Assembly: GCA_022843925.1 (NCBI GenBank)
Contig: JALHMS010000005.1
Span: 186,001-250,000, forward strand
Direction: 5' to 3'
Length of the DNA: 64,000 bases
DNA from: Burkholderiales bacterium
GTDB taxonomy: Bacteria; Pseudomonadota; Gammaproteobacteria; Burkholderiales; Ga0077523
Position 1 is the first letter of the stretch. Every line of letters begins with the position of its first letter. The translations under genes were made by a program, and so were the position numbers. Positions 1 through 64,000 of this stretch are shown one piece after another. The notes under the pieces are model-generated. The model was not told the DNA's origin and searched no databases. It saw nothing but the letters and a program-made list of their open reading frames with translations.

Positions 1-1245
1 GACAGCGTGGTCGCCACCGCCGACCACAACACCCCGACCCGCGACTGGGACCAGGGCATCCGGGACCCGATCTCCCGGACCCAGGTCGAGACCCTGGACG
101 CGAACATCCGCGAGTACGGGGCCAAGGCCTACTTCCCCTTCCTCGACGCCCGGCAGGGCATCGTCCACGTGATCGGTCCCGAGCAGGGCGCAACTCTGCC
201 CGGCATGACCGTCGTCTGCGGGGACTCCCACACCAGCACCCATGGCGCCTTCGCGGCGCTGGCCTTCGGCATCGGTACCTCCGAGGTGGAGCACGTTCTC
301 GCCACCCAGACGCTCAACATGAAGAAGGCGAAGAGCATGCTGGTGCGCGTCGACGGCGCCCTCCGCGCCGGCGTGACCGCCAAGGACGTCGTCCTCGCCG
401 TGATCGGTCGGATCGGCACCGCGGGTGGCACCGGATGCGCGATCGAATTCGCCGGTAGCGTGATCCGCGGCCTGTCGATGGAAGGCCGGATGACCCTCTG
501 CAACATGGCCATCGAGGCGGGTGCGCGCGCCGGGATGGTGGCCGCGGACGACACAACGATCGAGTACGTGCGCGGGCGCAACTTCGCACCGAAGGGCGAT
601 CACTGGGATCGTGCGGTGGCCTACTGGCGCACCCTGAAGTCGGACGAGGGCGCCATCTTCGACAAGACGGTGGTGCTGAACGGCGGCGACATCGCGCCGC
701 AGGTCACGTGGGGCACATCGCCCGAGATGGTGGGCTCCGTGGAGGGCAACGTGCCCGACCCGGCGCGCATCGAGGACCCCGTCAAGCGGGCCTCGCTCGA
801 GCGGGCCCTGCACTACATGGGGCTCCAGCCCAACACGCCCATCACCGAGATCCGCATCGACAAGGTCTTCATCGGTTCGTGCACTAACTCGCGCATCGAG
901 GACCTGCGGGCCGCGGCCACGGTCGTGAGGGGGCGGCAGGTCGCAGCCGGCGTGAAGCTCGCGATGGTGGTGCCGGGGTCGGGTCTGGTGAAGCGCCAGG
1001 CTGAGTCGGAAGGTCTGGACCGCGTCTTCCGCGACGCCGGCTTCGAGTGGCGCGAACCGGGCTGCTCGATGTGCCTCGCCATGAACGACGACCGCCTGGA
1101 GCCCGGCGAGCGATGCGCCTCCACGTCGAACCGCAACTTCGAAGGTCGCCAGGGTGCCGGCGGCCGGACGCATCTCGTGAGCCCGGCGATGGCTGCCGCT
1201 GCCGCCATCGCCGGCCGCTTCGTCGATGTCCGCAAGATCCTCTGA
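1..1245 (+). CDS. leuC: 3-isopropylmalate dehydratase large subunit (5'-truncated)
   Basis: This is the aconitase-family large subunit that, with LeuD, isomerises 2-isopropylmalate to 3-isopropylmalate in cytoplasmic leucine synthesis. The frame is open from base 1, and about 414 codons are present against roughly 470 in the family, so about 55 N-terminal residues lie outside the window. The [4Fe-4S] ligands are visible: Cys in GSCTNS (codon at 880) and two Cys in GCSMC (codons at 1063 and 1072). The C-terminal [17 protein letters not shown] signature is intact. It leads a leu operon with an entericidin gene 12 bases downstream, then leuD and leuB. Confidence 0.97.
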
Positions 1246-1257
1246 CCGGAGAACCCC

Positions 1258-1446
1258 ATGCGAAAAGTCATGCTCCCCTTCGCCATTGCCCTCGTGACTG
1301 CGGTTGCGATCACCGGCTGCAACACCGTGGAAGGTGTCGGCAAGGACCTCAAGGCCGCCGGCCAGAAGATCGAGGGTGCCGCGGCGAAGAAGGACGACAA
1401 GAAGGACGCCGGCGCCGCGCCGGAACGTGGTTCGGAGAAGTACTGA
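1258..1446 (+). CDS. Entericidin A/B family small lipoprotein
   Basis: A 62-residue protein with a short charged N-terminus, a hydrophobic stretch and the lipobox ITGC, giving lipidation at Cys21. The mature part is small and rich in Lys, Ala and Asp, typical of the entericidin family of bacteriolytic or antidote lipoproteins. It lies between leuC and leuD with gaps of 12 and 2 bases, so it is cotranscribed with leucine genes; this insertion recurs in betaproteobacteria. The family assignment is firm from lipobox, length and composition. Its role in a leucine operon is unknown. Confidence 0.85.
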
Positions 1447-1448
1447 AC

Positions 1449-2087
1449 ATGGAAAAGTTCACCGTCCTCGACGGGCTCGTGGCACCGCTCGATCGTCCCA
1501 ACGTCGACACCGACGCGATCATCCCGAAACAGTTCCTGAAATCGATCAAGCGCAGCGGCTTCGGCCCGAACCTGTTCGACGAATGGCGCTACCTGGATCA
1601 CGGCGAGCCGGGCATGGACAACAGCAAGCGGCCGCTGAACCCGAACTTCGTGTTGAACCAGCCCAGGTATCGCGGTGCGCAGATCCTGCTCGCGCGCGAG
1701 AACTTCGGCTGCGGATCTTCGCGCGAACATGCACCGTGGGCCCTCACGGACTTCGGCTTCCGCGCGATCGTGGCGCCGAGCTACGCCGATATCTTCTTCA
1801 ACAACAGCTTCAAGAACGGCCTGCTGCCGGTGATCATGCCGGCGGCGGTCGTCGATCGCCTGTTCCTCGAGGCCGAGGCGATGCCCGGTTTCCGCCTGAC
1901 GATCGATCTGCCGCGGCAGGTGGTGGTGATCCCTGGCGGCCAGGAGTTCCGCTTCGAGGTCGATGCCTTCCGCAAGCACAACATGGTGGAAGGCCTGGAC
2001 GAGATCGGGCTCACGCTGAAGCAGAGCGACACCATCCGCGCTTTCGAGGAGCGCCATCGCGCCGCCCAGCCCTGGCTGTTCGTCTGA
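1449..2087 (+). CDS. leuD: 3-isopropylmalate dehydratase small subunit
   Basis: The swivel-domain partner of LeuC; the heterodimer carries out the second step of leucine synthesis. The open frame runs further upstream, but the ATG at 1449 gives the family N-terminus ([20 protein letters not shown]) and a normal length of 212 residues. The substrate-binding loop [14 protein letters not shown] begins at residue 86. The start lies 2 bases after the entericidin stop, consistent with coupled translation. Confidence 0.97.
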
Positions 2088-2130
2088 CGGTCCGTCGCGA
2101 GCGCCCATCCCCCACTCCAGAGTCGACCCC

Positions 2131-3207
2131 ATGAAGATCGCAGTCCTCCCCGGTGACGGGATCGGTCCCGAAATAGTCCGCCAGGCCGTGAAGGTGCTGG
2201 AACGCCTGAAGGCCGACGGCCACGCCGTCGTGATCGAGACGGCGCCCATCGGTGGTGCCGGTTACGACGCCGCGGGCGATCCGCTGCCGGAGGCGACCCT
2301 CGCGCTCGCGAAGTCGGCCGACGCCGTGCTTCTCGGCGCGGTGGGTGGCCCGAAGTACGACACGCTCGACCGGCCGCTCCGACCCGAGCAGGGCCTGTTG
2401 CGGATTCGCCAGGCCCTCGGCCTCTTCACGAACCTGCGCCCAGCGCTGGTCTACGAAGAACTCGCCGATGCATCGAGCCTGCGCCCCGAGCTGGTGGCCG
2501 GACTCGACCTCATGATCCTGCGCGAACTCACCGGTGACATCTACTTCGGCCAGCCGCGCGGCCGGCGCGCGCTGGTCAATGGCGAGCGCGAGGGCTTCGA
2601 TACGATGAAGTACTCGGAGTCCGAGATCCGCCGGATCGCGCACGCGGGTTTCGCGATCGCCCGGAAGCGCGGAAAGAAGCTGTGTTCCGTCGACAAGGCC
2701 AACGTGCTCGACACCAGCATTCTCTGGCGCGAGGTCGTCAACGAGGTGGCGAAGGAGTATCCGGACGTCGCGCTATCGCACATGTACGTCGACAACGCCG
2801 CGATGCAACTGGTCCGGGCGCCGAAGCAGTTCGACGTGATCGTCACCGGCAATATGTTCGGGGACATCCTCTCCGACGAGGCTTCGATGCTCACCGGCTC
2901 CATCGGGATGCTGCCGTCGGCCTCGCTCGACGCCGCGGGCAAGGGGCTCTACGAACCGATCCATGGTTCGGCCCCCGACATCGCCGGTCGCGATGTCGCG
3001 AACCCGCTGGCCACCATCCTGTCCGTGGCGATGATGCTCCGCTACACCTTCTCCGACGAGGGCGCCGCCTCCCGTATCGAGGCCGCCGTGCGTCGTGTGC
3101 TCCGCGACGGTGTCCGCACGGCCGACATCGCGAAACCGGGGGAGGCGACCGTGGGCACCGAGCGGATGGGTGATGCAGTGGTGGCGGCACTTTCCGCACA
3201 CCGCTGA
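2131..3207 (+). CDS. leuB: 3-isopropylmalate dehydrogenase
   Basis: NAD-dependent oxidative decarboxylation of 3-isopropylmalate, the third leucine-specific step. At 358 residues it has family length, starting [16 protein letters not shown]. The metal and substrate aspartates are in [14 protein letters not shown] (Asp245 and Asp249), followed by the nucleotide-binding segment [12 protein letters not shown]. It is 43 bases after leuD on the same strand, completing leuC-leuD-leuB. Asd follows 30 bases later. Confidence 0.98.
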
Positions 3208-3237
3208 CCGACAACGACAGACGCGGAGGACGGAACG

Positions 3238-4362
3238 ATGGCGATGATGCGCGTGGGGTTCGTAGGGTGGCGCGGCATGGTGGGCTCGGTACTCATGCAG
3301 CGGATGGTCTGGGAGAAGGACTTCCGGGTGCTGGACCCGGTGTTCTTCAGTACCTCCAATGTGGGCGGCGCCGGGCCGGAGATCGGCCGCGAGCTCCCGC
3401 CCCTCGGCGACGCGAACGACCTCGCGCAGCTCGCCGCCATGGACGCGATCGTGTCGTGCCAGGGGGGCGACTACACCAACGCCGTGCACCCGAAGCTGCG
3501 CGCCGCCGGCTGGCAGGGCTATTGGATCGATGCGGCGTCGGCCCTGCGGATGCACGACAGCGCCGTGATCATCCTCGACCCGGTGAACCGCCCGGTGATC
3601 GATGGCGCGCTCGATCGTGGCGTGAAGGACTACGTGGGCGGCAACTGCACCGTCAGTCTGATGCTGATGGCGCTGGCCGGCCTGTTCCGGGCCGGCCTCG
3701 TCGAGTGGGTCACGGCGATGACCTACCAGGCGGCCTCCGGTGCCGGCGCGCAGAACATGCGCGAGCTGATCGACCAGATGGGGGCGGCCCATGCCGCCGC
3801 CCAGGATGCCCTCCGCCAGCCGGCGGCCACGATCCTCGAGGTCGATCGGGCCGTGCACCAGGCCATGGGCAGTCTCGACTTTCCAACCGAGCACTTCGGT
3901 TTTCCCCTTGCCGGGAGTCTGCTTCCCTGGATCGACAAGGATCTCGGCAACGGGCAGAGCCGCGAGGAGTGGAAAGGGATGGCGGAGACCAACAAGATCC
4001 TCGGACTCCCGACCGGACGGATCCCGGTGGACGGTGTCTGCGTCCGGATCGGCGCCATGCGCTGCCACAGCCAGGCGCTCACCATCAAGCTCGCCCGGGA
4101 TGTCCCGATCGACGAGATCCACGGGATGCTTGCCGAGGCCCACGAGTGGGTGAAGGTGGTGCCGAACACCCGCGAGGCCTCGCTGGCAGGCCTCACGCCC
4201 GCGGCGGTCTCCGGGCGCCTGGAGGTTCCCGTCGGGCGCCTCCGCAAGCTGCCCATGGGTGGCGACTACCTCACCGCCTTCACCGTCGGCGATCAGTTGC
4301 TCTGGGGAGCCGCCGAACCGCTCCGACGCATGCTCCGCATCCTGCTCGAACGACAGCACTGA
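3238..4362 (+). CDS. asd: Aspartate-semialdehyde dehydrogenase
   Basis: NADPH-dependent reduction of aspartyl-phosphate to the semialdehyde, the branch point to lysine/diaminopimelate, threonine and methionine. The 374-residue protein has the N-terminal nucleotide loop [13 protein letters not shown] and the nucleophilic cysteine Cys137 in GGNCTVSLM. The ATG at 3238 is chosen because GGAGGA sits about 7 bases upstream; a second ATG nine bases on is possible. It is on the same strand 30 bases after leuB, an arrangement usual in betaproteobacteria. Confidence 0.97.
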
Positions 4363-4374
4363 TCTGTCCACCAC

Positions 4375-4400
4375 GGCCGGTGCCGCGCTTGGCACCGGCC
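4375..4400 (+). terminator. GC-rich stem-loop after asd
   Basis: Arms of ten bases (GGCCGGTGCC at 4375-4384 and its complement at 4391-4400) enclose a 6-base loop 13 bases after the asd stop. No T-run follows, so Rho-dependent or partial termination, or mRNA 3' protection, are all possible. The rest of 4401-4560 shows no gene. Confidence 0.5.
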
Positions 4401-4569
4401 CGAGATCCCTCCATCCCCCCTTTGCCCTCGCCGGAATCCGGCGGCCGCGCCAACGCCTGCGCCGGAATCGGCGGTTCTTGGGTTCCGGTCATGACGATGG
4501 GCTTCAGTCACGCAGAAATGCGCCGAAAAATGAAGCTCAAGCGGGGTATATGTGAGAGCTGAGATTAGC

Positions 4570-4598
4570 TTGCAACCCTAACCCCATGATGTTATTTT
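4570..4598 (+). promoter_or_regulatory. Candidate sigma-70 promoter of fimV
   Basis: TTGCAA (4570-4575) and TATTTT (4593-4598) are separated by exactly 17 bases, in an AT-richer island within otherwise GC-rich DNA, 34 bases before the fimV start. This is a motif match by eye only. Confidence 0.5.
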
Positions 4599-4631
4599 TC
4601 TTCCAAAGTCCTAGAGTCTAAGGGTGGCGCG

Positions 4632-7412
4632 GTGGGAAAACGTCTGATTCGCGCGGCCGCCGCCGCGCTCGTGCTTTCGGTGGCGTCCCTTGGGGCAGAG
4701 GCGGCAGGCCTGGGTCGATTGACCGTTCTGTCGTCCCTGGGGCAACCGTTCCGGGGTGAGATCGACCTCGTATCGGTGAAGAAGGAAGAGATCTCCTCGC
4801 TCACGGCGCGCATGGCGTCGCCCGATGCGTTTCGTCAGGCAGATCTGCCATTCACCGCGTACGTCTCCAATCTGAAGCTCTCGCTCGAGAAGCGGCCGAA
4901 CGGCGATCCGTACGTGAAGATCACCGCCGCGCAGCCGCTGGCCGAGCCCTTCATCGATTTTCTCGTGGAACTGGGCTGGACCTCCGGTCGCCTTGTGCGT
5001 GCCTACACGGCGCTGCTCGATCCGCCCGTGATCGGCGACGATCCGTCCGACACCAAGCTGCAGGCGGCTCCCGCGCAAGCCGCGGTGAGTCCGGACATGC
5101 GCCCCGCGGCGACAGCCGCAGCGCCCGAGAAACCCGCGGAGCCGATGGTCGAAACTCGCCCGCGGCCCGAGGATGCTCCGATTCAGTCCGTTCCCGAGGC
5201 TGCACCCGCGCCAGCGTCCGAGTCGACCGCAAGTGCGGCGCCGACATCGAACGGCAGCGCAGCATCGGCGGACTACAAGACCAAGCGCGGTGACACACTC
5301 GGGAAGATCGCCAGGGCGAACAAGCCCGCCGACCTGTCACTCGAGCAGATGCTGGTTCTCCTCTATCGCACGAACCCCGACGCCTTCGATGGCAAGAACA
5401 TGAACCGCCTGCGGGCAGGGCGGGTTCTGCGCATGCCCGATGCCACCGACGCCGCCAGCGTCGCACCCGAGGAGGCACGCAAAGAGGTCCGTGTCCAGGC
5501 AGCCAACTGGAACGCCTATCGAGAAAAGCTCGCTGCCATGACGGCTGCGGCCTCCGCTGACGATCCGCTCTCCGGGCAGAGTGCCTCTGGCAGGATCTCG
5601 ACCACGGTGGACGAGAAGACCCAGGCCGCGGCGGAACCTGCGAAGGAAGTCCTGAAGCTCTCGAAGGGCGAAGGCGCCGGAGCGGCCGCCACCTCCGACA
5701 AGGACGGCAAGTCTCAGCAGCGCATCCGTACGTTGGAAGAGGAGGTCGCGGCCAAGGGCAAGGCGGTCGCGGATGCCAACGAACGCATCGGGCAGCTCGA
5801 GAAGCAGATCAAGGACATGCAGGCGCTCGTCGAGATGAAGAGCAAGAGCGTGGCGGACCTGAAGGTGCCGCCCGCACCCGCACCCGCACCCGTCGCGCCC
5901 GCACCGGTGGCTCCGGACGCTGCCGCCGGCGCGACGCCGACGGGCGAGCAGTCCTCGACTTTGCAATCGAAGACCGAGCCGACCCCGGCACCGACGGAAC
6001 CGATGGCGGCAACGCCGCCCGCTGCGGAACCGGCCGAAGCCCCGGCCGAGGCACCGCCTCCCCGCAAGCCCTTCGTCCCGACCCCGCCGCCGCCGCCGCC
6101 GAGCCTGATCGACGAGATCATGGGGGAACCGCTCTACCTTGCAGGTGGTGCAGCGGTCATCGCAGCCCTGGGCGGTCTGGGCTTCATGCGCTGGAAACGT
6201 CGTCGCGGCGCGGCCGAGGGCGCCGATGCCGACGATGGCGCAGGCGCATCCCCAGGGCCAGCGGGCGGGTCGACGGACTCCGACGAGGCCCCGCCGGCGA
6301 CCACGGCCGATGGCAGCGATCCCCTCCAGGAAGCCGAGGTGTTCCTCATCTATGGTCGGGATGCACAGGCCGAGGAGCGCCTCCGGGAGGCCATCGTCGC
6401 GACGCCGACCCGCTACGAACTGCACGCGAAGCTGCTCGAGATCTACGCGAAGCGCGGCGATCCGGTGGCGTTCGAGGACGTCGCCAAGGACCTGCAGATG
6501 GGCACCAACGCCGAGGGCGAGCTCTGGGAGAAGGCCGCGAAGATGGGCTACCAGATCGACCCGGGCAACCCGCGCTACGCGTCCGGTCGACCCGACGAGG
6601 ACGACACCGAGCGGACATTCCCGGGCGCCGAATCGACCGTCCAGATGTCGGCTTTCGGCACGGGCGAGGCCGGGAGCAACGACCTCGATTTCAACCTCGG
6701 CTTCGACGAGATGCCGTCGGGCACATCGTCCACGGACATCGACCTCGGCGAACTCGGCGAGGAACTGTCTAACCAGGCCGCCACTTCCACGGACATCGAT
6801 CTCAGCGATCTGACCGACAGCGGGTCCGGCGCGGAGGACATCCTCGACCCGAGCAAGACCATCATCACGTCGGCCGACGAGATCCTTCCCACGACGCAGA
6901 TGGAAGCCTTCGATCCCACGGCCTCCCTCGGTGCGCCGGACACCGGTGATCTTCCGACCTTGCCCGGCATTCCGGCCGGGTCGGCGGCGGCGGCGGCCGA
7001 TGACCTCGGACTGGATTTCGATCTGGGGGATGCGACCGCGGAGGCTGCCGACGACTCCATCGCCGGTGGTGGTGGCGACATGGACGGCATCAGTTTCGAT
7101 CTCAGCACGCTGCAACTCGATTCGCCCCCGCTGGAAGGCGGGGCCGAGCCTGAAGCCGCGGCGACCGGTTCCGCGCCGGAACTCGATCTGTCGGGCATCA
7201 GCCTGGAGCTCGGGGAGAGCAGCGCCCCGGCGGAGTCCACGGGGGTCAAGGATGAGAAGTGGTACGACGTGCAGACCAAGTTCGACCTCGCAAAGGCCTA
7301 TCAGGAGATGGGTGACCGCGAAGGTGCTCGCGAGATCCTCGACGAGGTGATCTCCGAGGGGGATCCCGAACAGCGTGCTGCCGCCGAGGCCCTGATGGGG
7401 ACGCTCCAATAG
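4632..7412 (+). CDS. fimV: FimV/HubP-like polar peptidoglycan-binding scaffold protein
   Basis: A 926-residue inner-membrane protein of the FimV family, which organises the cell pole, twitching motility and type IV pili. Domains in order: signal/anchor (1-25); N-terminal FimV domain beginning GLGRLTVLSSLGQPFRGEI; a LysM peptidoglycan-binding domain (about 215-268); a Lys/Glu-rich coiled coil (about 355-400); a Pro/Ala linker; a transmembrane helix (about 500-519); a long acidic cytoplasmic region; and the C-terminal TPR-like FimV domain (about 877-926). The start is GTG at 4632, giving a proper signal sequence. It sits between asd and truA as in other betaproteobacteria. Confidence 0.93.
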   Translation: MGKRLIRAAAAALVLSVASLGAEAAGLGRLTVLSSLGQPFRGEIDLVSVKKEEISSLTARMASPDAFRQADLPFTAYVSNLKLSLEKRPNGDPYVKITAAQPLAEPFIDFLVELGWTSGRLVRAYTALLDPPVIGDDPSDTKLQAAPAQAAVSPDMRPAATAAAPEKPAEPMVETRPRPEDAPIQSVPEAAPAPASESTASAAPTSNGSAASADYKTKRGDTLGKIARANKPADLSLEQMLVLLYRTNPDAFDGKNMNRLRAGRVLRMPDATDAASVAPEEARKEVRVQAANWNAYREKLAAMTAAASADDPLSGQSASGRISTTVDEKTQAAAEPAKEVLKLSKGEGAGAAATSDKDGKSQQRIRTLEEEVAAKGKAVADANERIGQLEKQIKDMQALVEMKSKSVADLKVPPAPAPAPVAPAPVAPDAAAGATPTGEQSSTLQSKTEPTPAPTEPMAATPPAAEPAEAPAEAPPPRKPFVPTPPPPPPSLIDEIMGEPLYLAGGAAVIAALGGLGFMRWKRRRGAAEGADADDGAGASPGPAGGSTDSDEAPPATTADGSDPLQEAEVFLIYGRDAQAEERLREAIVATPTRYELHAKLLEIYAKRGDPVAFEDVAKDLQMGTNAEGELWEKAAKMGYQIDPGNPRYASGRPDEDDTERTFPGAESTVQMSAFGTGEAGSNDLDFNLGFDEMPSGTSSTDIDLGELGEELSNQAATSTDIDLSDLTDSGSGAEDILDPSKTIITSADEILPTTQMEAFDPTASLGAPDTGDLPTLPGIPAGSAAAAADDLGLDFDLGDATAEAADDSIAGGGGDMDGISFDLSTLQLDSPPLEGGAEPEAAATGSAPELDLSGISLELGESSAPAESTGVKDEKWYDVQTKFDLAKAYQEMGDREGAREILDEVISEGDPEQRAAAEALMGTLQ

Positions 7413-7440
7413 TCGGTCATCGCATCCGTTTCGATGCCAC

Positions 7441-7467
7441 CACGGCGCCGCCTCGAGCGGCGCCGTG
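7441..7467 (+). terminator. Perfect stem-loop between fimV and truA
   Basis: CACGGCGCCGC and GCGGCGCCGTG (11-base arms) flank a 5-base loop and are followed by CGTTTC. It lies 29 bases after the fimV stop and resembles an intrinsic terminator with a short T-run. It overlaps the earlier in-frame GTG at 7465, which argues that truA starts downstream. Confidence 0.6.
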
Positions 7468-7488
7468 CGTTTCGGGCGCCCCGGTAAG

Positions 7489-8268
7489 GTGAGAATCGCT
7501 CTCGGCCTCGAGTACGACGGCAGTGCGTTCCACGGCTGGCAGACGCAGCCCGGAGGCGAGACCGTCCAGGATGCTCTCGAAGCCGCCCTGACGCGGATTG
7601 CCGGTCATCCGGTTCCGACGATCTGCGCAGGCCGGACGGACACCGGTGTGCATGCGACCGGCCAGGTCGTGCACTTCGATACCGAAGCATGCCGCCCCCT
7701 CGAGGCCTGGGTCCGCGGCACCAACAGCCAGTTGCCGGCCGGGGTGAGCGTGGTCTGGTCGCGGGAGACGCCCCCCGGATTCCATGCGCGATTCGATGCC
7801 CTGTCCCGGACGTACCGATACTGGTTGCTGCCGCGTGCCGCCCGGCCTGGACTGCTGCAGCGGCGCGTGGGCTGGTGGCATGGCACGCTCGATGTCGATG
7901 CCATGCAAGCCGCGGCGGGCCGGCTGGTCGGTGAGCACGATTTCAGCGCCTTCCGGGCGGCGGAGTGTCAGGCGCGGACACCGGTCCGGACCCTGCAGCG
8001 TTGCGACGTCGGGGAGATCGGTCCGTACCTGAGGTTCGAGTTCCGGGCGAACGCCTTCCTGCAGCACATGGTCCGCAACATCGTCGGCGCGCTCGTGTAT
8101 GTCGGCGCCGGACGCGAGACTCCAGAGGGTCTGGCGTGCATTCTCGAGGCGCGTGACCGGAGACGTGCACCCCCGACGTTCGCCCCCGATGGTCTGTACC
8201 TCACTGCGGTGGAGTACCCTCCGGCGGCTGGTCTGCCGACGCAGGATCCGGCGCCCCACTTTCCCTGA
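7489..8268 (+). CDS. truA: tRNA pseudouridine(38-40) synthase
   Basis: Isomerises uridines 38-40 in the tRNA anticodon arm. The GTG at 7489 gives the family N-terminus MRIALGLEYDGSAFHGWQ and 259 residues. An in-frame GTG at 7465 is rejected because it lies in the stem-loop after fimV. The catalytic aspartate is Asp51 in GRTDTGVHATG. The C-terminal FRANAFLQHMVRNIVG motif is present. It is followed 12 bases later by trpF, in the conserved truA-trpF-trpB-trpA order. Confidence 0.95.
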   Translation: MRIALGLEYDGSAFHGWQTQPGGETVQDALEAALTRIAGHPVPTICAGRTDTGVHATGQVVHFDTEACRPLEAWVRGTNSQLPAGVSVVWSRETPPGFHARFDALSRTYRYWLLPRAARPGLLQRRVGWWHGTLDVDAMQAAAGRLVGEHDFSAFRAAECQARTPVRTLQRCDVGEIGPYLRFEFRANAFLQHMVRNIVGALVYVGAGRETPEGLACILEARDRRRAPPTFAPDGLYLTAVEYPPAAGLPTQDPAPHFP

Positions 8269-8280
8269 ACAGGTCGTCCC

Positions 8281-8904
8281 GTGCCCACGCGCATCAAGAT
8301 CTGCGGCATCACCCGTCCCGAGGACGCCCTGCGGGCGGCCGAGCTGGGCGCGGATGCCATCGGCCTCATCTTCTTTGCCGGAAGTGCCAGGCACGTGACC
8401 GCGACCCGGGCGCTGGAGGTGATCGCCAGGCTGCCGCCCTTCGTCACCACCGTCGGCCTGTTCGTGGATGCGCCGCGGGCCGAGGTCGATGCGGTCCTGT
8501 CGATCGTTCCTCTCGATCTGCTGCAGTTCCACGGGGACGAAACTCCGGCTTACTGCGAGAGCTTCGATCGGCCGTACATCAAGGCAATCGCAGCGGCGCC
8601 GGGGGTCGATTTGCTACAATCGGCCGGCTTTCACGCGAAGGCTCGCGCGCTGTTGGTGGACGCCTATGTTCCCGGTGTGGCCGGGGGCACCGGCGTCCAA
8701 GCCGATTGGTCCGCGATCCCGCAAAACCTTCCGATCCCCGTCGTTCTCGCGGGCGGCTTGCACGCCGGAAATGTGTCCGAGGCGATCCGCAGAGTCCATC
8801 CATGGGCCGTGGACGTTTCCAGCGGCGTCGAGCAGTCCAGGGGCATCAAGGATCACAACAAGATGGCCGCATTCGTGCGAGGAGTTCGCGATGCAGATGT
8901 ATGA
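8281..8904 (+). CDS. trpF: Phosphoribosylanthranilate isomerase
   Basis: TIM-barrel enzyme converting phosphoribosylanthranilate to the carboxyphenylamino-deoxyribulose phosphate in tryptophan synthesis. It has 207 residues from a GTG start. The general base Cys8 is in [11 protein letters not shown] and the general acid Asp127 in [15 protein letters not shown]; the phosphate loop GGLHAGNV lies near the C-terminus. Its last 14 bases overlap the start of trpB, pointing to translational coupling. Confidence 0.96.
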
Positions 8905-10090
8905 CCTTCCCGACAGCAAGGGACACTTCGGCCCCTACGGTGGCGTGTTCGTCGCCGAGACCCTGATCCACGCCCTCGATGAACTGCGCACGCAGTACGA
9001 GTCGCTACGCAACGATCCGGCCTTCGTCGCCGAGTTCGAGCACGAGCTGAAGCACTACGTGGGGCGGCCGAGTCCGGTGTATCACGCCAAGCGCCTCAGC
9101 CAGAAAGCGGGCGGCGCCCAGATCTGGCTGAAGCGCGAAGACCTGAATCACACGGGTGCACACAAGATCAACAACACCATGGGGCAGGCGCTCGTCGCCC
9201 GCCACATGGGCAAGAAGCGGATCATTGCCGAGACCGGAGCCGGACAGCACGGCGTAGCCTCCGCCACGGTCGCCGCGAGATTCGGCATGGAGTGCGTCGT
9301 GTACATGGGGTCCGAGGACATCCATCGTCAGGCGCAGAACGTCTATCGCATGAAGCTGCTGGGGGCGTCTGTCGTCCCCGTCGAAAGCGGTTCCCGCACC
9401 CTGAAGGACGCCTTGAACGAGGCGATGCGCGACTGGGTCACCAACGTGGAGGGCACGTTCTACATCATCGGCACCGTCGCCGGTCCGCATCCGTATCCGA
9501 TGATGGTCCGCGATTTCAATTCGGTGGTCGGTCGCGAACTGCTCACGCAGATGCCCGATGTCCTCGGTCGGCAGCCGGATGCGATCCTCGCCTGCGTCGG
9601 CGGCGGCTCGAATGCCATGGGGGCCTTCTACCCGTACATCCCGCACGCCGACGTGCGTCTCATCGGCGTCGAGGCCGGCGGACTGGGTCTCGCGACCGGC
9701 AAGCACGCCGCGACACTGTGCGCCGGAACACCGGGTGTCCTGCATGGGAACCGCACCTACCTGATGCAGGATGCCAACGGCCAGATCATCGAGACCCACT
9801 CCATCTCGGCGGGTCTGGACTATCCCGGCGTCGGCCCCGAGCACGCATGGCTGAAGGACACCGGACGCGCCGAGTACGTCTCGGTGACCGACGACGAAGC
9901 CCTGGAGGCGTTCCACATGATGTGCCGCCTGGAGGGCATCATCCCGGCGCTCGAATCCAGTCATGCGGTGGCCCACGCCATGAAGATGGCGCGCGACATG
10001 AGCAGCGACAAGGTGCTGCTGGTGAACCTGTCCGGCCGAGGCGACAAGGACATGGCGACGGTTGCCGAGCGCTCCGGGCTGTCCCTCTGA
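8891..10090 (+). CDS. trpB: Tryptophan synthase beta chain
   Basis: PLP enzyme that condenses indole with serine to tryptophan in the alpha2-beta2 complex. The open frame extends upstream through trpF, but the ATG at 8891, preceded by GAGGAG, gives [18 protein letters not shown] and the usual 399 residues. The Schiff-base lysine is Lys92 in [10 protein letters not shown]; the phosphate-binding motif GGGSNAMG is present. trpF overlaps by 14 bases. A second ATG two codons downstream cannot be excluded. Confidence 0.97.
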
Positions 10091-10185
10091 GATGTGAAAG
10101 GCGGGCCTGGCATCGCCCGGCTCCGCCCCCGTACAGCTGCGCCCCACAATTCCAAGTTCACGGATCACGGATCTCAGACCCCCCA

Positions 10186-10983
10186 ATGTCACGCATATCA
10201 GCCACTTTCGAGAAGCTTCAGGCGGCGGGCCGCAAGGCACTTATCCCGTTCGTCACCGCCGGTGACCCGGACAACGCATCGGCCGTCCCGATCATGCACA
10301 CCCTGGTGGCTGCCGGTGCGAACATCATCGAGCTGGGCGTGCCTTTCTCCGATCCGATGGCCGATGGCCCCACGATCCAGCGTTCGAGCGAGCGTGCCCT
10401 GAAGAACGGCACTTCACTGCGCGACGTGCTGGGTTTCGTCACGGAGTTCCGGACGCGCGACAGCGAGACGCCGGTCGTGCTGATGGGCTACGCGAACCCG
10501 ATCGAGGCGATGGGCTACGATGCATTCGCCGACGCTGCGGCGGCCGCCGGCGTCGACGGTGTTCTCGTGGTGGACTATCCGCCCGAGGAGAGCGAGCCGC
10601 TCACCATGAAGCTCCGCCATCGGGGCATCGATTCCATCTTCCTGCTGTCGCCGACGTCGATGGAAGCGCGCATGGACGGTGCCGCGCGCCTCGCCAGCGG
10701 CTATGTCTACTACGTTTCGCTGAAGGGCGTGACGGGTGCGGCCAACATCGATCTCACGGAAGTGGCGGAGCGCATCCCGCAGATCCGCAGCCGGGTGAAT
10801 CTTCCGATCGGTGTCGGGTTCGGCATTCGCGACGGTGCCACAGCCCGCGCGATCGCCGGGGTGTCGGATGCCGTGGTGATCGGGAGCCGGCTGGTGCAGG
10901 AGATCGAGTCGTCGCCGCCGGAAGCGTTGCTGGAAAATCTGCATCGCCTGGTGAGCGAGATCCGGCAGGCCATGGATGCCTGA
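10186..10983 (+). CDS. trpA: Tryptophan synthase alpha chain
   Basis: Cleaves indole-3-glycerol phosphate and channels indole to TrpB. From the ATG at 10186 it has 265 residues. Catalytic Glu49 (ELGVPFSDP) and Asp60 (MADGP) are at the canonical positions, and the phosphate loop [10 protein letters not shown] is present. It lies 95 bases after trpB, a wider gap than elsewhere in this block, without an obvious promoter. accD follows. Confidence 0.97.
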
Positions 10984-11037
10984 CGCCATCGGCATGCGTG
11001 TCCGCGGTGGCAGGGCAGTGCGACAGGAGGCCCATCG

Positions 11038-11904
11038 ATGAGCTGGTTGCAGAAGCTGCTTCCCCCGAAGATCAAGCGCAATGCGGGGCCCTCCCGCAAG
11101 AACGTTCCCGAGGGTCTCTGGAGCAAGTGCGAGGTCTGCGAGACCGTCCTCTATCGCGCCGACCTCGAGAAGAACCTCTGTGTGTGTCCCAAGTGCGGTC
11201 ACCACATGCGGGTCACCGCCCGCGAACGGCTCGACTACTTCCTCGATCCCGACGGCCGGTTCGAGATCGGTGCGGAAGTCGTGCCGGTCGACTTCCTCAA
11301 GTTCGTCGACAGCAAGCGCTACGTCGAGCGGCTCCAGCAGGCGCAGGCCGAGACCGAAGAGGAAGACGCCCTCGTGGCCATGCAAGGCGCGCTGAAGAAC
11401 ATGCCCGTCGTCGCGGTCGCCTTCGAGTTCCGCTTCCTGGGTGGTTCGATGGGGTCGGTCGTGGGTGAGCGATTCGTCCGCGCCGTGCAGACCGCCGTCG
11501 AGCAGAAGATGCCTTTCGTCTGTTTCAGTGCAAGCGGTGGTGCACGCATGCAGGAGGGGCTCACATCGCTGATGCAGATGGCCAAGACCACGGCGGCCCT
11601 GACGCAGCTTGCGCGGCGCGGCCAGCCCTTCGTCTCGGTCCTGACCGATCCCACCATGGGTGGCGTGTCGGCCAGTTTCGCCTTTCTGGGTGACGTCGTG
11701 ATTGCGGAGCCGAACGCGCTCGTGGGGTTTGCGGGCCCGCGGGTCATCGAGCAGACGGTACGGCAGACGCTGCCCGAGGGTTTCCAGCGATCCGAGTTCC
11801 TGCTGGAGCACGGTGCCGTCGACATGATCGTCGACCGTCGCGAACTGCGCGACCGCGTCGCGGGCATGCTCGCCGTGCTCGGTCACCAACCCTCTCCCCA
11901 GTGA
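11038..11904 (+). CDS. accD: Acetyl-CoA carboxylase carboxyltransferase subunit beta
   Basis: Together with AccA transfers the carboxyl group from biotin to acetyl-CoA, forming malonyl-CoA for fatty acid synthesis. The 288-residue protein has the N-terminal zinc ribbon (Cys31, Cys34, Cys50, Cys53) and the crotonase-fold carboxyltransferase core with [11 protein letters not shown] and [11 protein letters not shown]. The trpA-accD-folC order is conserved in proteobacteria. A possible ribosome site (GACAGGAGG) precedes the ATG. Confidence 0.97.
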
Positions 11905-11966
11905 TTCCCCGCCATCGAACCTGATCGCTCGATCCAGGATCTTCGCTTGCCGCAGTCCGCCGAAGC

Positions 11967-13271
11967 ATGACGACGGATCCCGATCAGGATGCGGAGGATC
12001 CGCATCCGCAGGACCTCGATGGGTGGTTGCGCCATATCGAGCGTGCCCACCCCCGATCCGTCGAGATGGGGCTCGATCGCGTGCGGATCGTGCGGGACCG
12101 TCTCGGACTCTCACCCGGGTTTCCGTTGTTCATCGTCGGCGGGACGAACGGCAAGGGGTCGACCTGCGCGTTCATGGAGTCGGTGCTGGTTTGCGCGGGC
12201 TATCGCGTGGGTTGTTACACCAGCCCGCACCTGATCCGCTACAACGAGCGGGTGCGCATCGATCGTGTCGAGGCCCCGGACCGGACCCTCTGCGAGTCCT
12301 TCGCGGCGATCGAGCGGGCACGCGGTGACGTCCCGCTCACCTATTTCGAGTTCGGCACGCTGGCGGCGGTCTGGGCGTTCCAGCGCGCCGGCGTCGATGT
12401 CGCGGTCCTCGAGGTCGGACTCGGTGGTCGGCTCGATGCCGTCAACGTGTTCGACGCCGATTGCGCCACGGTGACGTCCATCGGCATCGACCATGTCGAG
12501 TACCTCGGGCCCACACGCGAATCCATCGGTTTCGAGAAGGCGGGCATTTTCCGGCACGGAAGGCCTGCCGTGATCGGTGACCCCGACCCTCCCGCAACGC
12601 TGCTGGCGCACGCCGAGGCGATCGGTGCGAGCGTCCTGCGGGCCGGTCGGGATTTCCGCGCGGTGGACGAAGAGTCTCAGTGGCGCTACGAGGGGCCCGG
12701 CGGGCTGCGCGCAGGACTGCCCTGGCCCGCGCTGCGGGGGCCTGTCCAGTTGGGCAATGCAGCGATCGCAATCACGGCGCTCGACACCCTGCGCGACCGG
12801 CTGCCGGTGAGTGGAGGTGCCCTGCGGGAGGGCCTCGCCACGGTGGAACTGCCCGGACGCTTCCAGGTGCTGCCGGGTCGTCCGATCGTGATTCTCGATG
12901 TCGCCCACAACCCGCATGCGGCCGAGCGCCTGGCCGCGGCGCTCGGGCGGATGCCTTGTACCGGTCAGACCCGTGCGGTGTTCGGCATGCTGGGCGACAA
13001 GGACATCGCGGGGGTCGCGATGCTGTTGAAGCCGCACGTCGACCGCTGGCATCTCGCGCCGCTGCCGGGGCCCCGCGGCGTGGACGCAGCCCGCCTGGCG
13101 TCGGCGCTGGACGAGGCGCAGGTGTTCGACGATGTGCGCCAGCACGTTTCGTTGCGCGAAGCGCTCATGGCAGCGCGGGATGACGCGCGGGCCGATGATA
13201 GAATCCTGGTCTTCGGATCCTTCCTGACCGTCGCGGCCGCCCTGGAGTTTCTGCGTGGCGCCGGCGGTTGA
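11967..13271 (+). CDS. folC: Bifunctional dihydrofolate synthase/folylpolyglutamate synthase
   Basis: Mur-ligase-type ATP-dependent enzyme adding glutamate to dihydropteroate and then to reduced folates. It has 434 residues; the P-loop GTNGKGST is at residues 59-66, GLGGRLDAVN and SIGIDHVEYLG follow, and the C-terminal domain has DVAHNPHAAERL. The stop is only 3 bases before the SPOR-protein start, so the two are probably translated from one mRNA. Confidence 0.96.
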   Translation: MTTDPDQDAEDPHPQDLDGWLRHIERAHPRSVEMGLDRVRIVRDRLGLSPGFPLFIVGGTNGKGSTCAFMESVLVCAGYRVGCYTSPHLIRYNERVRIDRVEAPDRTLCESFAAIERARGDVPLTYFEFGTLAAVWAFQRAGVDVAVLEVGLGGRLDAVNVFDADCATVTSIGIDHVEYLGPTRESIGFEKAGIFRHGRPAVIGDPDPPATLLAHAEAIGASVLRAGRDFRAVDEESQWRYEGPGGLRAGLPWPALRGPVQLGNAAIAITALDTLRDRLPVSGGALREGLATVELPGRFQVLPGRPIVILDVAHNPHAAERLAAALGRMPCTGQTRAVFGMLGDKDIAGVAMLLKPHVDRWHLAPLPGPRGVDAARLASALDEAQVFDDVRQHVSLREALMAARDDARADDRILVFGSFLTVAAALEFLRGAGG

Positions 13272-13274
13272 CAG

Positions 13275-14039
13275 ATGGCTAAGCCTCAGCCAGTCACTGA
13301 ACAAGAAATTTCACTTCGCAAGCGCGCGCGCAGGCGCCTCGTCGGTGCCATCGCCCTGGTACTCGTCGTCGCCGTCGTGTTGCCGTGGGTGGTCGATGAC
13401 GATCCGCCCCCCAGGCTGAAGAACGTCGACATCGCCATTCCTGCCGTGGATTCCGTGGACCGAAAGTTCCCGCCCGCGGCACCGGTCGCCGAGCCGATTC
13501 CCGGTCCCGCGTCGACGGTCTCGCAGGAGCCGGTCGATGTGCCCGTCTCCGAATCCACATCGAATCCCGCCGATGCGGCCCCCACGGCATCTCCGCAGAC
13601 CGTTCCTGCGCCCGCAGCGGACGCCCGCCCTGCGGTGCAGCCGGCAGAGCGTCCTGCGCCTGATCCCGAGGCCTCGTCGGCAAAGGCGGTCGTCAAGCCC
13701 GAGCCCAAGGCCGCGGTGAAGCCCGATCCGAAACCGGAGGCGAAGGCGGAGAGCAAGCCCGCCGCGCAGGGCGCCGCGCCGAATGTGCCGGGTGGTCGGG
13801 GATTCGTCATGCAGGTCGGCGCGTTCTCATCCTCCGAAAAAGCGAAGCAGCTGCAGCAGCAGCTCCGGGCGGCAGGTTTTCCCGCCTACCTCGAACCGGT
13901 GAAGACGACATCGGGCGAACGCACGCGGGTCCGCGCCGGACCTTTCGCGACGGTCGAGGCGGCCCAGAAGGCACGGGTCCGGCTGCTCGGGCTGAAAGTG
14001 GCGCAGGGCGACCTCAAGGTCGTGCCTCGCGAGAACTGA
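13275..14039 (+). CDS. SPOR-domain cell-division protein, DedD-like
   Basis: A bitopic inner-membrane protein of 254 residues: a basic cytoplasmic N-terminus, a transmembrane helix at about 21-40, a Pro/Ala/Lys-rich periplasmic linker and a C-terminal SPOR domain (about 176-250, beginning GFVMQVGAFSSSEKA). SPOR domains bind denuded septal glycan. The position between folC and cvpA is that of dedD in gammaproteobacteria. Sequence outside the SPOR domain is low complexity, so the name DedD rests mainly on synteny. Confidence 0.88.
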   Translation: MAKPQPVTEQEISLRKRARRRLVGAIALVLVVAVVLPWVVDDDPPPRLKNVDIAIPAVDSVDRKFPPAAPVAEPIPGPASTVSQEPVDVPVSESTSNPADAAPTASPQTVPAPAADARPAVQPAERPAPDPEASSAKAVVKPEPKAAVKPDPKPEAKAESKPAAQGAAPNVPGGRGFVMQVGAFSSSEKAKQLQQQLRAAGFPAYLEPVKTTSGERTRVRAGPFATVEAAQKARVRLLGLKVAQGDLKVVPREN

Positions 14040-14056
14040 GTTTCGGGGCGCGTCCG

Positions 14057-14554
14057 GTGACCTGGTTTGATATCGCGGTGTTCGCCGTGCTCGGCATTTC
14101 GGTACTGCTCGGCGTGATGCGTGGACTGGTCAAGGAACTGATGGCCCTGGCGTCCTGGATCCTTGCATTCTTCCTCGCGCGCCAGTTCGCACCCACCATG
14201 GCGACCCTGATGCCCGGCAACCTGCAGCCGGCGGAACTGCGGCTCGCCGCCGGGTTCGTGTGCGTGCTGTTCGGGGCGCTGCTGGTATTCTGGGTTGCCG
14301 GATTCCTGTTGACGGAGGCGATCAAGGCGGCAGGGCTGGCGGGTGCGAATCATGTTCTCGGGGCCGGGTTCGGGCTCCTGAGAGGGGCGGTCATCGTGGT
14401 CATCGCGGTGATGGTTGCCGGCCTCACATCGCTGCCCAGGGAGTCGGGATGGCGCAATGCGTGGTTGTCTCCGCCTTTCGAAGCGCTCGCACTGGCCCTC
14501 CGGCCGTGGATGCCGGAAGTGGTGAGGGGCAACGTGAAGTATGACTCTGATTGA
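14057..14554 (+). CDS. cvpA: CvpA family inner-membrane protein
   Basis: A 165-residue protein with four predicted membrane helices, from a GTG start giving MTWFDIAVFAVLGISVLLGV. CvpA is needed for colicin V production and envelope stress tolerance in enterobacteria. It lies 17 bases after the SPOR gene and 81 before purF, the conserved cvpA-purF pair. No catalytic motif is expected. Confidence 0.92.
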   Translation: MTWFDIAVFAVLGISVLLGVMRGLVKELMALASWILAFFLARQFAPTMATLMPGNLQPAELRLAAGFVCVLFGALLVFWVAGFLLTEAIKAAGLAGANHVLGAGFGLLRGAVIVVIAVMVAGLTSLPRESGWRNAWLSPPFEALALALRPWMPEVVRGNVKYDSD

Positions 14555-14635
14555 ACGCCGACCACCGCATCCGCGGCGCGGTGTGAAGCATGGTGCGCCG
14601 GGACCTTCCGGCGGCCGGTACGGGAGAAAAGGGCG

Positions 14636-16159
14636 ATGTGCGGGATTCTCGGAGTGGTGGCCATGGGCCCCGTGAACCAGCTTCTGTACGACGGCCTGCT
14701 CGTGCTGCAGCACCGCGGTCAGGATGCTGCGGGTATCGTGACCGCGGAGGGCAACGCCTTCCACATGCACAAGGGCAGCGGGCTCGTGCGGGATGTCTTC
14801 CGGACGCGCGACATGCGCAACCTGATGGGCACGGTGGGCATCGGTCACTGCCGCTATCCCACGGCGGGTTCCGCGAACAATCCGGCGGAGTCCCAGCCGT
14901 TCTACGTGAATTCTCCGTTCGGCATCGTGCTCGGTCACAACGGCAATCTGACCAACGCCGAGCAACTGAAGCGCGATCTCTTCCGCGAAGACCTCCGGCA
15001 CGTGAACACCAACTCGGACTCCGAGGTGCTGCTGAACGTGCTCGCCCATGAGCTGCAGGCCAACGCCCGCGGCTTCCAGCTCGACCCGGAGACCATCTTC
15101 GCCGCGGTGAAGGGTGTCCATCGCCGCTGCCGCGGGGCTTACGCCGTCGTGGCGAGCATCGCGGGCGTCGGCATGCTCGCCTTCCGGGACCCGTTCGGCA
15201 TCCGGCCGCTGGTCATCGGCGAGTCGCAGACCGAGAACGGGACCGAGTTCCTCGTGGCCTCCGAGAGCGTCGCCCTCGATGCGCTGGGGTACAAGCTGGT
15301 GCGGGACGTCGCACCCGGAGAGGCGATCCTCGTGGACTTCGAGGGAAGGTTCCACAGCCGGCAGTGCGCCGAGCATCCCTCCCTGAACCCCTGCATCTTC
15401 GAGTACGTGTATCTCGCGCGTCCGGACTCCGTGATCGACGGCATCTCCGTCTACGAGACGCGTCTGCGCATGGGCCAGAGCCTCGCGGGGAAGATCCGCC
15501 GCGATCATCCCGGGCTGCAGATCGACGTCGTGATCCCGATCCCCGATTCGAGCCGTCCCGCCGCGATGGAACTGGCGCACGAGCTGGGCGTGTCCTATCG
15601 CGAAGGCTTCATCAAGAACCGCTATATCGGGCGGACCTTCATCATGCCAGGCCACGCGGTGCGGCGGAAATCGGTGCGGCAGAAGCTGAATGCCATCGCG
15701 ATGGAGTTCAAGGGAAAGAACGTCCTGCTCGTCGACGATTCCATCGTGCGCGGCACGACGAGCCGCGAGATCGTGCAGATGGCGCGCGAGTCCGGCGCGA
15801 ACCGCGTGTTCTTCGCGTCCGCCTCGCCACCGGTGCGTTTCCCGAACGTGTACGGGATCGACATGCCCACTGCCCGCGAGTTGATCGCAAACAACCGCAC
15901 GGACGACGAGATCGCGGCCGAGATCGGTGCGGACTGCCTGATCTACCAGGATCTCGACGCCCTGATCGACGGCGTGCGGTCGGTCAATCCCGCGGTGAAG
16001 AACTTCGAGACATCGTGCTTCAGCGGGGAGTACGTGACCGGCGACGTGACGCCCGAGTACCTCGCCGGCGTCGAGGCGGAGCGCAATGACGACACCTTGT
16101 CGCGCAAGCTGTCGTCCTCGGTCACGCAACTCGACCTGAATCTCGTGGAGGCCGGCTGA
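14636..16159 (+). CDS. purF: Amidophosphoribosyltransferase
   Basis: First committed step of purine synthesis: glutamine-dependent amination of PRPP. The 507-residue protein begins MCGILGVV, so Cys2 is the N-terminal nucleophile of the class II glutaminase domain after Met removal. The PRPP-binding motif [14 protein letters not shown] begins at residue 363 in the phosphoribosyltransferase domain. It follows cvpA. Downstream is a separate promoter and riboswitch leader for metZ, so the biosynthetic read-through probably ends near here. Confidence 0.97.
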
Positions 16160-16163
16160 CCCG

Positions 16164-16192
16164 GTGACGCGCCGGCGCGGACCGGCTACACT
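16164..16192 (+). promoter_or_regulatory. Candidate sigma-70 promoter of the metZ leader
   Basis: GTGACG (16164-16169) and TACACT (16187-16192) have a 17-base spacer just after the purF stop. The predicted start near 16199 would place the whole SAM-II-like aptamer in the transcript. Motif match by eye. Confidence 0.55.
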
Positions 16193-16212
16193 TTTCCTGT
16201 CGTCCGAAGAGG

Positions 16213-16272
16213 GCGGCGGCGCCGATTTGATCGACAGCTTGCGGGCGCCCAAAAAATACGGCTAAAGCGTGC
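16213..16272 (+). ncRNA. SAM-II (SAM-alpha) type riboswitch aptamer
   Basis: The leader carries the conserved SAM-II elements in order: P1 arm GGCGCC (16218-16223), GATTTG, AGCTTGC, the second P1 arm GGCGCC (16244-16249), an A-rich connector and GGCTAAAG (16260-16267). AGCT in the P1 loop can pair with GGCT downstream, the expected H-type pseudoknot. It lies 59 bases upstream of metZ, a methionine gene, which is the expected target. SAM-II is best known from alphaproteobacteria. Confidence 0.82.
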
Positions 16273-16280
16273 CGAATGAG

Positions 16281-16318
16281 AGACCCGTTCGAGCGCGAGC
16301 CGATCGGGTCTTTTTCTA
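16281..16318 (+). terminator. Intrinsic terminator in the metZ leader
   Basis: AGACCCG (16281-16287) pairs with CGGGTCT (16305-16311) and is followed by TTTTCTATT. It stands between the aptamer and the metZ start, so it is a candidate expression platform for transcription attenuation. CGGCT in the aptamer tail (16259-16263) is complementary to AGCCG in the terminator loop (16298-16302), a possible antiterminator contact. Confidence 0.75.
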
Positions 16319-16330
16319 TTCGGGGGGCGA

Positions 16331-17533
16331 ATGCCCATGGCAGCAGGAAAGCACGACAAGGTCACCCAGCCGTACGACATCGAGACGCTCGGCGTGCGCG
16401 CCGGGGTGCACCGCACGCCGTTCGGCGAGCACGCAGAGGCACTGTTCCTCACCTCCAGCTTCGTCTTCGAGAATGCCGCCCAGGCGGCTGCCCGGTTCGC
16501 CGGCGAGGATGAAGGGTTCGTCTACTCGCGCTACACCAACCCCACCGTGCAGGCCTTCGAGGAACGGCTCGCCGCCCTGGAGGGCGCGGAATGCGCCGTC
16601 GCGACGTCCTCGGGGATGGCAGCCATCCTCGGCTGCGTGATGGGGCTCATGAAGGCCGGTGAGCACATCGTCGTCTCGCGCAGCGTGTTCGGCGCCACGA
16701 TGCAGCTCTTCAACAACCTGCTCGCGCGTTTCGGCATCGAGACGACCTACGTCTCCCCCATCGACCCCGACGAATGGGCCGCGGCGGTGAGACCGAACAC
16801 CCGGCTCTTCTTCGCCGAGACGCCGTCGAACCCGGTGATGGAAATCGTCGACGTCGGCGCGCTGGGCGACATCGCGCGTCGGTGCGGCGCGAAGCTGGTG
16901 GTCGACAACTGCTTCTGCTCGCCGGCGATCCAGCGGCCCATCGATCTGGGCGCCGACATCGTCATCCATTCCGCCACGAAGTATCTCGACGGTCAGGGGC
17001 GCGTGATGGGCGGCGCAGTGCTCGGCGAGCGCGCGGTCGTGAAGGACCCTCTCACCACGTTTCTCCGCAACGCGGGCGCCACGCTGAGCCCTTTCAACGC
17101 GTGGGTCGTCCTGAAGGGACTCGAGACGCTCAAGATCCGCATGGACGCCCAGTCCGCCGCCGCCGCCGCCCTGGCGACGTGGCTCGAGGCACATCCCTCG
17201 GTGCGGCGCGTGCACTATCCGGGGCTGGCTTCGCACCCGCAGCATGCGCTGGCGATGCGCCAACAGCGCACGGGCGGTGCGATCGTTTCGTTCGAGGTCG
17301 AAGGCGGCCGCGAAGCCGCATGGAAGGTGGTCGACGCGACGCGGATGATCTCGATCACCGCGAACCTGGGCGACACCAAGAGCACCATCACGCACCCGGC
17401 GAGCACCACGCACGGGCGCCTGAAGCCCGAAGCCAGGGCTGCATCGGGCATCGGGGAAGGATTGCTGCGGGTATCGGTCGGACTGGAATCGGTCGGCGAC
17501 CTGCAGGCCGATCTGGCGCGCGGTCTCAGCTGA
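16331..17533 (+). CDS. metZ: O-succinylhomoserine sulfhydrylase
   Basis: PLP-dependent Cys/Met-metabolism enzyme that makes homocysteine directly from O-succinylhomoserine and sulfide. The 400-residue protein has the PLP lysine Lys217 in SATKYLDGQG and the family N-terminus YDIETLGVRAGVHRT. The ATG at 16331 has a G-rich ribosome site (GGGGGGCGA) immediately upstream. It is controlled separately from purF by the riboswitch/terminator leader. A cystathionine gamma-synthase role is an alternative, but purF-metZ synteny favours MetZ. Confidence 0.92.
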   Translation: MPMAAGKHDKVTQPYDIETLGVRAGVHRTPFGEHAEALFLTSSFVFENAAQAAARFAGEDEGFVYSRYTNPTVQAFEERLAALEGAECAVATSSGMAAILGCVMGLMKAGEHIVVSRSVFGATMQLFNNLLARFGIETTYVSPIDPDEWAAAVRPNTRLFFAETPSNPVMEIVDVGALGDIARRCGAKLVVDNCFCSPAIQRPIDLGADIVIHSATKYLDGQGRVMGGAVLGERAVVKDPLTTFLRNAGATLSPFNAWVVLKGLETLKIRMDAQSAAAAALATWLEAHPSVRRVHYPGLASHPQHALAMRQQRTGGAIVSFEVEGGREAAWKVVDATRMISITANLGDTKSTITHPASTTHGRLKPEARAASGIGEGLLRVSVGLESVGDLQADLARGLS

Positions 17534-17544
17534 GGCGGGGATGC

Positions 17545-17577
17545 CCCGGTGCCCCGAAGTCAGAGGGTGTCACCGGG
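17545..17577. terminator. Inverted repeat between convergent metZ and FKBP genes
   Basis: CCCGGTG (17545-17551) and CACCGGG (17571-17577) can form a stem with a 19-base loop in the 54-base gap between the two convergent stops. It may serve both strands; no strong T-run is present. Confidence 0.3.
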
Positions 17578-17587
17578 AAGACTTCCG

Positions 17588-17932
17588 TCAGCGGACGCCC
17601 AGCAACTCCACTTCGAACACGAGCGTGGCGTTGGGCGGGATCACACCGCCGGCCCCGCGGGCGCCGTAGCCCAGTTCCGGCGGGATCGTGAGCTTGCGCG
17701 TGCCACCGATCCGCATCCCCTGCACGCCCTCGTCCCAGCCGGCGATCACCTGGCGCTGGCCCAGGCCGAACACGAACGGATCGTTGCGGTCCTTGCTGGA
17801 ATCGAACTTGGTGCCGTTGGTCAGCCAGCCGGTGTAGTGCACGGTGACCTGCTGACCGGCGACGGCTTCGGCGCCTTCGCCCACGGTGACGTCGTCGATG
17901 ACGAGACCGCTCGGAGTGGTGATGGAGGCCAT
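17588..17932 (-). CDS. FKBP-type peptidyl-prolyl cis-trans isomerase
   Basis: A single-domain cytoplasmic FKBP of 114 residues with no signal peptide. Family landmarks are [18 protein letters not shown], the active-site [12 protein letters not shown] segment and [20 protein letters not shown]. It accelerates proline isomerisation in protein folding. It is the first of three prolyl isomerases encoded within 2.4 kb on this strand, the others being cyclophilins. Confidence 0.95.
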
Positions 17933-18008
17933 GGAAATCTCACGCGTTGAGGGAGCCGGATTCTAGCCCGATGCCGGCGTCCGCAGCCGTTCGCGCCGCC
18001 TCACCGCG

Positions 18009-18749
18009 TCAGAGAGGCAGTGGCAGCCGCGAGACGCCGCGGGCATCCACGCGCAGTGCTTCCGCGAGATCGGCGCGCCAGTCCGCGATCACCCAGCGCT
18101 CGCATCGACGGCCGTCCACGACATGCTCGTGCACCGCCGGTCGATGGGTGTGGCCGTGGATGAGTCGCGGATAGCCGTTCGCGCGGAGGACCTCCTCCAC
18201 GGCGGCGGTCGCGACATCCATGATGTCCATCGTCTTCGCCTGCTTCTCGCGCTCGCTGGCGTCCCGGGTTGCTCCGACCTGCTGCCAGCGGACAGCCACC
18301 GGCATCGCCAGGAACTGCGCCTGCACCTTCGGATTGCGTACCTGGGCGCGGAACGCCATGTATGCGTGGTCATCGGTGCAAAGCGAATCGCCATGCATGA
18401 GGAGTGTGGGCGTGCCGTGGAGGTCGATCATGGTCGGGTCGGCGATCGGCACGGCACCCGATGCGGCCGCGAAGGCGTCGCCCGCGAGGAAGTCGCGATT
18501 GCCGACCATGAAGCGCACGGCAACGCCCGCCCCGGCCACGGACCGGAGCGCCCCGCAGACCTCGCGATGCAGCGGATCGTCGAGTGTGTCGTCACCGATC
18601 CAGAAGTCGAAGAGGTCGCCCAGAACGTACAACGCCGACGCCGACGGGGCGATCTCGTGGCAGAACCGCACGAAGCGTCGCGTGAGCACCGGCTGCGCGG
18701 GCGCGAGGTGCAGGTCGCTCACGAAGAGCGTGAAGTCGTCGGTTGGCAC
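18009..18749 (-). CDS. lpxH: UDP-2,3-diacylglucosamine hydrolase
   Basis: Calcineurin-fold pyrophosphatase making lipid X in lipid A synthesis. All metal motifs are present: SDLHLAP, GDLFDFWIGDD, GNRDFL, MHGDSLC and HGHTHRP. The frame is open upstream to 18875, but a GTG at 18749 gives MPTDDFTLFVSDLHL and 246 residues, the normal length. No convincing ribosome site precedes it, so the start is less certain than the function. ppiB lies 73 bases upstream, matching the conserved ppiB-lpxH neighbourhood. Confidence 0.94.
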   Translation of the reverse strand: MPTDDFTLFVSDLHLAPAQPVLTRRFVRFCHEIAPSASALYVLGDLFDFWIGDDTLDDPLHREVCGALRSVAGAGVAVRFMVGNRDFLAGDAFAAASGAVPIADPTMIDLHGTPTLLMHGDSLCTDDHAYMAFRAQVRNPKVQAQFLAMPVAVRWQQVGATRDASEREKQAKTMDIMDVATAAVEEVLRANGYPRLIHGHTHRPAVHEHVVDGRRCERWVIADWRADLAEALRVDARGVSRLPLPL

Positions 18750-18822
18750 TCGAAAGGAGGGGCGGGAAGCAACGTGGGCGTATGTCGAGGGGAGCCGGCG
18801 GGCCGCTTCCCGCCGCGTCCGA

Positions 18823-19323
18823 TCAGGCGATGATCTCGGCCGACTTGATAAGGACGTCCTCCACCGGGACGTCACCGTGCATCCCGCGCGTACCGGTGGT
18901 CACCTTGCGGATCTTGTCGACGACGTCCTGGCCTTCGACCACGTGGGCGAACACGCAGTAGCCGTAGCCCTGGGGCGTCGCGCTCTTGAAGTCCAGGAAG
19001 CTGTTGTCGACCACATTGACGAAGAACTGCGCGGAGGCCGAGTGCGGATCGGGTGTGCGCGCCATCGCCACCGAGTAGGCGACGTTCTTGAGACCGTTGT
19101 CGGCCTCGTTCTTCACGGTGTTGGCGGCAGGCTTCTGCTTCATGCCGGGCTCGAACCCGCCGCCCTGGATCATGAAGCCGTCGATCACGCGGTGGAAGAT
19201 CGTGTTCGCGTAGTGGCCAATCTTCACGTAGTCGAGAAAATTGGCGACGGTGAGCGGTGCCTTCGCGGCGTCGAGTTCGAGGGTGATGTCGCCGAACGAT
19301 GTGCTGAGTCTGACCTTGTCCAT
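18823..19323 (-). CDS. ppiB: Cytoplasmic cyclophilin peptidyl-prolyl isomerase
   Basis: A 166-residue cyclophilin lacking a signal peptide. The active-site Arg is in [23 protein letters not shown] and [18 protein letters not shown] are typical. It is the cytoplasmic counterpart of the next gene, from which it is separated by only 10 bases; the two proteins are clearly related, suggesting tandem duplication with one copy exported. Confidence 0.96.
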
Positions 19324-19333
19324 GGGAGTTGCC

Positions 19334-19906
19334 TCAATGGTTGACGATGCGCGCGTCCTCGATCACGACCGGCGTGATCGGCACGTTCTGGAAGGGACCC
19401 CGGTCGCCCGTCGGAACCTGGACGATGGCATCCACCACGTCCATGCCCTTCACGACCTTGCCGAACACGGCGTAGCCCCAGCCGCGGGCGTTGGGCGCCG
19501 TGTGGTCCAGGAAGCCGTTGTCGGCCACGTTGACGAAGAACTGGGCGGTGGCGGAGTGCGGGTTCTGGGTCCGCGCCATGGCGAGCGTGCCGCGCGTGTT
19601 CTTGAGGCCGTTGTCGGCCTCGTTGCGGACCGGCTCGCGGGTGTCCTTCTGCTGGAACTCCGTCGTGAACCCGCCCCCCTGGGCCATGAAGCCCGGGATG
19701 ACGCGGTGGAAGATCGTGCCCTTGAAGAATCCGTCCTTCACGTACTGAAGGAAATTCTCGACCGACTTGGGTGCCTTCTCCGGGTAGAGCTCGATCGTCA
19801 CGGATCCGAGACTCGTCTTCATCTCGACCATCGGGCCGGCGAACGCACTGCCCGACGCAACCAGCGCGACGAGCAGAATCGCCGCCGCTTTGCGCAAGAA
19901 CTTCAT
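19334..19906 (-). CDS. ppiA: Periplasmic cyclophilin peptidyl-prolyl isomerase
   Basis: From the ATG at 19906 it has 190 residues, with a Sec signal peptide ending near SAFA (about residue 23) and then a cyclophilin domain with [15 protein letters not shown] and [20 protein letters not shown] ribosome site 8 bases upstream fixes the start; the open frame continues further upstream without coding character. It should assist folding of exported proteins. It lies 10 bases upstream of ppiB in one operon. Confidence 0.95.
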
Positions 19907-20056
19907 TGGGGTCTCCAGGTGTGATTGGGTTTGGTGCCGTGCGACCCATCCGGCCGCCCGGCAACGACCGCTCCCGGGCGCGATGGGTTCAAAGCGCCAG
20001 GGCGAGCAAGACGCTCTGCGCCACTGCCAAGGCGTGGGTACCGCCACTGCCAATCC

Positions 20057-21298
20057 TCAGGCGGCACCTTCGTAGACGATCTTCCAGCGGTCGCCGTCCC
20101 GCATCCAGTACGTGCGCTTCTTCATCACGTTCGACAGGTTGTTGCTGCGGTAATCCTGGGTGAACGTGACCACGGCCAGCGGTTGCTGGCCCGGGTAGAG
20201 GAACATGCTGACATCGTCCAGCTTGACCTTCACCCATTCCTTGCCACCGTTCACGGCGCGCTTCTGGGCAGCCCATTCCGCGAGGCCCTGGCTGCCGCTC
20301 GAGAACGACGGAGCGTAATGCGCGATGTAGTTGTCGGTCTTCAGACTCTCCCAGTCGCGTCGCCAGCGCTCGACGGCCGTCTCGAGATCCGCGCGGGCGT
20401 CGGACAGCTCGCTGCGGCTCACCCAGTCGATGTCCCCCGCGATGATGACCGGCGTGATGCCGATCTGCAGGTTGGCGGCGATGGTCGTGAGATCGGGATT
20501 CGTGAGCACGACGCAGCCGTCCGAGGCGCGCGGTGGCCGGCTGTACGTGTCCTTCGGTGTGCCGTGCAGCCAGATGCCGTGCCCGTCGCGTCCGTTGCGG
20601 CGGTCCCATTCGTTCGGGTAGCTGATGGGGTAGGCGCCCGATCCGTAGAAGTCCCCCACCTTGTTGCGCGGAAGATTTCCGGTCACGTGGTAGACCCCGA
20701 GCGGGGTCTTCTTGTCACCTTCGCGCAGCTTGTCCGTGCCGTTCTTGCCGATCGTGATGTAGTAGTCGGAGACGTAGCGCGGACCGTCGGGGCCGTTCTC
20801 GAAGAGGTACAGCGTGGACCGGGCGGTATCGACCACCACCGCGTGCTTCTGCTCCGGCGCCATCTTGAGCAGGAACCGCGGTACCCGGTCGCCCGGGCCC
20901 GGCGTCTGCAGCCGCTGGAGGCGGGCTTTGGCTTCGTCCCGGAGGTCCGAGACCCGTTCCACCGGTGCATCGGGCGCATTGCCCAGCGCCGCGATGGGCC
21001 GCGCCCGCGCCAGCAGCAGGTCGCCCTTGATGAGCTGGGCGAGCCGGAAATTGGGATTCGCTTCGAGCAACCGGTCGAGTTGCTCGGTGGCGGCGGCGAT
21101 GCGGTCCTCGGCGATATCTCGAAGAATGGCGCCGAGCAGGGCTTCGGGGCCCTGGCCCAGCAGGCGCCGCTCGACCGCCCGGCTGCTGTGACCGGGTTTG
21201 CTGCCCATCGCCATGGTGTCGGCGGTCAGGCAGCCGGCGGCGGCCACGACTGCCAGTGCGGCAAGGCTGCCGGACCAGAACTGCGCGCGGGGTGTCAT
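20057..21298 (-). CDS. L,D-transpeptidase (YkuD) with Cds6/NTF2-like C-terminal domain, probable lipoprotein
   Basis: A 413-residue exported protein. The N-terminus has a hydrophobic signal with a lipobox-like AAGC at Cys23, then a helical region, a YkuD catalytic domain (motif HGTPKD ... SDGC, nucleophile Cys262) and a C-terminal NTF2-like domain of about 110 residues. YkuD enzymes form 3-3 peptidoglycan cross-links or attach proteins to peptidoglycan. The ATG at 21298 overlaps the upstream TPR gene stop as ATGA, so translation is coupled. The C-terminal domain resembles that of the upstream TPR protein, suggesting joint action on the wall. Confidence 0.9.
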   Translation of the reverse strand: MTPRAQFWSGSLAALAVVAAAGCLTADTMAMGSKPGHSSRAVERRLLGQGPEALLGAILRDIAEDRIAAATEQLDRLLEANPNFRLAQLIKGDLLLARARPIAALGNAPDAPVERVSDLRDEAKARLQRLQTPGPGDRVPRFLLKMAPEQKHAVVVDTARSTLYLFENGPDGPRYVSDYYITIGKNGTDKLREGDKKTPLGVYHVTGNLPRNKVGDFYGSGAYPISYPNEWDRRNGRDGHGIWLHGTPKDTYSRPPRASDGCVVLTNPDLTTIAANLQIGITPVIIAGDIDWVSRSELSDARADLETAVERWRRDWESLKTDNYIAHYAPSFSSGSQGLAEWAAQKRAVNGGKEWVKVKLDDVSMFLYPGQQPLAVVTFTQDYRSNNLSNVMKKRTYWMRDGDRWKIVYEGAA

Positions 21299-22356
21299 CG
21301 AACGATGTCTTCCTGCTGGATCAGCCAGCGGCCATTCACGCGCACGAGGTTCATGCGCTTCAGCCCGCTGGTCTTGAGCGAATCGGAGCGATAGATCTGC
21401 CGGAAGGTTACGACGGCCTCTTCCGGCCTGGCAAACGTCACTTTCGGATTCTGCACCTGCACGCTGATCTTCCGTCCCTTGGCGATGCGTTCGCGACGCG
21501 CCTGTTCCCATTCGTTGCGACTCTGCCCGCCGGGAACCTTGAACCAGGGCGCGTAGAAGCTGAGGTAACCCTTGGCATCCCCGGAGGACCAAGCCTTTGC
21601 CCAGGCCTGCAACGCCTTGACGACGTCCGTCTGCGGGTCGGACGTTTCCCTCGCCTTGGTGTCAGGGGGCGTATCGGCGGCCAACACCACGGGTTTAGCG
21701 GGCGGTGCGGGCGCTGCGGCCGGTGGGTTGGCCACGGGCGGCGGGGCAGGGGACGCCACTGCGGCCACGGTGGTGTTCGACAAGGGGGGCACCGCGGTCG
21801 ATTCCCCGACCGTGCTCTTGACGAGCGCCTGACCGGTCGCGGGTCGCTGGGAGAAAAGCTCCCTCACAAGCGCAAGCTTGGCGCGCGCCGCGGCGTTGTT
21901 CGAGTCGAGTTGCAGCGCCTTGTCGTAAGCCTCCCGCGCCATCTTCGCGTAGATGTCGCCCAGATTCTCGTGCGCAGTGGCGTAGCTCGGGTGCGTGCGG
22001 ATGGCCGATTCGAGGGCCTTCCTCGCCTTGTCGTCCTGACCCTGGGCAGCGTAGAGCACGGCGAGATTGTTGTAGGGCTCGGGCAGTTCGGGGAACTCCT
22101 CCGTCAGTGCCGTGAAGACCTTGATGGCGTCCGGCTGGCGGCCCAGTTCGGTGAGGATGACGCCCTTCAGGAATCGGGCGCGGGCGTCCCGCGGCTGATT
22201 CTTCAGGAAGGCGTCCACGCGATCGAGTGCGCCGGACAGGTTGCTGATACCCACGAGGCGTCGGGCTTCCTGGAAATCGTCGGTTGCCGCATGCGCCGAA
22301 ACCAACGTGAGGAGGGTGAATGCCAGGCAGGCCAGCGCGCTGCGAAACCGAGTCAT
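21295..22356 (-). CDS. Exported TPR protein with Cds6/NTF2-like C-terminal domain
   Basis: A 353-residue protein with a signal peptide ending near AHAA (about residue 24), tandem TPR-like helices (roughly 30-150, including PYNNLAVLYAAQGQDDKARK), a Pro/Ala-rich linker and a C-terminal NTF2-like domain similar to that of the L,D-transpeptidase it overlaps by 4 bases. It probably acts as a periplasmic scaffold for that enzyme. The open frame extends upstream through a 24-bp tandem repeat, but the ATG at 22356 starts the signal peptide. Exact function is unknown. Confidence 0.85.
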   Translation of the reverse strand: MTRFRSALACLAFTLLTLVSAHAATDDFQEARRLVGISNLSGALDRVDAFLKNQPRDARARFLKGVILTELGRQPDAIKVFTALTEEFPELPEPYNNLAVLYAAQGQDDKARKALESAIRTHPSYATAHENLGDIYAKMAREAYDKALQLDSNNAAARAKLALVRELFSQRPATGQALVKSTVGESTAVPPLSNTTVAAVASPAPPPVANPPAAAPAPPAKPVVLAADTPPDTKARETSDPQTDVVKALQAWAKAWSSGDAKGYLSFYAPWFKVPGGQSRNEWEQARRERIAKGRKISVQVQNPKVTFARPEEAVVTFRQIYRSDSLKTSGLKRMNLVRVNGRWLIQQEDIVR

Positions 22357-22476
22357 CGTGCTATACTTTTTCTCAAGTTGTGTCGTTATCTTGCTGTAAT
22401 TAGAACCGAATTTTAGCAACGATGTGCACAACGATGGTAACAACAAGGACGGCTGCTCGACAAATCCGGAACGCTT

Positions 22477-22544
22477 GTAGCCGGAAGCGGCGCCGAGCGT
22501 GTAGCCGGAAGCGGCGCCGAGCGTGTAGCCGGAAGCGGCGCCGA
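22477..22544. repeat. 24-bp tandem repeat, about 2.8 copies
   Basis: The unit GTAGCCGGAAGCGGCGCCGA + GCGT occurs at 22477-22500 and 22501-22524 without mismatch; a third copy matches for 20 bases (22525-22544). Each unit contains the palindrome CGGCGCCG. It lies in the 265-base gap between the divergent TPR gene and cysS. The rest of that gap has an AT-rich stretch (22360-22420), probably the promoter region of the TPR gene, and nothing else recognisable. Confidence 0.9.
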
Positions 22545-22621
22545 ACAAAACTGCACCGGGCCGGACCCCCGTTCCACCAGCCCGGCATTGTGCCCGAACC
22601 CCTGTCGATGTTCCCGTTCCG

Positions 22622-23992
22622 ATGCTCCGGATTCACAACAGCCTGACCCGCGACAAGCAGGACTTCGTACCCATCCGTCCCGGCGAGATCCGGATGTACG
22701 TCTGCGGCATGACCGTCTACGACTTCTGCCATGTGGGCCACGCCCGGGTCATGGTGGTCTTCGACGTCGTCGTCCGGTGGTTGCGCAGCCAGGGGTACCG
22801 CGTCACCTACGTCCGCAACATCACGGACATCGACGACAAGATCATCCGCCGCGCCGCCGAGAACGGCGAGCCCATCGATGCGCTCACGGGGCGCTTCATC
22901 GATGCGATGAACGATGACGCCGCGGCCCTCGGGGTCGTCCGTCCCGACCACGAACCCCGCGCCACCGACTCCATTCCCGCGATGCTCGACCTCATCGGTC
23001 GACTCATCGAGAACGGTCTTGCCTACCGCGCGCCGAACGGCGACGTCTACTACTCGGTCCGCGACTTCCCGGGTTACGGAAAGCTCTCCGGGAAGTCCCT
23101 GGAGGACCTCCGCGCCGGCGAGCGCGTCGACGTCGATCCGAACAAGCGCGACGCCCTCGACTTCGTGCTCTGGAAATCCGCCAAGCCCGACGAGCCGCAG
23201 TGGGCCTCGCCGTGGGGCCCCGGGCGCCCCGGCTGGCACATCGAGTGTTCCGCCATGAGCGAGACGCTGCTGGGCAGCCATTTCGACATCCACGGCGGCG
23301 GGCAGGATCTCCAGTTCCCGCATCACGAGAACGAGATCGCCCAGTCCGAGGGCGCGCACCGGCATCCGTTCGTGAACTACTGGATGCACAACGGCTTCGT
23401 GCGCGTCGACGACGAGAAGATGTCGAAGTCCCTCGGCAACTTCTTCACGGTGCGCGAGGTGCTGGCGAAGTACGACGCCGAGGTGGTCCGCTACTTCATC
23501 CTGCGGGCGCATTACCGCAGCCCCCTCAACTACTCCGACCAGCATCTCGACGACGCGCGCGCCGGACTCACGCGGCTCTACACCGCGCTGAAGAACGTGC
23601 CGCCGGTGGCGGTGACGATCGACTGGGACGAACCCGTTGCGGCACGCTTCCGCGCTGCGATGAACGACGACTTCAACACGCCCGAAGCGTGCGCCGTGCT
23701 TTTCGATCTCGTGGGCGAAGTCAATCGGGATCGCGTTCCCGAGCGTGCCGGACTGCTGAAGGCGCTTGCCGCGCTGCTCGGACTGCTCGGTCGGGAGCCT
23801 GGCGCGTTCCTCCAGGCCGCGACCGGCGCCGATGGCCTGGGCGAGGACGACATCGCGGCCCGGATCGCCGCCCGCGCCGCCGCCAAGAAGGCGCGCGATT
23901 TCGCCGACGCCGACCGCATCAGAGACGAACTGCTGGCACTCGGGATCATGCTCGAGGACACAGCCGCCGGGACCACCTGGCGCCGGAGATAA
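22622..23992 (+). CDS. cysS: Cysteinyl-tRNA synthetase
   Basis: Class I aminoacyl-tRNA synthetase of 456 residues. The HIGH motif appears as HVGH (37-40), KMSKS is at 266-270, and the zinc ligands include Cys28 in [10 protein letters not shown], the Cys in HIECSAMS and the HHENE segment. The C-terminal DALR-type domain ends at a stop just before a GGDEF-EAL gene. It is transcribed away from the TPR/transpeptidase operon across the repeat-bearing gap. Confidence 0.97.
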
Positions 23993-24089
23993 CCCAGCCC
24001 GCACGGGAGCTGCCATCGACCAGTTCCGTACTGTCTTTCCGCCGCTCCTCATCGCACTGCAGCGGCATGTCGCACTGATCCAGGATCTG

Positions 24090-26408
24090 GTGCGCAGTGT
24101 CACCACCGGCGTCGCCGCCGAGCAGGTCGACACCACCTATTGGGATTGGCACCGGACGGCTGCCGACGGACTCGCCCTCGAACTCCGGGATCCCCAGCTC
24201 GAGCAGCACTGGGACGAACTGGGACGCGTGCACGGCGAACTGCTCGTCGTCGCCGAGTCCTGCCTGGAGGCGGTGCGCAGCGGCGACACCGTCCGCGCCC
24301 AGGCGTGTCTCGACCAGGTCTTCGGGTTCTCCGGCCGCCTCATCGAGTTCATCGTCGGCGGGACCCTCCAGGAACTCACCCTCGCGTTCGCGACGCGGGA
24401 GCGCCAGTTGTCCGAGCGCTACGAGCGCGAGTTCCTCGAGGCTGCCGAGATCGGCCGGTTCTCCGTGCGGTTGCGCGACCTCACCATCACGAAGGCCGAC
24501 GCGAGCTTCGGCAAGCTCTTCGGTCGATCCCACGAGGCCCTCGTCGGGACGGACATCCGCGAAGTGCTCGACCAGGCGGCAGTGGACGAGCTCGTGAGCG
24601 CAACCGTGCCCGGCGTCACCACCCGCGTGCTGACCCATGGCGCGGATCCCACAGCGCCCTCGCTCGAGATCGTCGCCTATCGCGAAGTCGGCAAGTCGCC
24701 CGCGACCCTGCACGGGTTCGCGGTGAATGCCACGGCCGCGGTGCAGGACGCCCAGCAGCGCAAGCTCCTGTCCGCGGCGATCGACTGCTCCGACCAGGTG
24801 GTGATCATCACGAACGCGAAGCAGGACATCGTCTACGTGAACCCGTCGTTCACGCGCCTCACCGGCTACACCCGCGAGGAGGCCGTCGGCCGCAACCCGC
24901 GATTCCTGCAGGGGCCCGAGACCAACCAGGCCACGCGGGTGGCGCTGCGCGAGGCCATCGCCGCCGGGCGCCAGACCCACGCGGAGATCCTCAACTACCG
25001 GAAGAGCGGTGCGACCTGCTGGGTCGAGCTGTCCATCGTCCCGGTGCAGGACGACCGCGGTGCCGTGACGCACTGGGTCGCGGTGTCGCGGGACATCTCC
25101 GGACGCAAGGCGCAGGAGCAGGAGATCACCCGCCTCGCGATGGAGGATCACCTGACCGGCCTCCTCAATCGGCGGGCGGCCGAAGCGCGCCTCGCCGTCG
25201 AGTGGAGCCGTGCGCGTCGCGACAAGAACGCCTTCGCGGTGGCGCTCGTCGATGCCGACCGATTCAAGCTGGTGAACGACCAGTACGGGCACCACGTCGG
25301 CGACCAGGTGCTGGTGCATCTCGCGAAGACGCTCGAAGGCAATCTGCGCGGCGGCGACTGGATCGCGCGCTGGGGCGGTGAGGAGTTCCTGATGTGCCTG
25401 CACGGGCTGGACGCCCGCGGGGCCGTCAACGCCGGTGAGCGTGCTCGCAAGCAGGTGAAGTCGAATCCGGTACCGGTGGACGTCGGCCGCCTGCCGATCA
25501 CCGTCTCCATCGGAGTCGCGCTCTACACGAGCGACTCCGAGAGCATCGACCAGCTCGTGGCCCAGGCGGACGCGCTGCTCTACGAGGCGAAGCACAGCGG
25601 CCGCGACCGCGTGCTCGTCACCGGCACGGGCACCGGTGCACGCGGCGGCATCATCTGGGAGGGCTCCCAGGTGCAGAGCGCCCTGCAGGAGTCCCGCGTC
25701 ATCCCGGCGTTCCAATGCATCGTCGATCTGAAGAACGGTGCGGTGGTGGCCGAGGAAGCGCTGGCGCGGATCCGCACCCGCGAGGACGCGATCATCCAGG
25801 CGCAGCGTTTCATCCATGCGGCCGAGGCGCTCCATCTCGTGAACGCCATCGATCGCGCCGTCACCCGCAGCGCGCTCGAGCGCACGGCCGAGGCCGTCGA
25901 GCGCACCGAATCGCTCGACGCCTACTTCATCAATCTCTCCGCGCAGTCGCTGGCCGACCGTGATCTGGTCACCGCACTGCGCGACCAGGCCCTCGCCTTC
26001 CGCATGCTGCGGGGCGGTGTCAATCCGATGGTGATCGAGATCACCGAGCGGCAGACGGCCGACATGGCGACGTTGCGCGCCCACCTGGACCCTCTTCTGG
26101 AGGCCGGATTCCGGGTCGCGCTGGACGACTTCGGCAGCGGTTATTCCTCCTTCCGCTATCTCGCGGAACTCCCCGTGCACTTCCTCAAGATCGAGGGCTG
26201 GATGGTCCAGGCTCTCGCGAGCCAGCGCCGCGTTCGGCAGCTCGTCGAGACGATCGTGGGCACGGCCCGGACCTTCGGGCTGATGACCGTGGCCGAGTGC
26301 GTCGAGGACGGCCAGACGGCGCAGGTGCTCTGCGACATCGGCGTCGATTGGGCCCAGGGCCACTATTTCGGGCGTCCGGTGCTCGCATCGGGGCGCACGG
26401 TCGACTGA
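24090..26408 (+). CDS. PAS-GGDEF-EAL cyclic-di-GMP turnover protein
   Basis: From GTG 24090 the protein has 772 residues: an N-terminal sensory region of unknown type, a PAS/PAC domain (about 225-350), GGDEF with an intact GGEEF (429-433) and EAL (556-558) with NLS, EITE, DDFGSGYSSF and a downstream Lys, so both synthase and hydrolase sites look complete. The PAS core reads like a LOV domain (YVNPSFTRLTGY, FLQGPETN) but the photoactive Cys position holds Pro (GRNPRFLQ). The start is uncertain: coding character continues back to about 24000, with no ATG/GTG/TTG between cysS and 24090. No membrane segment is evident. Confidence 0.88.
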   Translation: MRSVTTGVAAEQVDTTYWDWHRTAADGLALELRDPQLEQHWDELGRVHGELLVVAESCLEAVRSGDTVRAQACLDQVFGFSGRLIEFIVGGTLQELTLAFATRERQLSERYEREFLEAAEIGRFSVRLRDLTITKADASFGKLFGRSHEALVGTDIREVLDQAAVDELVSATVPGVTTRVLTHGADPTAPSLEIVAYREVGKSPATLHGFAVNATAAVQDAQQRKLLSAAIDCSDQVVIITNAKQDIVYVNPSFTRLTGYTREEAVGRNPRFLQGPETNQATRVALREAIAAGRQTHAEILNYRKSGATCWVELSIVPVQDDRGAVTHWVAVSRDISGRKAQEQEITRLAMEDHLTGLLNRRAAEARLAVEWSRARRDKNAFAVALVDADRFKLVNDQYGHHVGDQVLVHLAKTLEGNLRGGDWIARWGGEEFLMCLHGLDARGAVNAGERARKQVKSNPVPVDVGRLPITVSIGVALYTSDSESIDQLVAQADALLYEAKHSGRDRVLVTGTGTGARGGIIWEGSQVQSALQESRVIPAFQCIVDLKNGAVVAEEALARIRTREDAIIQAQRFIHAAEALHLVNAIDRAVTRSALERTAEAVERTESLDAYFINLSAQSLADRDLVTALRDQALAFRMLRGGVNPMVIEITERQTADMATLRAHLDPLLEAGFRVALDDFGSGYSSFRYLAELPVHFLKIEGWMVQALASQRRVRQLVETIVGTARTFGLMTVAECVEDGQTAQVLCDIGVDWAQGHYFGRPVLASGRTVD

Positions 26409-26457
26409 CCGCGGCTTCGGATCCCTTCCCAGGGGAGGGTCACCGCTCAAGGCGGAC

Positions 26458-27996
26458 ATGCGGGCCGCCGACAAAGCACCCACGGCGTCCTTCCGCCTGC
26501 CGCCCCCCTCCCTGATGCACGTCAACGCCGAACCAGCGGTCACGCCCCCGTCCGTCGCTACCGCAGCAGTGCTCTGTTGCGCGCTCTGGCTCTTCGCCCA
26601 GTTCTCGGCGACCGGGCGTGTGCTCGTCCACTGGCTGTCCGGCCCGCTCCTGCCCGGTGCATCGGCCACGGCAGCGCCGCTCTTCATCGCCGGCGTGACC
26701 TGCGCGCTCCTGCGCATGGCGGTGCCCGGACGCGAGGCGATGGGTGCCGCGGGCCGGCGCCGCTGGACCCTGGCACTCCTCGCAGCCCTCGTCATCGGCC
26801 ATGGCATCGTCCTCGCGGATCATCTGCTCTGGGCCGGGGAGGCCGGCCTGTCACCGACCGACCATGGTTGCCGGGGGGGCGGCACCGACCTGGTCTGCGA
26901 CGACCTTCTGCACAGCCGCTTCGGCGCCACGCTGCTCGCCGCCACGTGGTCCGATCTCACGCTCGGCACCGTCCCGCCGCTCCCCGGCATCGGCATCCTG
27001 GCCGCACTCCCGGTGGCCGTGCTCGCCGCATTGGTCCTGCTGCCGGACGTGCTCCGGCGCTTCGGCCATGCGGCGCCGCTGGTGTGGCTCTACGTGTTCT
27101 CGGTCGTCCATGCGGTGGTCGCGCTGGTGGATGGCGGCCCCCTGTCCGTGCGGACGCCGTTGAGCTTCGCCGTGCTGCTGATCGTGATCGGCGCCCGCAG
27201 CCGCCATCACCTCGTGGAGCGCGTCCGCTGCGGATGGCCATGGCCCGTCGCCGCCGTCGCGTTCACGGTCGGTGTGCACAGCGGGTGGTCCGACCTGGGC
27301 GGTGGCGCAGCCCTCAACGGCTGCGCGATGCTGGCCGTCGTGTGCGCCGCCCCGCTCGCCCTGGGCTGGCAGCCCGTCCGGGCAGCGCGGCGCCGCATGC
27401 GATCCATTGCCGCGGTGCTGACGCTCGGTTGCGCCGGGGTCGTCTACGTACTCGAAACCGCCAATGGTGCCGGTGCCCTGCTGCAGCCCCTGTCCGCAGG
27501 CTACCGCTACACCGTGCTGGATCTCGACCGCGTCGCCGTGGTTCGTACCGAGCCGGTGCCGGTCGGCTGGAGCGCAGTCGACGTCTACCGGACCCAGGGC
27601 GACGATCCGCTCGAGCCGCGCCGGGTCTTCCTTTGGCGCGACAACGGTGAACCTCGGGGGACCCTTTCGGTGTCCGTCGTCCTGCCCGTGGGGCGGAGGA
27701 TCCCGCCGCCGGCCCGCCTGCCGGTCCATGCGCCGGCCCGCATCCTGGGTTCCGTCCCCGATGCGGATGTCCGGAAGGAGGTGCTGTGGATCCGCGGCGA
27801 GGATGGCGCGGTGCCGCCGTACTTCCCCGAGCCGGGATCCTTCCTGGCCGGCAACAATGCCGCGGTGCATCTGCATCTCGTGGCCGCGCTGCTGCGCTAC
27901 ACCGGGCTCTCCGGATTCGCCTTGGCGCCCCTGGCCTCGCCCGACGACACCGGTCAGGAATCCATCGCCCGCCCGATCGCGATCGTCGCGCGCTGA
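26458..27996 (+). CDS. Multi-pass membrane protein of unknown function
   Basis: A 512-residue protein I do not recognise. It has about eight hydrophobic segments in residues 35-345 and a C-terminal soluble part of about 165 residues containing a Pro/Arg-rich stretch and a WIRGEDG motif. Two cysteines flank a GGGTDLV stretch between early helices. The ATG at 26458 has AAGG just upstream; an ATG at 26515 would shorten it by 19 residues without losing a helix. It follows the GGDEF-EAL gene by 49 bases and converges on the alkaline phosphatase gene. Codon use resembles its neighbours. Confidence 0.7.
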   Translation: MRAADKAPTASFRLPPPSLMHVNAEPAVTPPSVATAAVLCCALWLFAQFSATGRVLVHWLSGPLLPGASATAAPLFIAGVTCALLRMAVPGREAMGAAGRRRWTLALLAALVIGHGIVLADHLLWAGEAGLSPTDHGCRGGGTDLVCDDLLHSRFGATLLAATWSDLTLGTVPPLPGIGILAALPVAVLAALVLLPDVLRRFGHAAPLVWLYVFSVVHAVVALVDGGPLSVRTPLSFAVLLIVIGARSRHHLVERVRCGWPWPVAAVAFTVGVHSGWSDLGGGAALNGCAMLAVVCAAPLALGWQPVRAARRRMRSIAAVLTLGCAGVVYVLETANGAGALLQPLSAGYRYTVLDLDRVAVVRTEPVPVGWSAVDVYRTQGDDPLEPRRVFLWRDNGEPRGTLSVSVVLPVGRRIPPPARLPVHAPARILGSVPDADVRKEVLWIRGEDGAVPPYFPEPGSFLAGNNAAVHLHLVAALLRYTGLSGFALAPLASPDDTGQESIARPIAIVAR

Positions 27997-28003
27997 TCGC
28001 GCC

Positions 28004-29605
28004 TCACGGGCTGGGCGGCGGGAAGCCGAAGGCGTCCTGCATCACGTGAAAGATCCAGTGCTGCTCCATCACCCCGTGCACGAGCGCGGCACCCGGGCCG
28101 GTCGCGTAGATGGCGACGTCCTCCCCGCCGTGGGTCTCGGACGGCAGCGGGATCGTGGCCTCCTGGCGGAAATCAGGACCGTGCGTGTCCTCGGTCGACA
28201 GGTCGGGGCGCGCGCGTCCGGCCTTCGCGGCGTCGCGCCAGCCCGGCCCGTTCTGATAGCCGAGCGTCGTGAAGGGCAGTCCGAGGAGATCCCGGGAGGG
28301 TGCCACCGGCGCGCCATCCACGTCGGGCACGTCCCGCACGATGCCGAGGATGTCGTTGCCCCGATGCGGATAGCCCGCCATGGTGAATACGTGGCTGTGG
28401 TCGGCCGTGACGATGATGAGCGTCTCGCGCGGATCGGTCATCTCGACGGCGCGCTGCACCGCCCGTGACAGCTCCACGGCATCCGTCAGCGCGCGCCGTG
28501 CGTTGCCCCCGTGGTGCCCGTGATCGATGCGCCCCGCCTCCACCTGCAGGTAGTACCCGCGCGGATTGCGCGACACGATGCGGATCGCCTTGTCGGTCAT
28601 CTCGGTGAGCGAGGGTTCGCCGCCCTTGTCCGACAAGCGATCCAGCTCGTACTGCATGTGGGAGTTCTCGAAGAGCCCCAGCAGGTGCCGTGTCTTCGCC
28701 GGGTCGATGGCGTCGAACTCCGCCTTCCGCCAGACGTAGGCGGCGCGGCCGGGGCCGCCCCGGGTCGCGATCCATTCGTCGGTCAGCTTCCGGCCGTCGC
28801 GCCGCGTGCCCGGTGCGCCGCGCTCCGGTTCGATCGCCGTCTCCGGATAGAAGAACGTCCGACCGCCGCCCAGCACCACGGCGAGGCTCGATCGGACGGT
28901 GGCCGGCAGGTCGATGAGCTGCGCGGCGATGTCCGGCAGGGTGCAACTGCCCGGCGCGCGGCCGACCTTCGCTTCGTACAGGCGGATCTCGCGGTCGGAT
29001 TCCCAGTCGCGCACGGAGCTGTGGGCGTAGTTCGCCGCCGGGGTCGCGTGGGTGATGCGTGCCGTCGACACCACGCCGGTCGACTTGCCGGCAGCGGCGG
29101 CGCGTTCGAGGATCGTCGGCAGCGCCTTCGCCGCGATCACGCGCGCGTCGCACTCGGCGCGTGCCGTCGTGTGATCCACCGACAGCATGCCCTCGCGCGC
29201 CTTGTACCCCGTGACCATCGCCGTCATCGTCGGCGCGGAGTCCGAGGTCTGCTGGTCCCACGAATACGTCTTCGCCAGCGCGACGTTCGGGAACCGCTCG
29301 AACGGCAGCGAATGCTCCTCGCCGGGCCCCCCGGCCTGCTGGCCCGCGAGGATGCGCGCCGCCGTCACCGTGGTGACGCCCATGCCGTCGCCGACGAAGA
29401 GGATCACGTTCTTCGCACGCGGCGGCAGGGTCGGCCTGGCTTTCGCGTCGCGAAGGAAGCGCTGGCCGCTGTCGTACCAGTCCTGCACGGATTCGGGGCC
29501 GCGGACCGTCGGCTCCGCGGCGAGGATGGTCGATGGGACTGTGGCCATCGTCGCCGCCAGCGAACACACGCAGAGGAGACGCCGCATCCCGGTGGCCGTC
29601 CCCAT
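28004..29605 (-). CDS. Periplasmic alkaline phosphatase (PhoA family)
   Basis: A 533-residue metallophosphatase with a signal peptide ending near ILAA (about 30). Metal and catalytic motifs: VGDGMG (Asp73), TSDSAPT with nucleophile Ser123, EAGRIDHGHH, TADHSH and THGGED. It hydrolyses phosphomonoesters in the periplasm. Its ATG overlaps the eda stop (TGATG), so it is translated with the Entner-Doudoroff operon, an unusual location for a phosphatase normally under phosphate control. A second ATG at 29587 would also give a signal peptide. Confidence 0.92.
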   Translation of the reverse strand: MGTATGMRRLLCVCSLAATMATVPSTILAAEPTVRGPESVQDWYDSGQRFLRDAKARPTLPPRAKNVILFVGDGMGVTTVTAARILAGQQAGGPGEEHSLPFERFPNVALAKTYSWDQQTSDSAPTMTAMVTGYKAREGMLSVDHTTARAECDARVIAAKALPTILERAAAAGKSTGVVSTARITHATPAANYAHSSVRDWESDREIRLYEAKVGRAPGSCTLPDIAAQLIDLPATVRSSLAVVLGGGRTFFYPETAIEPERGAPGTRRDGRKLTDEWIATRGGPGRAAYVWRKAEFDAIDPAKTRHLLGLFENSHMQYELDRLSDKGGEPSLTEMTDKAIRIVSRNPRGYYLQVEAGRIDHGHHGGNARRALTDAVELSRAVQRAVEMTDPRETLIIVTADHSHVFTMAGYPHRGNDILGIVRDVPDVDGAPVAPSRDLLGLPFTTLGYQNGPGWRDAAKAGRARPDLSTEDTHGPDFRQEATIPLPSETHGGEDVAIYATGPGAALVHGVMEQHWIFHVMQDAFGFPPPSP

Positions 29606-30249
29606 CAGCGCAGCGCCGAGGCCGCGGCGGCGAGCGCCGTGATGCCCGCCCAGTGACCCGCCTGCACCATGTCCCTGGGGATCATCCACGACCCGCCCAC
29701 GCAGGCGACATTCGGGAGAGCCAGATAGCTGCCCGCATTTGCAGGGCCGATGCCGCCGGTCGGGCAGAACGCGAGATCGGGAATCACCGAGGCGAGTGAC
29801 GACAGGAACTTCGCACCGCCGGCGGCTTCGGCCGGGAAGAACTTCAGATGCCGCAGTCCGCGCTCGCGGGCCGCCATCGCCTCCGACGCCGTCGCGATGC
29901 CGGGCAGCAGCGGCACCGACTGCGCCAGCGCCGCGGACGCGAGTGCATCGGTGAGGCCCGGCGACACCGCGAAGCTCGCACCGGCTTCCGCGGCTGCGTG
30001 CAACTGCTCCGCGTTCAGCACGGTGCCGACGCCGACGATCGCATCCGGCAACGCCGCGCGCATGAGCGCGATCGCCTCCAGGGCCACCGGCGTGCGCAGC
30101 GTCACTTCGAGCACGGTGAGCCCGCCGGCCACGAGGGCCTGCGCGAGCGGCACGGCATGCGAGAGGTCCTCGATGACGATGACCGGAATCACCGGTCCGC
30201 GGCCGAGCGTGGCGGCCAGTGTGTCGTGCCTGACGGTGTCGTGGGTCAT
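29605..30249 (-). CDS. eda: 2-keto-3-deoxy-6-phosphogluconate aldolase
   Basis: Class I aldolase splitting KDPG into pyruvate and glyceraldehyde-3-phosphate, the last Entner-Doudoroff step. From the ATG at 30249 it has 214 residues. Schiff-base Lys136 is in HLKFFPAE and the general base Glu48 in LEVTLRT; FCPTGGI binds phosphate. It begins 8 bases after the edd stop and its own stop overlaps the phosphatase start. Confidence 0.96.
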
Positions 30250-30257
30250 CGATGCGC

Positions 30258-32084
30258 TCACGGGTGCAGAAGATCGAAGAGGGTGGCGCCGGCATCCGCG
30301 CGGCTCACGCCGGCGCGGAAGGGCGCGAAGAGTTCGCGGCCCACGCCGAGGCCGTCCTGCCCATCGTGGACCGCCGGGGCGCGCGCCGCGAACTCTGCCG
30401 CATCGACGAGCACCTCCAGCCGGCCCGTCACGCCATCCACCCGGATCCGGTCGCCGTCGCGCACGCGGGCGATCGCGCCGCCCTCCGCGGCTTCGGGCGT
30501 GACGTGGATCGCCGCAGGCACCTTGCCCGATGCGCCGGACAGGCGTCCGTCCGTCACCAGCGCCACGCGATGACCGCGGTCCTGCAGCACCGCGAGCGGT
30601 GGCATCAGCTTGTGCAGTTCGGGCATGCCGTTCGCGCGCGGCCCCTGGAAGCGCACGACCGCGACGACATCGCCGGACAGCTCGCCGGCCTTGAACGCCT
30701 TCTGCAGCGCGTCCTGCGAATGGAAGACGCGGGCCGGTGCCTCGATGACGTGGCGGTCCGCCGCCACGGCGGACGTCTTGATGACCCCGGTGCCGAGATT
30801 GCCTGTCAGCATGCGCAGCCCGCCCGTGGGATGGAACGGATCGTCCACCGGGCGCAGCACGTCGCGGTCGCCGCTCGTCGCCGTGGCATCGCGCCACGTG
30901 AGGGTGTTCGATGCATCCACCCCCGGCTCGACGAGATAGCCGTCGAGCCCCGTGCCCCACACCGTCTTCACGTCGGCGTGGAGCAGACCCGCCGAGAGCA
31001 GTTCGCGGATCATGAAGCCCATGCCACCGGCCGCGTGGAAGTGATTCACGTCGGCCTTCCCGTTCGGATAGATGCGCGTGAGCAGCGGCACCACCTCCGC
31101 GAGGTCCGAGAGGTCGTCCCACGTGATGTGGACGCCCGCCGCCGCGGCCATCGCGATGAGGTGGATGGTGTGGTTCGTCGATCCGCCCGTCGCGTGCAGG
31201 CCCACGATGCCGTTCACGATGGCGCGCTCGTCCACCACGTGACCGATCGGCGTGAAGTTCGCCCCACCGGCCGTGAGCGCCACCACGCGCTGTACGGAGG
31301 CCCGTGTCACGGCGTCGCGCAGCGGCGTGCCGGGGTTCACGAACGTGCCGCCGGGCGGGTGCAGGCCCATCAGCTCCATCAGCATCTGATTGGTGTTGGC
31401 GGTGCCGTAGAAGGTGCACGTGCCGGGCCCGTGGTACGACTGCGCCTCGGCTTCCAGGAGTTCCGCGCGCCCCACCTTGCCCTCCGCGTACAGCTGGCGG
31501 ATCCGGGCCTTCTCTCCATTGGGCAGACCGGAGGTCATCGGCCCGGCGGGGATGAAGATCGACGGCAGGTGGCCGAAGCGCAGCGCACCCATCAGCAGAC
31601 CGGGGACGATCTTGTCGCACACGCCGAGATAGCACACGGCATCGAACATCTGGTGCGAGAGCGCCACCGCCGTCGCGAGCGCGATCACGTCGCGCGAGAA
31701 GAGCGACAGCTCCATCCCTGCCTCCCCCTGCGTGACGCCATCGCACATCGCCGGGACGCCGCCGGCCACCTGGGCCGTTGCGCCGACCTCCCGGGCCGCA
31801 CTGCGGACCACCTCGGGGAAGTGCTCGAACGGCTGGTGCGCCGAGAGCATGTCGTTGTACGCCGTCACGATCGCGACGTTCGGACTGTCGCCCTCGCGCA
31901 GCTTCGCCTTGTCGTCGGCCGTGCACGCCGCGAAGCCGTGCGCGAGGTTCGCGCAACCCATCTTCGCGCGGCGGGATCCTTCGCCGGCGGCGCGGTCGAT
32001 CATCTCCAGATAGGCGGTGCGCGGGCCCCGGCTGCGCTCCACGATGCGGCGGGTCACCTCGGCGACACGGGGATGCACGCTCAT
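30258..32084 (-). CDS. edd: Phosphogluconate dehydratase
   Basis: [4Fe-4S] enzyme of the IlvD/Edd family dehydrating 6-phosphogluconate to KDPG. The ATG at 32084 is preceded by a near-perfect ribosome site, AAGGAGGT, which overrides the longer open frame and gives 608 residues. Cluster-type cysteines are in MCDGVTQG (Cys114), GVCDKIVPG and GTCTFYG. The [11 protein letters not shown] and [14 protein letters not shown] segments are typical. It follows pgl by 43 bases and precedes eda by 8. Confidence 0.97.
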
Positions 32085-32127
32085 GCGGATACCTCCTTCG
32101 GAAACGACGGCATGCCACCGCCCGACA

Positions 32128-32820
32128 TCATGGACACCAGAACACGTCGACCGTTGCCCGCGACAGCACCGCACGCACCGGCAGGACCGACTCGGGGCCG
32201 GACTGCAGCGCGCGATCGAGCACGGCCCGCTTGCCCGCGCCCTCCACGTGCAGCGCGATCGTCTGCGCGGACAGCAGCGCGGGGAGCGTCAGGGTGAGAC
32301 GCGGTTCGACTGCCGCGGCGGCGCGCATCGTCTCGACACGCCGCGCACCTGCCGGATCGAGGCACGCCGGCAGGTTGTCGCCATCGGGGAAGAACGACGC
32401 CGTGTGCCCGTCGTCGCCCATGCCGAGCACCGCGACGGTCAGCGGCCACGGTACCGCATCGAGCGCGCACTCCGCGAGATCGCGGTCGACGTGCTCGTCG
32501 GCCCCCCCTCGGTAGAGCCCGACGAACGCCGCGGTGGCCGCCCGGGCGCGCATCAGGTGGGCGCGCACCAGGCGCTCGTTCGAGCGTTCGGCGTCCGGCG
32601 GGACCCGGCGCTCGTCCACGAGCGTGACGGTAACGTGCTCCCAAGGGAGATCGAGGCCCGACAGCGCCTCGAAGAAGCGCACCGGCGTGCGTCCGCCCGA
32701 CACTCCGAGCGATGCCGCGCCGCGAGCGTTCACGCCGGCACGGAGCCTGTCCCCGACGAATGCGGCGAGCCCCTCCGCGAGTGCCGCGCCGTCGGCGAGC
32801 TCATGCATCGAGATGGGCAT
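32128..32820 (-). CDS. pgl: 6-phosphogluconolactonase
   Basis: Hydrolyses 6-phosphogluconolactone, the product of Zwf. A GlmI/NagB-fold protein of 230 residues with [16 protein letters not shown] and [14 protein letters not shown]. The ATG at 32820 overlaps the end of zwf by 20 bases, so the genes are translationally coupled; an internal ATG at 32808 would still overlap. Zwf and Pgl acting in sequence fit the gene order. Confidence 0.95.
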
Positions 32821-34294
32821 CGCGGTTCCAGCTGGCGTCCTCGTGCCAGGTGCGGCCATCGCGCTCGATAAGGGCGACGGAGGCGGACGGGCCCCACGTG
32901 CCGGCCGCGTAGGGCTTCGGCTTGTCCTCGGCCTCGCGCCAGGCGTCCATGATCGGGTCGATCCACGACCACGCGGCCTCGACCTCGTCGCGCCGCATGA
33001 AGAGCGTCTGGTCGCCGCGCACGACGTCCATCAGCAGCCGTTCGTAGGCGTCCGGATTGCGCACGCCGAAGGCCTCCGCGAAGCTCATGTCGAGCGAGAC
33101 CTGCTTGAGCCGCATGCCGCCGGGGCCGGGGTCCTTGATCATCAACCACAGCTTCACGCCCTCGTCCGGTTGCAGGCGGATCACGAGGTGGTTCGAATGG
33201 ATCGGGCCGGCGCGGTCCGGGAACGCCGAGTGCGGGATCGGACGGAACGCCACGACGATCTCCGAGAGCCGCTCGGGCAGCCGCTTGCCCGTGCGCAGGT
33301 AGAAGGGCACGCCGGCCCAGCGCCAGTTGGCGATCTCGGCCCGCAGGGCCACGAAGGTCTCGGTGCCGCTCGTCCGGCCGAGTTCCTCCGCGTACCCCGG
33401 CACCGTGGCGCCGTTCGCCACGCCCGCCCGGTACTGGCCGCGGACCACCGCCGTGTCGAGCAGCCTTCGCTCGATGGGTTTCAGGGCCTTCAGCACCTTC
33501 AGCTTCTCGTCGCGCACGGCGTCGGCGGCGAGCTCGCCGGGTGGTTCCATCGCGACGAGGCAGAGGAGCTGCAGCAGGTGGTTCTGCACCATGTCGCGCA
33601 TCGCGCCCGCGGTGTCGTAGTAGCCCGCACGGCCCTCCACGCCCAGGCTCTCCGACGTCGTGATCTGCACGTGGTCGATGTGCTCGGCGCGCCACAGCGG
33701 CTCGAAGAGCGCGTTGGCGAAGCGCAGCGCCATGAGGTTCTGCACGGTCTCCTTGCCGAGGTAGTGGTCGATCCGGTAGATCTCGGCCTCCGGGAACACG
33801 CAGCCCACGGCGTCGTTCACCGCCCGCGAGGACGCCAGGTTCTTGCCGATGGGCTTCTCCAGCACGACCCGCGATTGCGGCGACGCCACGCCATGCGCGC
33901 GCAGCCGTTCGCAGATGGGCCCGAAGAGTTCAGGCGAGGTCGCCAGGTAGAAGACCCGGATACGGTCGGGCGCCTCGCCCAGTTTCGCCGCGAGGTCGTT
34001 CCAGCCGGCGTCGGAGGCCGCATCGAGTGCGAGATAGTCGAGCCGGGCGAGGAAGCGCGCTGCGGCGTCGGGGTGACTGGCGGCGTCCTTCGAGATCGCC
34101 TTCGCCGCCTGCGCGCGGAACTCGTCCGCTGCCATCGCCGTACGGGCTGCCCCGAGGATGCGCGCCGCCGCGGGGAGCTGCCCGGCGTTGTCGCGCTGGA
34201 AGAGCGCCGGCAGCAGCTTGCGACGGGAGAGGTCTCCCGTGGCGCCGAAGACGACGAGGTCGAAGGCATCGACCTGGATGATGCGAGCGGTCAT
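32801..34294 (-). CDS. zwf: Glucose-6-phosphate 1-dehydrogenase
   Basis: Oxidises glucose-6-phosphate to the lactone with NADP (or NAD), feeding the Entner-Doudoroff and pentose phosphate routes. The 497-residue protein has the nucleotide loop GATGDLSRRKL (from residue 18), EKPIGKNL and the active-site RIDHYLGKE. It is first in zwf-pgl-edd-eda-phosphatase. A perfect inverted repeat containing a TACAAT box lies about 80 bases upstream. Confidence 0.97.
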   Translation of the reverse strand: MTARIIQVDAFDLVVFGATGDLSRRKLLPALFQRDNAGQLPAAARILGAARTAMAADEFRAQAAKAISKDAASHPDAAARFLARLDYLALDAASDAGWNDLAAKLGEAPDRIRVFYLATSPELFGPICERLRAHGVASPQSRVVLEKPIGKNLASSRAVNDAVGCVFPEAEIYRIDHYLGKETVQNLMALRFANALFEPLWRAEHIDHVQITTSESLGVEGRAGYYDTAGAMRDMVQNHLLQLLCLVAMEPPGELAADAVRDEKLKVLKALKPIERRLLDTAVVRGQYRAGVANGATVPGYAEELGRTSGTETFVALRAEIANWRWAGVPFYLRTGKRLPERLSEIVVAFRPIPHSAFPDRAGPIHSNHLVIRLQPDEGVKLWLMIKDPGPGGMRLKQVSLDMSFAEAFGVRNPDAYERLLMDVVRGDQTLFMRRDEVEAAWSWIDPIMDAWREAEDKPKPYAAGTWGPSASVALIERDGRTWHEDASWNRDAHLDA

Positions 34295-34374
34295 GGAGGG
34301 TCCCGTGGTTCACGCCAGGCCGGATGCGCGACGTGCGCACCTTCGCACGCGCCGGAAGGACGCGGGCGTTCGAT

Positions 34375-34397
34375 GGGTGGTTCGATTGTAACCACCC
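34375..34397 (-). promoter_or_regulatory. Perfect inverted repeat over the candidate -10 box of zwf
   Basis: GGGTGGTT (34375-34382) and AACCACCC (34390-34397) are exact 8-base arms around a 7-base centre. On the minus strand the centre contains TACAAT, one mismatch from the sigma-70 -10 consensus, about 80 bases before zwf. This geometry suggests a repressor operator over the promoter. The arms do not resemble the HexR site I know. No convincing -35 is seen. Confidence 0.5.
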
Positions 34398-34431
34398 GCC
34401 CATCCCGCGGGCATGACGTTGCGGAACCACC

Positions 34432-34448
34432 CCGGGCCCGAGGCCCGG
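34432..34448 (-). terminator. Stem-loop after the amide-locus nitrilase gene
   Basis: CCGGGCC (34432-34438) and GGCCCGG (34442-34448) form a 7-base stem with a 3-base loop 9 bases after the nitrilase stop. No T-run follows, so it may only attenuate read-through into zwf. Confidence 0.4.
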
Positions 34449-34456
34449 AGGATGCC

Positions 34457-35332
34457 TCAGTACGGACCGGGCCGCGCCGCGGACCCCAGCATCTCGCCGT
34501 AGACGTCCGTGCGGCGGTCCCGCAGCAGCTGGTTGAACTCGTTCAGGCTGCGGCGACGGCGGGCGTCGGCGAGGTTGAGGTCCGCGATCAGCATCTCCTC
34601 CCGCTCGGTGCTCGCCGGGCCCGCGATGGGCCAGCCGGCCGCATTCACGATGAGGCTGTTGCCGAGGAAGGGCTGGCCGCGTTCGACGCCCACGCGATCG
34701 GCAGCGGCGACGAACATCGAGTTGGTGTGGGCGCCGCCCATCGCCAGGATGTTCGCCATCATCGGGAGGTGTGCCGGCTGCTCCGCCATCGGCACCCAGT
34801 TCGTCGCGACGCAGAGCAGGTCGGCCCCCTGCAGGGCGGCGAGCCGGAAGGTCTCCGGGAACCAGATGTCGTAGCAGATGGCGACCGCGATGCGGCCGGC
34901 GCCCGCGTGGAAGACCGGCATGCCGAGGTCGCCGGGCTCGAAGTAGAGTTTCTCCGCGCCCCACAGATGGTTCTTCCGGTAGGTGCCGACGTACCCACGC
35001 GGCCCCACCATCACCGCGGCGTTGTAGAGCTTGTCCCCCACGCGCTCGGTGATGCCGGCGACGATGAAGAGGTCGTGCTGCTTCGCGGCCTGCATCCACG
35101 CGTGAGTGGTGGGGCCGTCGGGCACGGACTCGGCGAGCGAGAAGGCCTCTTCGCGGGTCTCGAACACATAGCCCGTGTTGCAGAGTTCCGGCAGCACGAC
35201 GAGGTTCGCGCCGTCCGCCGCGGCCTCGGCGATCATCGCGAGGCTCCGCGCGACGTTCGCTTCCTTGCGGCCGATGTGCGGTTCCATCTGCAGGCAGGCC
35301 ACGCGCAGCGGGCTTTCGGGGGGCTGTCTCAT
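34457..35332 (-). CDS. Nitrilase-superfamily carbon-nitrogen hydrolase
   Basis: A cytoplasmic hydrolase of 291 residues from the ATG at 35332. The Glu-Lys-Cys triad is Glu49 (LPELCNTGY), Lys120 (TYRKNHLWG) and Cys153 (AICYDIWFPE). The superfamily cleaves non-peptide C-N bonds in amides, carbamoyl compounds or nitriles. It is the last gene of the amide-responsive locus, 4 bases after the amidase. It is shorter than AmiE-type aliphatic amidases (about 346) and its substrate cannot be named from sequence. Confidence 0.9.
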   Translation of the reverse strand: MRQPPESPLRVACLQMEPHIGRKEANVARSLAMIAEAAADGANLVVLPELCNTGYVFETREEAFSLAESVPDGPTTHAWMQAAKQHDLFIVAGITERVGDKLYNAAVMVGPRGYVGTYRKNHLWGAEKLYFEPGDLGMPVFHAGAGRIAVAICYDIWFPETFRLAALQGADLLCVATNWVPMAEQPAHLPMMANILAMGGAHTNSMFVAAADRVGVERGQPFLGNSLIVNAAGWPIAGPASTEREEMLIADLNLADARRRRSLNEFNQLLRDRRTDVYGEMLGSAARPGPY

Positions 35333-35336
35333 CGAA

Positions 35337-36758
35337 TCACTCCGGAACGGGTGGAACGGCGGCGGGCAAGGCCACGGGCAGGCGATCCTTCCAATCGTGC
35401 CGGCGTTCGTAGGCATGCGCCACCCTCAGCACCATCGGCTCGTCGAAGGGGCGCGCGGCGATCTGCAGGCCGATGGGGAGACCGTCGCGATCGAACCCGC
35501 AAGGCACCGAGATCGCCGGCAGCCCCGTGAGGTTGTACGGATAGGTGAAACGCCACGATGCGGCGAGCACGCTCTCCGGCTGCCCCGCGACCTGTACGGT
35601 CCACTCGCCCCGCTTCCACGCGGTGATCGGCGTGGTCGGGCCGACGACGACGTCGACCTTCGCGAAGACCTTGCGGAACTCGTCCATCAGGGCCATCCGG
35701 TACTGCTCCGCCTTGAGATAGTCCGCGCCCGTCACGAGCCGTCCCATCTCCACGAGCGTGCGCACGTCGGGCGTGAAGTCGGCGACGCGACCGGCGCGCA
35801 GCGAGGCATCGTGATACGCGGTCGAACTCGAAAGCTCGATCGCGAAGATCGCGCCGAGGCCGAACTCCAGCAGCGGGATGCGGAACTCGACCACCTTCGC
35901 ACCGGCCTTCGCGAGGTCGTCGATGGCGGTCTCCGTGGCCGCCGCGACGTCGTCCTGCAGACCGTCGAAGAAGTGATTGCGGCAGACGCCGATCGTCAGC
36001 CCCTTCACGGGGCGACCGAGGCTCTTCGCGAAGTCGGGGACGGGCTGGTCCTGGCACGCCGGGTCCGCCGGGTCGTAGCCCGACAGCACCTGCATCATCA
36101 ACGCGGTGTCCGTCACCGTGCGGGTCAGCGGTCCGGCATGATCGAGCGACCAGCTGTGCGGCACCACGCCGTCGCGGCTCACGCGGCCGAACGTGCCCTT
36201 GAGGCCCACGACGCCGCACGCCGCCGCCGGCATCCGGATCGAACCACCGGTGTCGGACCCGAGTCCGGCGACGCACAGGCCTGCGGCCACCGCGGCGCCC
36301 GAGCCGCCGCTGGATCCGGAAGGCACGCGCGCGAGATCCCAGGGGTTGCGCACCGGCGGCGTCACGTTGCCCCAGGCGAACTCGTGCGTGCGCGTCTTGC
36401 CGATGGGCACGGCGCCTGCCGCACGCAGCCGCGCGACGGCGGCGGCATCGCGCATCGGGAACGCGAGCCCCGGGGCCTGGCTGCCGACGGTCGTCGGCAT
36501 GTCGGCGGTGAGGTAGTTGTCCTTCACGCCGACGGGAATGCCGTGCAGCGGACCGCGCCAGTGCCCGGCGGCGATCTCGCGCTCCGCGGCCCGCGCCGCG
36601 TCGAGCGCCGTCGTCGAGACGTGGATGAAGCTGAGCAGCCGGTCGTCCGTCGTCGCGATGCGATCGAGGCAGGCCTCCGTCAGCGCGACCGGCGAGATCT
36701 CCCCGGCGCGGATCGCCGGCGCGAGTTTCTCGATGGGCTGCGACCAGAGATCCTTCAC
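35337..36758 (-). CDS. Amidase-signature family hydrolase
   Basis: A 473-residue Ser-cisSer-Lys amidase. Lys79 is in VGVKDN, the cis-Ser at about 150 in the glycine-rich GSSGGSGAAVAAG segment, and the nucleophile Ser173 in SDTGGSIRMPA. The start is GTG at 36758, whose bases overlap the GatC-like gene stop as GTGA. Pairing with a small GatC/AtzG-like partner resembles GatA-GatC and AtzE-AtzG. The operon context suggests hydrolysis of an imported amide or carboxyurea-type compound; the substrate is unknown. Confidence 0.92.
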   Translation of the reverse strand: MKDLWSQPIEKLAPAIRAGEISPVALTEACLDRIATTDDRLLSFIHVSTTALDAARAAEREIAAGHWRGPLHGIPVGVKDNYLTADMPTTVGSQAPGLAFPMRDAAAVARLRAAGAVPIGKTRTHEFAWGNVTPPVRNPWDLARVPSGSSGGSGAAVAAGLCVAGLGSDTGGSIRMPAAACGVVGLKGTFGRVSRDGVVPHSWSLDHAGPLTRTVTDTALMMQVLSGYDPADPACQDQPVPDFAKSLGRPVKGLTIGVCRNHFFDGLQDDVAAATETAIDDLAKAGAKVVEFRIPLLEFGLGAIFAIELSSSTAYHDASLRAGRVADFTPDVRTLVEMGRLVTGADYLKAEQYRMALMDEFRKVFAKVDVVVGPTTPITAWKRGEWTVQVAGQPESVLAASWRFTYPYNLTGLPAISVPCGFDRDGLPIGLQIAARPFDEPMVLRVAHAYERRHDWKDRLPVALPAAVPPVPE

Positions 36759-36949
36759 GGCGCGTCCCCCTTCTGCCGGTACGGCGCCGTGGGCTCGAAG
36801 ACGATCGCCGGGTGCACGTCCGTCAGGTCGAGCGCGCGCAGCGCTTCGAGGTTCGCGAGGATGTCGCGGTAGGCGGAAACGACGGCGGCCTGGCGCTCGG
36901 GTGGCAGGTCGAGACCGAGCAGTTCGCGGAGGGGGTTGTCGGGTTCCAT
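36755..36949 (-). CDS. Small GatC/AtzG-like amidase partner
   Basis: A 64-residue protein starting MEPDNPLRELLGLDLPPERQ, with an N-terminal helical part and an extended C-terminal tail (VHPAIVFEPTAPYR) as in GatC and AtzG, which wrap around their amidase. GAGGAA lies 6 bases before the ATG. It overlaps the amidase start by 4 bases (GTGA), consistent with stoichiometric complex formation. Similarity is by pattern and context, not by alignment. Confidence 0.7.
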   Translation of the reverse strand: MEPDNPLRELLGLDLPPERQAAVVSAYRDILANLEALRALDLTDVHPAIVFEPTAPYRQKGDAP

Positions 36950-36957
36950 GGAGTTCC

Positions 36958-37686
36958 TCAGGGAGCGCTGCCGCCACCGCCGGGGCGGTCCGGGGGCGCG
37001 AGGCCCAGGGTGCGCACGACGGCCTCGGGTGCCCCGGCGCCGGGGTTCGCGCGGGTCGGCATGCCCTGCACGAAGGGGAGCGTCTGCAGCGTGACGATGC
37101 GGAGCACGCGCCGCATTTCGTGAACGGGTTGCGGATGATCGTCGACGCGCACGTCGATCAGCGGATACGCCTCGACGTGATGCACGGTCAGTGCAGCCGA
37201 TTGACGGCCGCGCCGGTCGCCGCCCGCGGCGTCGCCGGCTTCGAGGGCGCGCATCAGGCGTTCGGCGAGATCGGCGCCAGCGGCGTCCTCGAACGCGGCA
37301 GCCATGGCCTCGATCACCGCGGCACCGGTGAGCATGTTGCCCTGGACCGCGAATCCCCGCCCCTCGATGGCACCCACCCAGTCCGTGCATTCCGTGCCGG
37401 ACCATGCGGCGCTGCGGCCCTGCGCGTCGACGACTCCGATCTGGCGCAGCTCGCGGCCATCGTCGGCGGCCAGCACCGTGCGCAGCGCGTCGGGGCCGCT
37501 CGCGCCGCGCGCCATCAGATCGAGCGCGTCGATGGCGAGATACGGGTTCACCCACGACTGCGTCGAGACCGCGCCGACGCCGGCCCGCACGAACGGACAC
37601 ATCGACCCGACGGCAGGCACGGCGGTCGCGACCGCTGTGCCGAGCATGCCGGTGCGCGGGCAGCGGGCTACGATGGAGAAGGTCAT
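36958..37686 (-). CDS. DUF1028 family protein (putative Ntn-type hydrolase)
   Basis: A 242-residue protein matching the DUF1028 pattern: MTFSIVARCPRTGMLGTAVA at the N-terminus, RAGVGAVSTQSWVNP, RELRQIGVVDAQGRSAA, GFAVQGNMLTG and the C-terminal GGDRRGRQSAAL. The family has an Ntn-hydrolase-like fold, but its biochemical role is largely unassigned. It lies 16 bases after livF and 8 before the GatC-like gene, fixing it inside the amide transport/hydrolysis operon; a hydrolytic step on the same substrate is a reasonable inference. Confidence 0.88.
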   Translation of the reverse strand: MTFSIVARCPRTGMLGTAVATAVPAVGSMCPFVRAGVGAVSTQSWVNPYLAIDALDLMARGASGPDALRTVLAADDGRELRQIGVVDAQGRSAAWSGTECTDWVGAIEGRGFAVQGNMLTGAAVIEAMAAAFEDAAGADLAERLMRALEAGDAAGGDRRGRQSAALTVHHVEAYPLIDVRVDDHPQPVHEMRRVLRIVTLQTLPFVQGMPTRANPGAGAPEAVVRTLGLAPPDRPGGGGSAP

Positions 37687-37702
37687 GGTGCCGGCTCCGG
37701 GT

Positions 37703-38431
37703 TCAGACGCTCAACTGGTCGGTGATGCGCGCCGCGACGGCACCGTCACCCACCGGGCCCGTGTCGACGATCTCGCCCAGCTTCAGCACGGCGTACCGGT
37801 CGGCGACGGCGAGCGCGAACTGCACGTTCTGCTCGACGATCAGCATGGCCGCGCCGGTCTCGTCGCGCTCGGCGCGCAGCACGCGGACCATGCGTTCGAT
37901 CACCGATGGCTGCAGTCCCTCCGTGATCTCGTCGATCAGGATGAGCCGCGGACGCGTCATCAGCGCGCGCGCCACGAGCAGCATCTTCTGCTCGCCGCCC
38001 GAGAGCGTACCGGCACGCTGCTTCAGCCGCTGCGGGATGAACGGGAAGTGCACGCCGATCCGTTCGAGACCGGCTGCGAACTGCGTCCGGTCGCGCAGTG
38101 CGAGGCGCAGGTTGTCCTCCACGGTGAGGTCCTGGAAGAGCGCCTGTTCCTGAGGTGTGTATGCGAGGCTGCGGCGGGCGAGCAGATGCGGCGCGAGCCC
38201 ACCGACCGCTTCCCCGAAGAACGACACCGCGCCGCCCTGCAGCGGGAGGAATCCCATCACGGTCTTCAGCAGCGTGCTCTTGCCCATGCCGTTCTTGCCG
38301 AGCAGCGCGAAGATCTCACCCGGCTGGACGGTGAGATGCACGTCGCGCACGACGACCGCTTCCCCGTAGCCGCTGCGCATGCCTGCGACGGCCAGCGCGG
38401 CGCTGCCGGCGATGTCGACGCGCGCGTTCAC
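37703..38431 (-). CDS. Branched-chain/amide-type ABC transporter ATP-binding protein, LivF-like
   Basis: A 242-residue ABC ATPase with Walker A GKNGMGKST (45-53), the signature LSGGEQKMLL, Walker B LILIDE and a switch histidine region. It starts at a GTG (38431) overlapping the LivM-LivG gene stop as GTGA. With the fused LivG domain it makes the ATPase pair of a HAAT-family importer. UrtE-like proteins of urea transporters are close relatives. Confidence 0.93.
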   Translation of the reverse strand: MNARVDIAGSAALAVAGMRSGYGEAVVVRDVHLTVQPGEIFALLGKNGMGKSTLLKTVMGFLPLQGGAVSFFGEAVGGLAPHLLARRSLAYTPQEQALFQDLTVEDNLRLALRDRTQFAAGLERIGVHFPFIPQRLKQRAGTLSGGEQKMLLVARALMTRPRLILIDEITEGLQPSVIERMVRVLRAERDETGAAMLIVEQNVQFALAVADRYAVLKLGEIVDTGPVGDGAVAARITDQLSV

Positions 38432-40260
38432 GACGGCGCCCCGTGGGCTGCACCGGAGTAGATGGTGCGCACCAGTTCCGACTCGACGACCTCGGCCACG
38501 GTGCCGTCGAGCACGAGACGGCCCTGATGCAGGACGATCACGCGCGAGCTGATCTCGCGGACGAAGTCGAGGTCGTGCTCGACGAGCAGGATGCAGAGGC
38601 GGTGCTTCTGCGCGAGGTTGACGAGGATCCCGCCGATCATCGTCCGTTCGGGCTTCGTGAGGCCGGCCGTCGGTTCGTCGAGCAGCAGCACGCTGGGTTC
38701 CAGCGCCAGCACCATCGCGAGTTCGAGGGCCTGCTTCATGCCGTGGGAGAGATGGCGTGCCTCGGTGCCGATCTGCAGGTCGAGGCCCGTCGCGCGGATC
38801 ACCTGCAGCGACGCCTCGGGCAACGGCAGCGTGCCATCGCGGGACCAGAGCGACGGCCGCGCCATCCGCGTCCGCGCGATCCGCAGGGCCTCGGCCACCG
38901 TCAGCGTCTCGAACACGTTCGCCGTCTGGAACTTGCGCCCGACCCCGAAGCCGACGCACGTGTACGGCGGCTTCCGTCCGATGTCGTGGTCGTTGATCCG
39001 CACGGTGCCGCCCGAACGCTCGTTGCCGTCGGCGACGCAGCGCATGAGCGTCGTCTTGCCCGCGCCGTTCGGGCCGACGAGGCTCAAGAGTTCGCCGCGG
39101 TTCGCCGTGAAGTCGATGCCCTGGAGCACCGCGAGGCTGCCGAAGTGCTTGCGGACGCCTTCGACGGCAAGCGCCTGCTGCCCCGCGCCTTCCAGCCCTG
39201 CGTACGGCGCGGCCGCGGAATGTTCGAACGTGACCGGCGCATCCGGCGCATCGGCTTCGCGACGCCCGAAGAGTCTGCGGGCCGTCCGCGTGACGAGCGG
39301 TGTCAGCCCCTGCGGCAGCGCGACGATCACCACCACGAACGCGACGCCGATCACGAGCTTCCAGACGAACGGCAGGTTGCCGCTCAGGTACGACGTGCTG
39401 ACGTCGAGCACCAGCGTCCCGATGACCGGGCCGATCAGCGTGCCGCGACCGCCGAGCGCCACCCAGATGAGCAGCTCCGTCCCGAAGACGAAGCCGGCGT
39501 ACTCGGGGGCCACCACCATCTGCACACCGGCGAAGGCATAGCCGGCGATGGCCGCGATGGCCGCACAGACCACCATGAGGACGATCTTCACGCGCGAGAC
39601 GTTGATCCCCACGTACTCGCAGCGCTGCTCGTTCTCGCGGATCGCGACGAGGATGCGGCCGGCGTCGCTGCGGACGAAGAGCCACGCCGCGGACGTGAGG
39701 GCGACGAGGAAGCCTCCCGCGATCCAGAACCACGCCTCGATCGACACATCGAAACTCTCGAACCCCGAGAGCCCGCTGCTCGACCCGGTGAAGTTGCCGC
39801 CGGAGAAGAGGATCTGCGTCACCACGATAGGCAGCACGAGCGTGACGACCGAGCCGTAGAGCGGCGAGGCGCCGTGATAGAACGCGAGCCAGCCCACGAG
39901 CCCCGCCACGAGCATCGCGACCCCGACACCGGCGACCAGCGCGATGGCCGCGTAGCCCGTGCTGAATCCCACGTGCGTGAACATCAGGCCCGCGGCGTAG
40001 GCACCGATGCCGAAGAAGGCGGACTGCCCGAACGTGAGGATGCCGGTGTAGCCCCACAGCACGTCGACGGTGAGCGCCACGGCGGCGTAGAGGAACGCGC
40101 GGATGAGCCCGTTCACCATGTACATCGGCAGCACGTACGGACCGATCGCGATGACCACCAGCGCGATGGCCGCGAAGATGCCGAGTCGCTTCAGGTCACT
40201 GCGCTTGCGTGGGGCGCTCGCCACTGGAGACGGGAGGACGGAAGCGACGGGATCAGCCAC
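38428..40260 (-). CDS. Fused LivM permease-LivG ATPase of an amide-type ABC transporter
   Basis: A 610-residue fusion. Residues 1-325 form a LivM-type permease with about nine membrane helices (including GYTGILTFGQSAFFGIGAYA). After a linker, residues 365-610 are an ABC ATPase with Walker A GPNGAGKTT (about 395-403), signature LSHGMKQALELAM and Walker B VLLLDEP. LSHG rather than LSGG is typical of UrtD-like subunits of urea/short-amide importers. It overlaps livH by 8 bases and livF by 4. Confidence 0.92.
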   Translation of the reverse strand: MADPVASVLPSPVASAPRKRSDLKRLGIFAAIALVVIAIGPYVLPMYMVNGLIRAFLYAAVALTVDVLWGYTGILTFGQSAFFGIGAYAAGLMFTHVGFSTGYAAIALVAGVGVAMLVAGLVGWLAFYHGASPLYGSVVTLVLPIVVTQILFSGGNFTGSSSGLSGFESFDVSIEAWFWIAGGFLVALTSAAWLFVRSDAGRILVAIRENEQRCEYVGINVSRVKIVLMVVCAAIAAIAGYAFAGVQMVVAPEYAGFVFGTELLIWVALGGRGTLIGPVIGTLVLDVSTSYLSGNLPFVWKLVIGVAFVVVIVALPQGLTPLVTRTARRLFGRREADAPDAPVTFEHSAAAPYAGLEGAGQQALAVEGVRKHFGSLAVLQGIDFTANRGELLSLVGPNGAGKTTLMRCVADGNERSGGTVRINDHDIGRKPPYTCVGFGVGRKFQTANVFETLTVAEALRIARTRMARPSLWSRDGTLPLPEASLQVIRATGLDLQIGTEARHLSHGMKQALELAMVLALEPSVLLLDEPTAGLTKPERTMIGGILVNLAQKHRLCILLVEHDLDFVREISSRVIVLHQGRLVLDGTVAEVVESELVRTIYSGAAHGAPS

Positions 40261-41089
40261 GGGAGAACCCCTGCGGACGCAGTCGCAGCACGAACGCGGC
40301 GAGCACGACGATGGTGAGGCCGCCGAGGATCGGGTTCCCCCACTGGCTGACGAGCACCTGCGCGCCGCCCAGGACGACGCATGCGATCGCGAGGCTGACG
40401 AGCGACACGCCCGAGACCATCACGAGCATGAAGGCGTTCACGAGCCACGGCACACCCATGTTCGGATCGACGCTCGACAGCGGCGTGATGAGCGAGCCCG
40501 CGAGACTCGCGAGACCGGCGCCCAGCGAGAAGGTCGCGAACCGCACGAGGCCGGAGTTGATGCCGAGCGCGCGGGCGAGGTTCTCGTTCATGATCACCGC
40601 GCGGGTCACGAGCCCGAGGCGCGTGCCTTCGAGGACCGCCGCGAGGGTGAGGCCGAGGGCCACGGCCACCGCGACGAGCAGCAGCCGGTATTCGGAATAG
40701 GACGCGCCGCCGGGCAGATCGAGCGCGCCCGTCACTGGGCTCTTCACGAACTGCACCTCGCGGCCGAAGGCGAGCGTGATGACCTGTCCGATGATGATGC
40801 CGAGGCCCCACGTCGCGAGGATCGCGTCGAGCGGGCGCGAGTAGAGCGGACGCACGACCAGCCGCTCGATCGCCATGCCGCAGACCGCACCGATCACGAA
40901 GGCGAAGGCCGGCGCCCACCACGGATGCAGACCGAGGTGCGTCACCAGCAGGGCCGAATAGCCGCCCACGGTGAGGAAGCCACCGTGCGCGAAGTTGATG
41001 ATCTTCATCACGCCGAACACGAGCAGCAACCCGGCACAGACCGAGTAGAGGATCGCGGCGGTGGTGAGGATGTCGAGTAGGGTGGACAA
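40253..41089 (-). CDS. LivH-like ABC transporter permease
   Basis: A 278-residue inner-membrane permease with about eight helices. The LivH-type motif INFAHGGFLTVGGYSALL is near the N-terminus. It partners the LivM half of the next gene to form the importer channel. It lies 155 bases downstream of the binding-protein gene and overlaps the permease-ATPase fusion by 8 bases. Confidence 0.93.
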   Translation of the reverse strand: MSTLLDILTTAAILYSVCAGLLLVFGVMKIINFAHGGFLTVGGYSALLVTHLGLHPWWAPAFAFVIGAVCGMAIERLVVRPLYSRPLDAILATWGLGIIIGQVITLAFGREVQFVKSPVTGALDLPGGASYSEYRLLLVAVAVALGLTLAAVLEGTRLGLVTRAVIMNENLARALGINSGLVRFATFSLGAGLASLAGSLITPLSSVDPNMGVPWLVNAFMLVMVSGVSLVSLAIACVVLGGAQVLVSQWGNPILGGLTIVVLAAFVLRLRPQGFSRG

Positions 41090-41244
41090 GGCGTGTACGC
41101 GGAAAGTGGATCGAGGATCAGGAGTGGCGGACGGGAGCCGGCGACCGCGGATGGGGAACCGGCCGCCGGTCGCCAGGGGACGCGTCCCGCGATGGTCTGC
41201 GATGGCACCCCACCGGCTTCTCCCGGCCCCGAACGCCTATCGAC

Positions 41245-42429
41245 TCACTTCAGCTTCGGACACTGTTCGCCCGGATCGACGTCCTTGAACGTCTCGAGCA
41301 CTTCGACGCCACCTTCCTTCGTGACCTTGCCCAGATACATCGTGAGCGGCGCGTGGCGCTGCTTGTTCATCTGGATGACGCCGCGCGGGCCCTCGAACGC
41401 GACTTCCGCCAGGGCGGCGATCACCTTGTCGGCATCGGTGGAGCCGGCCTTCTCGACGGCCATCTTGTACGCGTACACGCCCTCGTACTGCGGCACCGAG
41501 AGGTCGTTGGGCGTCTTCAGGTTCGCGCCGAACTTCTTCTGCATCGCGGCCATGAACGCCTGGTTCTTCGGCGAGGCGATGTTGGTGAAGTACGAGCCCG
41601 AGATGTAGATGCCCTCGGCGTCGGCGCCCATGCTCTTCGCGGTGCCTTCGTCCACGGCTAGGTTGCCGTAGGGGATCTTCACACCGGCCGCACGCAGCTG
41701 CTTGGTGAGCGTGACGTTCGGGGCGCCGCCGGCCGTCGACGTGATGAGCGCGTCGGGGTTCGCGGCCTTCAGCTTGCTGATGACCGAGGTCCAGTCGCTG
41801 CCGTCCATCGGCAGGTATTCCTCGCCGACCACCTTGCCGCCGATCTTCGTGATGTAGCCGCGCGTGAACTCCAGCATGCCGCGGCCGAAGGCGTAGTCGC
41901 TGCCCACGAGGAAGTAGGTCTTCGCCTTGTAGTTCTTGGCGAAGTAATCGACGATCGGCGCGACCTGCTGGTCGGGTACCCATGCGTTCACGTACAGGTA
42001 CTTGTTGCAGGAGCGCCCTTCGTAGAACGAGGTGTAGATGAAGGGTGTCTTGCCGCGCGTGACGATGGGCAGGCCGGCGTTGCGCGCCGCGCTGGTTTCC
42101 ATCGAGATCAGCACGTTCACCTTCTTCTGGAAGATGAGCGAGTCGAAGGCCTTCTGCGCGCCGGCGGCGCCGCTGCCGTCGTCAGCCACTTCCAGCACGA
42201 CCTTCTTCCCGAGGATGCCGCCCTTGGCGTTGATCTCCTCGGCCGCGAGTTCCGCGGACTGGACGACCGACGGTGCGACGACGCTGTTCGCGCCGCTGAG
42301 GCCCACGGGGATGCCGATGCGGATGACGTCCTCGGCGTGCGCTGCCGGGAGGGTGAGGGCGGTGGCGAAGGTGGCCAGGGTGGCCCACTGAGCCGCGCGG
42401 ACGAGGGGTCCGGTCTTCTTCGATTGCAT
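41245..42429 (-). CDS. Periplasmic amide/urea-type substrate-binding protein
   Basis: A 394-residue periplasmic-binding protein with a Sec signal ending AAHAE (about residue 32). The type I fold is marked by IGIPVGLSGANSVVAPSVVQ and EINAKGGILGKKV. It belongs with LivK/UrtA/AmiC-like proteins and should deliver ligand to the LivH-LivM channel. GTGGAG lies 8 bases before the ATG. It is the first gene after the ANTAR leader/terminator, so its expression and that of the downstream operon is probably controlled by AmiR. Ligand identity is not deducible. Confidence 0.93.
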   Translation of the reverse strand: MQSKKTGPLVRAAQWATLATFATALTLPAAHAEDVIRIGIPVGLSGANSVVAPSVVQSAELAAEEINAKGGILGKKVVLEVADDGSGAAGAQKAFDSLIFQKKVNVLISMETSAARNAGLPIVTRGKTPFIYTSFYEGRSCNKYLYVNAWVPDQQVAPIVDYFAKNYKAKTYFLVGSDYAFGRGMLEFTRGYITKIGGKVVGEEYLPMDGSDWTSVISKLKAANPDALITSTAGGAPNVTLTKQLRAAGVKIPYGNLAVDEGTAKSMGADAEGIYISGSYFTNIASPKNQAFMAAMQKKFGANLKTPNDLSVPQYEGVYAYKMAVEKAGSTDADKVIAALAEVAFEGPRGVIQMNKQRHAPLTMYLGKVTKEGGVEVLETFKDVDPGEQCPKLK

Positions 42430-42560
42430 GCTGTATCTCCACGTGTTGACTGCGTTGGCGGGTCATCGCGGCCGGCGGTGGTGCAGTGCCGGCACGCTTC
42501 GTCGCATCTCGTCGGGTGGACAGCGCATCGAGCGATCAAGCGGGGCGGAATCTCGGGCCG

Positions 42561-42608
42561 AAAACGAAAAAGCCCCCGTCCCGCCGTGATGGCGCAAGAG
42601 CGGAGGCT
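42561..42608 (-). terminator. Intrinsic terminator in the leader of the amide importer operon
   Basis: On the minus strand AGCCTCCG (42608-42601) pairs with CGGGGGCT (42578-42571), with an inner CGCC/GGCG hairpin, followed by TTTTCGTTTT (42570-42561). It lies between amiR and the binding-protein gene. Its 5' arm overlaps the 3' arm of the adjacent hexaloop hairpin, so the two structures exclude each other. Confidence 0.82.
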
Positions 42609-42646
42609 TCGTAGCCTCGATGTCCGGACGCGGCAGCCCTGCCGCG
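42603..42646 (-). promoter_or_regulatory. Putative ANTAR (AmiR) target: tandem hexaloop hairpins
   Basis: On the minus strand, hairpin 1 is CGCGGC-AGGGCT-GCCGCG (42646-42629), with a 6-base loop having A at position 1 and G at position 4, the ANTAR consensus. After a 10-base linker, hairpin 2 is GAGGC-TACGAA-GCCTC (42618-42603), with G at loop position 4 but T at position 1. The 3' arm of hairpin 2 is part of the terminator stem. This is the classic dual-hairpin antiterminator layout. A further hairpin (arms at 42679-42684 and 42659-42664, 9-base loop) precedes it. Confidence 0.7.
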
Positions 42647-42692
42647 GTTCCAACTCGATCGCCGCGGATGTTCTGCGGCGACATGCTTCATG

Positions 42693-43352
42693 TCAAGAAG
42701 ATCTGCGCACCGGCAGCCGCAGCACCGTGCGGCTTGCATCGCGCACCGGAACTGCCACCGGTTCGGGCCGCGGATCGAACACGCGATGCGCGGTGATGAT
42801 GGAGCGCGCCACGACACCCATCGAGAGTCGCTGCGACGTCGCCTGCTGGCGGATCAGCTGGTACGCGGTGTCTTCCGACGAGCCCTTCACTTCCATCAGG
42901 ATGCGCGTCGCGCGCTCGATGTCGCGGCGACTCTTCAGTGTCTCTTCCAGCTTCGCCACCTTGCTGAGCAGGCGGCCCTGGTAGCCATGCAGCGACCGCG
43001 CCATCACGAGGCTCGACAGGACGCCGGACGGCCGGATCGGCTTCGCGATGACCGCGTGCGCGCCGGAATCGAGGAGGCTCTTCAGCGCGGTCGGATTCTC
43101 GAAGTCGACGATCGCGATGAGCGGCGGCCCGCCGTCCGCGATGGCTGCGGGCACCACGTTGGGTCCCGCCGGGCAGATGGAGAAGAACACGACGTCGACA
43201 TCCGTCGGCAGTGCCGCGGGCACCGGCCACGCGAGGCGTGTCTGGCAACCGATGCGCTTCAGATGACGCACGAGTTCCTCGATCTCGGTGTCGAGCGGAT
43301 GGATCACCAGCACGCGCGTGCCGCGCAGTTCGCGGATCGGATCGACGGTCAT
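42693..43352 (-). CDS. amiR: ANTAR-domain transcription antiterminator, AmiR-like
   Basis: A 219-residue protein from the ATG at 43352 (GCAGGAGC upstream). The N-terminal two thirds is a pseudo-receiver (RVLVIHPLDTEIEELVRHLK), followed by a coiled coil (LLSKVAKLEETLKSRRDIE) and a C-terminal ANTAR domain with RATRILMEVKGSSEDTAYQLIRQ split over about residues 150-205. In Pseudomonas, AmiR binds nascent RNA and prevents termination unless held by AmiC. amiC precedes it here and a matching leader follows it. Confidence 0.93.
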   Translation of the reverse strand: MTVDPIRELRGTRVLVIHPLDTEIEELVRHLKRIGCQTRLAWPVPAALPTDVDVVFFSICPAGPNVVPAAIADGGPPLIAIVDFENPTALKSLLDSGAHAVIAKPIRPSGVLSSLVMARSLHGYQGRLLSKVAKLEETLKSRRDIERATRILMEVKGSSEDTAYQLIRQQATSQRLSMGVVARSIITAHRVFDPRPEPVAVPVRDASRTVLRLPVRRSS

Positions 43353-43539
43353 GACATGCTCCTGCTCGTGCACTGGATCATGGCGCCGTGGCGCCGGCCT
43401 GCACCGAAAACGCTCCCCGACCCTGCAGATCATCGGGGGCGCTGCTGCGTCCTCCCCTTGGGCGCCGACTCACGGGGACCGCAGGGGCTCCCCATGTTCC
43501 ACGTTTCGTGCCACGTGGAGGGTCGATCCGATCGCGGCC

Positions 43540-44697
43540 TCAGCCGCGCGACGCGGCCGCCTCCACGAGATCGTCCACACCGCCGTAGGACACGAGCCAC
43601 GGATCCGGTTGCACGGGCTGCGCCGCCTCCCAGACGATGTCGAAGGCGTCCTCGCCGTTCCACACCCCCACCCGCGGCGTGAGCCACGTGTGATTGTTCT
43701 CCGGGTCGATGGTGACCCGTCCGTGCGGGGCCTCCAGTTCGAGGCCCCGGGCGCTGCGGATGATCCGCTGCGTATCCATGCCGCCGGCCAGCGCCAGCGC
43801 CGCGGCGAACAGGCGCATCGCCGTGTAGCCCGAGGCGGCGTACTGGCTGATGGGCGTGGTGGCGCCGAAGCGGCGACGGAACGCTTCGGTGAAGGCCCGG
43901 TTCGCGGGGGTGTCGATGCTGCCGAAGTAGGGCGCTGCGGTGATGTGCCCTGCGCACTCCGGTCGCCCGATCGCGATCAGTTCGGCTTCGGTGACGTTGT
44001 GGCTCGCGACGGGGATGTCCGCGGGGTCGATGCCGGCATCGGCGTAGCGCATCAGGAAGCGCCCGATGCCGTCGCCCACCACCGTGCTGAAGACGGCATC
44101 GGGCCGCAGCGCCTTCACGCGATCGACGAGCCGGTCGAAGGCGTCGTCGCGCGCAGCCATCGGCAGGTAGATCTCGTCCAGCACCGTGCCGCCCTGCCGC
44201 TCGACGAGATCGCGCATCACGCGGTTGGCCTCGCGCGGATACACGTAGTCGGAGCCGAGCAGCACGAAACGCCGGGCGCCGCGCCGGAAGAGGTGCCGGG
44301 CGAGGGGCACGCTGTTCTGATTGGTGGCCGCGCCCGTGTAGATCACGTTCGGGGAGAACTCGAAGCCTTCGTAGAGATCCGGGTACCACAGGAGGCCGTT
44401 GCGGCGCTCGATGGCGGGCAGCACCGCCTTCCGGCTGAGCGACGTGCAGCAGCCGACCATCACGCTCACGGCATCCTCGGTGAGCAGGCGGTCGGCGTAG
44501 CGCCGGTATAGGGCGGGGTCCGAGCGGGTGTCGTACTCGATGGCGGCGAGCGGCCTGCCGAGGACGCCGCCCGCGGCGTTGATCTCCTCGATGGCGAGGG
44601 TCGCGCCGCGGAGGTGCTGCGACGACGGGATCCCCATCGGGCCGGAACGGGAGAAGAGCAGACCGACCGCCCAGGCGTCCTCGCGCTCCACGCTCAT
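43540..44697 (-). CDS. amiC: AmiC-like amide-sensing negative regulator
   Basis: A 385-residue periplasmic-binding-fold protein without a signal peptide, hence cytoplasmic. It matches Pseudomonas AmiC in length and in segments such as MVGCCTSLSRKAVLPAIER, YPDLYEGFEFSPNVIYTG, GSDYVYPREANRVMRDL, FSTVVGDG and APYFGSIDTPANRAF. AmiC sequesters AmiR until a small amide is bound. It heads the minus-strand locus, with amiR 187 bases downstream. That gap has a CCACGT/ACGTGG hairpin (43499-43518) but no gene. The divergent oxidoreductase gene is 93 bases away. Confidence 0.93.
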   Translation of the reverse strand: MSVEREDAWAVGLLFSRSGPMGIPSSQHLRGATLAIEEINAAGGVLGRPLAAIEYDTRSDPALYRRYADRLLTEDAVSVMVGCCTSLSRKAVLPAIERRNGLLWYPDLYEGFEFSPNVIYTGAATNQNSVPLARHLFRRGARRFVLLGSDYVYPREANRVMRDLVERQGGTVLDEIYLPMAARDDAFDRLVDRVKALRPDAVFSTVVGDGIGRFLMRYADAGIDPADIPVASHNVTEAELIAIGRPECAGHITAAPYFGSIDTPANRAFTEAFRRRFGATTPISQYAASGYTAMRLFAAALALAGGMDTQRIIRSARGLELEAPHGRVTIDPENNHTWLTPRVGVWNGEDAFDIVWEAAQPVQPDPWLVSYGGVDDLVEAAASRG

Positions 44698-44790
44698 CGG
44701 GCTGTTCCCTCATCGCTCATGACGGTCGAACATAGCACAGGGTCCGCGCCGCATAATCGGCGCTTCCGACGTCGCAGGGAGTCCCGATCG

Positions 44791-45810
44791 ATGGTTGCCG
44801 TCAACCGCCAGTGGTGCATCGCCCGCCGCCCCGAGGGGAGCGCATCCGAAGACGATTTCGCGTGGCAGGAGACGCCGGTCCCGGGTGTCGCCGAGGGGCA
44901 GGCGCTCGTGCGCAATCTGTTCCTCTCGATCGACCCCACGAACCGCCCCTGGATGTGGGAGAAGGACACCTACCTGCCGGCGCAGAACCTCGGGCAGCCC
45001 ATGCGCGGCGTCTGCATCGGGCGCGTGGAGCAGTCCGCGAATCCGAAGTTTCCAGTGGGGTGCCACGTCTCCGGCCTGTTCGGTTGGCAGGACTACACCG
45101 TGATCGACAGCCAGATGCGCGTGAACCGGCTGCCCGACGATCCGTCGATCCCGCTCACGATGCACTTCGGCCTTTTCGGGCACATCGGTATCCCCGCGTA
45201 CTTCGGCGTGCTCGAGATCGGCCGCGCGAAGGCGGGCGAGACGCTGGTCGTGTCCGGGGCGGCCGGGGCCGTCGGTTCGCTGGCCGGCCAGATCGGGAAG
45301 ATCACCGGCTGCCGCGTGATCGGCATCGCGGGCACGGCAGATAAATGTCGCTGGATCACGGACACGCTCGGGTTCGACGCGGCGATCGATTACCGCACCG
45401 AATCGGTGGCGGACCGCCTGGATGCGCTGTGCCCCGACGGCATCGACGTCTACTTCGACAACGTCGGCGGGCCGATGCTGGAGACGGTGCTCGACCGCAT
45501 GAAAGTGCACGGTCGCATCGCGCTGTGCGGCGCCATCTCGCAGTACAACCACGCGGACGTGAGCGATTTCGAGCCTGGCCCCCGCAACCTCTTCCTCATG
45601 GTGACGAAGCGGCTGCGGATGGAGGGCTTCCTGTCGTCCGACTATGTGCCCCGCGCCCGCGAGGCGATCGACGCGCTGGCCGGCTGGTACCGCGAGGGGC
45701 GCATCCAGTATCGCCTGCACGTGATCGACGGGCTGGAGCAGGCGCCGACCGCCCTGGGCATGCTGTTCGACGGCACCAACCAGGGGAAGCTGATCGTCCG
45801 GATCGCGTGA
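44791..45810 (+). CDS. NADP-dependent MDR-family oxidoreductase (enoyl/2-alkenal reductase type)
   Basis: A 339-residue zinc-independent medium-chain reductase of the leukotriene-B4/curcumin reductase group. The N-terminus has RQWCIARRPEGSASEDDF and FLSIDPTNRPWM; the nucleotide loop AAGAVGS is at 157-163 and DVYFDNVGG follows. It should reduce an activated C=C bond with NADPH. The ATG at 44791 has AGGGAG upstream. It is divergent from amiC, but no functional link is evident. Confidence 0.9.
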   Translation: MVAVNRQWCIARRPEGSASEDDFAWQETPVPGVAEGQALVRNLFLSIDPTNRPWMWEKDTYLPAQNLGQPMRGVCIGRVEQSANPKFPVGCHVSGLFGWQDYTVIDSQMRVNRLPDDPSIPLTMHFGLFGHIGIPAYFGVLEIGRAKAGETLVVSGAAGAVGSLAGQIGKITGCRVIGIAGTADKCRWITDTLGFDAAIDYRTESVADRLDALCPDGIDVYFDNVGGPMLETVLDRMKVHGRIALCGAISQYNHADVSDFEPGPRNLFLMVTKRLRMEGFLSSDYVPRAREAIDALAGWYREGRIQYRLHVIDGLEQAPTALGMLFDGTNQGKLIVRIA

Positions 45811-45822
45811 TTTCCGACGGAT

Positions 45823-46779
45823 TCAGCGGAAGCCGGCGGCTGCCATGTCGGCGCGGTTCGGCGGGTCGGCGCCGGCACGGCTGCAGGTGATCGCCGCTGC
45901 GGCGATGGCGTAGCGCAGGGCGTCGTCCATATCCGTGGAGGCGATGCGCTGCAGGGCACCGCGTTCGAGCAGGCCGCGCGCATGCAGCCGGGACAGGAGC
46001 GCGGCATGGAAACCGTCGCCCGCGCCGACCGTGTCGACCACGCGTACGGATTGCCCGGGCACCGTCATGGAAGCACCGCCGAAGAACGCGGTGGCCCCTG
46101 CGGGGCCGAGCGTGACGATCACCAGCGATACGCCGGCTTCGATCCAGCGCTGCGCCAGCGTCGCGGCTTCGCAGTCCGGTCCGAACGCCGCGAAGACATC
46201 CTCGTCGCTCGCCTTCACGATCGTCGCGTGCGCCAACAGCGCGCCGAAGCGCTGACGCCACGCCGCGAGGTCCCCCACCAGCGCAGGCCGCACGTTCGCG
46301 TCGATGCTGATGACGCGCTGCGCGCCTTCCCGCGCGGCGAGGGCGGCGAGCGCATCGGCCATGGGGGGCACTGCGATCGGATACGAACCGAGGGCGATGG
46401 CCTGGATGTTCGCGGGCAACGTGGCAGGTAGCGCCTCGGGCGTGAGCGCAGTGTCCGCCGTGCGATCCACCTGGAATTCGTAGCGGGGATGCCCGGCGCT
46501 GTCGGTGGAGATCCGGGCGACCGGGGTGGGGCGATCCGTCCGCACCGCGAGCCGCGTGTCGACGCCGGCATCGGTCAGGCGTCGGATCAGGAGGGCGCCG
46601 TGGTCATCCGTCGAGATCCCGCCCAGGAAGGCTGCCGGGCAGCCGAGACGACCGAGGCCGATCGCCACGTTGAAAGGCGAGCCGCCGGGGTTGGGGCGAT
46701 CGGGCGCGGCGTCGAACACGTCGACCAGCGCCTCGCCGCACACCAGCACCGCGGGCGCTGCACCGTCGTCAGGCGGCAT
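45823..46779 (-). CDS. PfkB-family sugar kinase, fructokinase-like
   Basis: A ribokinase-fold kinase of 318 residues. The N-terminal VCGEALVDVF and NPGGSPFNVAIGLGRLG segments bind sugar, and DTVGAGDGFHAALL contains the catalytic base Asp255. Fructose is the most likely substrate of this subgroup, inferred only. The ATG at 46779 has GGAGGAC upstream and overlaps the end of the ParA-like gene by 11 bases, so the two are translated together. Confidence 0.88.
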   Translation of the reverse strand: MPPDDGAAPAVLVCGEALVDVFDAAPDRPNPGGSPFNVAIGLGRLGCPAAFLGGISTDDHGALLIRRLTDAGVDTRLAVRTDRPTPVARISTDSAGHPRYEFQVDRTADTALTPEALPATLPANIQAIALGSYPIAVPPMADALAALAAREGAQRVISIDANVRPALVGDLAAWRQRFGALLAHATIVKASDEDVFAAFGPDCEAATLAQRWIEAGVSLVIVTLGPAGATAFFGGASMTVPGQSVRVVDTVGAGDGFHAALLSRLHARGLLERGALQRIASTDMDDALRYAIAAAAITCSRAGADPPNRADMAAAGFR

Positions 46780-47401
46780 CGTCCTCCGCCACGCCGATGG
46801 CGAGGCCGAGGCGGTCGAGCACCTGGCCGGCGATGCGCCGGCAGGCATTGTTGAGCGGCGTGGGCAGGGATTCCGGGATCTCGTCGAGCAGCAGGAGCTT
46901 GGAGCTGCTCACGGCGGCGACCGGTTCGAGGAGGCGGTGCCGCTGGTTGCCGAGCATGGTGTCCACGAGCCGGTCGGCGGCGTCGCGCTGCCAGGGGTTG
47001 GTCGGCCATTGCGAAGGCACGGCCAGCGCGTTCGGAAAGCGCTCGAGGTCCTGCAGGACGGTGCGGATGTCCTCGGGGGAATCGCGGAAGGGCAGCAGCA
47101 CGAGGGTTGCCACGGACTGCAGGCGACGATCCTTCTCGGTGCGTCCGCCGCCGCCGTCGACGATGCCGATCCAGCCTTCCAGACCGTGGAGCTTCTGCAC
47201 GACGCGATCGAGCAGATCGGGGGTGCGTGCGTCCGCGGGGAGATAGCGGCGATTCGTGCGGGAAAGCAGCGTACGCGTGGTGTCGGTGAGCACCACGACA
47301 GCCCGATGACCGCAGAGCCCGAGGCCTTCCCCGAGCATGTGCGACAGGGTCGTCTTGCCCGTGCCGCCCTTGTTGCCGATGACGCTGATGATCTCTGCCA
47401 T
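46769..47401 (-). CDS. Orphan ParA/MinD-like P-loop ATPase
   Basis: A 210-residue protein from the ATG at 47401 (CGGAG upstream). It begins MAEIISVIGNKGGTGKTT, with deviant Walker A lysines Lys11 and Lys16. The usual DxDPQ switch is replaced by LTDTT and the Walker B region reads IVDGGGG, so it departs from chromosome-partitioning ParA. There is no ParB or cargo gene nearby; instead it is coupled to a sugar kinase. Role unknown. Confidence 0.82.
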   Translation of the reverse strand: MAEIISVIGNKGGTGKTTLSHMLGEGLGLCGHRAVVVLTDTTRTLLSRTNRRYLPADARTPDLLDRVVQKLHGLEGWIGIVDGGGGRTEKDRRLQSVATLVLLPFRDSPEDIRTVLQDLERFPNALAVPSQWPTNPWQRDAADRLVDTMLGNQRHRLLEPVAAVSSSKLLLLDEIPESLPTPLNNACRRIAGQVLDRLGLAIGVAEDDAA

Positions 47402-47515
47402 GGATCTCCGTCTCCGATGCCGACGGTATCCGAGCGCGTCGAAGCGCACAACCCTGCAGCCGCGGCTCGCGGGGAAGGCGAACGGGCGCCGATGGGCCGT
47501 CGTCGATCGCACGGG

Positions 47516-47554
47516 GAAAGAAAAAGGGCGGGGCACTTTCGCGCTCCGCCCTTT
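47516..47554 (-). terminator. Intrinsic terminator after dnaJ
   Basis: On the minus strand AAAGGGCGG (47554-47546) pairs with CCGCCCTTT (47531-47523) around a 14-base loop and is followed by a TTCTTT run. It lies 19 bases after the dnaJ stop. The rest of 47402-47515 shows nothing recognisable. Confidence 0.82.
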
Positions 47555-47573
47555 CGCGTTCGATCCGCGGCGA

Positions 47574-48698
47574 TCAGGTCCCGAAGAAATCCTTCACCTT
47601 CTCCATCCACGACTTCGCCTTCGGGTTGTGGTGGGCCCCGTCGCGCTCGTTGATGGATTCCAGTTCCTCCAGCAGTTCCCGCTGGCGCGCCGTCAGATTC
47701 ACGGGCGTCTCGATCATCACGTGGCACAGCAGATCGCCGTGCGTGGACGACCGGACGCCCTTGATGCCCTTGCCGCGCAGCCGGAACACCTTGCCGGTCT
47801 GGGTCTCGGCGGGGATACGGATCTTCGCCGCGCCATCCAGCGTGGGGATCTCGATCTCGCCGCCGAGCGCTGCCGTGGTGAAGCTGATCGGCATCTCGCA
47901 GTGGAGGTCGTTCTGGTCGCGCGTGAAGACGGCGTGCTCGCGGATGTGGATGACCACGTAGAGGTCGCCGTTCGGACCGCCGTTGACGCCGGCCTCGCCC
48001 TCGCCGGACAGGCGGATGCGATCCCCTTCGTCCACGCCCGCCGGAATCTTCACCGACAGCGTCTTCTGCTTCTTGGTGCGCCCCGCGCCGCCGCACGTGC
48101 CGCAGGGGTCGGTGATGACCTTGCCGCTGCCGTGACACTTCGGGCACGTCTGCTGGATGCTGAAGAAGCCCTGCTGCATCCGCACCTGGCCGTGGCCGGC
48201 GCAGGTCGGGCAGGTCTTGGGTTGCGTTCCGGACTTCGCGCCGGTCCCGTGGCAGGTTTCGCACTCCTCCATGGTCGGGATGCGGATGCGGGTCTCGGTA
48301 CCGCGCGCGGCCTCTTCCAGGGACACTTCGAGGTTGTAGCGGAGGTCCGCGCCGCGGTAGACGCTGTTGCGCCCGCCGCCGCCCCGGCCGCCTCCGAAGA
48401 TATCGCCGAAGATCTCGCCGAACATCCCCTCGAAGCCACCCATGCCGGCTCCGCCCGCGGCGGCGGCCGAGGGATCGACGCCGGCGTGGCCGTAGGAGTC
48501 GTAGGCCGCCCGCTTCTGCGGGTCGGAGAGCATCTCGTAGGCTTCCTTCGCCTCCTTGAACTTCTCCTCGGCGTCCTTGCTGTCCGGGTTGCGGTCCGGG
48601 TGGAACTTCATCGCGAGCTTCCGGTACGACTTCTTGATCTCATCGTCGGAGGCGTCGCGGTTCACACCCAGGATTTCGTAAAAATCACGCTTGGCCAT
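47574..48698 (-). CDS. dnaJ: Chaperone protein DnaJ (Hsp40)
   Basis: Class I J-protein of 374 residues that delivers clients to DnaK and stimulates its ATPase. In order: J domain with the HPD motif (KFHPDRNPD), a Gly/Phe-rich region with [20 protein letters not shown], four zinc repeats ([32 protein letters not shown]) and C-terminal client-binding domains. It is 171 bases downstream of dnaK with hairpins between them, and is followed by a strong terminator. Confidence 0.98.
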
Positions 48699-48777
48699 TG
48701 GTCAGATCTCGCCACGGACATGGGGCGCCCGGCGACGCGATGGCAACGCTGGCCATCGCGGTCCGGGCCCTGGATAC

Positions 48778-48813
48778 GAAAAGGCGAGAGCGGCCCGATG
48801 GGGCGCCCTCGCC
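48778..48813 (-). terminator. Terminator-like hairpin between dnaK and dnaJ
   Basis: On the minus strand GGCGAG (48813-48808) and CTCGCC (48788-48783) frame a GC-rich internal hairpin and are followed by TTTTCG. It could let most transcripts stop after dnaK, lowering dnaJ expression. Confidence 0.55.
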
Positions 48814-48824
48814 ACGCTCTGGAG

Positions 48825-48841
48825 GGCGGGCAACGCCCGCC
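48825..48841 (-). terminator. GC-rich stem-loop 28 bases after dnaK
   Basis: GGCGGGC and GCCCGCC form a perfect 7-base stem with a 3-base loop. Together with the next hairpin it marks the end of dnaK mRNA, as a processing or attenuation element. Confidence 0.45.
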
Positions 48842-48869
48842 GACCGGAGTCCAACTGCCTGCTCGGCGG

Positions 48870-50807
<1,938 letters not shown>

Positions 50808-50843
50808 GATGCGTCCTTGCGGGAAAGTGATGTCTGACGGCTA

Positions 50844-50871
50844 TATTCGGGTGGGGCGTCTCTGATTCAAG
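50844..50871 (-). promoter_or_regulatory. Candidate internal heat-shock promoter upstream of dnaK
   Basis: On the minus strand CTTGAAT (50871-50865) and CCCGAAT (50850-50844) have a 14-base spacer, resembling the sigma-32 pattern CTTGAAA-N13-CCCCAT with mismatches. A TATAGC box overlaps downstream. This would allow extra dnaK expression independent of grpE. Confidence 0.4.
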
Positions 50872-50910
50872 CGGCGGCGTTCGCCACGCGAGAGATCGAT
50901 GTCGCCGCGA

Positions 50911-51453
50911 TCAAGCTTCCTTGGCCCGGGCCACGGCCACGAGCGCGGGGCGCAGCACGCGTTCGTGCAGCAGGTAGCCCTTCTGGAAGACCTCGACCAC
51001 CGTGTTCGCGGGCTGCCCGGATTCGACCATGCTCATCGCCTGGTGGCGATGCGGGTCGAACTTCTCCCCGACGGGGTTCATCTCGCGGATGGCGAACTTC
51101 TCGAACACCGAGGTGAGCTGCCGGAGCGTGATCTCCACGCCGCTCTTCATGCTCTCGACGGTGGCGTTCTGCACGCCGGCGGCGGCCTCGAGGCTGTCCC
51201 GCACCGCGAGCAGTTCCGACGAGAATCCGTCCACCGCGAACTTGTGCGCCTTGGCCACGTCGTCCTGGGCCCGCTTCCGGATGTTCTCGGTCTCGGCCTT
51301 CGCGCGCAGCCATGCGTCGTGGTGCTCCAGGGCCTGCAACTCCGCCCGGCGCAACAGCTCCTCGAGGCTCGGCATCACCTCCGGTGCGGAGCCGGCTGCT
51401 GCGGCGGTGGCGTCGATCTCTTCTGGGGTGGCGTTATCCTGCTGATCTGTCAT
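50911..51453 (-). CDS. grpE: Nucleotide exchange factor GrpE
   Basis: A 180-residue co-chaperone releasing ADP from DnaK. It has an acidic flexible N-terminus, a long dimerising helix ([20 protein letters not shown]), the [13 protein letters not shown] segment and the C-terminal beta domain with [20 protein letters not shown]. It is first in grpE-dnaK-dnaJ. The ribosome site is weak. A sigma-32-like promoter lies 39 bases upstream of the ATG. Confidence 0.97.
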
Positions 51454-51491
51454 GAGTTTTCTACTCTGTTCAATTTCCGACCCACCGCACG

Positions 51492-51516
51492 TTGGGGTGG
51501 CGGGCGGGATTTCAAG
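51492..51516 (-). promoter_or_regulatory. Sigma-32 (heat-shock) promoter of grpE-dnaK-dnaJ
   Basis: On the minus strand CTTGAAA (51516-51510) and CCCCAA (51497-51492) are separated by 12 bases, a close match to the RpoH consensus CTTGAAA-N11-16-CCCCATNT. It is placed correctly in front of grpE. No inverted repeat of CIRCE type was seen. Confidence 0.75.
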
Positions 51517-51614
51517 AGCGGCCTCGCCCGAAGGCCGACCCAGACTCGGACCGGTGCCTCAAGTCGCGCGCGGGGCCGGTCGTAAGCGGGGGATCGCGCC
51601 TCCGAGTGGTTGCC

Positions 51615-53897
51615 ATGACCGGTTCCTACGACCTCCCCCTCCTCTTCCTGTCGTGGGGGGTCGCCACCCTGGCGTCGCTATCCTTTCTCCACACCTCCCG
51701 GGCGCTGCCGCGGATGGCGCCCGTGGCGGCCTGGCCGTGGCGGGTCGCGGGCGCCGCAGTCTCCGGTGCCGGGTTCTGGGCGGCGTGCGTGATCGGTCTG
51801 CTCGCCTACCGGTTGCCCATCGATGTCGGCCTCGGCCCATGGCTCCTCGTGGCGGCCTTCATCCCCGTCGGGATCGGGACGGGTGCCGCGCTGAAGCTCT
51901 TCGCACGGCATCCCGATGCCGGACGTCGCGTACCCGCCGTCGCGATGGCAGCGACCGCTCTGGTGGCGGGGACCGGAACGATGCACTTCATGGCGACGAG
52001 CGCCTGGAAGATCAGCCCCTACGTGGGCCAGGACGTCCCGCTGCGCCTCATCGCCCTGGCGATCGCGGCCTGCCTCGTCGCCGTCGTGCTTTCTCCGACC
52101 GACCGGAGAGCCACTCCCGCCGCAGGTCGGGCGAAAGCCCCCGGCCTGGATTCCCGGACCGGGCATCGCCTGGTGCCCCGACATCTGCCGTGCGCCGCTG
52201 CGCTGGGTGCCGTCGTGGTGGCGCTCCAGATGGCCGGTGTGGCCGCCATCCGGGTGCAACCCCAGTCGGTCGCCCTGGTGCCCGGTGCCGGGCCTGCCCT
52301 TCCGTGGATCGCTGCGCTGCTGGCGACGGCCGCGGCGGCGGGAATCGGATTTCTGCTGCTGCGCCTCGACACCCGCCGCCCGATGGCCCATGCCGGAGCG
52401 CCGGCCGGACAGGCGTTGAACCCCCGCGATGCAGTGCTGCCCGTCGACCCCCTCGACAGCATTGCGGATGCTCCGACCCGGGAGGTCTCGTCGGGCCCCA
52501 TCGTCGTGTTCCGCACGGACCCGACACATCCGGATGTCCCCGCCGCGTTTTCCGCGAATGCCGGGCCCCTCTGGGGGTACGGCGAGGGAACCCTGGGCGC
52601 CGCGTCGGCGCTGGCCGGTGTCTTCCACGAGCACGACTGGAACGCCGACCGCATCACGCAGTGGCGTCGGCGCTTCGGTTCCGGCGCCGTGCGCATCACG
52701 GAGGACGTGCGGGTGCGGCGGGCCGACGGCGTCTACCGCTGGCACCAGCTCTCCCTCGCTCCCGGTGACACTGCCGCAGCCGGCGGTGCATGGGTCGGAC
52801 ACCTGGTCGACGTCGACGAACGGAAGCACGCCGAGTTGCACGCCCATGCGCAGATCCGCCGCCTCTCGGAGCTGGCCGACGGCCAGCGCGATGCGTCCCG
52901 CGATGCCGCGCTCCTGGAGGACACCCGGGAGATGCTGCATCTGGCGGAGACGCTGCCGGAGGCGCGCGAGATCATCCGGCGCGCCTGCACGAGATTGCTC
53001 CCGGGATGGTCGGGCGCTCTCACGCAGGTCGACGACGGATCGCGCGTCTGCGTGACCGCCCGCTGGGGTGATGGTGTCCCGATGCTCGAACGGTTCGGAG
53101 CGCGCGACTGCTGGGCCCTCCGCAGCCATCGCGTCCACCGGTTCACGGCACCCGCCGAGCACGCGATGTGCAACCACGTGAGCCACGATGCGGCGGAGGC
53201 GCCGCCGCCGCACTTCTGTCTTCCGATCGTCGACCACCGCGAGGCGATGGGTGCCGTGCACCTGTTCGCGCCCCACGACTGCGACGCCGGCGAGGTCGAC
53301 GTGCTGCGTCCGCGCATCGAATCGCTGGCACGCATGCTGGGTCAGGCGTTCTCGAATCTGCGGCTGCGGCTCGCCCTGCGCGAGCAGGCGATGCGGGACG
53401 CCCTCACGGGCCTCCACCAGCGGCGCTTCCTCGAGGAGGAACTGCCGGCCGAACTGCAGCGCGCCCACCGGGAGCGCCGCGCGGTCTGCCTGGCGATCCT
53501 CGATGTCGACGGACTCGGCGTGTTCAACGAGCGCCACGGCCGCGAAGCCGGGGACGCCGTGCTGGCGGCGGTCGGCCGGATCCTGAACGGATCGCTCCGT
53601 GGCTACGACACGGCGTGCCGCGTCGGCGGCGAGGAGATCGCGCTGGTGCTGCCCGGATGCGAACTGGAGGACGCCTTGATCCGCCTCGAGGAGATCCGCT
53701 GCGCCGTGGAAGCCCTGCGGCTCGAGCACGGCGAGGCGCCGCTGCCGGTGGTGACGATCTCGGTGGGCATCGCGGAGGCCCGGGGCGGCGCAGCGGATGC
53801 GCTCATGCTCCGCGCGACCGGAGCGCTGCAGCGCGCCAAGCAGAACGGCCGGAACCGGATCGAGATCGCCGAGCGGGAAGGGCCGGTGCTCGCCTGA
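51615..53897 (+). CDS. Membrane MHYT-like/PAS/GAF diguanylate cyclase
   Basis: A 760-residue protein. The first 255 residues hold about seven membrane helices with a degenerate MHYT-type motif (GTGTMHFMAT). A PAS-like domain (about 288-400), a GAF-like domain (about 430-580) and a GGDEF domain (about 595-755) follow. The active-site signature is GGEEI (671-675) instead of GGEEF, and the metal-site segment reads DVDGLGVFNERHG with the usual Phe-Lys missing; Asp, Asn and the second Asp remain. Cyclase activity is probable but not certain. It diverges from grpE. Confidence 0.85.
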   Translation: MTGSYDLPLLFLSWGVATLASLSFLHTSRALPRMAPVAAWPWRVAGAAVSGAGFWAACVIGLLAYRLPIDVGLGPWLLVAAFIPVGIGTGAALKLFARHPDAGRRVPAVAMAATALVAGTGTMHFMATSAWKISPYVGQDVPLRLIALAIAACLVAVVLSPTDRRATPAAGRAKAPGLDSRTGHRLVPRHLPCAAALGAVVVALQMAGVAAIRVQPQSVALVPGAGPALPWIAALLATAAAAGIGFLLLRLDTRRPMAHAGAPAGQALNPRDAVLPVDPLDSIADAPTREVSSGPIVVFRTDPTHPDVPAAFSANAGPLWGYGEGTLGAASALAGVFHEHDWNADRITQWRRRFGSGAVRITEDVRVRRADGVYRWHQLSLAPGDTAAAGGAWVGHLVDVDERKHAELHAHAQIRRLSELADGQRDASRDAALLEDTREMLHLAETLPEAREIIRRACTRLLPGWSGALTQVDDGSRVCVTARWGDGVPMLERFGARDCWALRSHRVHRFTAPAEHAMCNHVSHDAAEAPPPHFCLPIVDHREAMGAVHLFAPHDCDAGEVDVLRPRIESLARMLGQAFSNLRLRLALREQAMRDALTGLHQRRFLEEELPAELQRAHRERRAVCLAILDVDGLGVFNERHGREAGDAVLAAVGRILNGSLRGYDTACRVGGEEIALVLPGCELEDALIRLEEIRCAVEALRLEHGEAPLPVVTISVGIAEARGGAADALMLRATGALQRAKQNGRNRIEIAEREGPVLA

Positions 53898-53918
53898 CGA
53901 TGTCGCGGTCCGGGCGAC

Positions 53919-54941
53919 TCAGGGCGTCCCGGTCAGCAGTTCCAGCGCAGAGCGTCGGATGCCGGCGCGCAGCGCGGGCAGTTCGCCGCGGGTCTTCTCG
54001 ATCAGGTCGTAGAGGTCCACGCCCAGGAGCAGGTGCACGTCGTTCCGTACGCCGGGAACATCGGAGTGGTGGAGCGTGAGACCCGCCGAGTAGCGCCCGT
54101 ACCGCAGCAGCCCGCCGTATCCCATGCCCTGACCCGTGCTGGCGGTCACCACCGCCGAGGCGCCCCACCATTGGCTGAAGCGGCTGCCCTCGAGGTAGCG
54201 GACGAAGCCGATCGGTTCCAGCATCAGGCTGCCTTCGAGGTTCGCGCGCTCGCGGCTGCGGGTGTTGATCTCGACGCCGACCGACGGCCGCATGAAGACG
54301 ATCTGGGTGTCGAACAGGGGCGCGGCATCCGAGTCACCGAGCCGCTTGCCGTTCAGCCACAGTTCCCAGGGCCACATCGGCAGCCCGTTCCGGATGAGGT
54401 CCTCGTGCTCGGCGGCGCGCCGCTTCAGCGCGATCCACTGGGCCTGCTTGCCCGGCGCTTCCAGGGCCGCGAGCGCCGTGTTCAGGAACCGGGCGATCGA
54501 GACCATGTCGTGGTACTTCACCGCGATGGGCAGCGGGCGGCAGGGGATGATCACCGGGCGCTGGGTGGGGTCCCGCTCGAACAGGATCGGGCCCGCCGTG
54601 TCGGAGTCGATGCCGACCTCCCACAGGGCCGACCAGCGCGATGTCGGCGCGCGCAGCTGCCGCAGGAACGCCGCGGGGTCCGCAGTCGCGGCTTCCCCCG
54701 GCGGGAGCGATCGCTCGAATCGGTTCGCGATGCGGTCGAGCGCCGCCTGCAGTCGATCGGCCGCGATGTCCTCCGCGGCGTCGCTCTCCAGCGCCGAGCG
54801 CTCGAACGCGGCCGACGGCGCGAGCGGGACGCCGCAGACCTTGCCGGGATCCGCGGCAGCCATCGAAGACGCCGGGAAGCCGACGATCAGAGCGGTGGCG
54901 AAGATCGCCAGCCAGCGCAGTGCTTTCGCGAGGGATGTCAT
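53919..54941 (-). CDS. Exported protein of unknown function
   Basis: A 340-residue protein with a signal peptide ending near SMAAA (about 31). No catalytic motif is recognised. The C-terminal half is rich in aromatic and Gly residues in alternating patterns (RYLEGSRFSQWWGASAVV, GLLRYGRYSAGLTLHHSDVP), which could be beta-strands of a small barrel or outer-membrane-associated domain. It overlaps the upstream hydrolase gene by 4 bases (ATGA), so the two are coupled. Homologues would have to be searched for. Confidence 0.7.
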   Translation of the reverse strand: MTSLAKALRWLAIFATALIVGFPASSMAAADPGKVCGVPLAPSAAFERSALESDAAEDIAADRLQAALDRIANRFERSLPPGEAATADPAAFLRQLRAPTSRWSALWEVGIDSDTAGPILFERDPTQRPVIIPCRPLPIAVKYHDMVSIARFLNTALAALEAPGKQAQWIALKRRAAEHEDLIRNGLPMWPWELWLNGKRLGDSDAAPLFDTQIVFMRPSVGVEINTRSRERANLEGSLMLEPIGFVRYLEGSRFSQWWGASAVVTASTGQGMGYGGLLRYGRYSAGLTLHHSDVPGVRNDVHLLLGVDLYDLIEKTRGELPALRAGIRRSALELLTGTP

Positions 54942-56080
54942 GCCGTCAGCTCCTTGAGTGCGCGGATCACCGTCAGCAGATCCTGCAGCTTCCCCGGGCT
55001 GGCGACGGCCGAGTCCGCCAGTTGCGTGAGCTTCGTCTGCACCTCCGCCGCGAGTCCGCCACCGAGGCCCTGCCAGTGGGCGTCCGCCTCCTGCTTCGCG
55101 AGCGTGATGTCGTCCGGTGTCACGACATCGGTCATGCGTGTGAGCAGCGGCATGTGCACGAGCGGGTTCGCGAGGTAGTGCGCGAAGCCGTGCGTGTTGC
55201 GCTCGTGGATGTGGTCGATATCCAGCCGCCTGCCGTTCGTGCGCGCGCCCACCTGGAAGCGCTTCACGTTGCACACCGGATCGAAACGGTTGTTGATGTC
55301 GCGGAAGAGCGCGCACTCGAGCAGTCCGTCGTGCTTCGCGGAAAGGTAGTCGCCGTCGACCCGGCTGATGAGCGGGATCACGTTCGAGACAAGGAAGAAT
55401 GCGTTGAGCGGGAACGGCATCGGACGATCGGGGTGCGCTTCCGTGCCGAGGCGCACCTGCTCGAAATGCGTGCGCTGGTCGTCCGTGAGCGGCCCGCCGT
55501 CGAGCAGACCGGGCGCCTTCCCCAGTGCGGGCGATGCAGTGACCTTCGCCCGGTCGCCCAGGAAGTCGGCGGTGGCGAGGGTCCAGAGGGCGTCGTGGGC
55601 GACGGCCGTGCCCATCGAATGCGCCACGATGCCGATGCGCGGGAAGGTCTCGCCGGGCTCCGCGGCCTTCAAGTGCCGCTTCAGCACCTCGCCCGCGAGG
55701 ATCGATGCGACGCGCAGCCGGACCGCGCGCGCGACGATGTCGAAACCACCGTAGAGGAGGATGTCGCCGCCGAAGTCGGCGTAGAGGTTCTTGTTGCCGC
55801 CGACCTCGGCCAGCAGCTGCTGCACCTTCGCGACCCAGGGAAAGGCGCCGGCGGCAGGACCGAGGTCGTCCGCGAGCCTCTCCCACTGGTCGAGCACGAG
55901 GTCGAAGAGATCGTCGTAGCGGACCTCGACGATGTCGACGAGGTCCGCCAGCTGCCTCCCGGCGAAGCACGGGTAGCGCTTCATGGCGGCGTCGAGGGCG
56001 GCGACGGGGCCGTCGGCCTGGGCGGACCATCCCGCACCGTGCCGGCCGATGCCATGGACGAAAAATAGGACGTTCTTCAT
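54938..56080 (-). CDS. Alpha/beta-hydrolase-like protein
   Basis: A 380-residue protein starting MKNVLFFVHGIGRHGAGW (oxyanion-type HG motif) and containing VAHSMGTAVAHDAL, a nucleophile elbow GxSxG variant (AHSMG). A conserved GGFDIVARAV region and later His/Asp residues could complete a triad. It lacks a signal peptide, unlike its coupled downstream partner. Esterase or lipase activity is likely; the substrate is unknown. Confidence 0.8.
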   Translation of the reverse strand: MKNVLFFVHGIGRHGAGWSAQADGPVAALDAAMKRYPCFAGRQLADLVDIVEVRYDDLFDLVLDQWERLADDLGPAAGAFPWVAKVQQLLAEVGGNKNLYADFGGDILLYGGFDIVARAVRLRVASILAGEVLKRHLKAAEPGETFPRIGIVAHSMGTAVAHDALWTLATADFLGDRAKVTASPALGKAPGLLDGGPLTDDQRTHFEQVRLGTEAHPDRPMPFPLNAFFLVSNVIPLISRVDGDYLSAKHDGLLECALFRDINNRFDPVCNVKRFQVGARTNGRRLDIDHIHERNTHGFAHYLANPLVHMPLLTRMTDVVTPDDITLAKQEADAHWQGLGGGLAAEVQTKLTQLADSAVASPGKLQDLLTVIRALKELTA

Positions 56081-56207
56081 GCGGCGGTCTCCGGCGGGCG
56101 TGGGGGACTCGCAATCCGACCCGCGCCGCGCGATGGCCGACGGGGCAGGACTACCCGGGCATCATAGTCGCCGCTGTCGCCATCGCCACCATCCGATCGG
56201 CGATGCT

Positions 56208-58289
56208 TCAGTCCGTCGTCTCGAACACCACGGCGTCCAGGGCGACGCAGCCATCGCCCGCGCTGCCGATCAGCACCGGATTCACGTCCAGGCTCGCAAT
56301 GCGGCTGCCCGGTGCGGTCACCAGCGCGCCGACCGCGGTCACGGCCTGCGCGAAGGCGTCGAGGTCCATCGGCGGCTCGCCGCGCACGCCCGTGAAGAGC
56401 GGGGCGACGCGCAGTCGCGACAGTGCCCGGTGCACGTCGGCGGCATCGAACGGCGGGAGCAGCAGCTGCGAGTCGGGCAGTGCCTCCACGTACTTGCCGC
56501 CGTCGCCGATCACGACCACCGGGCCGAACACCGGGTCCACGTGGGCGCCGACCATCAGTTCGCGACGACCCCGGACCATCGCTGCCACCAGCACGCCGTC
56601 GAACGCGAAGCCGCCGTCGCGCAAGGTCTTCTCCATCGCGATGAAGGCGGCGCGGGTCGCATCGGTGTCCATGAGGCCGAGCCGCACGAGACCGAGTTCC
56701 GACTTGTGGGCGACGTCGGCGGAGCAACCCTTCACCACGACCGGCCCACCGATCGCGGCGAACGCAGCGGCAGCCTCGTCCGCCGTCCGGCAGAGACGAT
56801 GCGGCACCACGGGCACGCCGGCGCTCGCGAGCCGCGCTAGGCTCCCGGCCTCGTTCAGCATGCGTTGCGGTCCGGCTGCGCGCGCCGCCACAAGGGCCGT
56901 GGGCTTCGCGGCGTCGATGCGTTCGTGGTGCGCGGTGAACTGGGCGAGGGCCGAGACGGCTTCGGCCTCGGTCTGGAACACGGGAAGGCCGCGCTCGCGG
57001 AACGGGGCGGCCACTTCGTCCTGCGTGATGGCGGCGACCACGGGCTTGCCGGTCGCCTGCGCGAAGTCGGCGGTGTCCCGCGCGAACGCTTCCACGTCGT
57101 AGGCCGCCCCGGCGACGGGGATGCCGATCACGAAGGCGTCGGCGGCCGGATCGCGGGCGATCGCCGGGAGGATCGCGCCGAAGAGTCCGCTGTTGGTCAT
57201 CAGCGCGGCGGTGATGTCGATCGGGTTGGTCGTCGTCGCGAAGGACGGCAGGATCGCCGCCATCTCGGCACGCGTCCCGGGCGCGAGGGTCGCGATGGGC
57301 ATCCCGGCGCGCGTCGCGGCATCGGCCGCCATCACGCACACGGCGCCCGAGTTGCTGATCGCCACGAGGCGCCGTCCGGCGGGCTTCCATCCCTTGAGAT
57401 ACAGCTCCGTGGCCGCGACGAGTTCGCGGAGGTCGCGGGCCCGCCAGATGCCGTTCCGTTCGAGGAAGGCATCCACGACGCGGTCCTCGTTGGCCAGTGC
57501 GCCGGTGTGCGACCGCGCGGCCTGCTGTCCGGCCGGCGTGCGTCCGGATTTCAGGGCGACGATCGGCAAGCCGCGAGCGTGCGCGATGCGCGCCGCGTCG
57601 GCGAGCGGGGCGGGGTCCGGGATGCTCTCCAGGTAGAGCAGCAGGAGTTTGAGGTCGGGGTCCTCCGCGACGGCGCCGGCCAGTTCGCCCACCGTGATGT
57701 CGCAGTCGTTGCCGGTGGCGTGGGCGTACCGGACGCCGATCCCGCGCCGGCGCAGCATGCAGTAGGGCACCACGCTCATCGCGCCGCTCTGGCTCACGAC
57801 GCCCACCGGGCCGTCCATGGGCGGCACCTCGATGAACATCGAGGAGAAGGAGAGCACCGCGCCGTTGCCGAAGTTGGCGAGCCCCTGGGAGTTCGGTCCG
57901 ACGACCCGCATGCCTGCCGCGCGGGCGACTTCGCGCATCCGAACCTCGCCCGCGATGCCCTCCGGCGACGCGGTCTCGCCGAACCCGGAGGACATGACCA
58001 CGCACGCCTTCACGCCCGCGGCGGCGAGTTGCGTCACGGCGTCGACGGCGGCGGCCCCCGGCACGGCGACGATCGCGGCTTCAGGCGCTTCGGGCAGGGC
58101 ATCGATGGACGGGAAGGTCGGGAAGCCCTGCGTCTCGCTGCGCTTCGGGTTCACGGCGTACACGCGCCCCCGATAGCCGAACTTCGCCAGGTAGGCGAGC
58201 GGTCGGCCGCCGATCTTGTCGGGGTTCTCCGATGCGCCGATGACGACGATGGATCCGGGGGCGAGGCAGGCGCGCAGTGGCGGCGTCAT
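56208..58289 (-). CDS. NDP-forming acyl-CoA synthetase (acetate-CoA ligase family)
   Basis: A 693-residue single-chain enzyme: CoA-binding domain (VVIGASENPDKIGGRPL), succinyl-CoA-synthetase-like domains with the phosphohistidine His261 in RSHTGALANEDRV, and a C-terminal ATP-grasp domain with VVVKGCSADVAHKSELG. The reaction forms acyl-CoA from acid, CoA and NTP with NDP release, or its reverse. It is last in a minus-strand cluster thiolase-like/DUF35/ligase, 66 bases after DUF35. The acyl substrate is unknown. Confidence 0.9.
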   Translation of the reverse strand: MTPPLRACLAPGSIVVIGASENPDKIGGRPLAYLAKFGYRGRVYAVNPKRSETQGFPTFPSIDALPEAPEAAIVAVPGAAAVDAVTQLAAAGVKACVVMSSGFGETASPEGIAGEVRMREVARAAGMRVVGPNSQGLANFGNGAVLSFSSMFIEVPPMDGPVGVVSQSGAMSVVPYCMLRRRGIGVRYAHATGNDCDITVGELAGAVAEDPDLKLLLLYLESIPDPAPLADAARIAHARGLPIVALKSGRTPAGQQAARSHTGALANEDRVVDAFLERNGIWRARDLRELVAATELYLKGWKPAGRRLVAISNSGAVCVMAADAATRAGMPIATLAPGTRAEMAAILPSFATTTNPIDITAALMTNSGLFGAILPAIARDPAADAFVIGIPVAGAAYDVEAFARDTADFAQATGKPVVAAITQDEVAAPFRERGLPVFQTEAEAVSALAQFTAHHERIDAAKPTALVAARAAGPQRMLNEAGSLARLASAGVPVVPHRLCRTADEAAAAFAAIGGPVVVKGCSADVAHKSELGLVRLGLMDTDATRAAFIAMEKTLRDGGFAFDGVLVAAMVRGRRELMVGAHVDPVFGPVVVIGDGGKYVEALPDSQLLLPPFDAADVHRALSRLRVAPLFTGVRGEPPMDLDAFAQAVTAVGALVTAPGSRIASLDVNPVLIGSAGDGCVALDAVVFETTD

Positions 58290-58355
58290 GGTGGGGTGCT
58301 CCGTGGGGACGATCGCCGCGGCACGCGGCCGCGGCGGAACGAACGCGGTCGGTGA

Positions 58356-58715
58356 TCAGCCTTCGAGGACGAAGAGCGGCACGGTGGCCGGGCCGAAGGC
58401 GTGGAAGGTGGCGCGGACACGGTCGCCGATGCGGGCTTCCGGCACCACGTGGGCCATCAGGCGGAAACCTTCGTCGGCATCCACGAGGGCGATCGCGTAG
58501 GGCGCGTACGGGCGCAGGGCCTCGCTCGGCGCGCGCGCTACAAGCGTGACGGCGTGCACGGTACCGAGGCCGGACGCCTGCTTCCGGATGAGCGTGCGCG
58601 AGCCGCACGCGGGGCAGAAGTCGCGGCGGAAGTACCACGCGTGACGGCAGTCGCCGCATTGCTGCAGCGCGATGCCTTCCGTGCCTTCGGTCCAGTCGAG
58701 GATCTCCGGATTCAT
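58356..58715 (-). CDS. DUF35 OB-fold protein with N-terminal zinc ribbon
   Basis: A 119-residue protein with four zinc cysteines (Cys20, Cys23, Cys34, Cys37) and a C-terminal OB-fold (GTVHAVTLVAR, YAIALVDADEG, GDRVRATF). DUF35 proteins are obligate partners of thiolase-like enzymes, for example ChsH2 with Ltp2. It overlaps the thiolase-like gene by 4 bases, supporting a complex. Confidence 0.92.
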   Translation of the reverse strand: MNPEILDWTEGTEGIALQQCGDCRHAWYFRRDFCPACGSRTLIRKQASGLGTVHAVTLVARAPSEALRPYAPYAIALVDADEGFRLMAHVVPEARIGDRVRATFHAFGPATVPLFVLEG

Positions 58716-59848
58716 GCTTCCCTCCCGAGCACGAGCGACACGTGGGACGACAGCACGCCGCCGTCGCCGTGGAGCAGGGCGACCCCGGGGGTGCCGCGCT
58801 GGCGGGTGCCGGCCCGACCGGTCATCTGCAACTGCGTCTCCACGAGGTGGGCCATGGCGCCACCCACGCCGCAGTGGCCGTATGACAGCAGACCGCCGTG
58901 GGTGTTGAGCGGCACGCCGTCCGCATTCGAGAAGTGGCCCTCGGCGGCAAGTCGGCCGGCGCCGCCCCGCGGGGCGAGCCCGATCTCCTCGAGCAGGATC
59001 GCGAGCGTGATCGTGAAGCTGTCGTAGATGGCGGCGTAGTCGACGTCGCCCAGCTGGATGCCCGCCGCCTGCATCGCCGCGCGGGTGGACGCGGCCGCAC
59101 CGAACTCGGTGAGGCTGGGCGCGGCGGTGACGTGCTGATGCGTGTGCGCCTGCGCGGTGCCGCGGATGCGTACCGCGAAGTCGCTGGTGCGGTCGCGGCT
59201 CACGACGAAGGCGGCACCGCCGTCGGACACCGGGCAGCAGTCGAGCAGCTTGAGCGGCGAGGCGACGGGCTTGGACGCGAGCACCTGGTCGGCATCGATG
59301 GAGTCGTGGAACTGCGCGCCGGGATGGCCCGCAGCATGCCGCCGCATGGTCACCGCCAGTTCCGCGAAGTCGCGCTCGGTGTTGCCGTGCTGGTGCATGT
59401 ACCGCGAGGCGAGCAGCCCGTAGTACGCCGGGATCGTCGCGCCGAAGGGCACCTCGTACACCGGGTGACCGACCTGGGCGAGCGTCTGGACCGCGGCGTC
59501 GCGGGTCTGGCCGGTGAGGCGGTTCTCTCCGGCCACCACCAGGACGTTCTTCGCGAGGCCGCTTTCGACGACGTGGTGGGCGAGCATCGCCATCGCGAAT
59601 CCGGTCGCGCCGCCCAGCTGGATCGCGTGGGCGTAGGTCGGCACGAGGCCGAAGTGCTCCGCGAAAACCGTAGAGAGCATCAGGTGAGGGAAGGTCGTCG
59701 AGTAGCCGGTCAGCAGTCCGTCCACGTCGTGGCGGCCGAGACCGGCGTCGTCGAGGGCTGCGCCGGCCGCCTCGCTCATCAGGTCGAGCGTGCTCCGACC
59801 CGGGTGCTTGCCGAAGGGCGTGAGTCCCACGCCTGTGATCCAGGACAC
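58712..59848 (-). CDS. Thiolase-like (SCP-x/Ltp2 type) protein lacking the nucleophilic Cys
   Basis: A 378-residue thiolase-fold protein beginning MSWITGVGLTPFGKHPG. At the position of the usual acyl-accepting cysteine (CSTG in SCP2 thiolases) it has GGATG around residue 80. The later motif reads NTHGGLLSYGHCGVGG, keeping His and Cys. This pattern, with a DUF35 partner, resembles Ltp2-type retro-aldolases rather than true thiolases. GAGGAGAACG precedes the ATG. It is first in the thiolase-like/DUF35/CoA-ligase cluster. Confidence 0.85.
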   Translation of the reverse strand: MSWITGVGLTPFGKHPGRSTLDLMSEAAGAALDDAGLGRHDVDGLLTGYSTTFPHLMLSTVFAEHFGLVPTYAHAIQLGGATGFAMAMLAHHVVESGLAKNVLVVAGENRLTGQTRDAAVQTLAQVGHPVYEVPFGATIPAYYGLLASRYMHQHGNTERDFAELAVTMRRHAAGHPGAQFHDSIDADQVLASKPVASPLKLLDCCPVSDGGAAFVVSRDRTSDFAVRIRGTAQAHTHQHVTAAPSLTEFGAAASTRAAMQAAGIQLGDVDYAAIYDSFTITLAILLEEIGLAPRGGAGRLAAEGHFSNADGVPLNTHGGLLSYGHCGVGGAMAHLVETQLQMTGRAGTRQRGTPGVALLHGDGGVLSSHVSLVLGREA

Positions 59849-59946
59849 CGCGTTCTCCTCTGGGAGTGAGTCGCGAGTCTCACCGGGACGGGGTGCCGCT
59901 GTCCACGGACCCGCCGGGGACTGTTCACATCATGGGCACGGGACCC

Positions 59947-60399
59947 TCAGGTGCCTGCGACACCCTGCTCGAGCCAGAAGGTGACCGGGCCGTCGTTCAC
60001 GAGGGCCACCTGCATGTCGGCACCGAAGACCCCGGACGCCACGATCGGGTGGGCGCCCCGCGCGAACGCGAGGGCGTGGTCGAACATGGCGCGACCGACG
60101 TCGGGCGCCGCGGCCCCTGAGAAGCTGGGGCGGGTGCCCTTGCGGGTGTCGGCGGCGAGCGTGAACTGGGGGACGAGGAGGAGGCCGCCCCCGATGTCGC
60201 GGACGCTGCGGTTCATCTTGCCGGCGTCGTCGGCGAACACGCGGTAGCCGAGCAGGCGTTCCACGAGCCGTTCCGCGACGGCGGGCGTGTCGTCCGGCTC
60301 GGCGCAGACCAGGACCATCAGCCCCGGGCCGATCCCGCCCACCACCTCACCGCCCACGCGCACACTGGCTTCGCGCACCCGCTGCAGCAATCCGATCAT
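59947..60399 (-). CDS. dtd: D-aminoacyl-tRNA deacylase
   Basis: Removes D-amino acids (and glycine) mischarged on tRNA. A 150-residue DTD-fold protein. The NDGPVT motif with its cis Gly-Pro is intact near the C-terminus. The partner motif, normally SQFTL, is PQFTL at 77-81; Thr80 is kept. It lies 98 bases upstream of the thiolase-like gene on the same strand and diverges from msrA. Confidence 0.95.
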
Positions 60400-60546
60400 G
60401 TCGTTTCCCGTCCGCGGTTCGTCGAGGCGCGGAGTCTACTTGGCGCGGCAGTCCGTCGGATCGTCGGCGCGCGCGCTATCCTCGCCATGAACGGCCCGAC
60501 GACGATGGGGTCCACGGGTCCCCACAGATGCGAAGGAGAGACGACG

Positions 60547-61086
60547 ATGGCGATGGAGACGGCGACCCTGGCGGGAGGCTGCTTCTGGTGCGTGGAGGCC
60601 GTGCTGGTGCGCCTGCGGGGCGTGAAGACTGTGAAGTCCGGCTACATGGGGGGACACACCCCTGCTCCGACGTATCGGGACGTCTGCAACGGCGATACGG
60701 GGCATGCCGAGGTGGTGCAGGTGGCGTTCGATCCCGACGTGATCGGCTACCGCGACATTCTCGAGGTGTTCTTCGGCACGCACGATCCGACGACACCCGA
60801 CCGGCAGGGCAACGATGTCGGCACGCAGTACCGGTCGGCGATCTTCTTCCACACCGATGCGCAGCGCGCGGAGGCGGAGGACCTCGTCGCGGCACTGTCG
60901 CGCGAGCATGTGTTCGACGCGCCGATCGTCACGGAGATCGTGCCGGTGGAGACCTTCCACCCGGCGGAGGACTACCACCACGACTACTTCGCCCGGAACC
61001 CGAACCAGCCCTACTGCCAGTACGTGGTCGCTCCGAAGGTGGCGAAGCTCCGCGCGAAGTTCACTTCCCTGCTGGCGGCTTCGTGA
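60547..61086 (+). CDS. msrA: Peptide methionine-(S)-S-oxide reductase MsrA
   Basis: Repairs methionine sulfoxide. The ATG at 60547 with AAGGAGAG upstream gives 179 residues starting MAMETATLAGGCFWC; the catalytic Cys12 lies in GGCFWC. GYMGGHTPAPTYRDVCNGDTGHAEVV and FHPAEDYHHDYF are family segments. Its end overlaps the end of the convergent secreted-protein gene by 26 bases. Confidence 0.96.
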   Translation: MAMETATLAGGCFWCVEAVLVRLRGVKTVKSGYMGGHTPAPTYRDVCNGDTGHAEVVQVAFDPDVIGYRDILEVFFGTHDPTTPDRQGNDVGTQYRSAIFFHTDAQRAEAEDLVAALSREHVFDAPIVTEIVPVETFHPAEDYHHDYFARNPNQPYCQYVVAPKVAKLRAKFTSLLAAS

Positions 61087-61552
61087 CTTCCCAGACGCCC
61101 ACCTGCGCCTGACAGGCGAGGCCGCGGGTGGTGCGGCCGCCGGTGCGGACCGTGAAAGGCCGGCATGGCAGGCCGTTGGCGACGGCGTCGTCGCCGATCG
61201 AGATCGACACCTGCCGCTTGCCTGCGGACCAGCGTACGGTGCGCCCATGGCGCGCCAGCTCCAGCGCATGCGCTGCGCACGCGCGGTCGGCATCGTCGAG
61301 GTCGACGCCTGCGAACACGGCCACGGGACTCTGCCCCGGCATCGCAGCGCGCGGATCCGCCAGGGCCCTGCCCACGGCTTCCCTGCTGCAGCGGCCGCGG
61401 GTGATGCCGAAGTCGTCGGCCCATTCCACGCCCGTGTAGCCCATGAACGGACCCGCGGTGCGGGCGTGAAGGGACCCCACGGGTAGAGCGGTCATGAGCA
61501 GGACCGGAAGCATCGGGAGACAGCGGCGGAAGGCGGCGAAACAGGCGCACAT
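61061..61552 (-). CDS. Small secreted protein with surface-antigen-like domain
   Basis: From the ATG at 61552, favoured by GGAGAG 5 bases upstream, a 163-residue protein with a signal peptide ending near LHA. The mature part has four regularly spaced Cys (GRCSREA, DRACAAHAL, GLPCRPF, GLACQAQ) and the pattern of the 16-17 kDa surface antigen domain (HALELARHGRTVRWSAG ... PCRPFTVR ... GVWEV) without the usual glycine zipper. Function is unknown. An ATG at 61582 lacks a ribosome site. Confidence 0.72.
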   Translation of the reverse strand: MCACFAAFRRCLPMLPVLLMTALPVGSLHARTAGPFMGYTGVEWADDFGITRGRCSREAVGRALADPRAAMPGQSPVAVFAGVDLDDADRACAAHALELARHGRTVRWSAGKRQVSISIGDDAVANGLPCRPFTVRTGGRTTRGLACQAQVGVWEVTKPPAGK

Positions 61553-61674
61553 GCATCTCTCCGGAGTGGTGCGGCGATGCATCGGAGATTAGCACCACCG
61601 CATCGATCCGGCCGCCTTCGCGGAGGTCTTTGCATGTCGACGCTTTCATAGAGGAAAAACGGCGCTGAAAGCCC

Positions 61675-61703
61675 TTGTCATGCGCAGACGAATTGTGCAT
61701 TCT
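61675..61703 (+). promoter_or_regulatory. Sigma-70 promoter of the SWIB/H1-like gene
   Basis: TTGTCA (61675-61680) and CATTCT (61698-61703) are 17 bases apart, giving a leader of about 75 bases. GGAGG lies 9 bases before the ATG. The rest of 61583-61674 shows no gene. Confidence 0.6.
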
Positions 61704-61784
61704 CGCAGCCGCGTTAGCGCTCCCGTCGCGGGGCTGTTCCCTCGCCGCGTCACCATCGCATTCACTTAGATTGGAGGCATACCA

Positions 61785-62222
61785 ATGGCCGTAGCCAAGA
61801 AACCCGCTGCCAAGAAGCCCGCCGTGAAGAAGGCGGCTCCAGCCAAGAAGGCTGCCCCGGCAGCCAAGAAGGCCGCTGCTCCGGCCAAGAAGGCAGCTCC
61901 GGCAGCCAAGAAAGCCGCGGCACCTGCCGCCAAGAAGGCAGCGCCGGCGGCCAAGAAGCCCGCGGCGAAGCGCACCCCGAACGCCGCATTCATGAAGCCC
62001 ATGACCCCGAGCGCCGTCCTCGCGGCCGTGATCGGCGACAAGGGAATGCCCCGCACGGAAGTGACCAAGAAGATCTGGGAATACATCAAGAAGAACAATC
62101 TTCAGGATGCCAAGAACAAGCGGATGATCAACGCCGACGACAAGCTGAAGGCCGTGTTCGGCGGCAAGAAGCAGGTGTCGATGTTCGAGATGACGAAGCT
62201 GGTGAGCGCGCATCTGAGCTGA
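61785..62222 (+). CDS. Histone H1-like Lys/Ala-rich protein with C-terminal SWIB domain
   Basis: A 145-residue basic protein. Residues 1-62 are tandem AAPAKK/AAPAAKK repeats like eukaryotic H1 tails and bacterial Hc1/AlgP-type proteins, suited to DNA compaction. Residues 65-145 form a SWIB/MDM2 domain (PSAVLAAVIGDKGMPRTEV, KKIWEYIKKNNLQDAKNKR, DDKLKAVFGGKKQVSMFEM). The gene stands alone with its own promoter and terminator. SWIB domains are mainly eukaryotic and chlamydial, but occur in some proteobacteria with this tail. Nucleoid or regulatory function is inferred. Confidence 0.9.
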   Translation: MAVAKKPAAKKPAVKKAAPAKKAAPAAKKAAAPAKKAAPAAKKAAAPAAKKAAPAAKKPAAKRTPNAAFMKPMTPSAVLAAVIGDKGMPRTEVTKKIWEYIKKNNLQDAKNKRMINADDKLKAVFGGKKQVSMFEMTKLVSAHLS

Positions 62223-62229
62223 TCGGTGG

Positions 62230-62259
62230 CACCTCCATCCGGCTTGCCGGTTGGAGGTG
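62230..62259 (+). terminator. Long stem-loop after the SWIB gene
   Basis: CACCTCCA-T-CCGG and CCGG-T-TGGAGGTG pair around a 4-base loop, 8 bases after the stop. It probably protects the 3' end or assists the terminator that follows. Confidence 0.6.
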
Positions 62260-62300
62260 TGGACAGCCCTGCCGGCCAGTTGCGGGCTGTCGAAAGGAAA

Positions 62301-62331
62301 AAACCGGAGGCGTTCGTCCCCGGTTTTTTTT
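62301..62331. terminator. Intrinsic terminator with A/T tracts on both sides
   Basis: AAACCGG (62301-62307) and CCGG plus eight T (62320-62331) form a compact hairpin, preceded by an A-run. It can stop both the SWIB gene (+) and the convergent fbp gene (-). Confidence 0.85.
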
Positions 62332-62399
62332 CGTCTGCCGTCCGGCGATGGCCCCGACGACACGCCGGTGGTTCGCCTCTCCGAACCCTGCGCGGTGGC

Positions 62400-63398
62400 T
62401 CAGCGGTGGTAGGACGTCACCCGCTCGACCTCGTTCTTCGAGCCGAGGAACACCGCCACGCGCTGGTGCAGTTGCTCGGGCTGGATGTCCAGGATGCGCT
62501 GATTGCCATCGGTGGAAGCACCGCCCGCCTGTTCCACGATCATCGACATCGGATTCGCCTCGTACATGAGGCGGAGCTTCCCGGGCTTGTCGGGTTCGCG
62601 CGCATCGCGCGGGTACATGAATATGCCGCCGCGGGTCATGATGCGATGGACGTCCGCCACCATCGAGGCGACCCATCGCATGTTGAAGTCCTTGCCGCGC
62701 GGGCCCGTCTTGCCGGCGAGAAGTTCGTCGACGTAGCGTTTCACCGGCGGTTCCCAGTGCCGCATGTTCGACGCGTTGATGGAGAACTCCCGCGTCTCCT
62801 CGGGGATGCGCATGTCGCGCTGCGTCAGCACGAAGCTGCCGACCTCCCGGTCGAGCGTGAAGCAGCTCACGCCATTGCCGAGGGTCAGGACGAGCAGGGT
62901 GGTCGGGCCGTAGACGGCGTATCCGGCGCAGACCTGCTTCGCGCCGGCCTGAAGGAAGTGGTGTTCCTCGACGGCACCGATGTTCTCCGGGCAGTTCAGC
63001 ACCGAGAAGATCGTCCCGACCGAGACGTTGACATCGATGTTCGACGAACCGTCGAGCGGGTCGAACAGGAGCAGGTATTCACCCTTCGGATAGCGGTGCG
63101 GGATGATGTACGGATGGTCCATCTCTTCCGAGGCCATGGCTGCGAGGTGGCCGCCCCACTCGTTGGTCTCGAGCAGGATCTCGTTGGAGATCACGTCGAG
63201 TTTCTTCTGCACCTCGCCCTGGATGTTCTCGGTGGTCGCCGAGCCCAGCATGCCGGTGATGCCGCCCTTGCCGATGGCAATGCTGATCGCCTTGCAGGCG
63301 CGGGCGACGACCTCGACCAGCAGTCGCAGATCGCCCTGGATGACGCCCTTGTGGCGTTGTTCCTCGATGAGGAACTGGGTGAGTGTGATTTTTCGCAT
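62400..63398 (-). CDS. fbp: Fructose-1,6-bisphosphatase class I
   Basis: Gluconeogenic hydrolysis of fructose-1,6-bisphosphate. The 332-residue protein has the metal-binding [12 protein letters not shown] and [10 protein letters not shown] segments, YVGTY-like turns replaced by [15 protein letters not shown], and the C-terminal [20 protein letters not shown]. It is monocistronic. With a complete Entner-Doudoroff operon nearby it supports both directions of hexose metabolism. Confidence 0.97.
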
Positions 63399-63527
63399 GG
63401 CTTTCAGTGGATGAAATGGGTGCGGGACCCCGCGGATTCCGGCGGGGAGTCTATCTTGCCGCAGGGCGGCAGAGCCTCTGCCTGAGCTGCCGGCTCGAGG
63501 AGATTCACGTTGGCGAGGTGCCGGAGA

Positions 63528-64000
63528 TCAAAGCGGCGCCGCCAGTGCCGTCAGCTCCGCCTGGAAGCGTGATCGGATATCGAGCAGATGGGTCGTGGCC
63601 GCCGCGATCGCTTCGGGCTCGGGTTCGTGGACCCAGATTCCATGGGGACGGACCGACTCCACGGCCACGTACAGGAAGCGCGGCCTGCGGCCGATCAGCC
63701 GCGTGACCCCGTCGACGTAGTGGGCCGCCTGCAGGTCGTACCCGAAGCGCCGTCTCGACTTCAAGAAGTGGTTCGGGCGGATGTCCGACGCGGTCTTGAG
63801 TTCCACGATCACGTCGTCGCACAGGCAGTCGGGGCGCGCCTTCCAGCGCCCGCCTGCGGCGTCGGTCCAGTAGCAGGAGATCTCCCGGTCGCCGCGCTCC
63901 AGCCATTCGCGAAGCGGCAGCCGGTCGTAGCCGAGCACGGCGGCGCGCATGGTCGCGAGGGCCTTGCAGGAGGCGGCTGACAGCCACGTGCGCTGCTCCG
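63528..64000 (-). CDS. RecE-like PD-(D/E)XK exonuclease domain protein (5'-truncated)
   Basis: The frame is open through the right edge of the window, so the N-terminus is missing; about 157 codons are present. The core KARPDCLCDDVIVELKTASD carries the PD and E-x-K catalytic residues, followed by FGYDLQAAHYVDG, which matches the DUF3799/RecE-type exodeoxyribonuclease VIII-like family. Such proteins come mostly from phages and integrated elements. An internal ATG at 63950 gives a shorter open frame that would cut the domain. Neighbours beyond the edge are unseen. Confidence 0.78.
   Translation of the reverse strand, partial: EQRTWLSAASCKALATMRAAVLGYDRLPLREWLERGDREISCYWTDAAGGRWKARPDCLCDDVIVELKTASDIRPNHFLKSRRRFGYDLQAAHYVDGVTRLIGRRPRFLYVAVESVRPHGIWVHEPEPEAIAAATTHLLDIRSRFQAELTALAAPL

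Follow-up and report, generated by a model that had tools for sequence, protein, structure and literature searches.

What controls the importer and hydrolase genes that follow a two-gene amide sensor? The question is raised by the minus strand of a 64,000-nucleotide stretch of Burkholderiales DNA (the window), where amiC and amiR are followed, after a gap of 263 nt, by genes for a substrate-binding protein (SBP), a permease, a fused permease-ATPase, an ATPase, a DUF1028 protein, an amidase and a nitrilase-family hydrolase. A sequence-only reading had placed an AmiR-type ANTAR antitermination leader in this gap, in front of an amide importer. In this study, it was concluded from sequence comparison that the leader is very probably an AmiR-dependent transcription attenuator of the importer-hydrolase operon. 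One RNA switch would tie the amide sensor to both uptake and hydrolysis.

Regulators and target genes

The amiC product resembles P. aeruginosa AmiC (1qnl, E=4.8e-89). AmiC is probably cytoplasmic because its Pfam domain begins at residue 10 and leaves no room for a signal peptide. The gene adjoins that of a protein with AmiR_N and ANTAR domains and the two form an AmiC-AmiR pair, the signal peptide being judged from the Pfam domain start alone. The amiR product matches P. aeruginosa AmiR (1qo0_D, E=1.7e-22) and EutV (6wsh, E=1.2e-7), and its true start is probably at 43352 (MTVDPIREL...), as judged from alignment with L005. At the place of EutV Met172, the window AmiR has Thr199 (by alignment, with the numbering shifted by 2 as deduced from Tyr164, Arg168 and Met172), while P. 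aeruginosa AmiR has Met; AmiRs are called Thr-type or Met-type below.

The importer SBP scores 224 bits on the UrtA profile TIGR03407, below the curated cut-off of 493. Therefore, the importer probably has a ligand other than urea, either an amide or another ureido compound. Judged from gene order and strand, the operon would extend from 42429 to about 34457 (Table 1). The amidase probably starts downstream of its ORF start. A small ORF just ahead of the amidase (36755-36949, minus strand) has an AtzG-like match below threshold (E=0.083), hinting at an AtzE/AtzG-like hydrolase.

Table 1. Features of the locus in window coordinates; energies are computed.
Feature	Position	Strand	Basis
P1 hairpin, 6-bp stem CGCGGC-AGGGCT-GCCGCG, loop AGGGCU (A1, G4)	42629..42646	-	sequence and fold; -11.9 kcal/mol
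P2 hairpin, 5-bp stem GAGGC-TACGAA-GCCTC, loop UACGAA (U1, G4, A6), putative antiterminator	42603..42618	-	sequence and fold; -8.2 kcal/mol
Intrinsic terminator stem, sharing the P2 3' arm	42570..42609	-	-23.1 kcal/mol folded alone
Terminator T-run (TTTTTCGTTTT)	42561..42571	-	sequence
-35-like box TTGACA, overlapping the amiR stop codon	42691..42696	-	position conserved in relatives; promoter inferred
Weak -10-like box GAACAT	42668-42673	-	inferred
amiC, sensor and negative regulator	43540..44697	-	Pfam Peripla_BP_5, E=6.6e-124
amiR, AmiR_N and ANTAR antiterminator	42693..43433	-	Pfam
Importer SBP, first gene past the attenuator	41245..42429	-	Pfam Peripla_BP_6
Importer permease, UrtB-like	40253..41089	-	Pfam and curated family profiles
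Fused permease-ATPase, UrtC+UrtD-like	38428..40260	-	Pfam and curated family profiles
Importer ATPase, UrtE-like	37703..38461	-	Pfam and curated family profiles
DUF1028 protein, putatively co-transcribed	36958..37686	-	Pfam
Amidase, putatively co-transcribed	35337..36977	-	Pfam Amidase, E=1.9e-121, from residue 99
Nitrilase-family C-N hydrolase, putatively co-transcribed	34457..35416	-	Pfam CN_hydrolase, E=3.6e-57

Leader structure

Two hairpins, P1 and P2, lie behind amiR on the minus strand, separated by a linker of 10 nt, and the 3' arm of P2 sits within the 5' arm of the terminator. Coordinates and folds bear out the sequence-only reading on each of these points. When compared with the dual-hexaloop RNA that ANTAR proteins target (Ramesh 2012; stems of at least 3 bp each), the leader has stems of 6 and 5 bp, and loop 1 carries A1 and G4. 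The linker length fits the range known from eut leaders of E. faecalis (5-12 nt; PMC3369931), and the 3' arm of P2 is shared with an intrinsic terminator as in the attenuating members. The definition in its published outline has A1 and G4 in both loops; loop 2 has G4 and no A1. Since the strict definition fails at this base, the leader is described as working like an ANTAR leader: by these features it lies outside the strict definition and belongs to a recognisable AmiR subgroup.

Both loops are 6 nt long between conserved stems, and their positions 1 and 6 are Watson-Crick complementary (A1-U6 in P1, U1-A6 in P2); the computed folds close both hairpins to tetraloops. The RNA from P1 to P2 folds into two hairpins, and the best fold with the terminator included retains P1 and drops P2. 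A further GC-rich hairpin is found in the gap upstream of P1. When the 264 nt behind amiR were shuffled 2000 times with dinucleotide content preserved, no shuffle reached the observed score for dual hairpin plus terminator, and 1 gave any strict match. The fold energy of the 153-nt region was moderately unusual (z=-1.84; 9 of 200 shuffles were equally good). A simple terminator scan (loops of 3-8 nt, single unbroken stem) did not list the terminator at 42570-42609.

Leaders of the same type in other genomes

A covariance search had been proposed as a check by the sequence-only reading. Model R3, built from eight leaders of genomes and plasmids outside the class of the window, found the window leader with 47.1 bits (E=1.4e-9 genome-wide), the next match having E=3.5. 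Model R1, in which the window row is included, gave E=6.2e-15 for this leader and 1.2 for the best other match in the genome. As no other R1 match fell below E=1, the search gave no second leader of the window type in this genome, and the region ahead of amiC in the window had no R1 match. A candidate second leader at 61797-61931 on the minus strand (R2 E=0.007; R1 and R3 E=0.06-0.37) was rejected as the antisense of a low-complexity PAAKK-repeat gene (61785-62222, plus strand). The antisense of this gene, which presumably encodes a SWIB-like tail, yields false matches with GC-rich hairpin models.

Of 299 genomes from the phylum, 8 gave a strong R1 match (E<=1.7e-12), and all 8 are among the 9 genomes with AmiR_N. 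This count is partly circular because seven of the eight genomes supplied rows to R1, and the absence elsewhere is its mainly independent part; Infernal's stricter filters were used, and the genome draws for AmiR_N and R1 look the same. Sensing by non-ANTAR means, such as a riboswitch or leader-peptide attenuation, might be suggested by the extra GC-rich hairpin upstream of P1 and by the alternative folds that are possible. However, no Rfam family reached its gathering score anywhere in the window and the near-matches in the gap lay far below, while the leaders adjoin amiR and no strong R1 match occurred in genomes without AmiR_N, so that such sensing is hardly probable at all. Conservation in relatives with covariation of the terminator, the R3 match and the co-occurrence with AmiR_N all support the AmiR-type ANTAR antitermination reading. 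The best Rfam near-match in the gap (P10, E=0.006) lies on the other strand, does not reach the gathering score and was put down to chance.

Among the remaining genomes of the 299, a weak R1 match in G543 (E=2.3e-4) reads as a plain terminator. Matches of 31-32 bits in L088 and L090 were also read as GC-rich terminators, and L092 was treated likewise. AmiR_N was present in 5 of the 220 genomes of G797's class, with a strong R1 match in one and a weak match in one more. The other four AmiR_N genomes of this class are all Met-type: G1055, G1172 and G1086 carry A1-type leader-like motifs, as read by eye, and G1173 has no leader-like motif behind amiR. Over the class of the window, an AmiR search (E<=1e-40) was positive in the source genome only, among 369. 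A scan of genome contigs with the AmiR alignment, peptide patterns being too narrow, gave one locus, L033 (MAG Ga0077532).

A dual hairpin with overlapping terminator was found in 22 of 55 scanned regions downstream of amiR, with one gene counted twice (L041/L053) and the loops picked being doubtful for L071 and L076. The leader-positive AmiRs belong to other families of the same order (G034, G488, G526, G530), to Comamonas and Cupriavidus plasmids, to Rhizobium, Agrobacterium, Ancylobacter, Aminobacter and Roseibium plasmids, and to several further genomes of the phylum. Where annotated, the gene after the leader encodes an importer SBP, or a nitrilase-family enzyme followed by an SBP. By this comparison, leaders recur behind amiC-amiR and ahead of importer or nitrilase genes on chromosomes and plasmids of Beta- and Alphaproteobacteria. 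The order of regulators first and transporter next, which had been noted as a contrast with Pseudomonas, recurs in relatives and is no peculiarity of the source genome.

No downstream leader was found behind any of the 20 paralogous Met-type AmiRs (L002, L006-L016, L037-L044). Two of the 21 Thr-type AmiRs, both from Paraburkholderia (L049, L073), had no leader behind amiR and no R1 match at E<=1 in their loci. The Paracoccus leaders (L047, L048) have diverged loops, with loop 2 lacking G4, and the scanner missed both; since the downstream scan demanded G4 in loop 2, counts of G4 in loop 2 lean on the scanner.

Covariation

An alignment of the gap in relatives had likewise been proposed, and it bore out conservation and the terminator but not covariation in P2. 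The alignment, A4, has 15 rows; Ancylobacter and Aminobacter were excluded from it, from A5 and A6 and from the models (gaps were misplaced in their loops), and L046, L047, L048, L059, L071, L072, L075 and L076 are also outside it (L046 and L059 are near-copies of kept rows). When P1 and the terminator are taken as the structure, 93.7% of cells are paired and 6 of 17 pairs have changed on both sides (5 of 12 in the terminator helix). The covariation score of 0.305 exceeded those of column shuffles (0.204) and slid partners (0.077-0.128), and one of five measures (further pair types) fell below the shuffles. The inner five pairs of P1 are paired in 98.7% of cells over the 15 rows.

When P1 and P2 are taken instead, 93.3% of cells are paired, and the score of 0.052 against 0.114 and 0.148 for the slid controls +2 and +3 indicates no covariation in P2. 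P2 is nevertheless supported because none of the 15 rows departs from its GGC/GCC arms or its loop ends U1/A6, and its 5' arm lies outside the terminator stem, the invariant GGC being complementary to the terminator 5' arm. In the alignment, covariation thus backs the terminator, and P2 rests on the invariance of its arms and loop ends.

Probable promoter and the possibility of a plain terminator

A promoter dedicated to the leader probably lies at the 3' end of amiR, because TTGAC is nearly fixed relative to P1 while the distance of the amiR stop varies. Of 17 Thr-type leader rows, 13 carry TTGAC at a distance of 50-53 nt ahead of the 5-bp stem of P1. These 13 amount to about 7 groups of near relatives, and their amiR stop lies 49-158 nt upstream of the stem. 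The rows without TTGAC at 50-53 nt are those of G530, Comamonas and Cupriavidus (three rows) and G889 (TTGCA at -52). In five Met-type rows, TTGAC is elsewhere or missing. The -10 boxes are weak, and a simple sigma-70 scan of 36000-48000 gave no site.

It could be argued that the element is an ordinary amiC-amiR terminator in which P1 and P2 are incidental, the importer being served by an unregulated promoter further downstream. The terminator does lie directly behind amiR, 131 nt are left before the importer gene, and the promoters are uncertain. However, P1 and the P2 5' arm are kept across classes although a terminator has no need of them, the model from another class finds the leader, such leaders elsewhere also stand ahead of urease and amiE, and the TTGAC box is upstream of P1 rather than past the terminator. 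A plain terminator is very unlikely on these grounds. The urease-operon leaders are AmiR-type and have the loops AGGGCU/UACGUA. They were found on plasmids of Comamonas and Cupriavidus and in G530 (67.1, 64 and 64 bits; L045 996-1069, L046 999-1072, L089 1501-1574), where the urease operon lies upstream of amiC-amiR.

Proposed mechanism and the paralogous system

In the attenuator reading, RNA polymerase would start at the inferred promoter at the amiR 3' end, or read through from amiC-amiR, and P1 and P2 would be transcribed. By default, the 3' arm of P2 would pair into the terminator, as in the computed structure, and transcription would presumably end at the T-run. By homology with P. aeruginosa, AmiC would bind an amide-like ligand and release AmiR. 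The ANTAR domains of AmiR would then bind both loops and keep P2 closed, the terminator would be blocked, and the operon would be transcribed. The terminator may also end basal amiCR transcripts. Dependence of the leader on AmiR and its response to amides are thus predictions. Two features speak against this reading: loop 2 lacks the A1 that is important to EutV, and the window AmiR has Thr in place of the Met172 reported as required there.

The source genome possesses a second, Met-type amiC-amiR on contig C7 (C7:124307; AmiR identity 40%) and a third, weak AmiR match (E=3.4e-4, one internal stop), so that the attenuator might be read by another ANTAR protein, for example this paralog, instead of the adjacent AmiR. 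However, the paralog has a divergent leader of its own before urtA (L097, minus strand, about 12662) with different loops, AAAGGC/AAAAGA, and the window-type leader tracks Thr-type AmiR. Reading by another ANTAR protein is highly improbable, and the adjacent AmiR remains the preferred partner. The SBP of the paralog locus is a true UrtA (511 bits, above the cut-off).

Leaders of this kind were found in 11 of 20 paralog regions, 9 of them divergent and 2 (G036, G707) upstream of an amidase gene preceding amiC-amiR. NCBIfam identifies this as an aliphatic amidase in G036 only. The order in G036 and G707 is that described for Pseudomonas and served as a positive control for the scan. In the paralog scans, loop 1 was forced to begin with A (first scan) or A/U (second) and position 1 of loop 2 was free, so that A1 in loop 1 is partly by construction. 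The demand for G4 in the first scan missed the leaders of G000 and G006, and the second scan found both. Both systems, Thr-type and Met-type, are present in G000, G006, G034 and G526.

Loop 2 and AmiR type

The sequence-only reading had described loop 2 as having G4 only. G4 is present and A1 absent, but the first base is not a degenerate A1: with U1 kept in every row of the alignment, it is by comparison a conserved feature. All 11 Thr-type leader types have U1 in loop 2. Their positions 1 and 6 are complementary in 11 of 11 cases for loop 2 and in 10 of 10 for loop 1, and loop 1, where it has 6 nt, carries A1 in 9 of 10 and G4 in 7 of 10. Among Met-type leader types, 11 of 13 have A1 in loop 2, and positions 1 and 6 are complementary in 4 of 13 (loop 2) and 2 of 12 (loop 1). 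This comparison used hand-compiled leader types, with the Roseibium, G1055/G1172, G1086 and Paracoccus loops read by eye, and leaves out tandem second motifs, before-amiC motifs, the A. tumefaciens L072 motif and the 5-nt Paracoccus loop 1.

The association between Thr/Met and loop type (Fisher 3e-5) takes no account of shared descent, and Thr represents at best a single origin. One change suffices for the 21 Thr-type AmiRs in 88% of bootstrap trees; the branch concerned (88/90) does not reach the level that the tool takes as firm, and the tool warns of long branches. Ancylobacter and Aminobacter, with a Met-type AmiR and yet U1 in loop 2, are counter-examples to a strict link.

In EutV, the flipped G4 is the only base-specific contact reported in the consulted part of PMC8934654, in which Met172 is reported as essential for RNA binding and proposed to exclude smaller loops. 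It is possible, though on balance doubtful, that two ANTAR dialects exist in one cell: the Thr-clade AmiR, without the methionine plug, would read loops with complementary positions 1 and 6, possibly as tetraloops, while Met-type AmiRs would mostly read unpaired A1 loops, and this code would keep amide and urea attenuators from cross-talk. If true, the loop code would provide a ready set of orthogonal antitermination pairs. The natural variation is in any case suited to testing both the rule of A1 and G4 and the interpretation of the EutV-RNA structure as a 'Met plug', and searches that require A1 in both loops would miss the Thr-type leader group.

Comparison with known systems

The control of P. 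aeruginosa amiE also employs a homologous AmiC sensor and AmiR antiterminator, and its leader, by published description (PMC3369931, PMC3369936), likewise has two hairpins of which the second overlaps an intrinsic terminator. In contrast, the target in the window is a transporter-hydrolase operon, the regulators are upstream of the leader, and loop 2 begins with U. The targets of EutV (eut) and NasR (nasF) share the two short hairpins and the overlap of P2 with the terminator; their loops have 6 nt, as many as stand between the conserved stems in the window, where the linker is 10 nt. They have A1 and G4 in both loops as outlined in print, whereas loop 2 in the window has U1, G4 and A6, the loops can close to tetraloops, and EutV has Met172 where the window AmiR has Thr.

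In plasmid acetamidase operons (amiC, amiR, amiE, ABC transporter), AmiC/AmiR are also linked to an importer thought to take in amide; gene content differs from the window, and the available part of that account (PMC13209695) describes no leader RNA. A transporter target is not new in kind, since the ANTAR matches summarized in PMC3369931 already include urea transporters; the literature consulted also includes PMC8164766 and PMC8297930. Among open-literature titles and abstracts, we found no AmiR leaders with U1 in loop 2 and no window-type leader before an amide importer. Relative to the published AmiR/ANTAR attenuators, the new element is, by this comparison, the U1 variant of loop 2.

Additional leader-like elements

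Diverged leader-like elements were seen ahead of amiC in Ancylobacter (30.2 bits; L051 4756-4825), Rhizobium etli 8C-3 (27.3 bits; L075 2536-2613) and an A. tumefaciens plasmid (17.2 bits, very weak; L072 2579-2660). These scores and those of the Paracoccus elements (33.6 and 31.5 bits) are no better than those of the rejected R1 matches; both groups rest on position beside amiC-amiR and on loops read by eye, and are leads. If real, the before-amiC elements would bring the regulators into the regulon that they control, which hints at autoregulation in some species.

A third hexaloop hairpin (AGGTTT, AGTGTT, AAGATT; A1/T6 complementary) stands 0-1 nt ahead of P1 in 8 of 17 Thr-type rows (L050, L056, L057, L058, L059, L060, L063, L064, in the 40 nt upstream of P1), none of them in the window's order, and it is absent from the window leader; about 3-5% of shuffles per row give such a hairpin by chance. 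Two leader-terminator units in tandem separate amiR from the importer in Rhizobium etli 8C-3 (L075 4562-4635 and 4665-4745) and Roseibium (L071 4571-4644 and 4672-4756), and amiC consists of two ORFs in the Roseibium record. Behind amiC-amiR on the Agrobacterium tumefaciens plasmid (L072 4573-4731), a weak leader-like terminator (18 bits) is followed by genes for a GTP-binding protein and CbtA/CbtB instead of amide genes.
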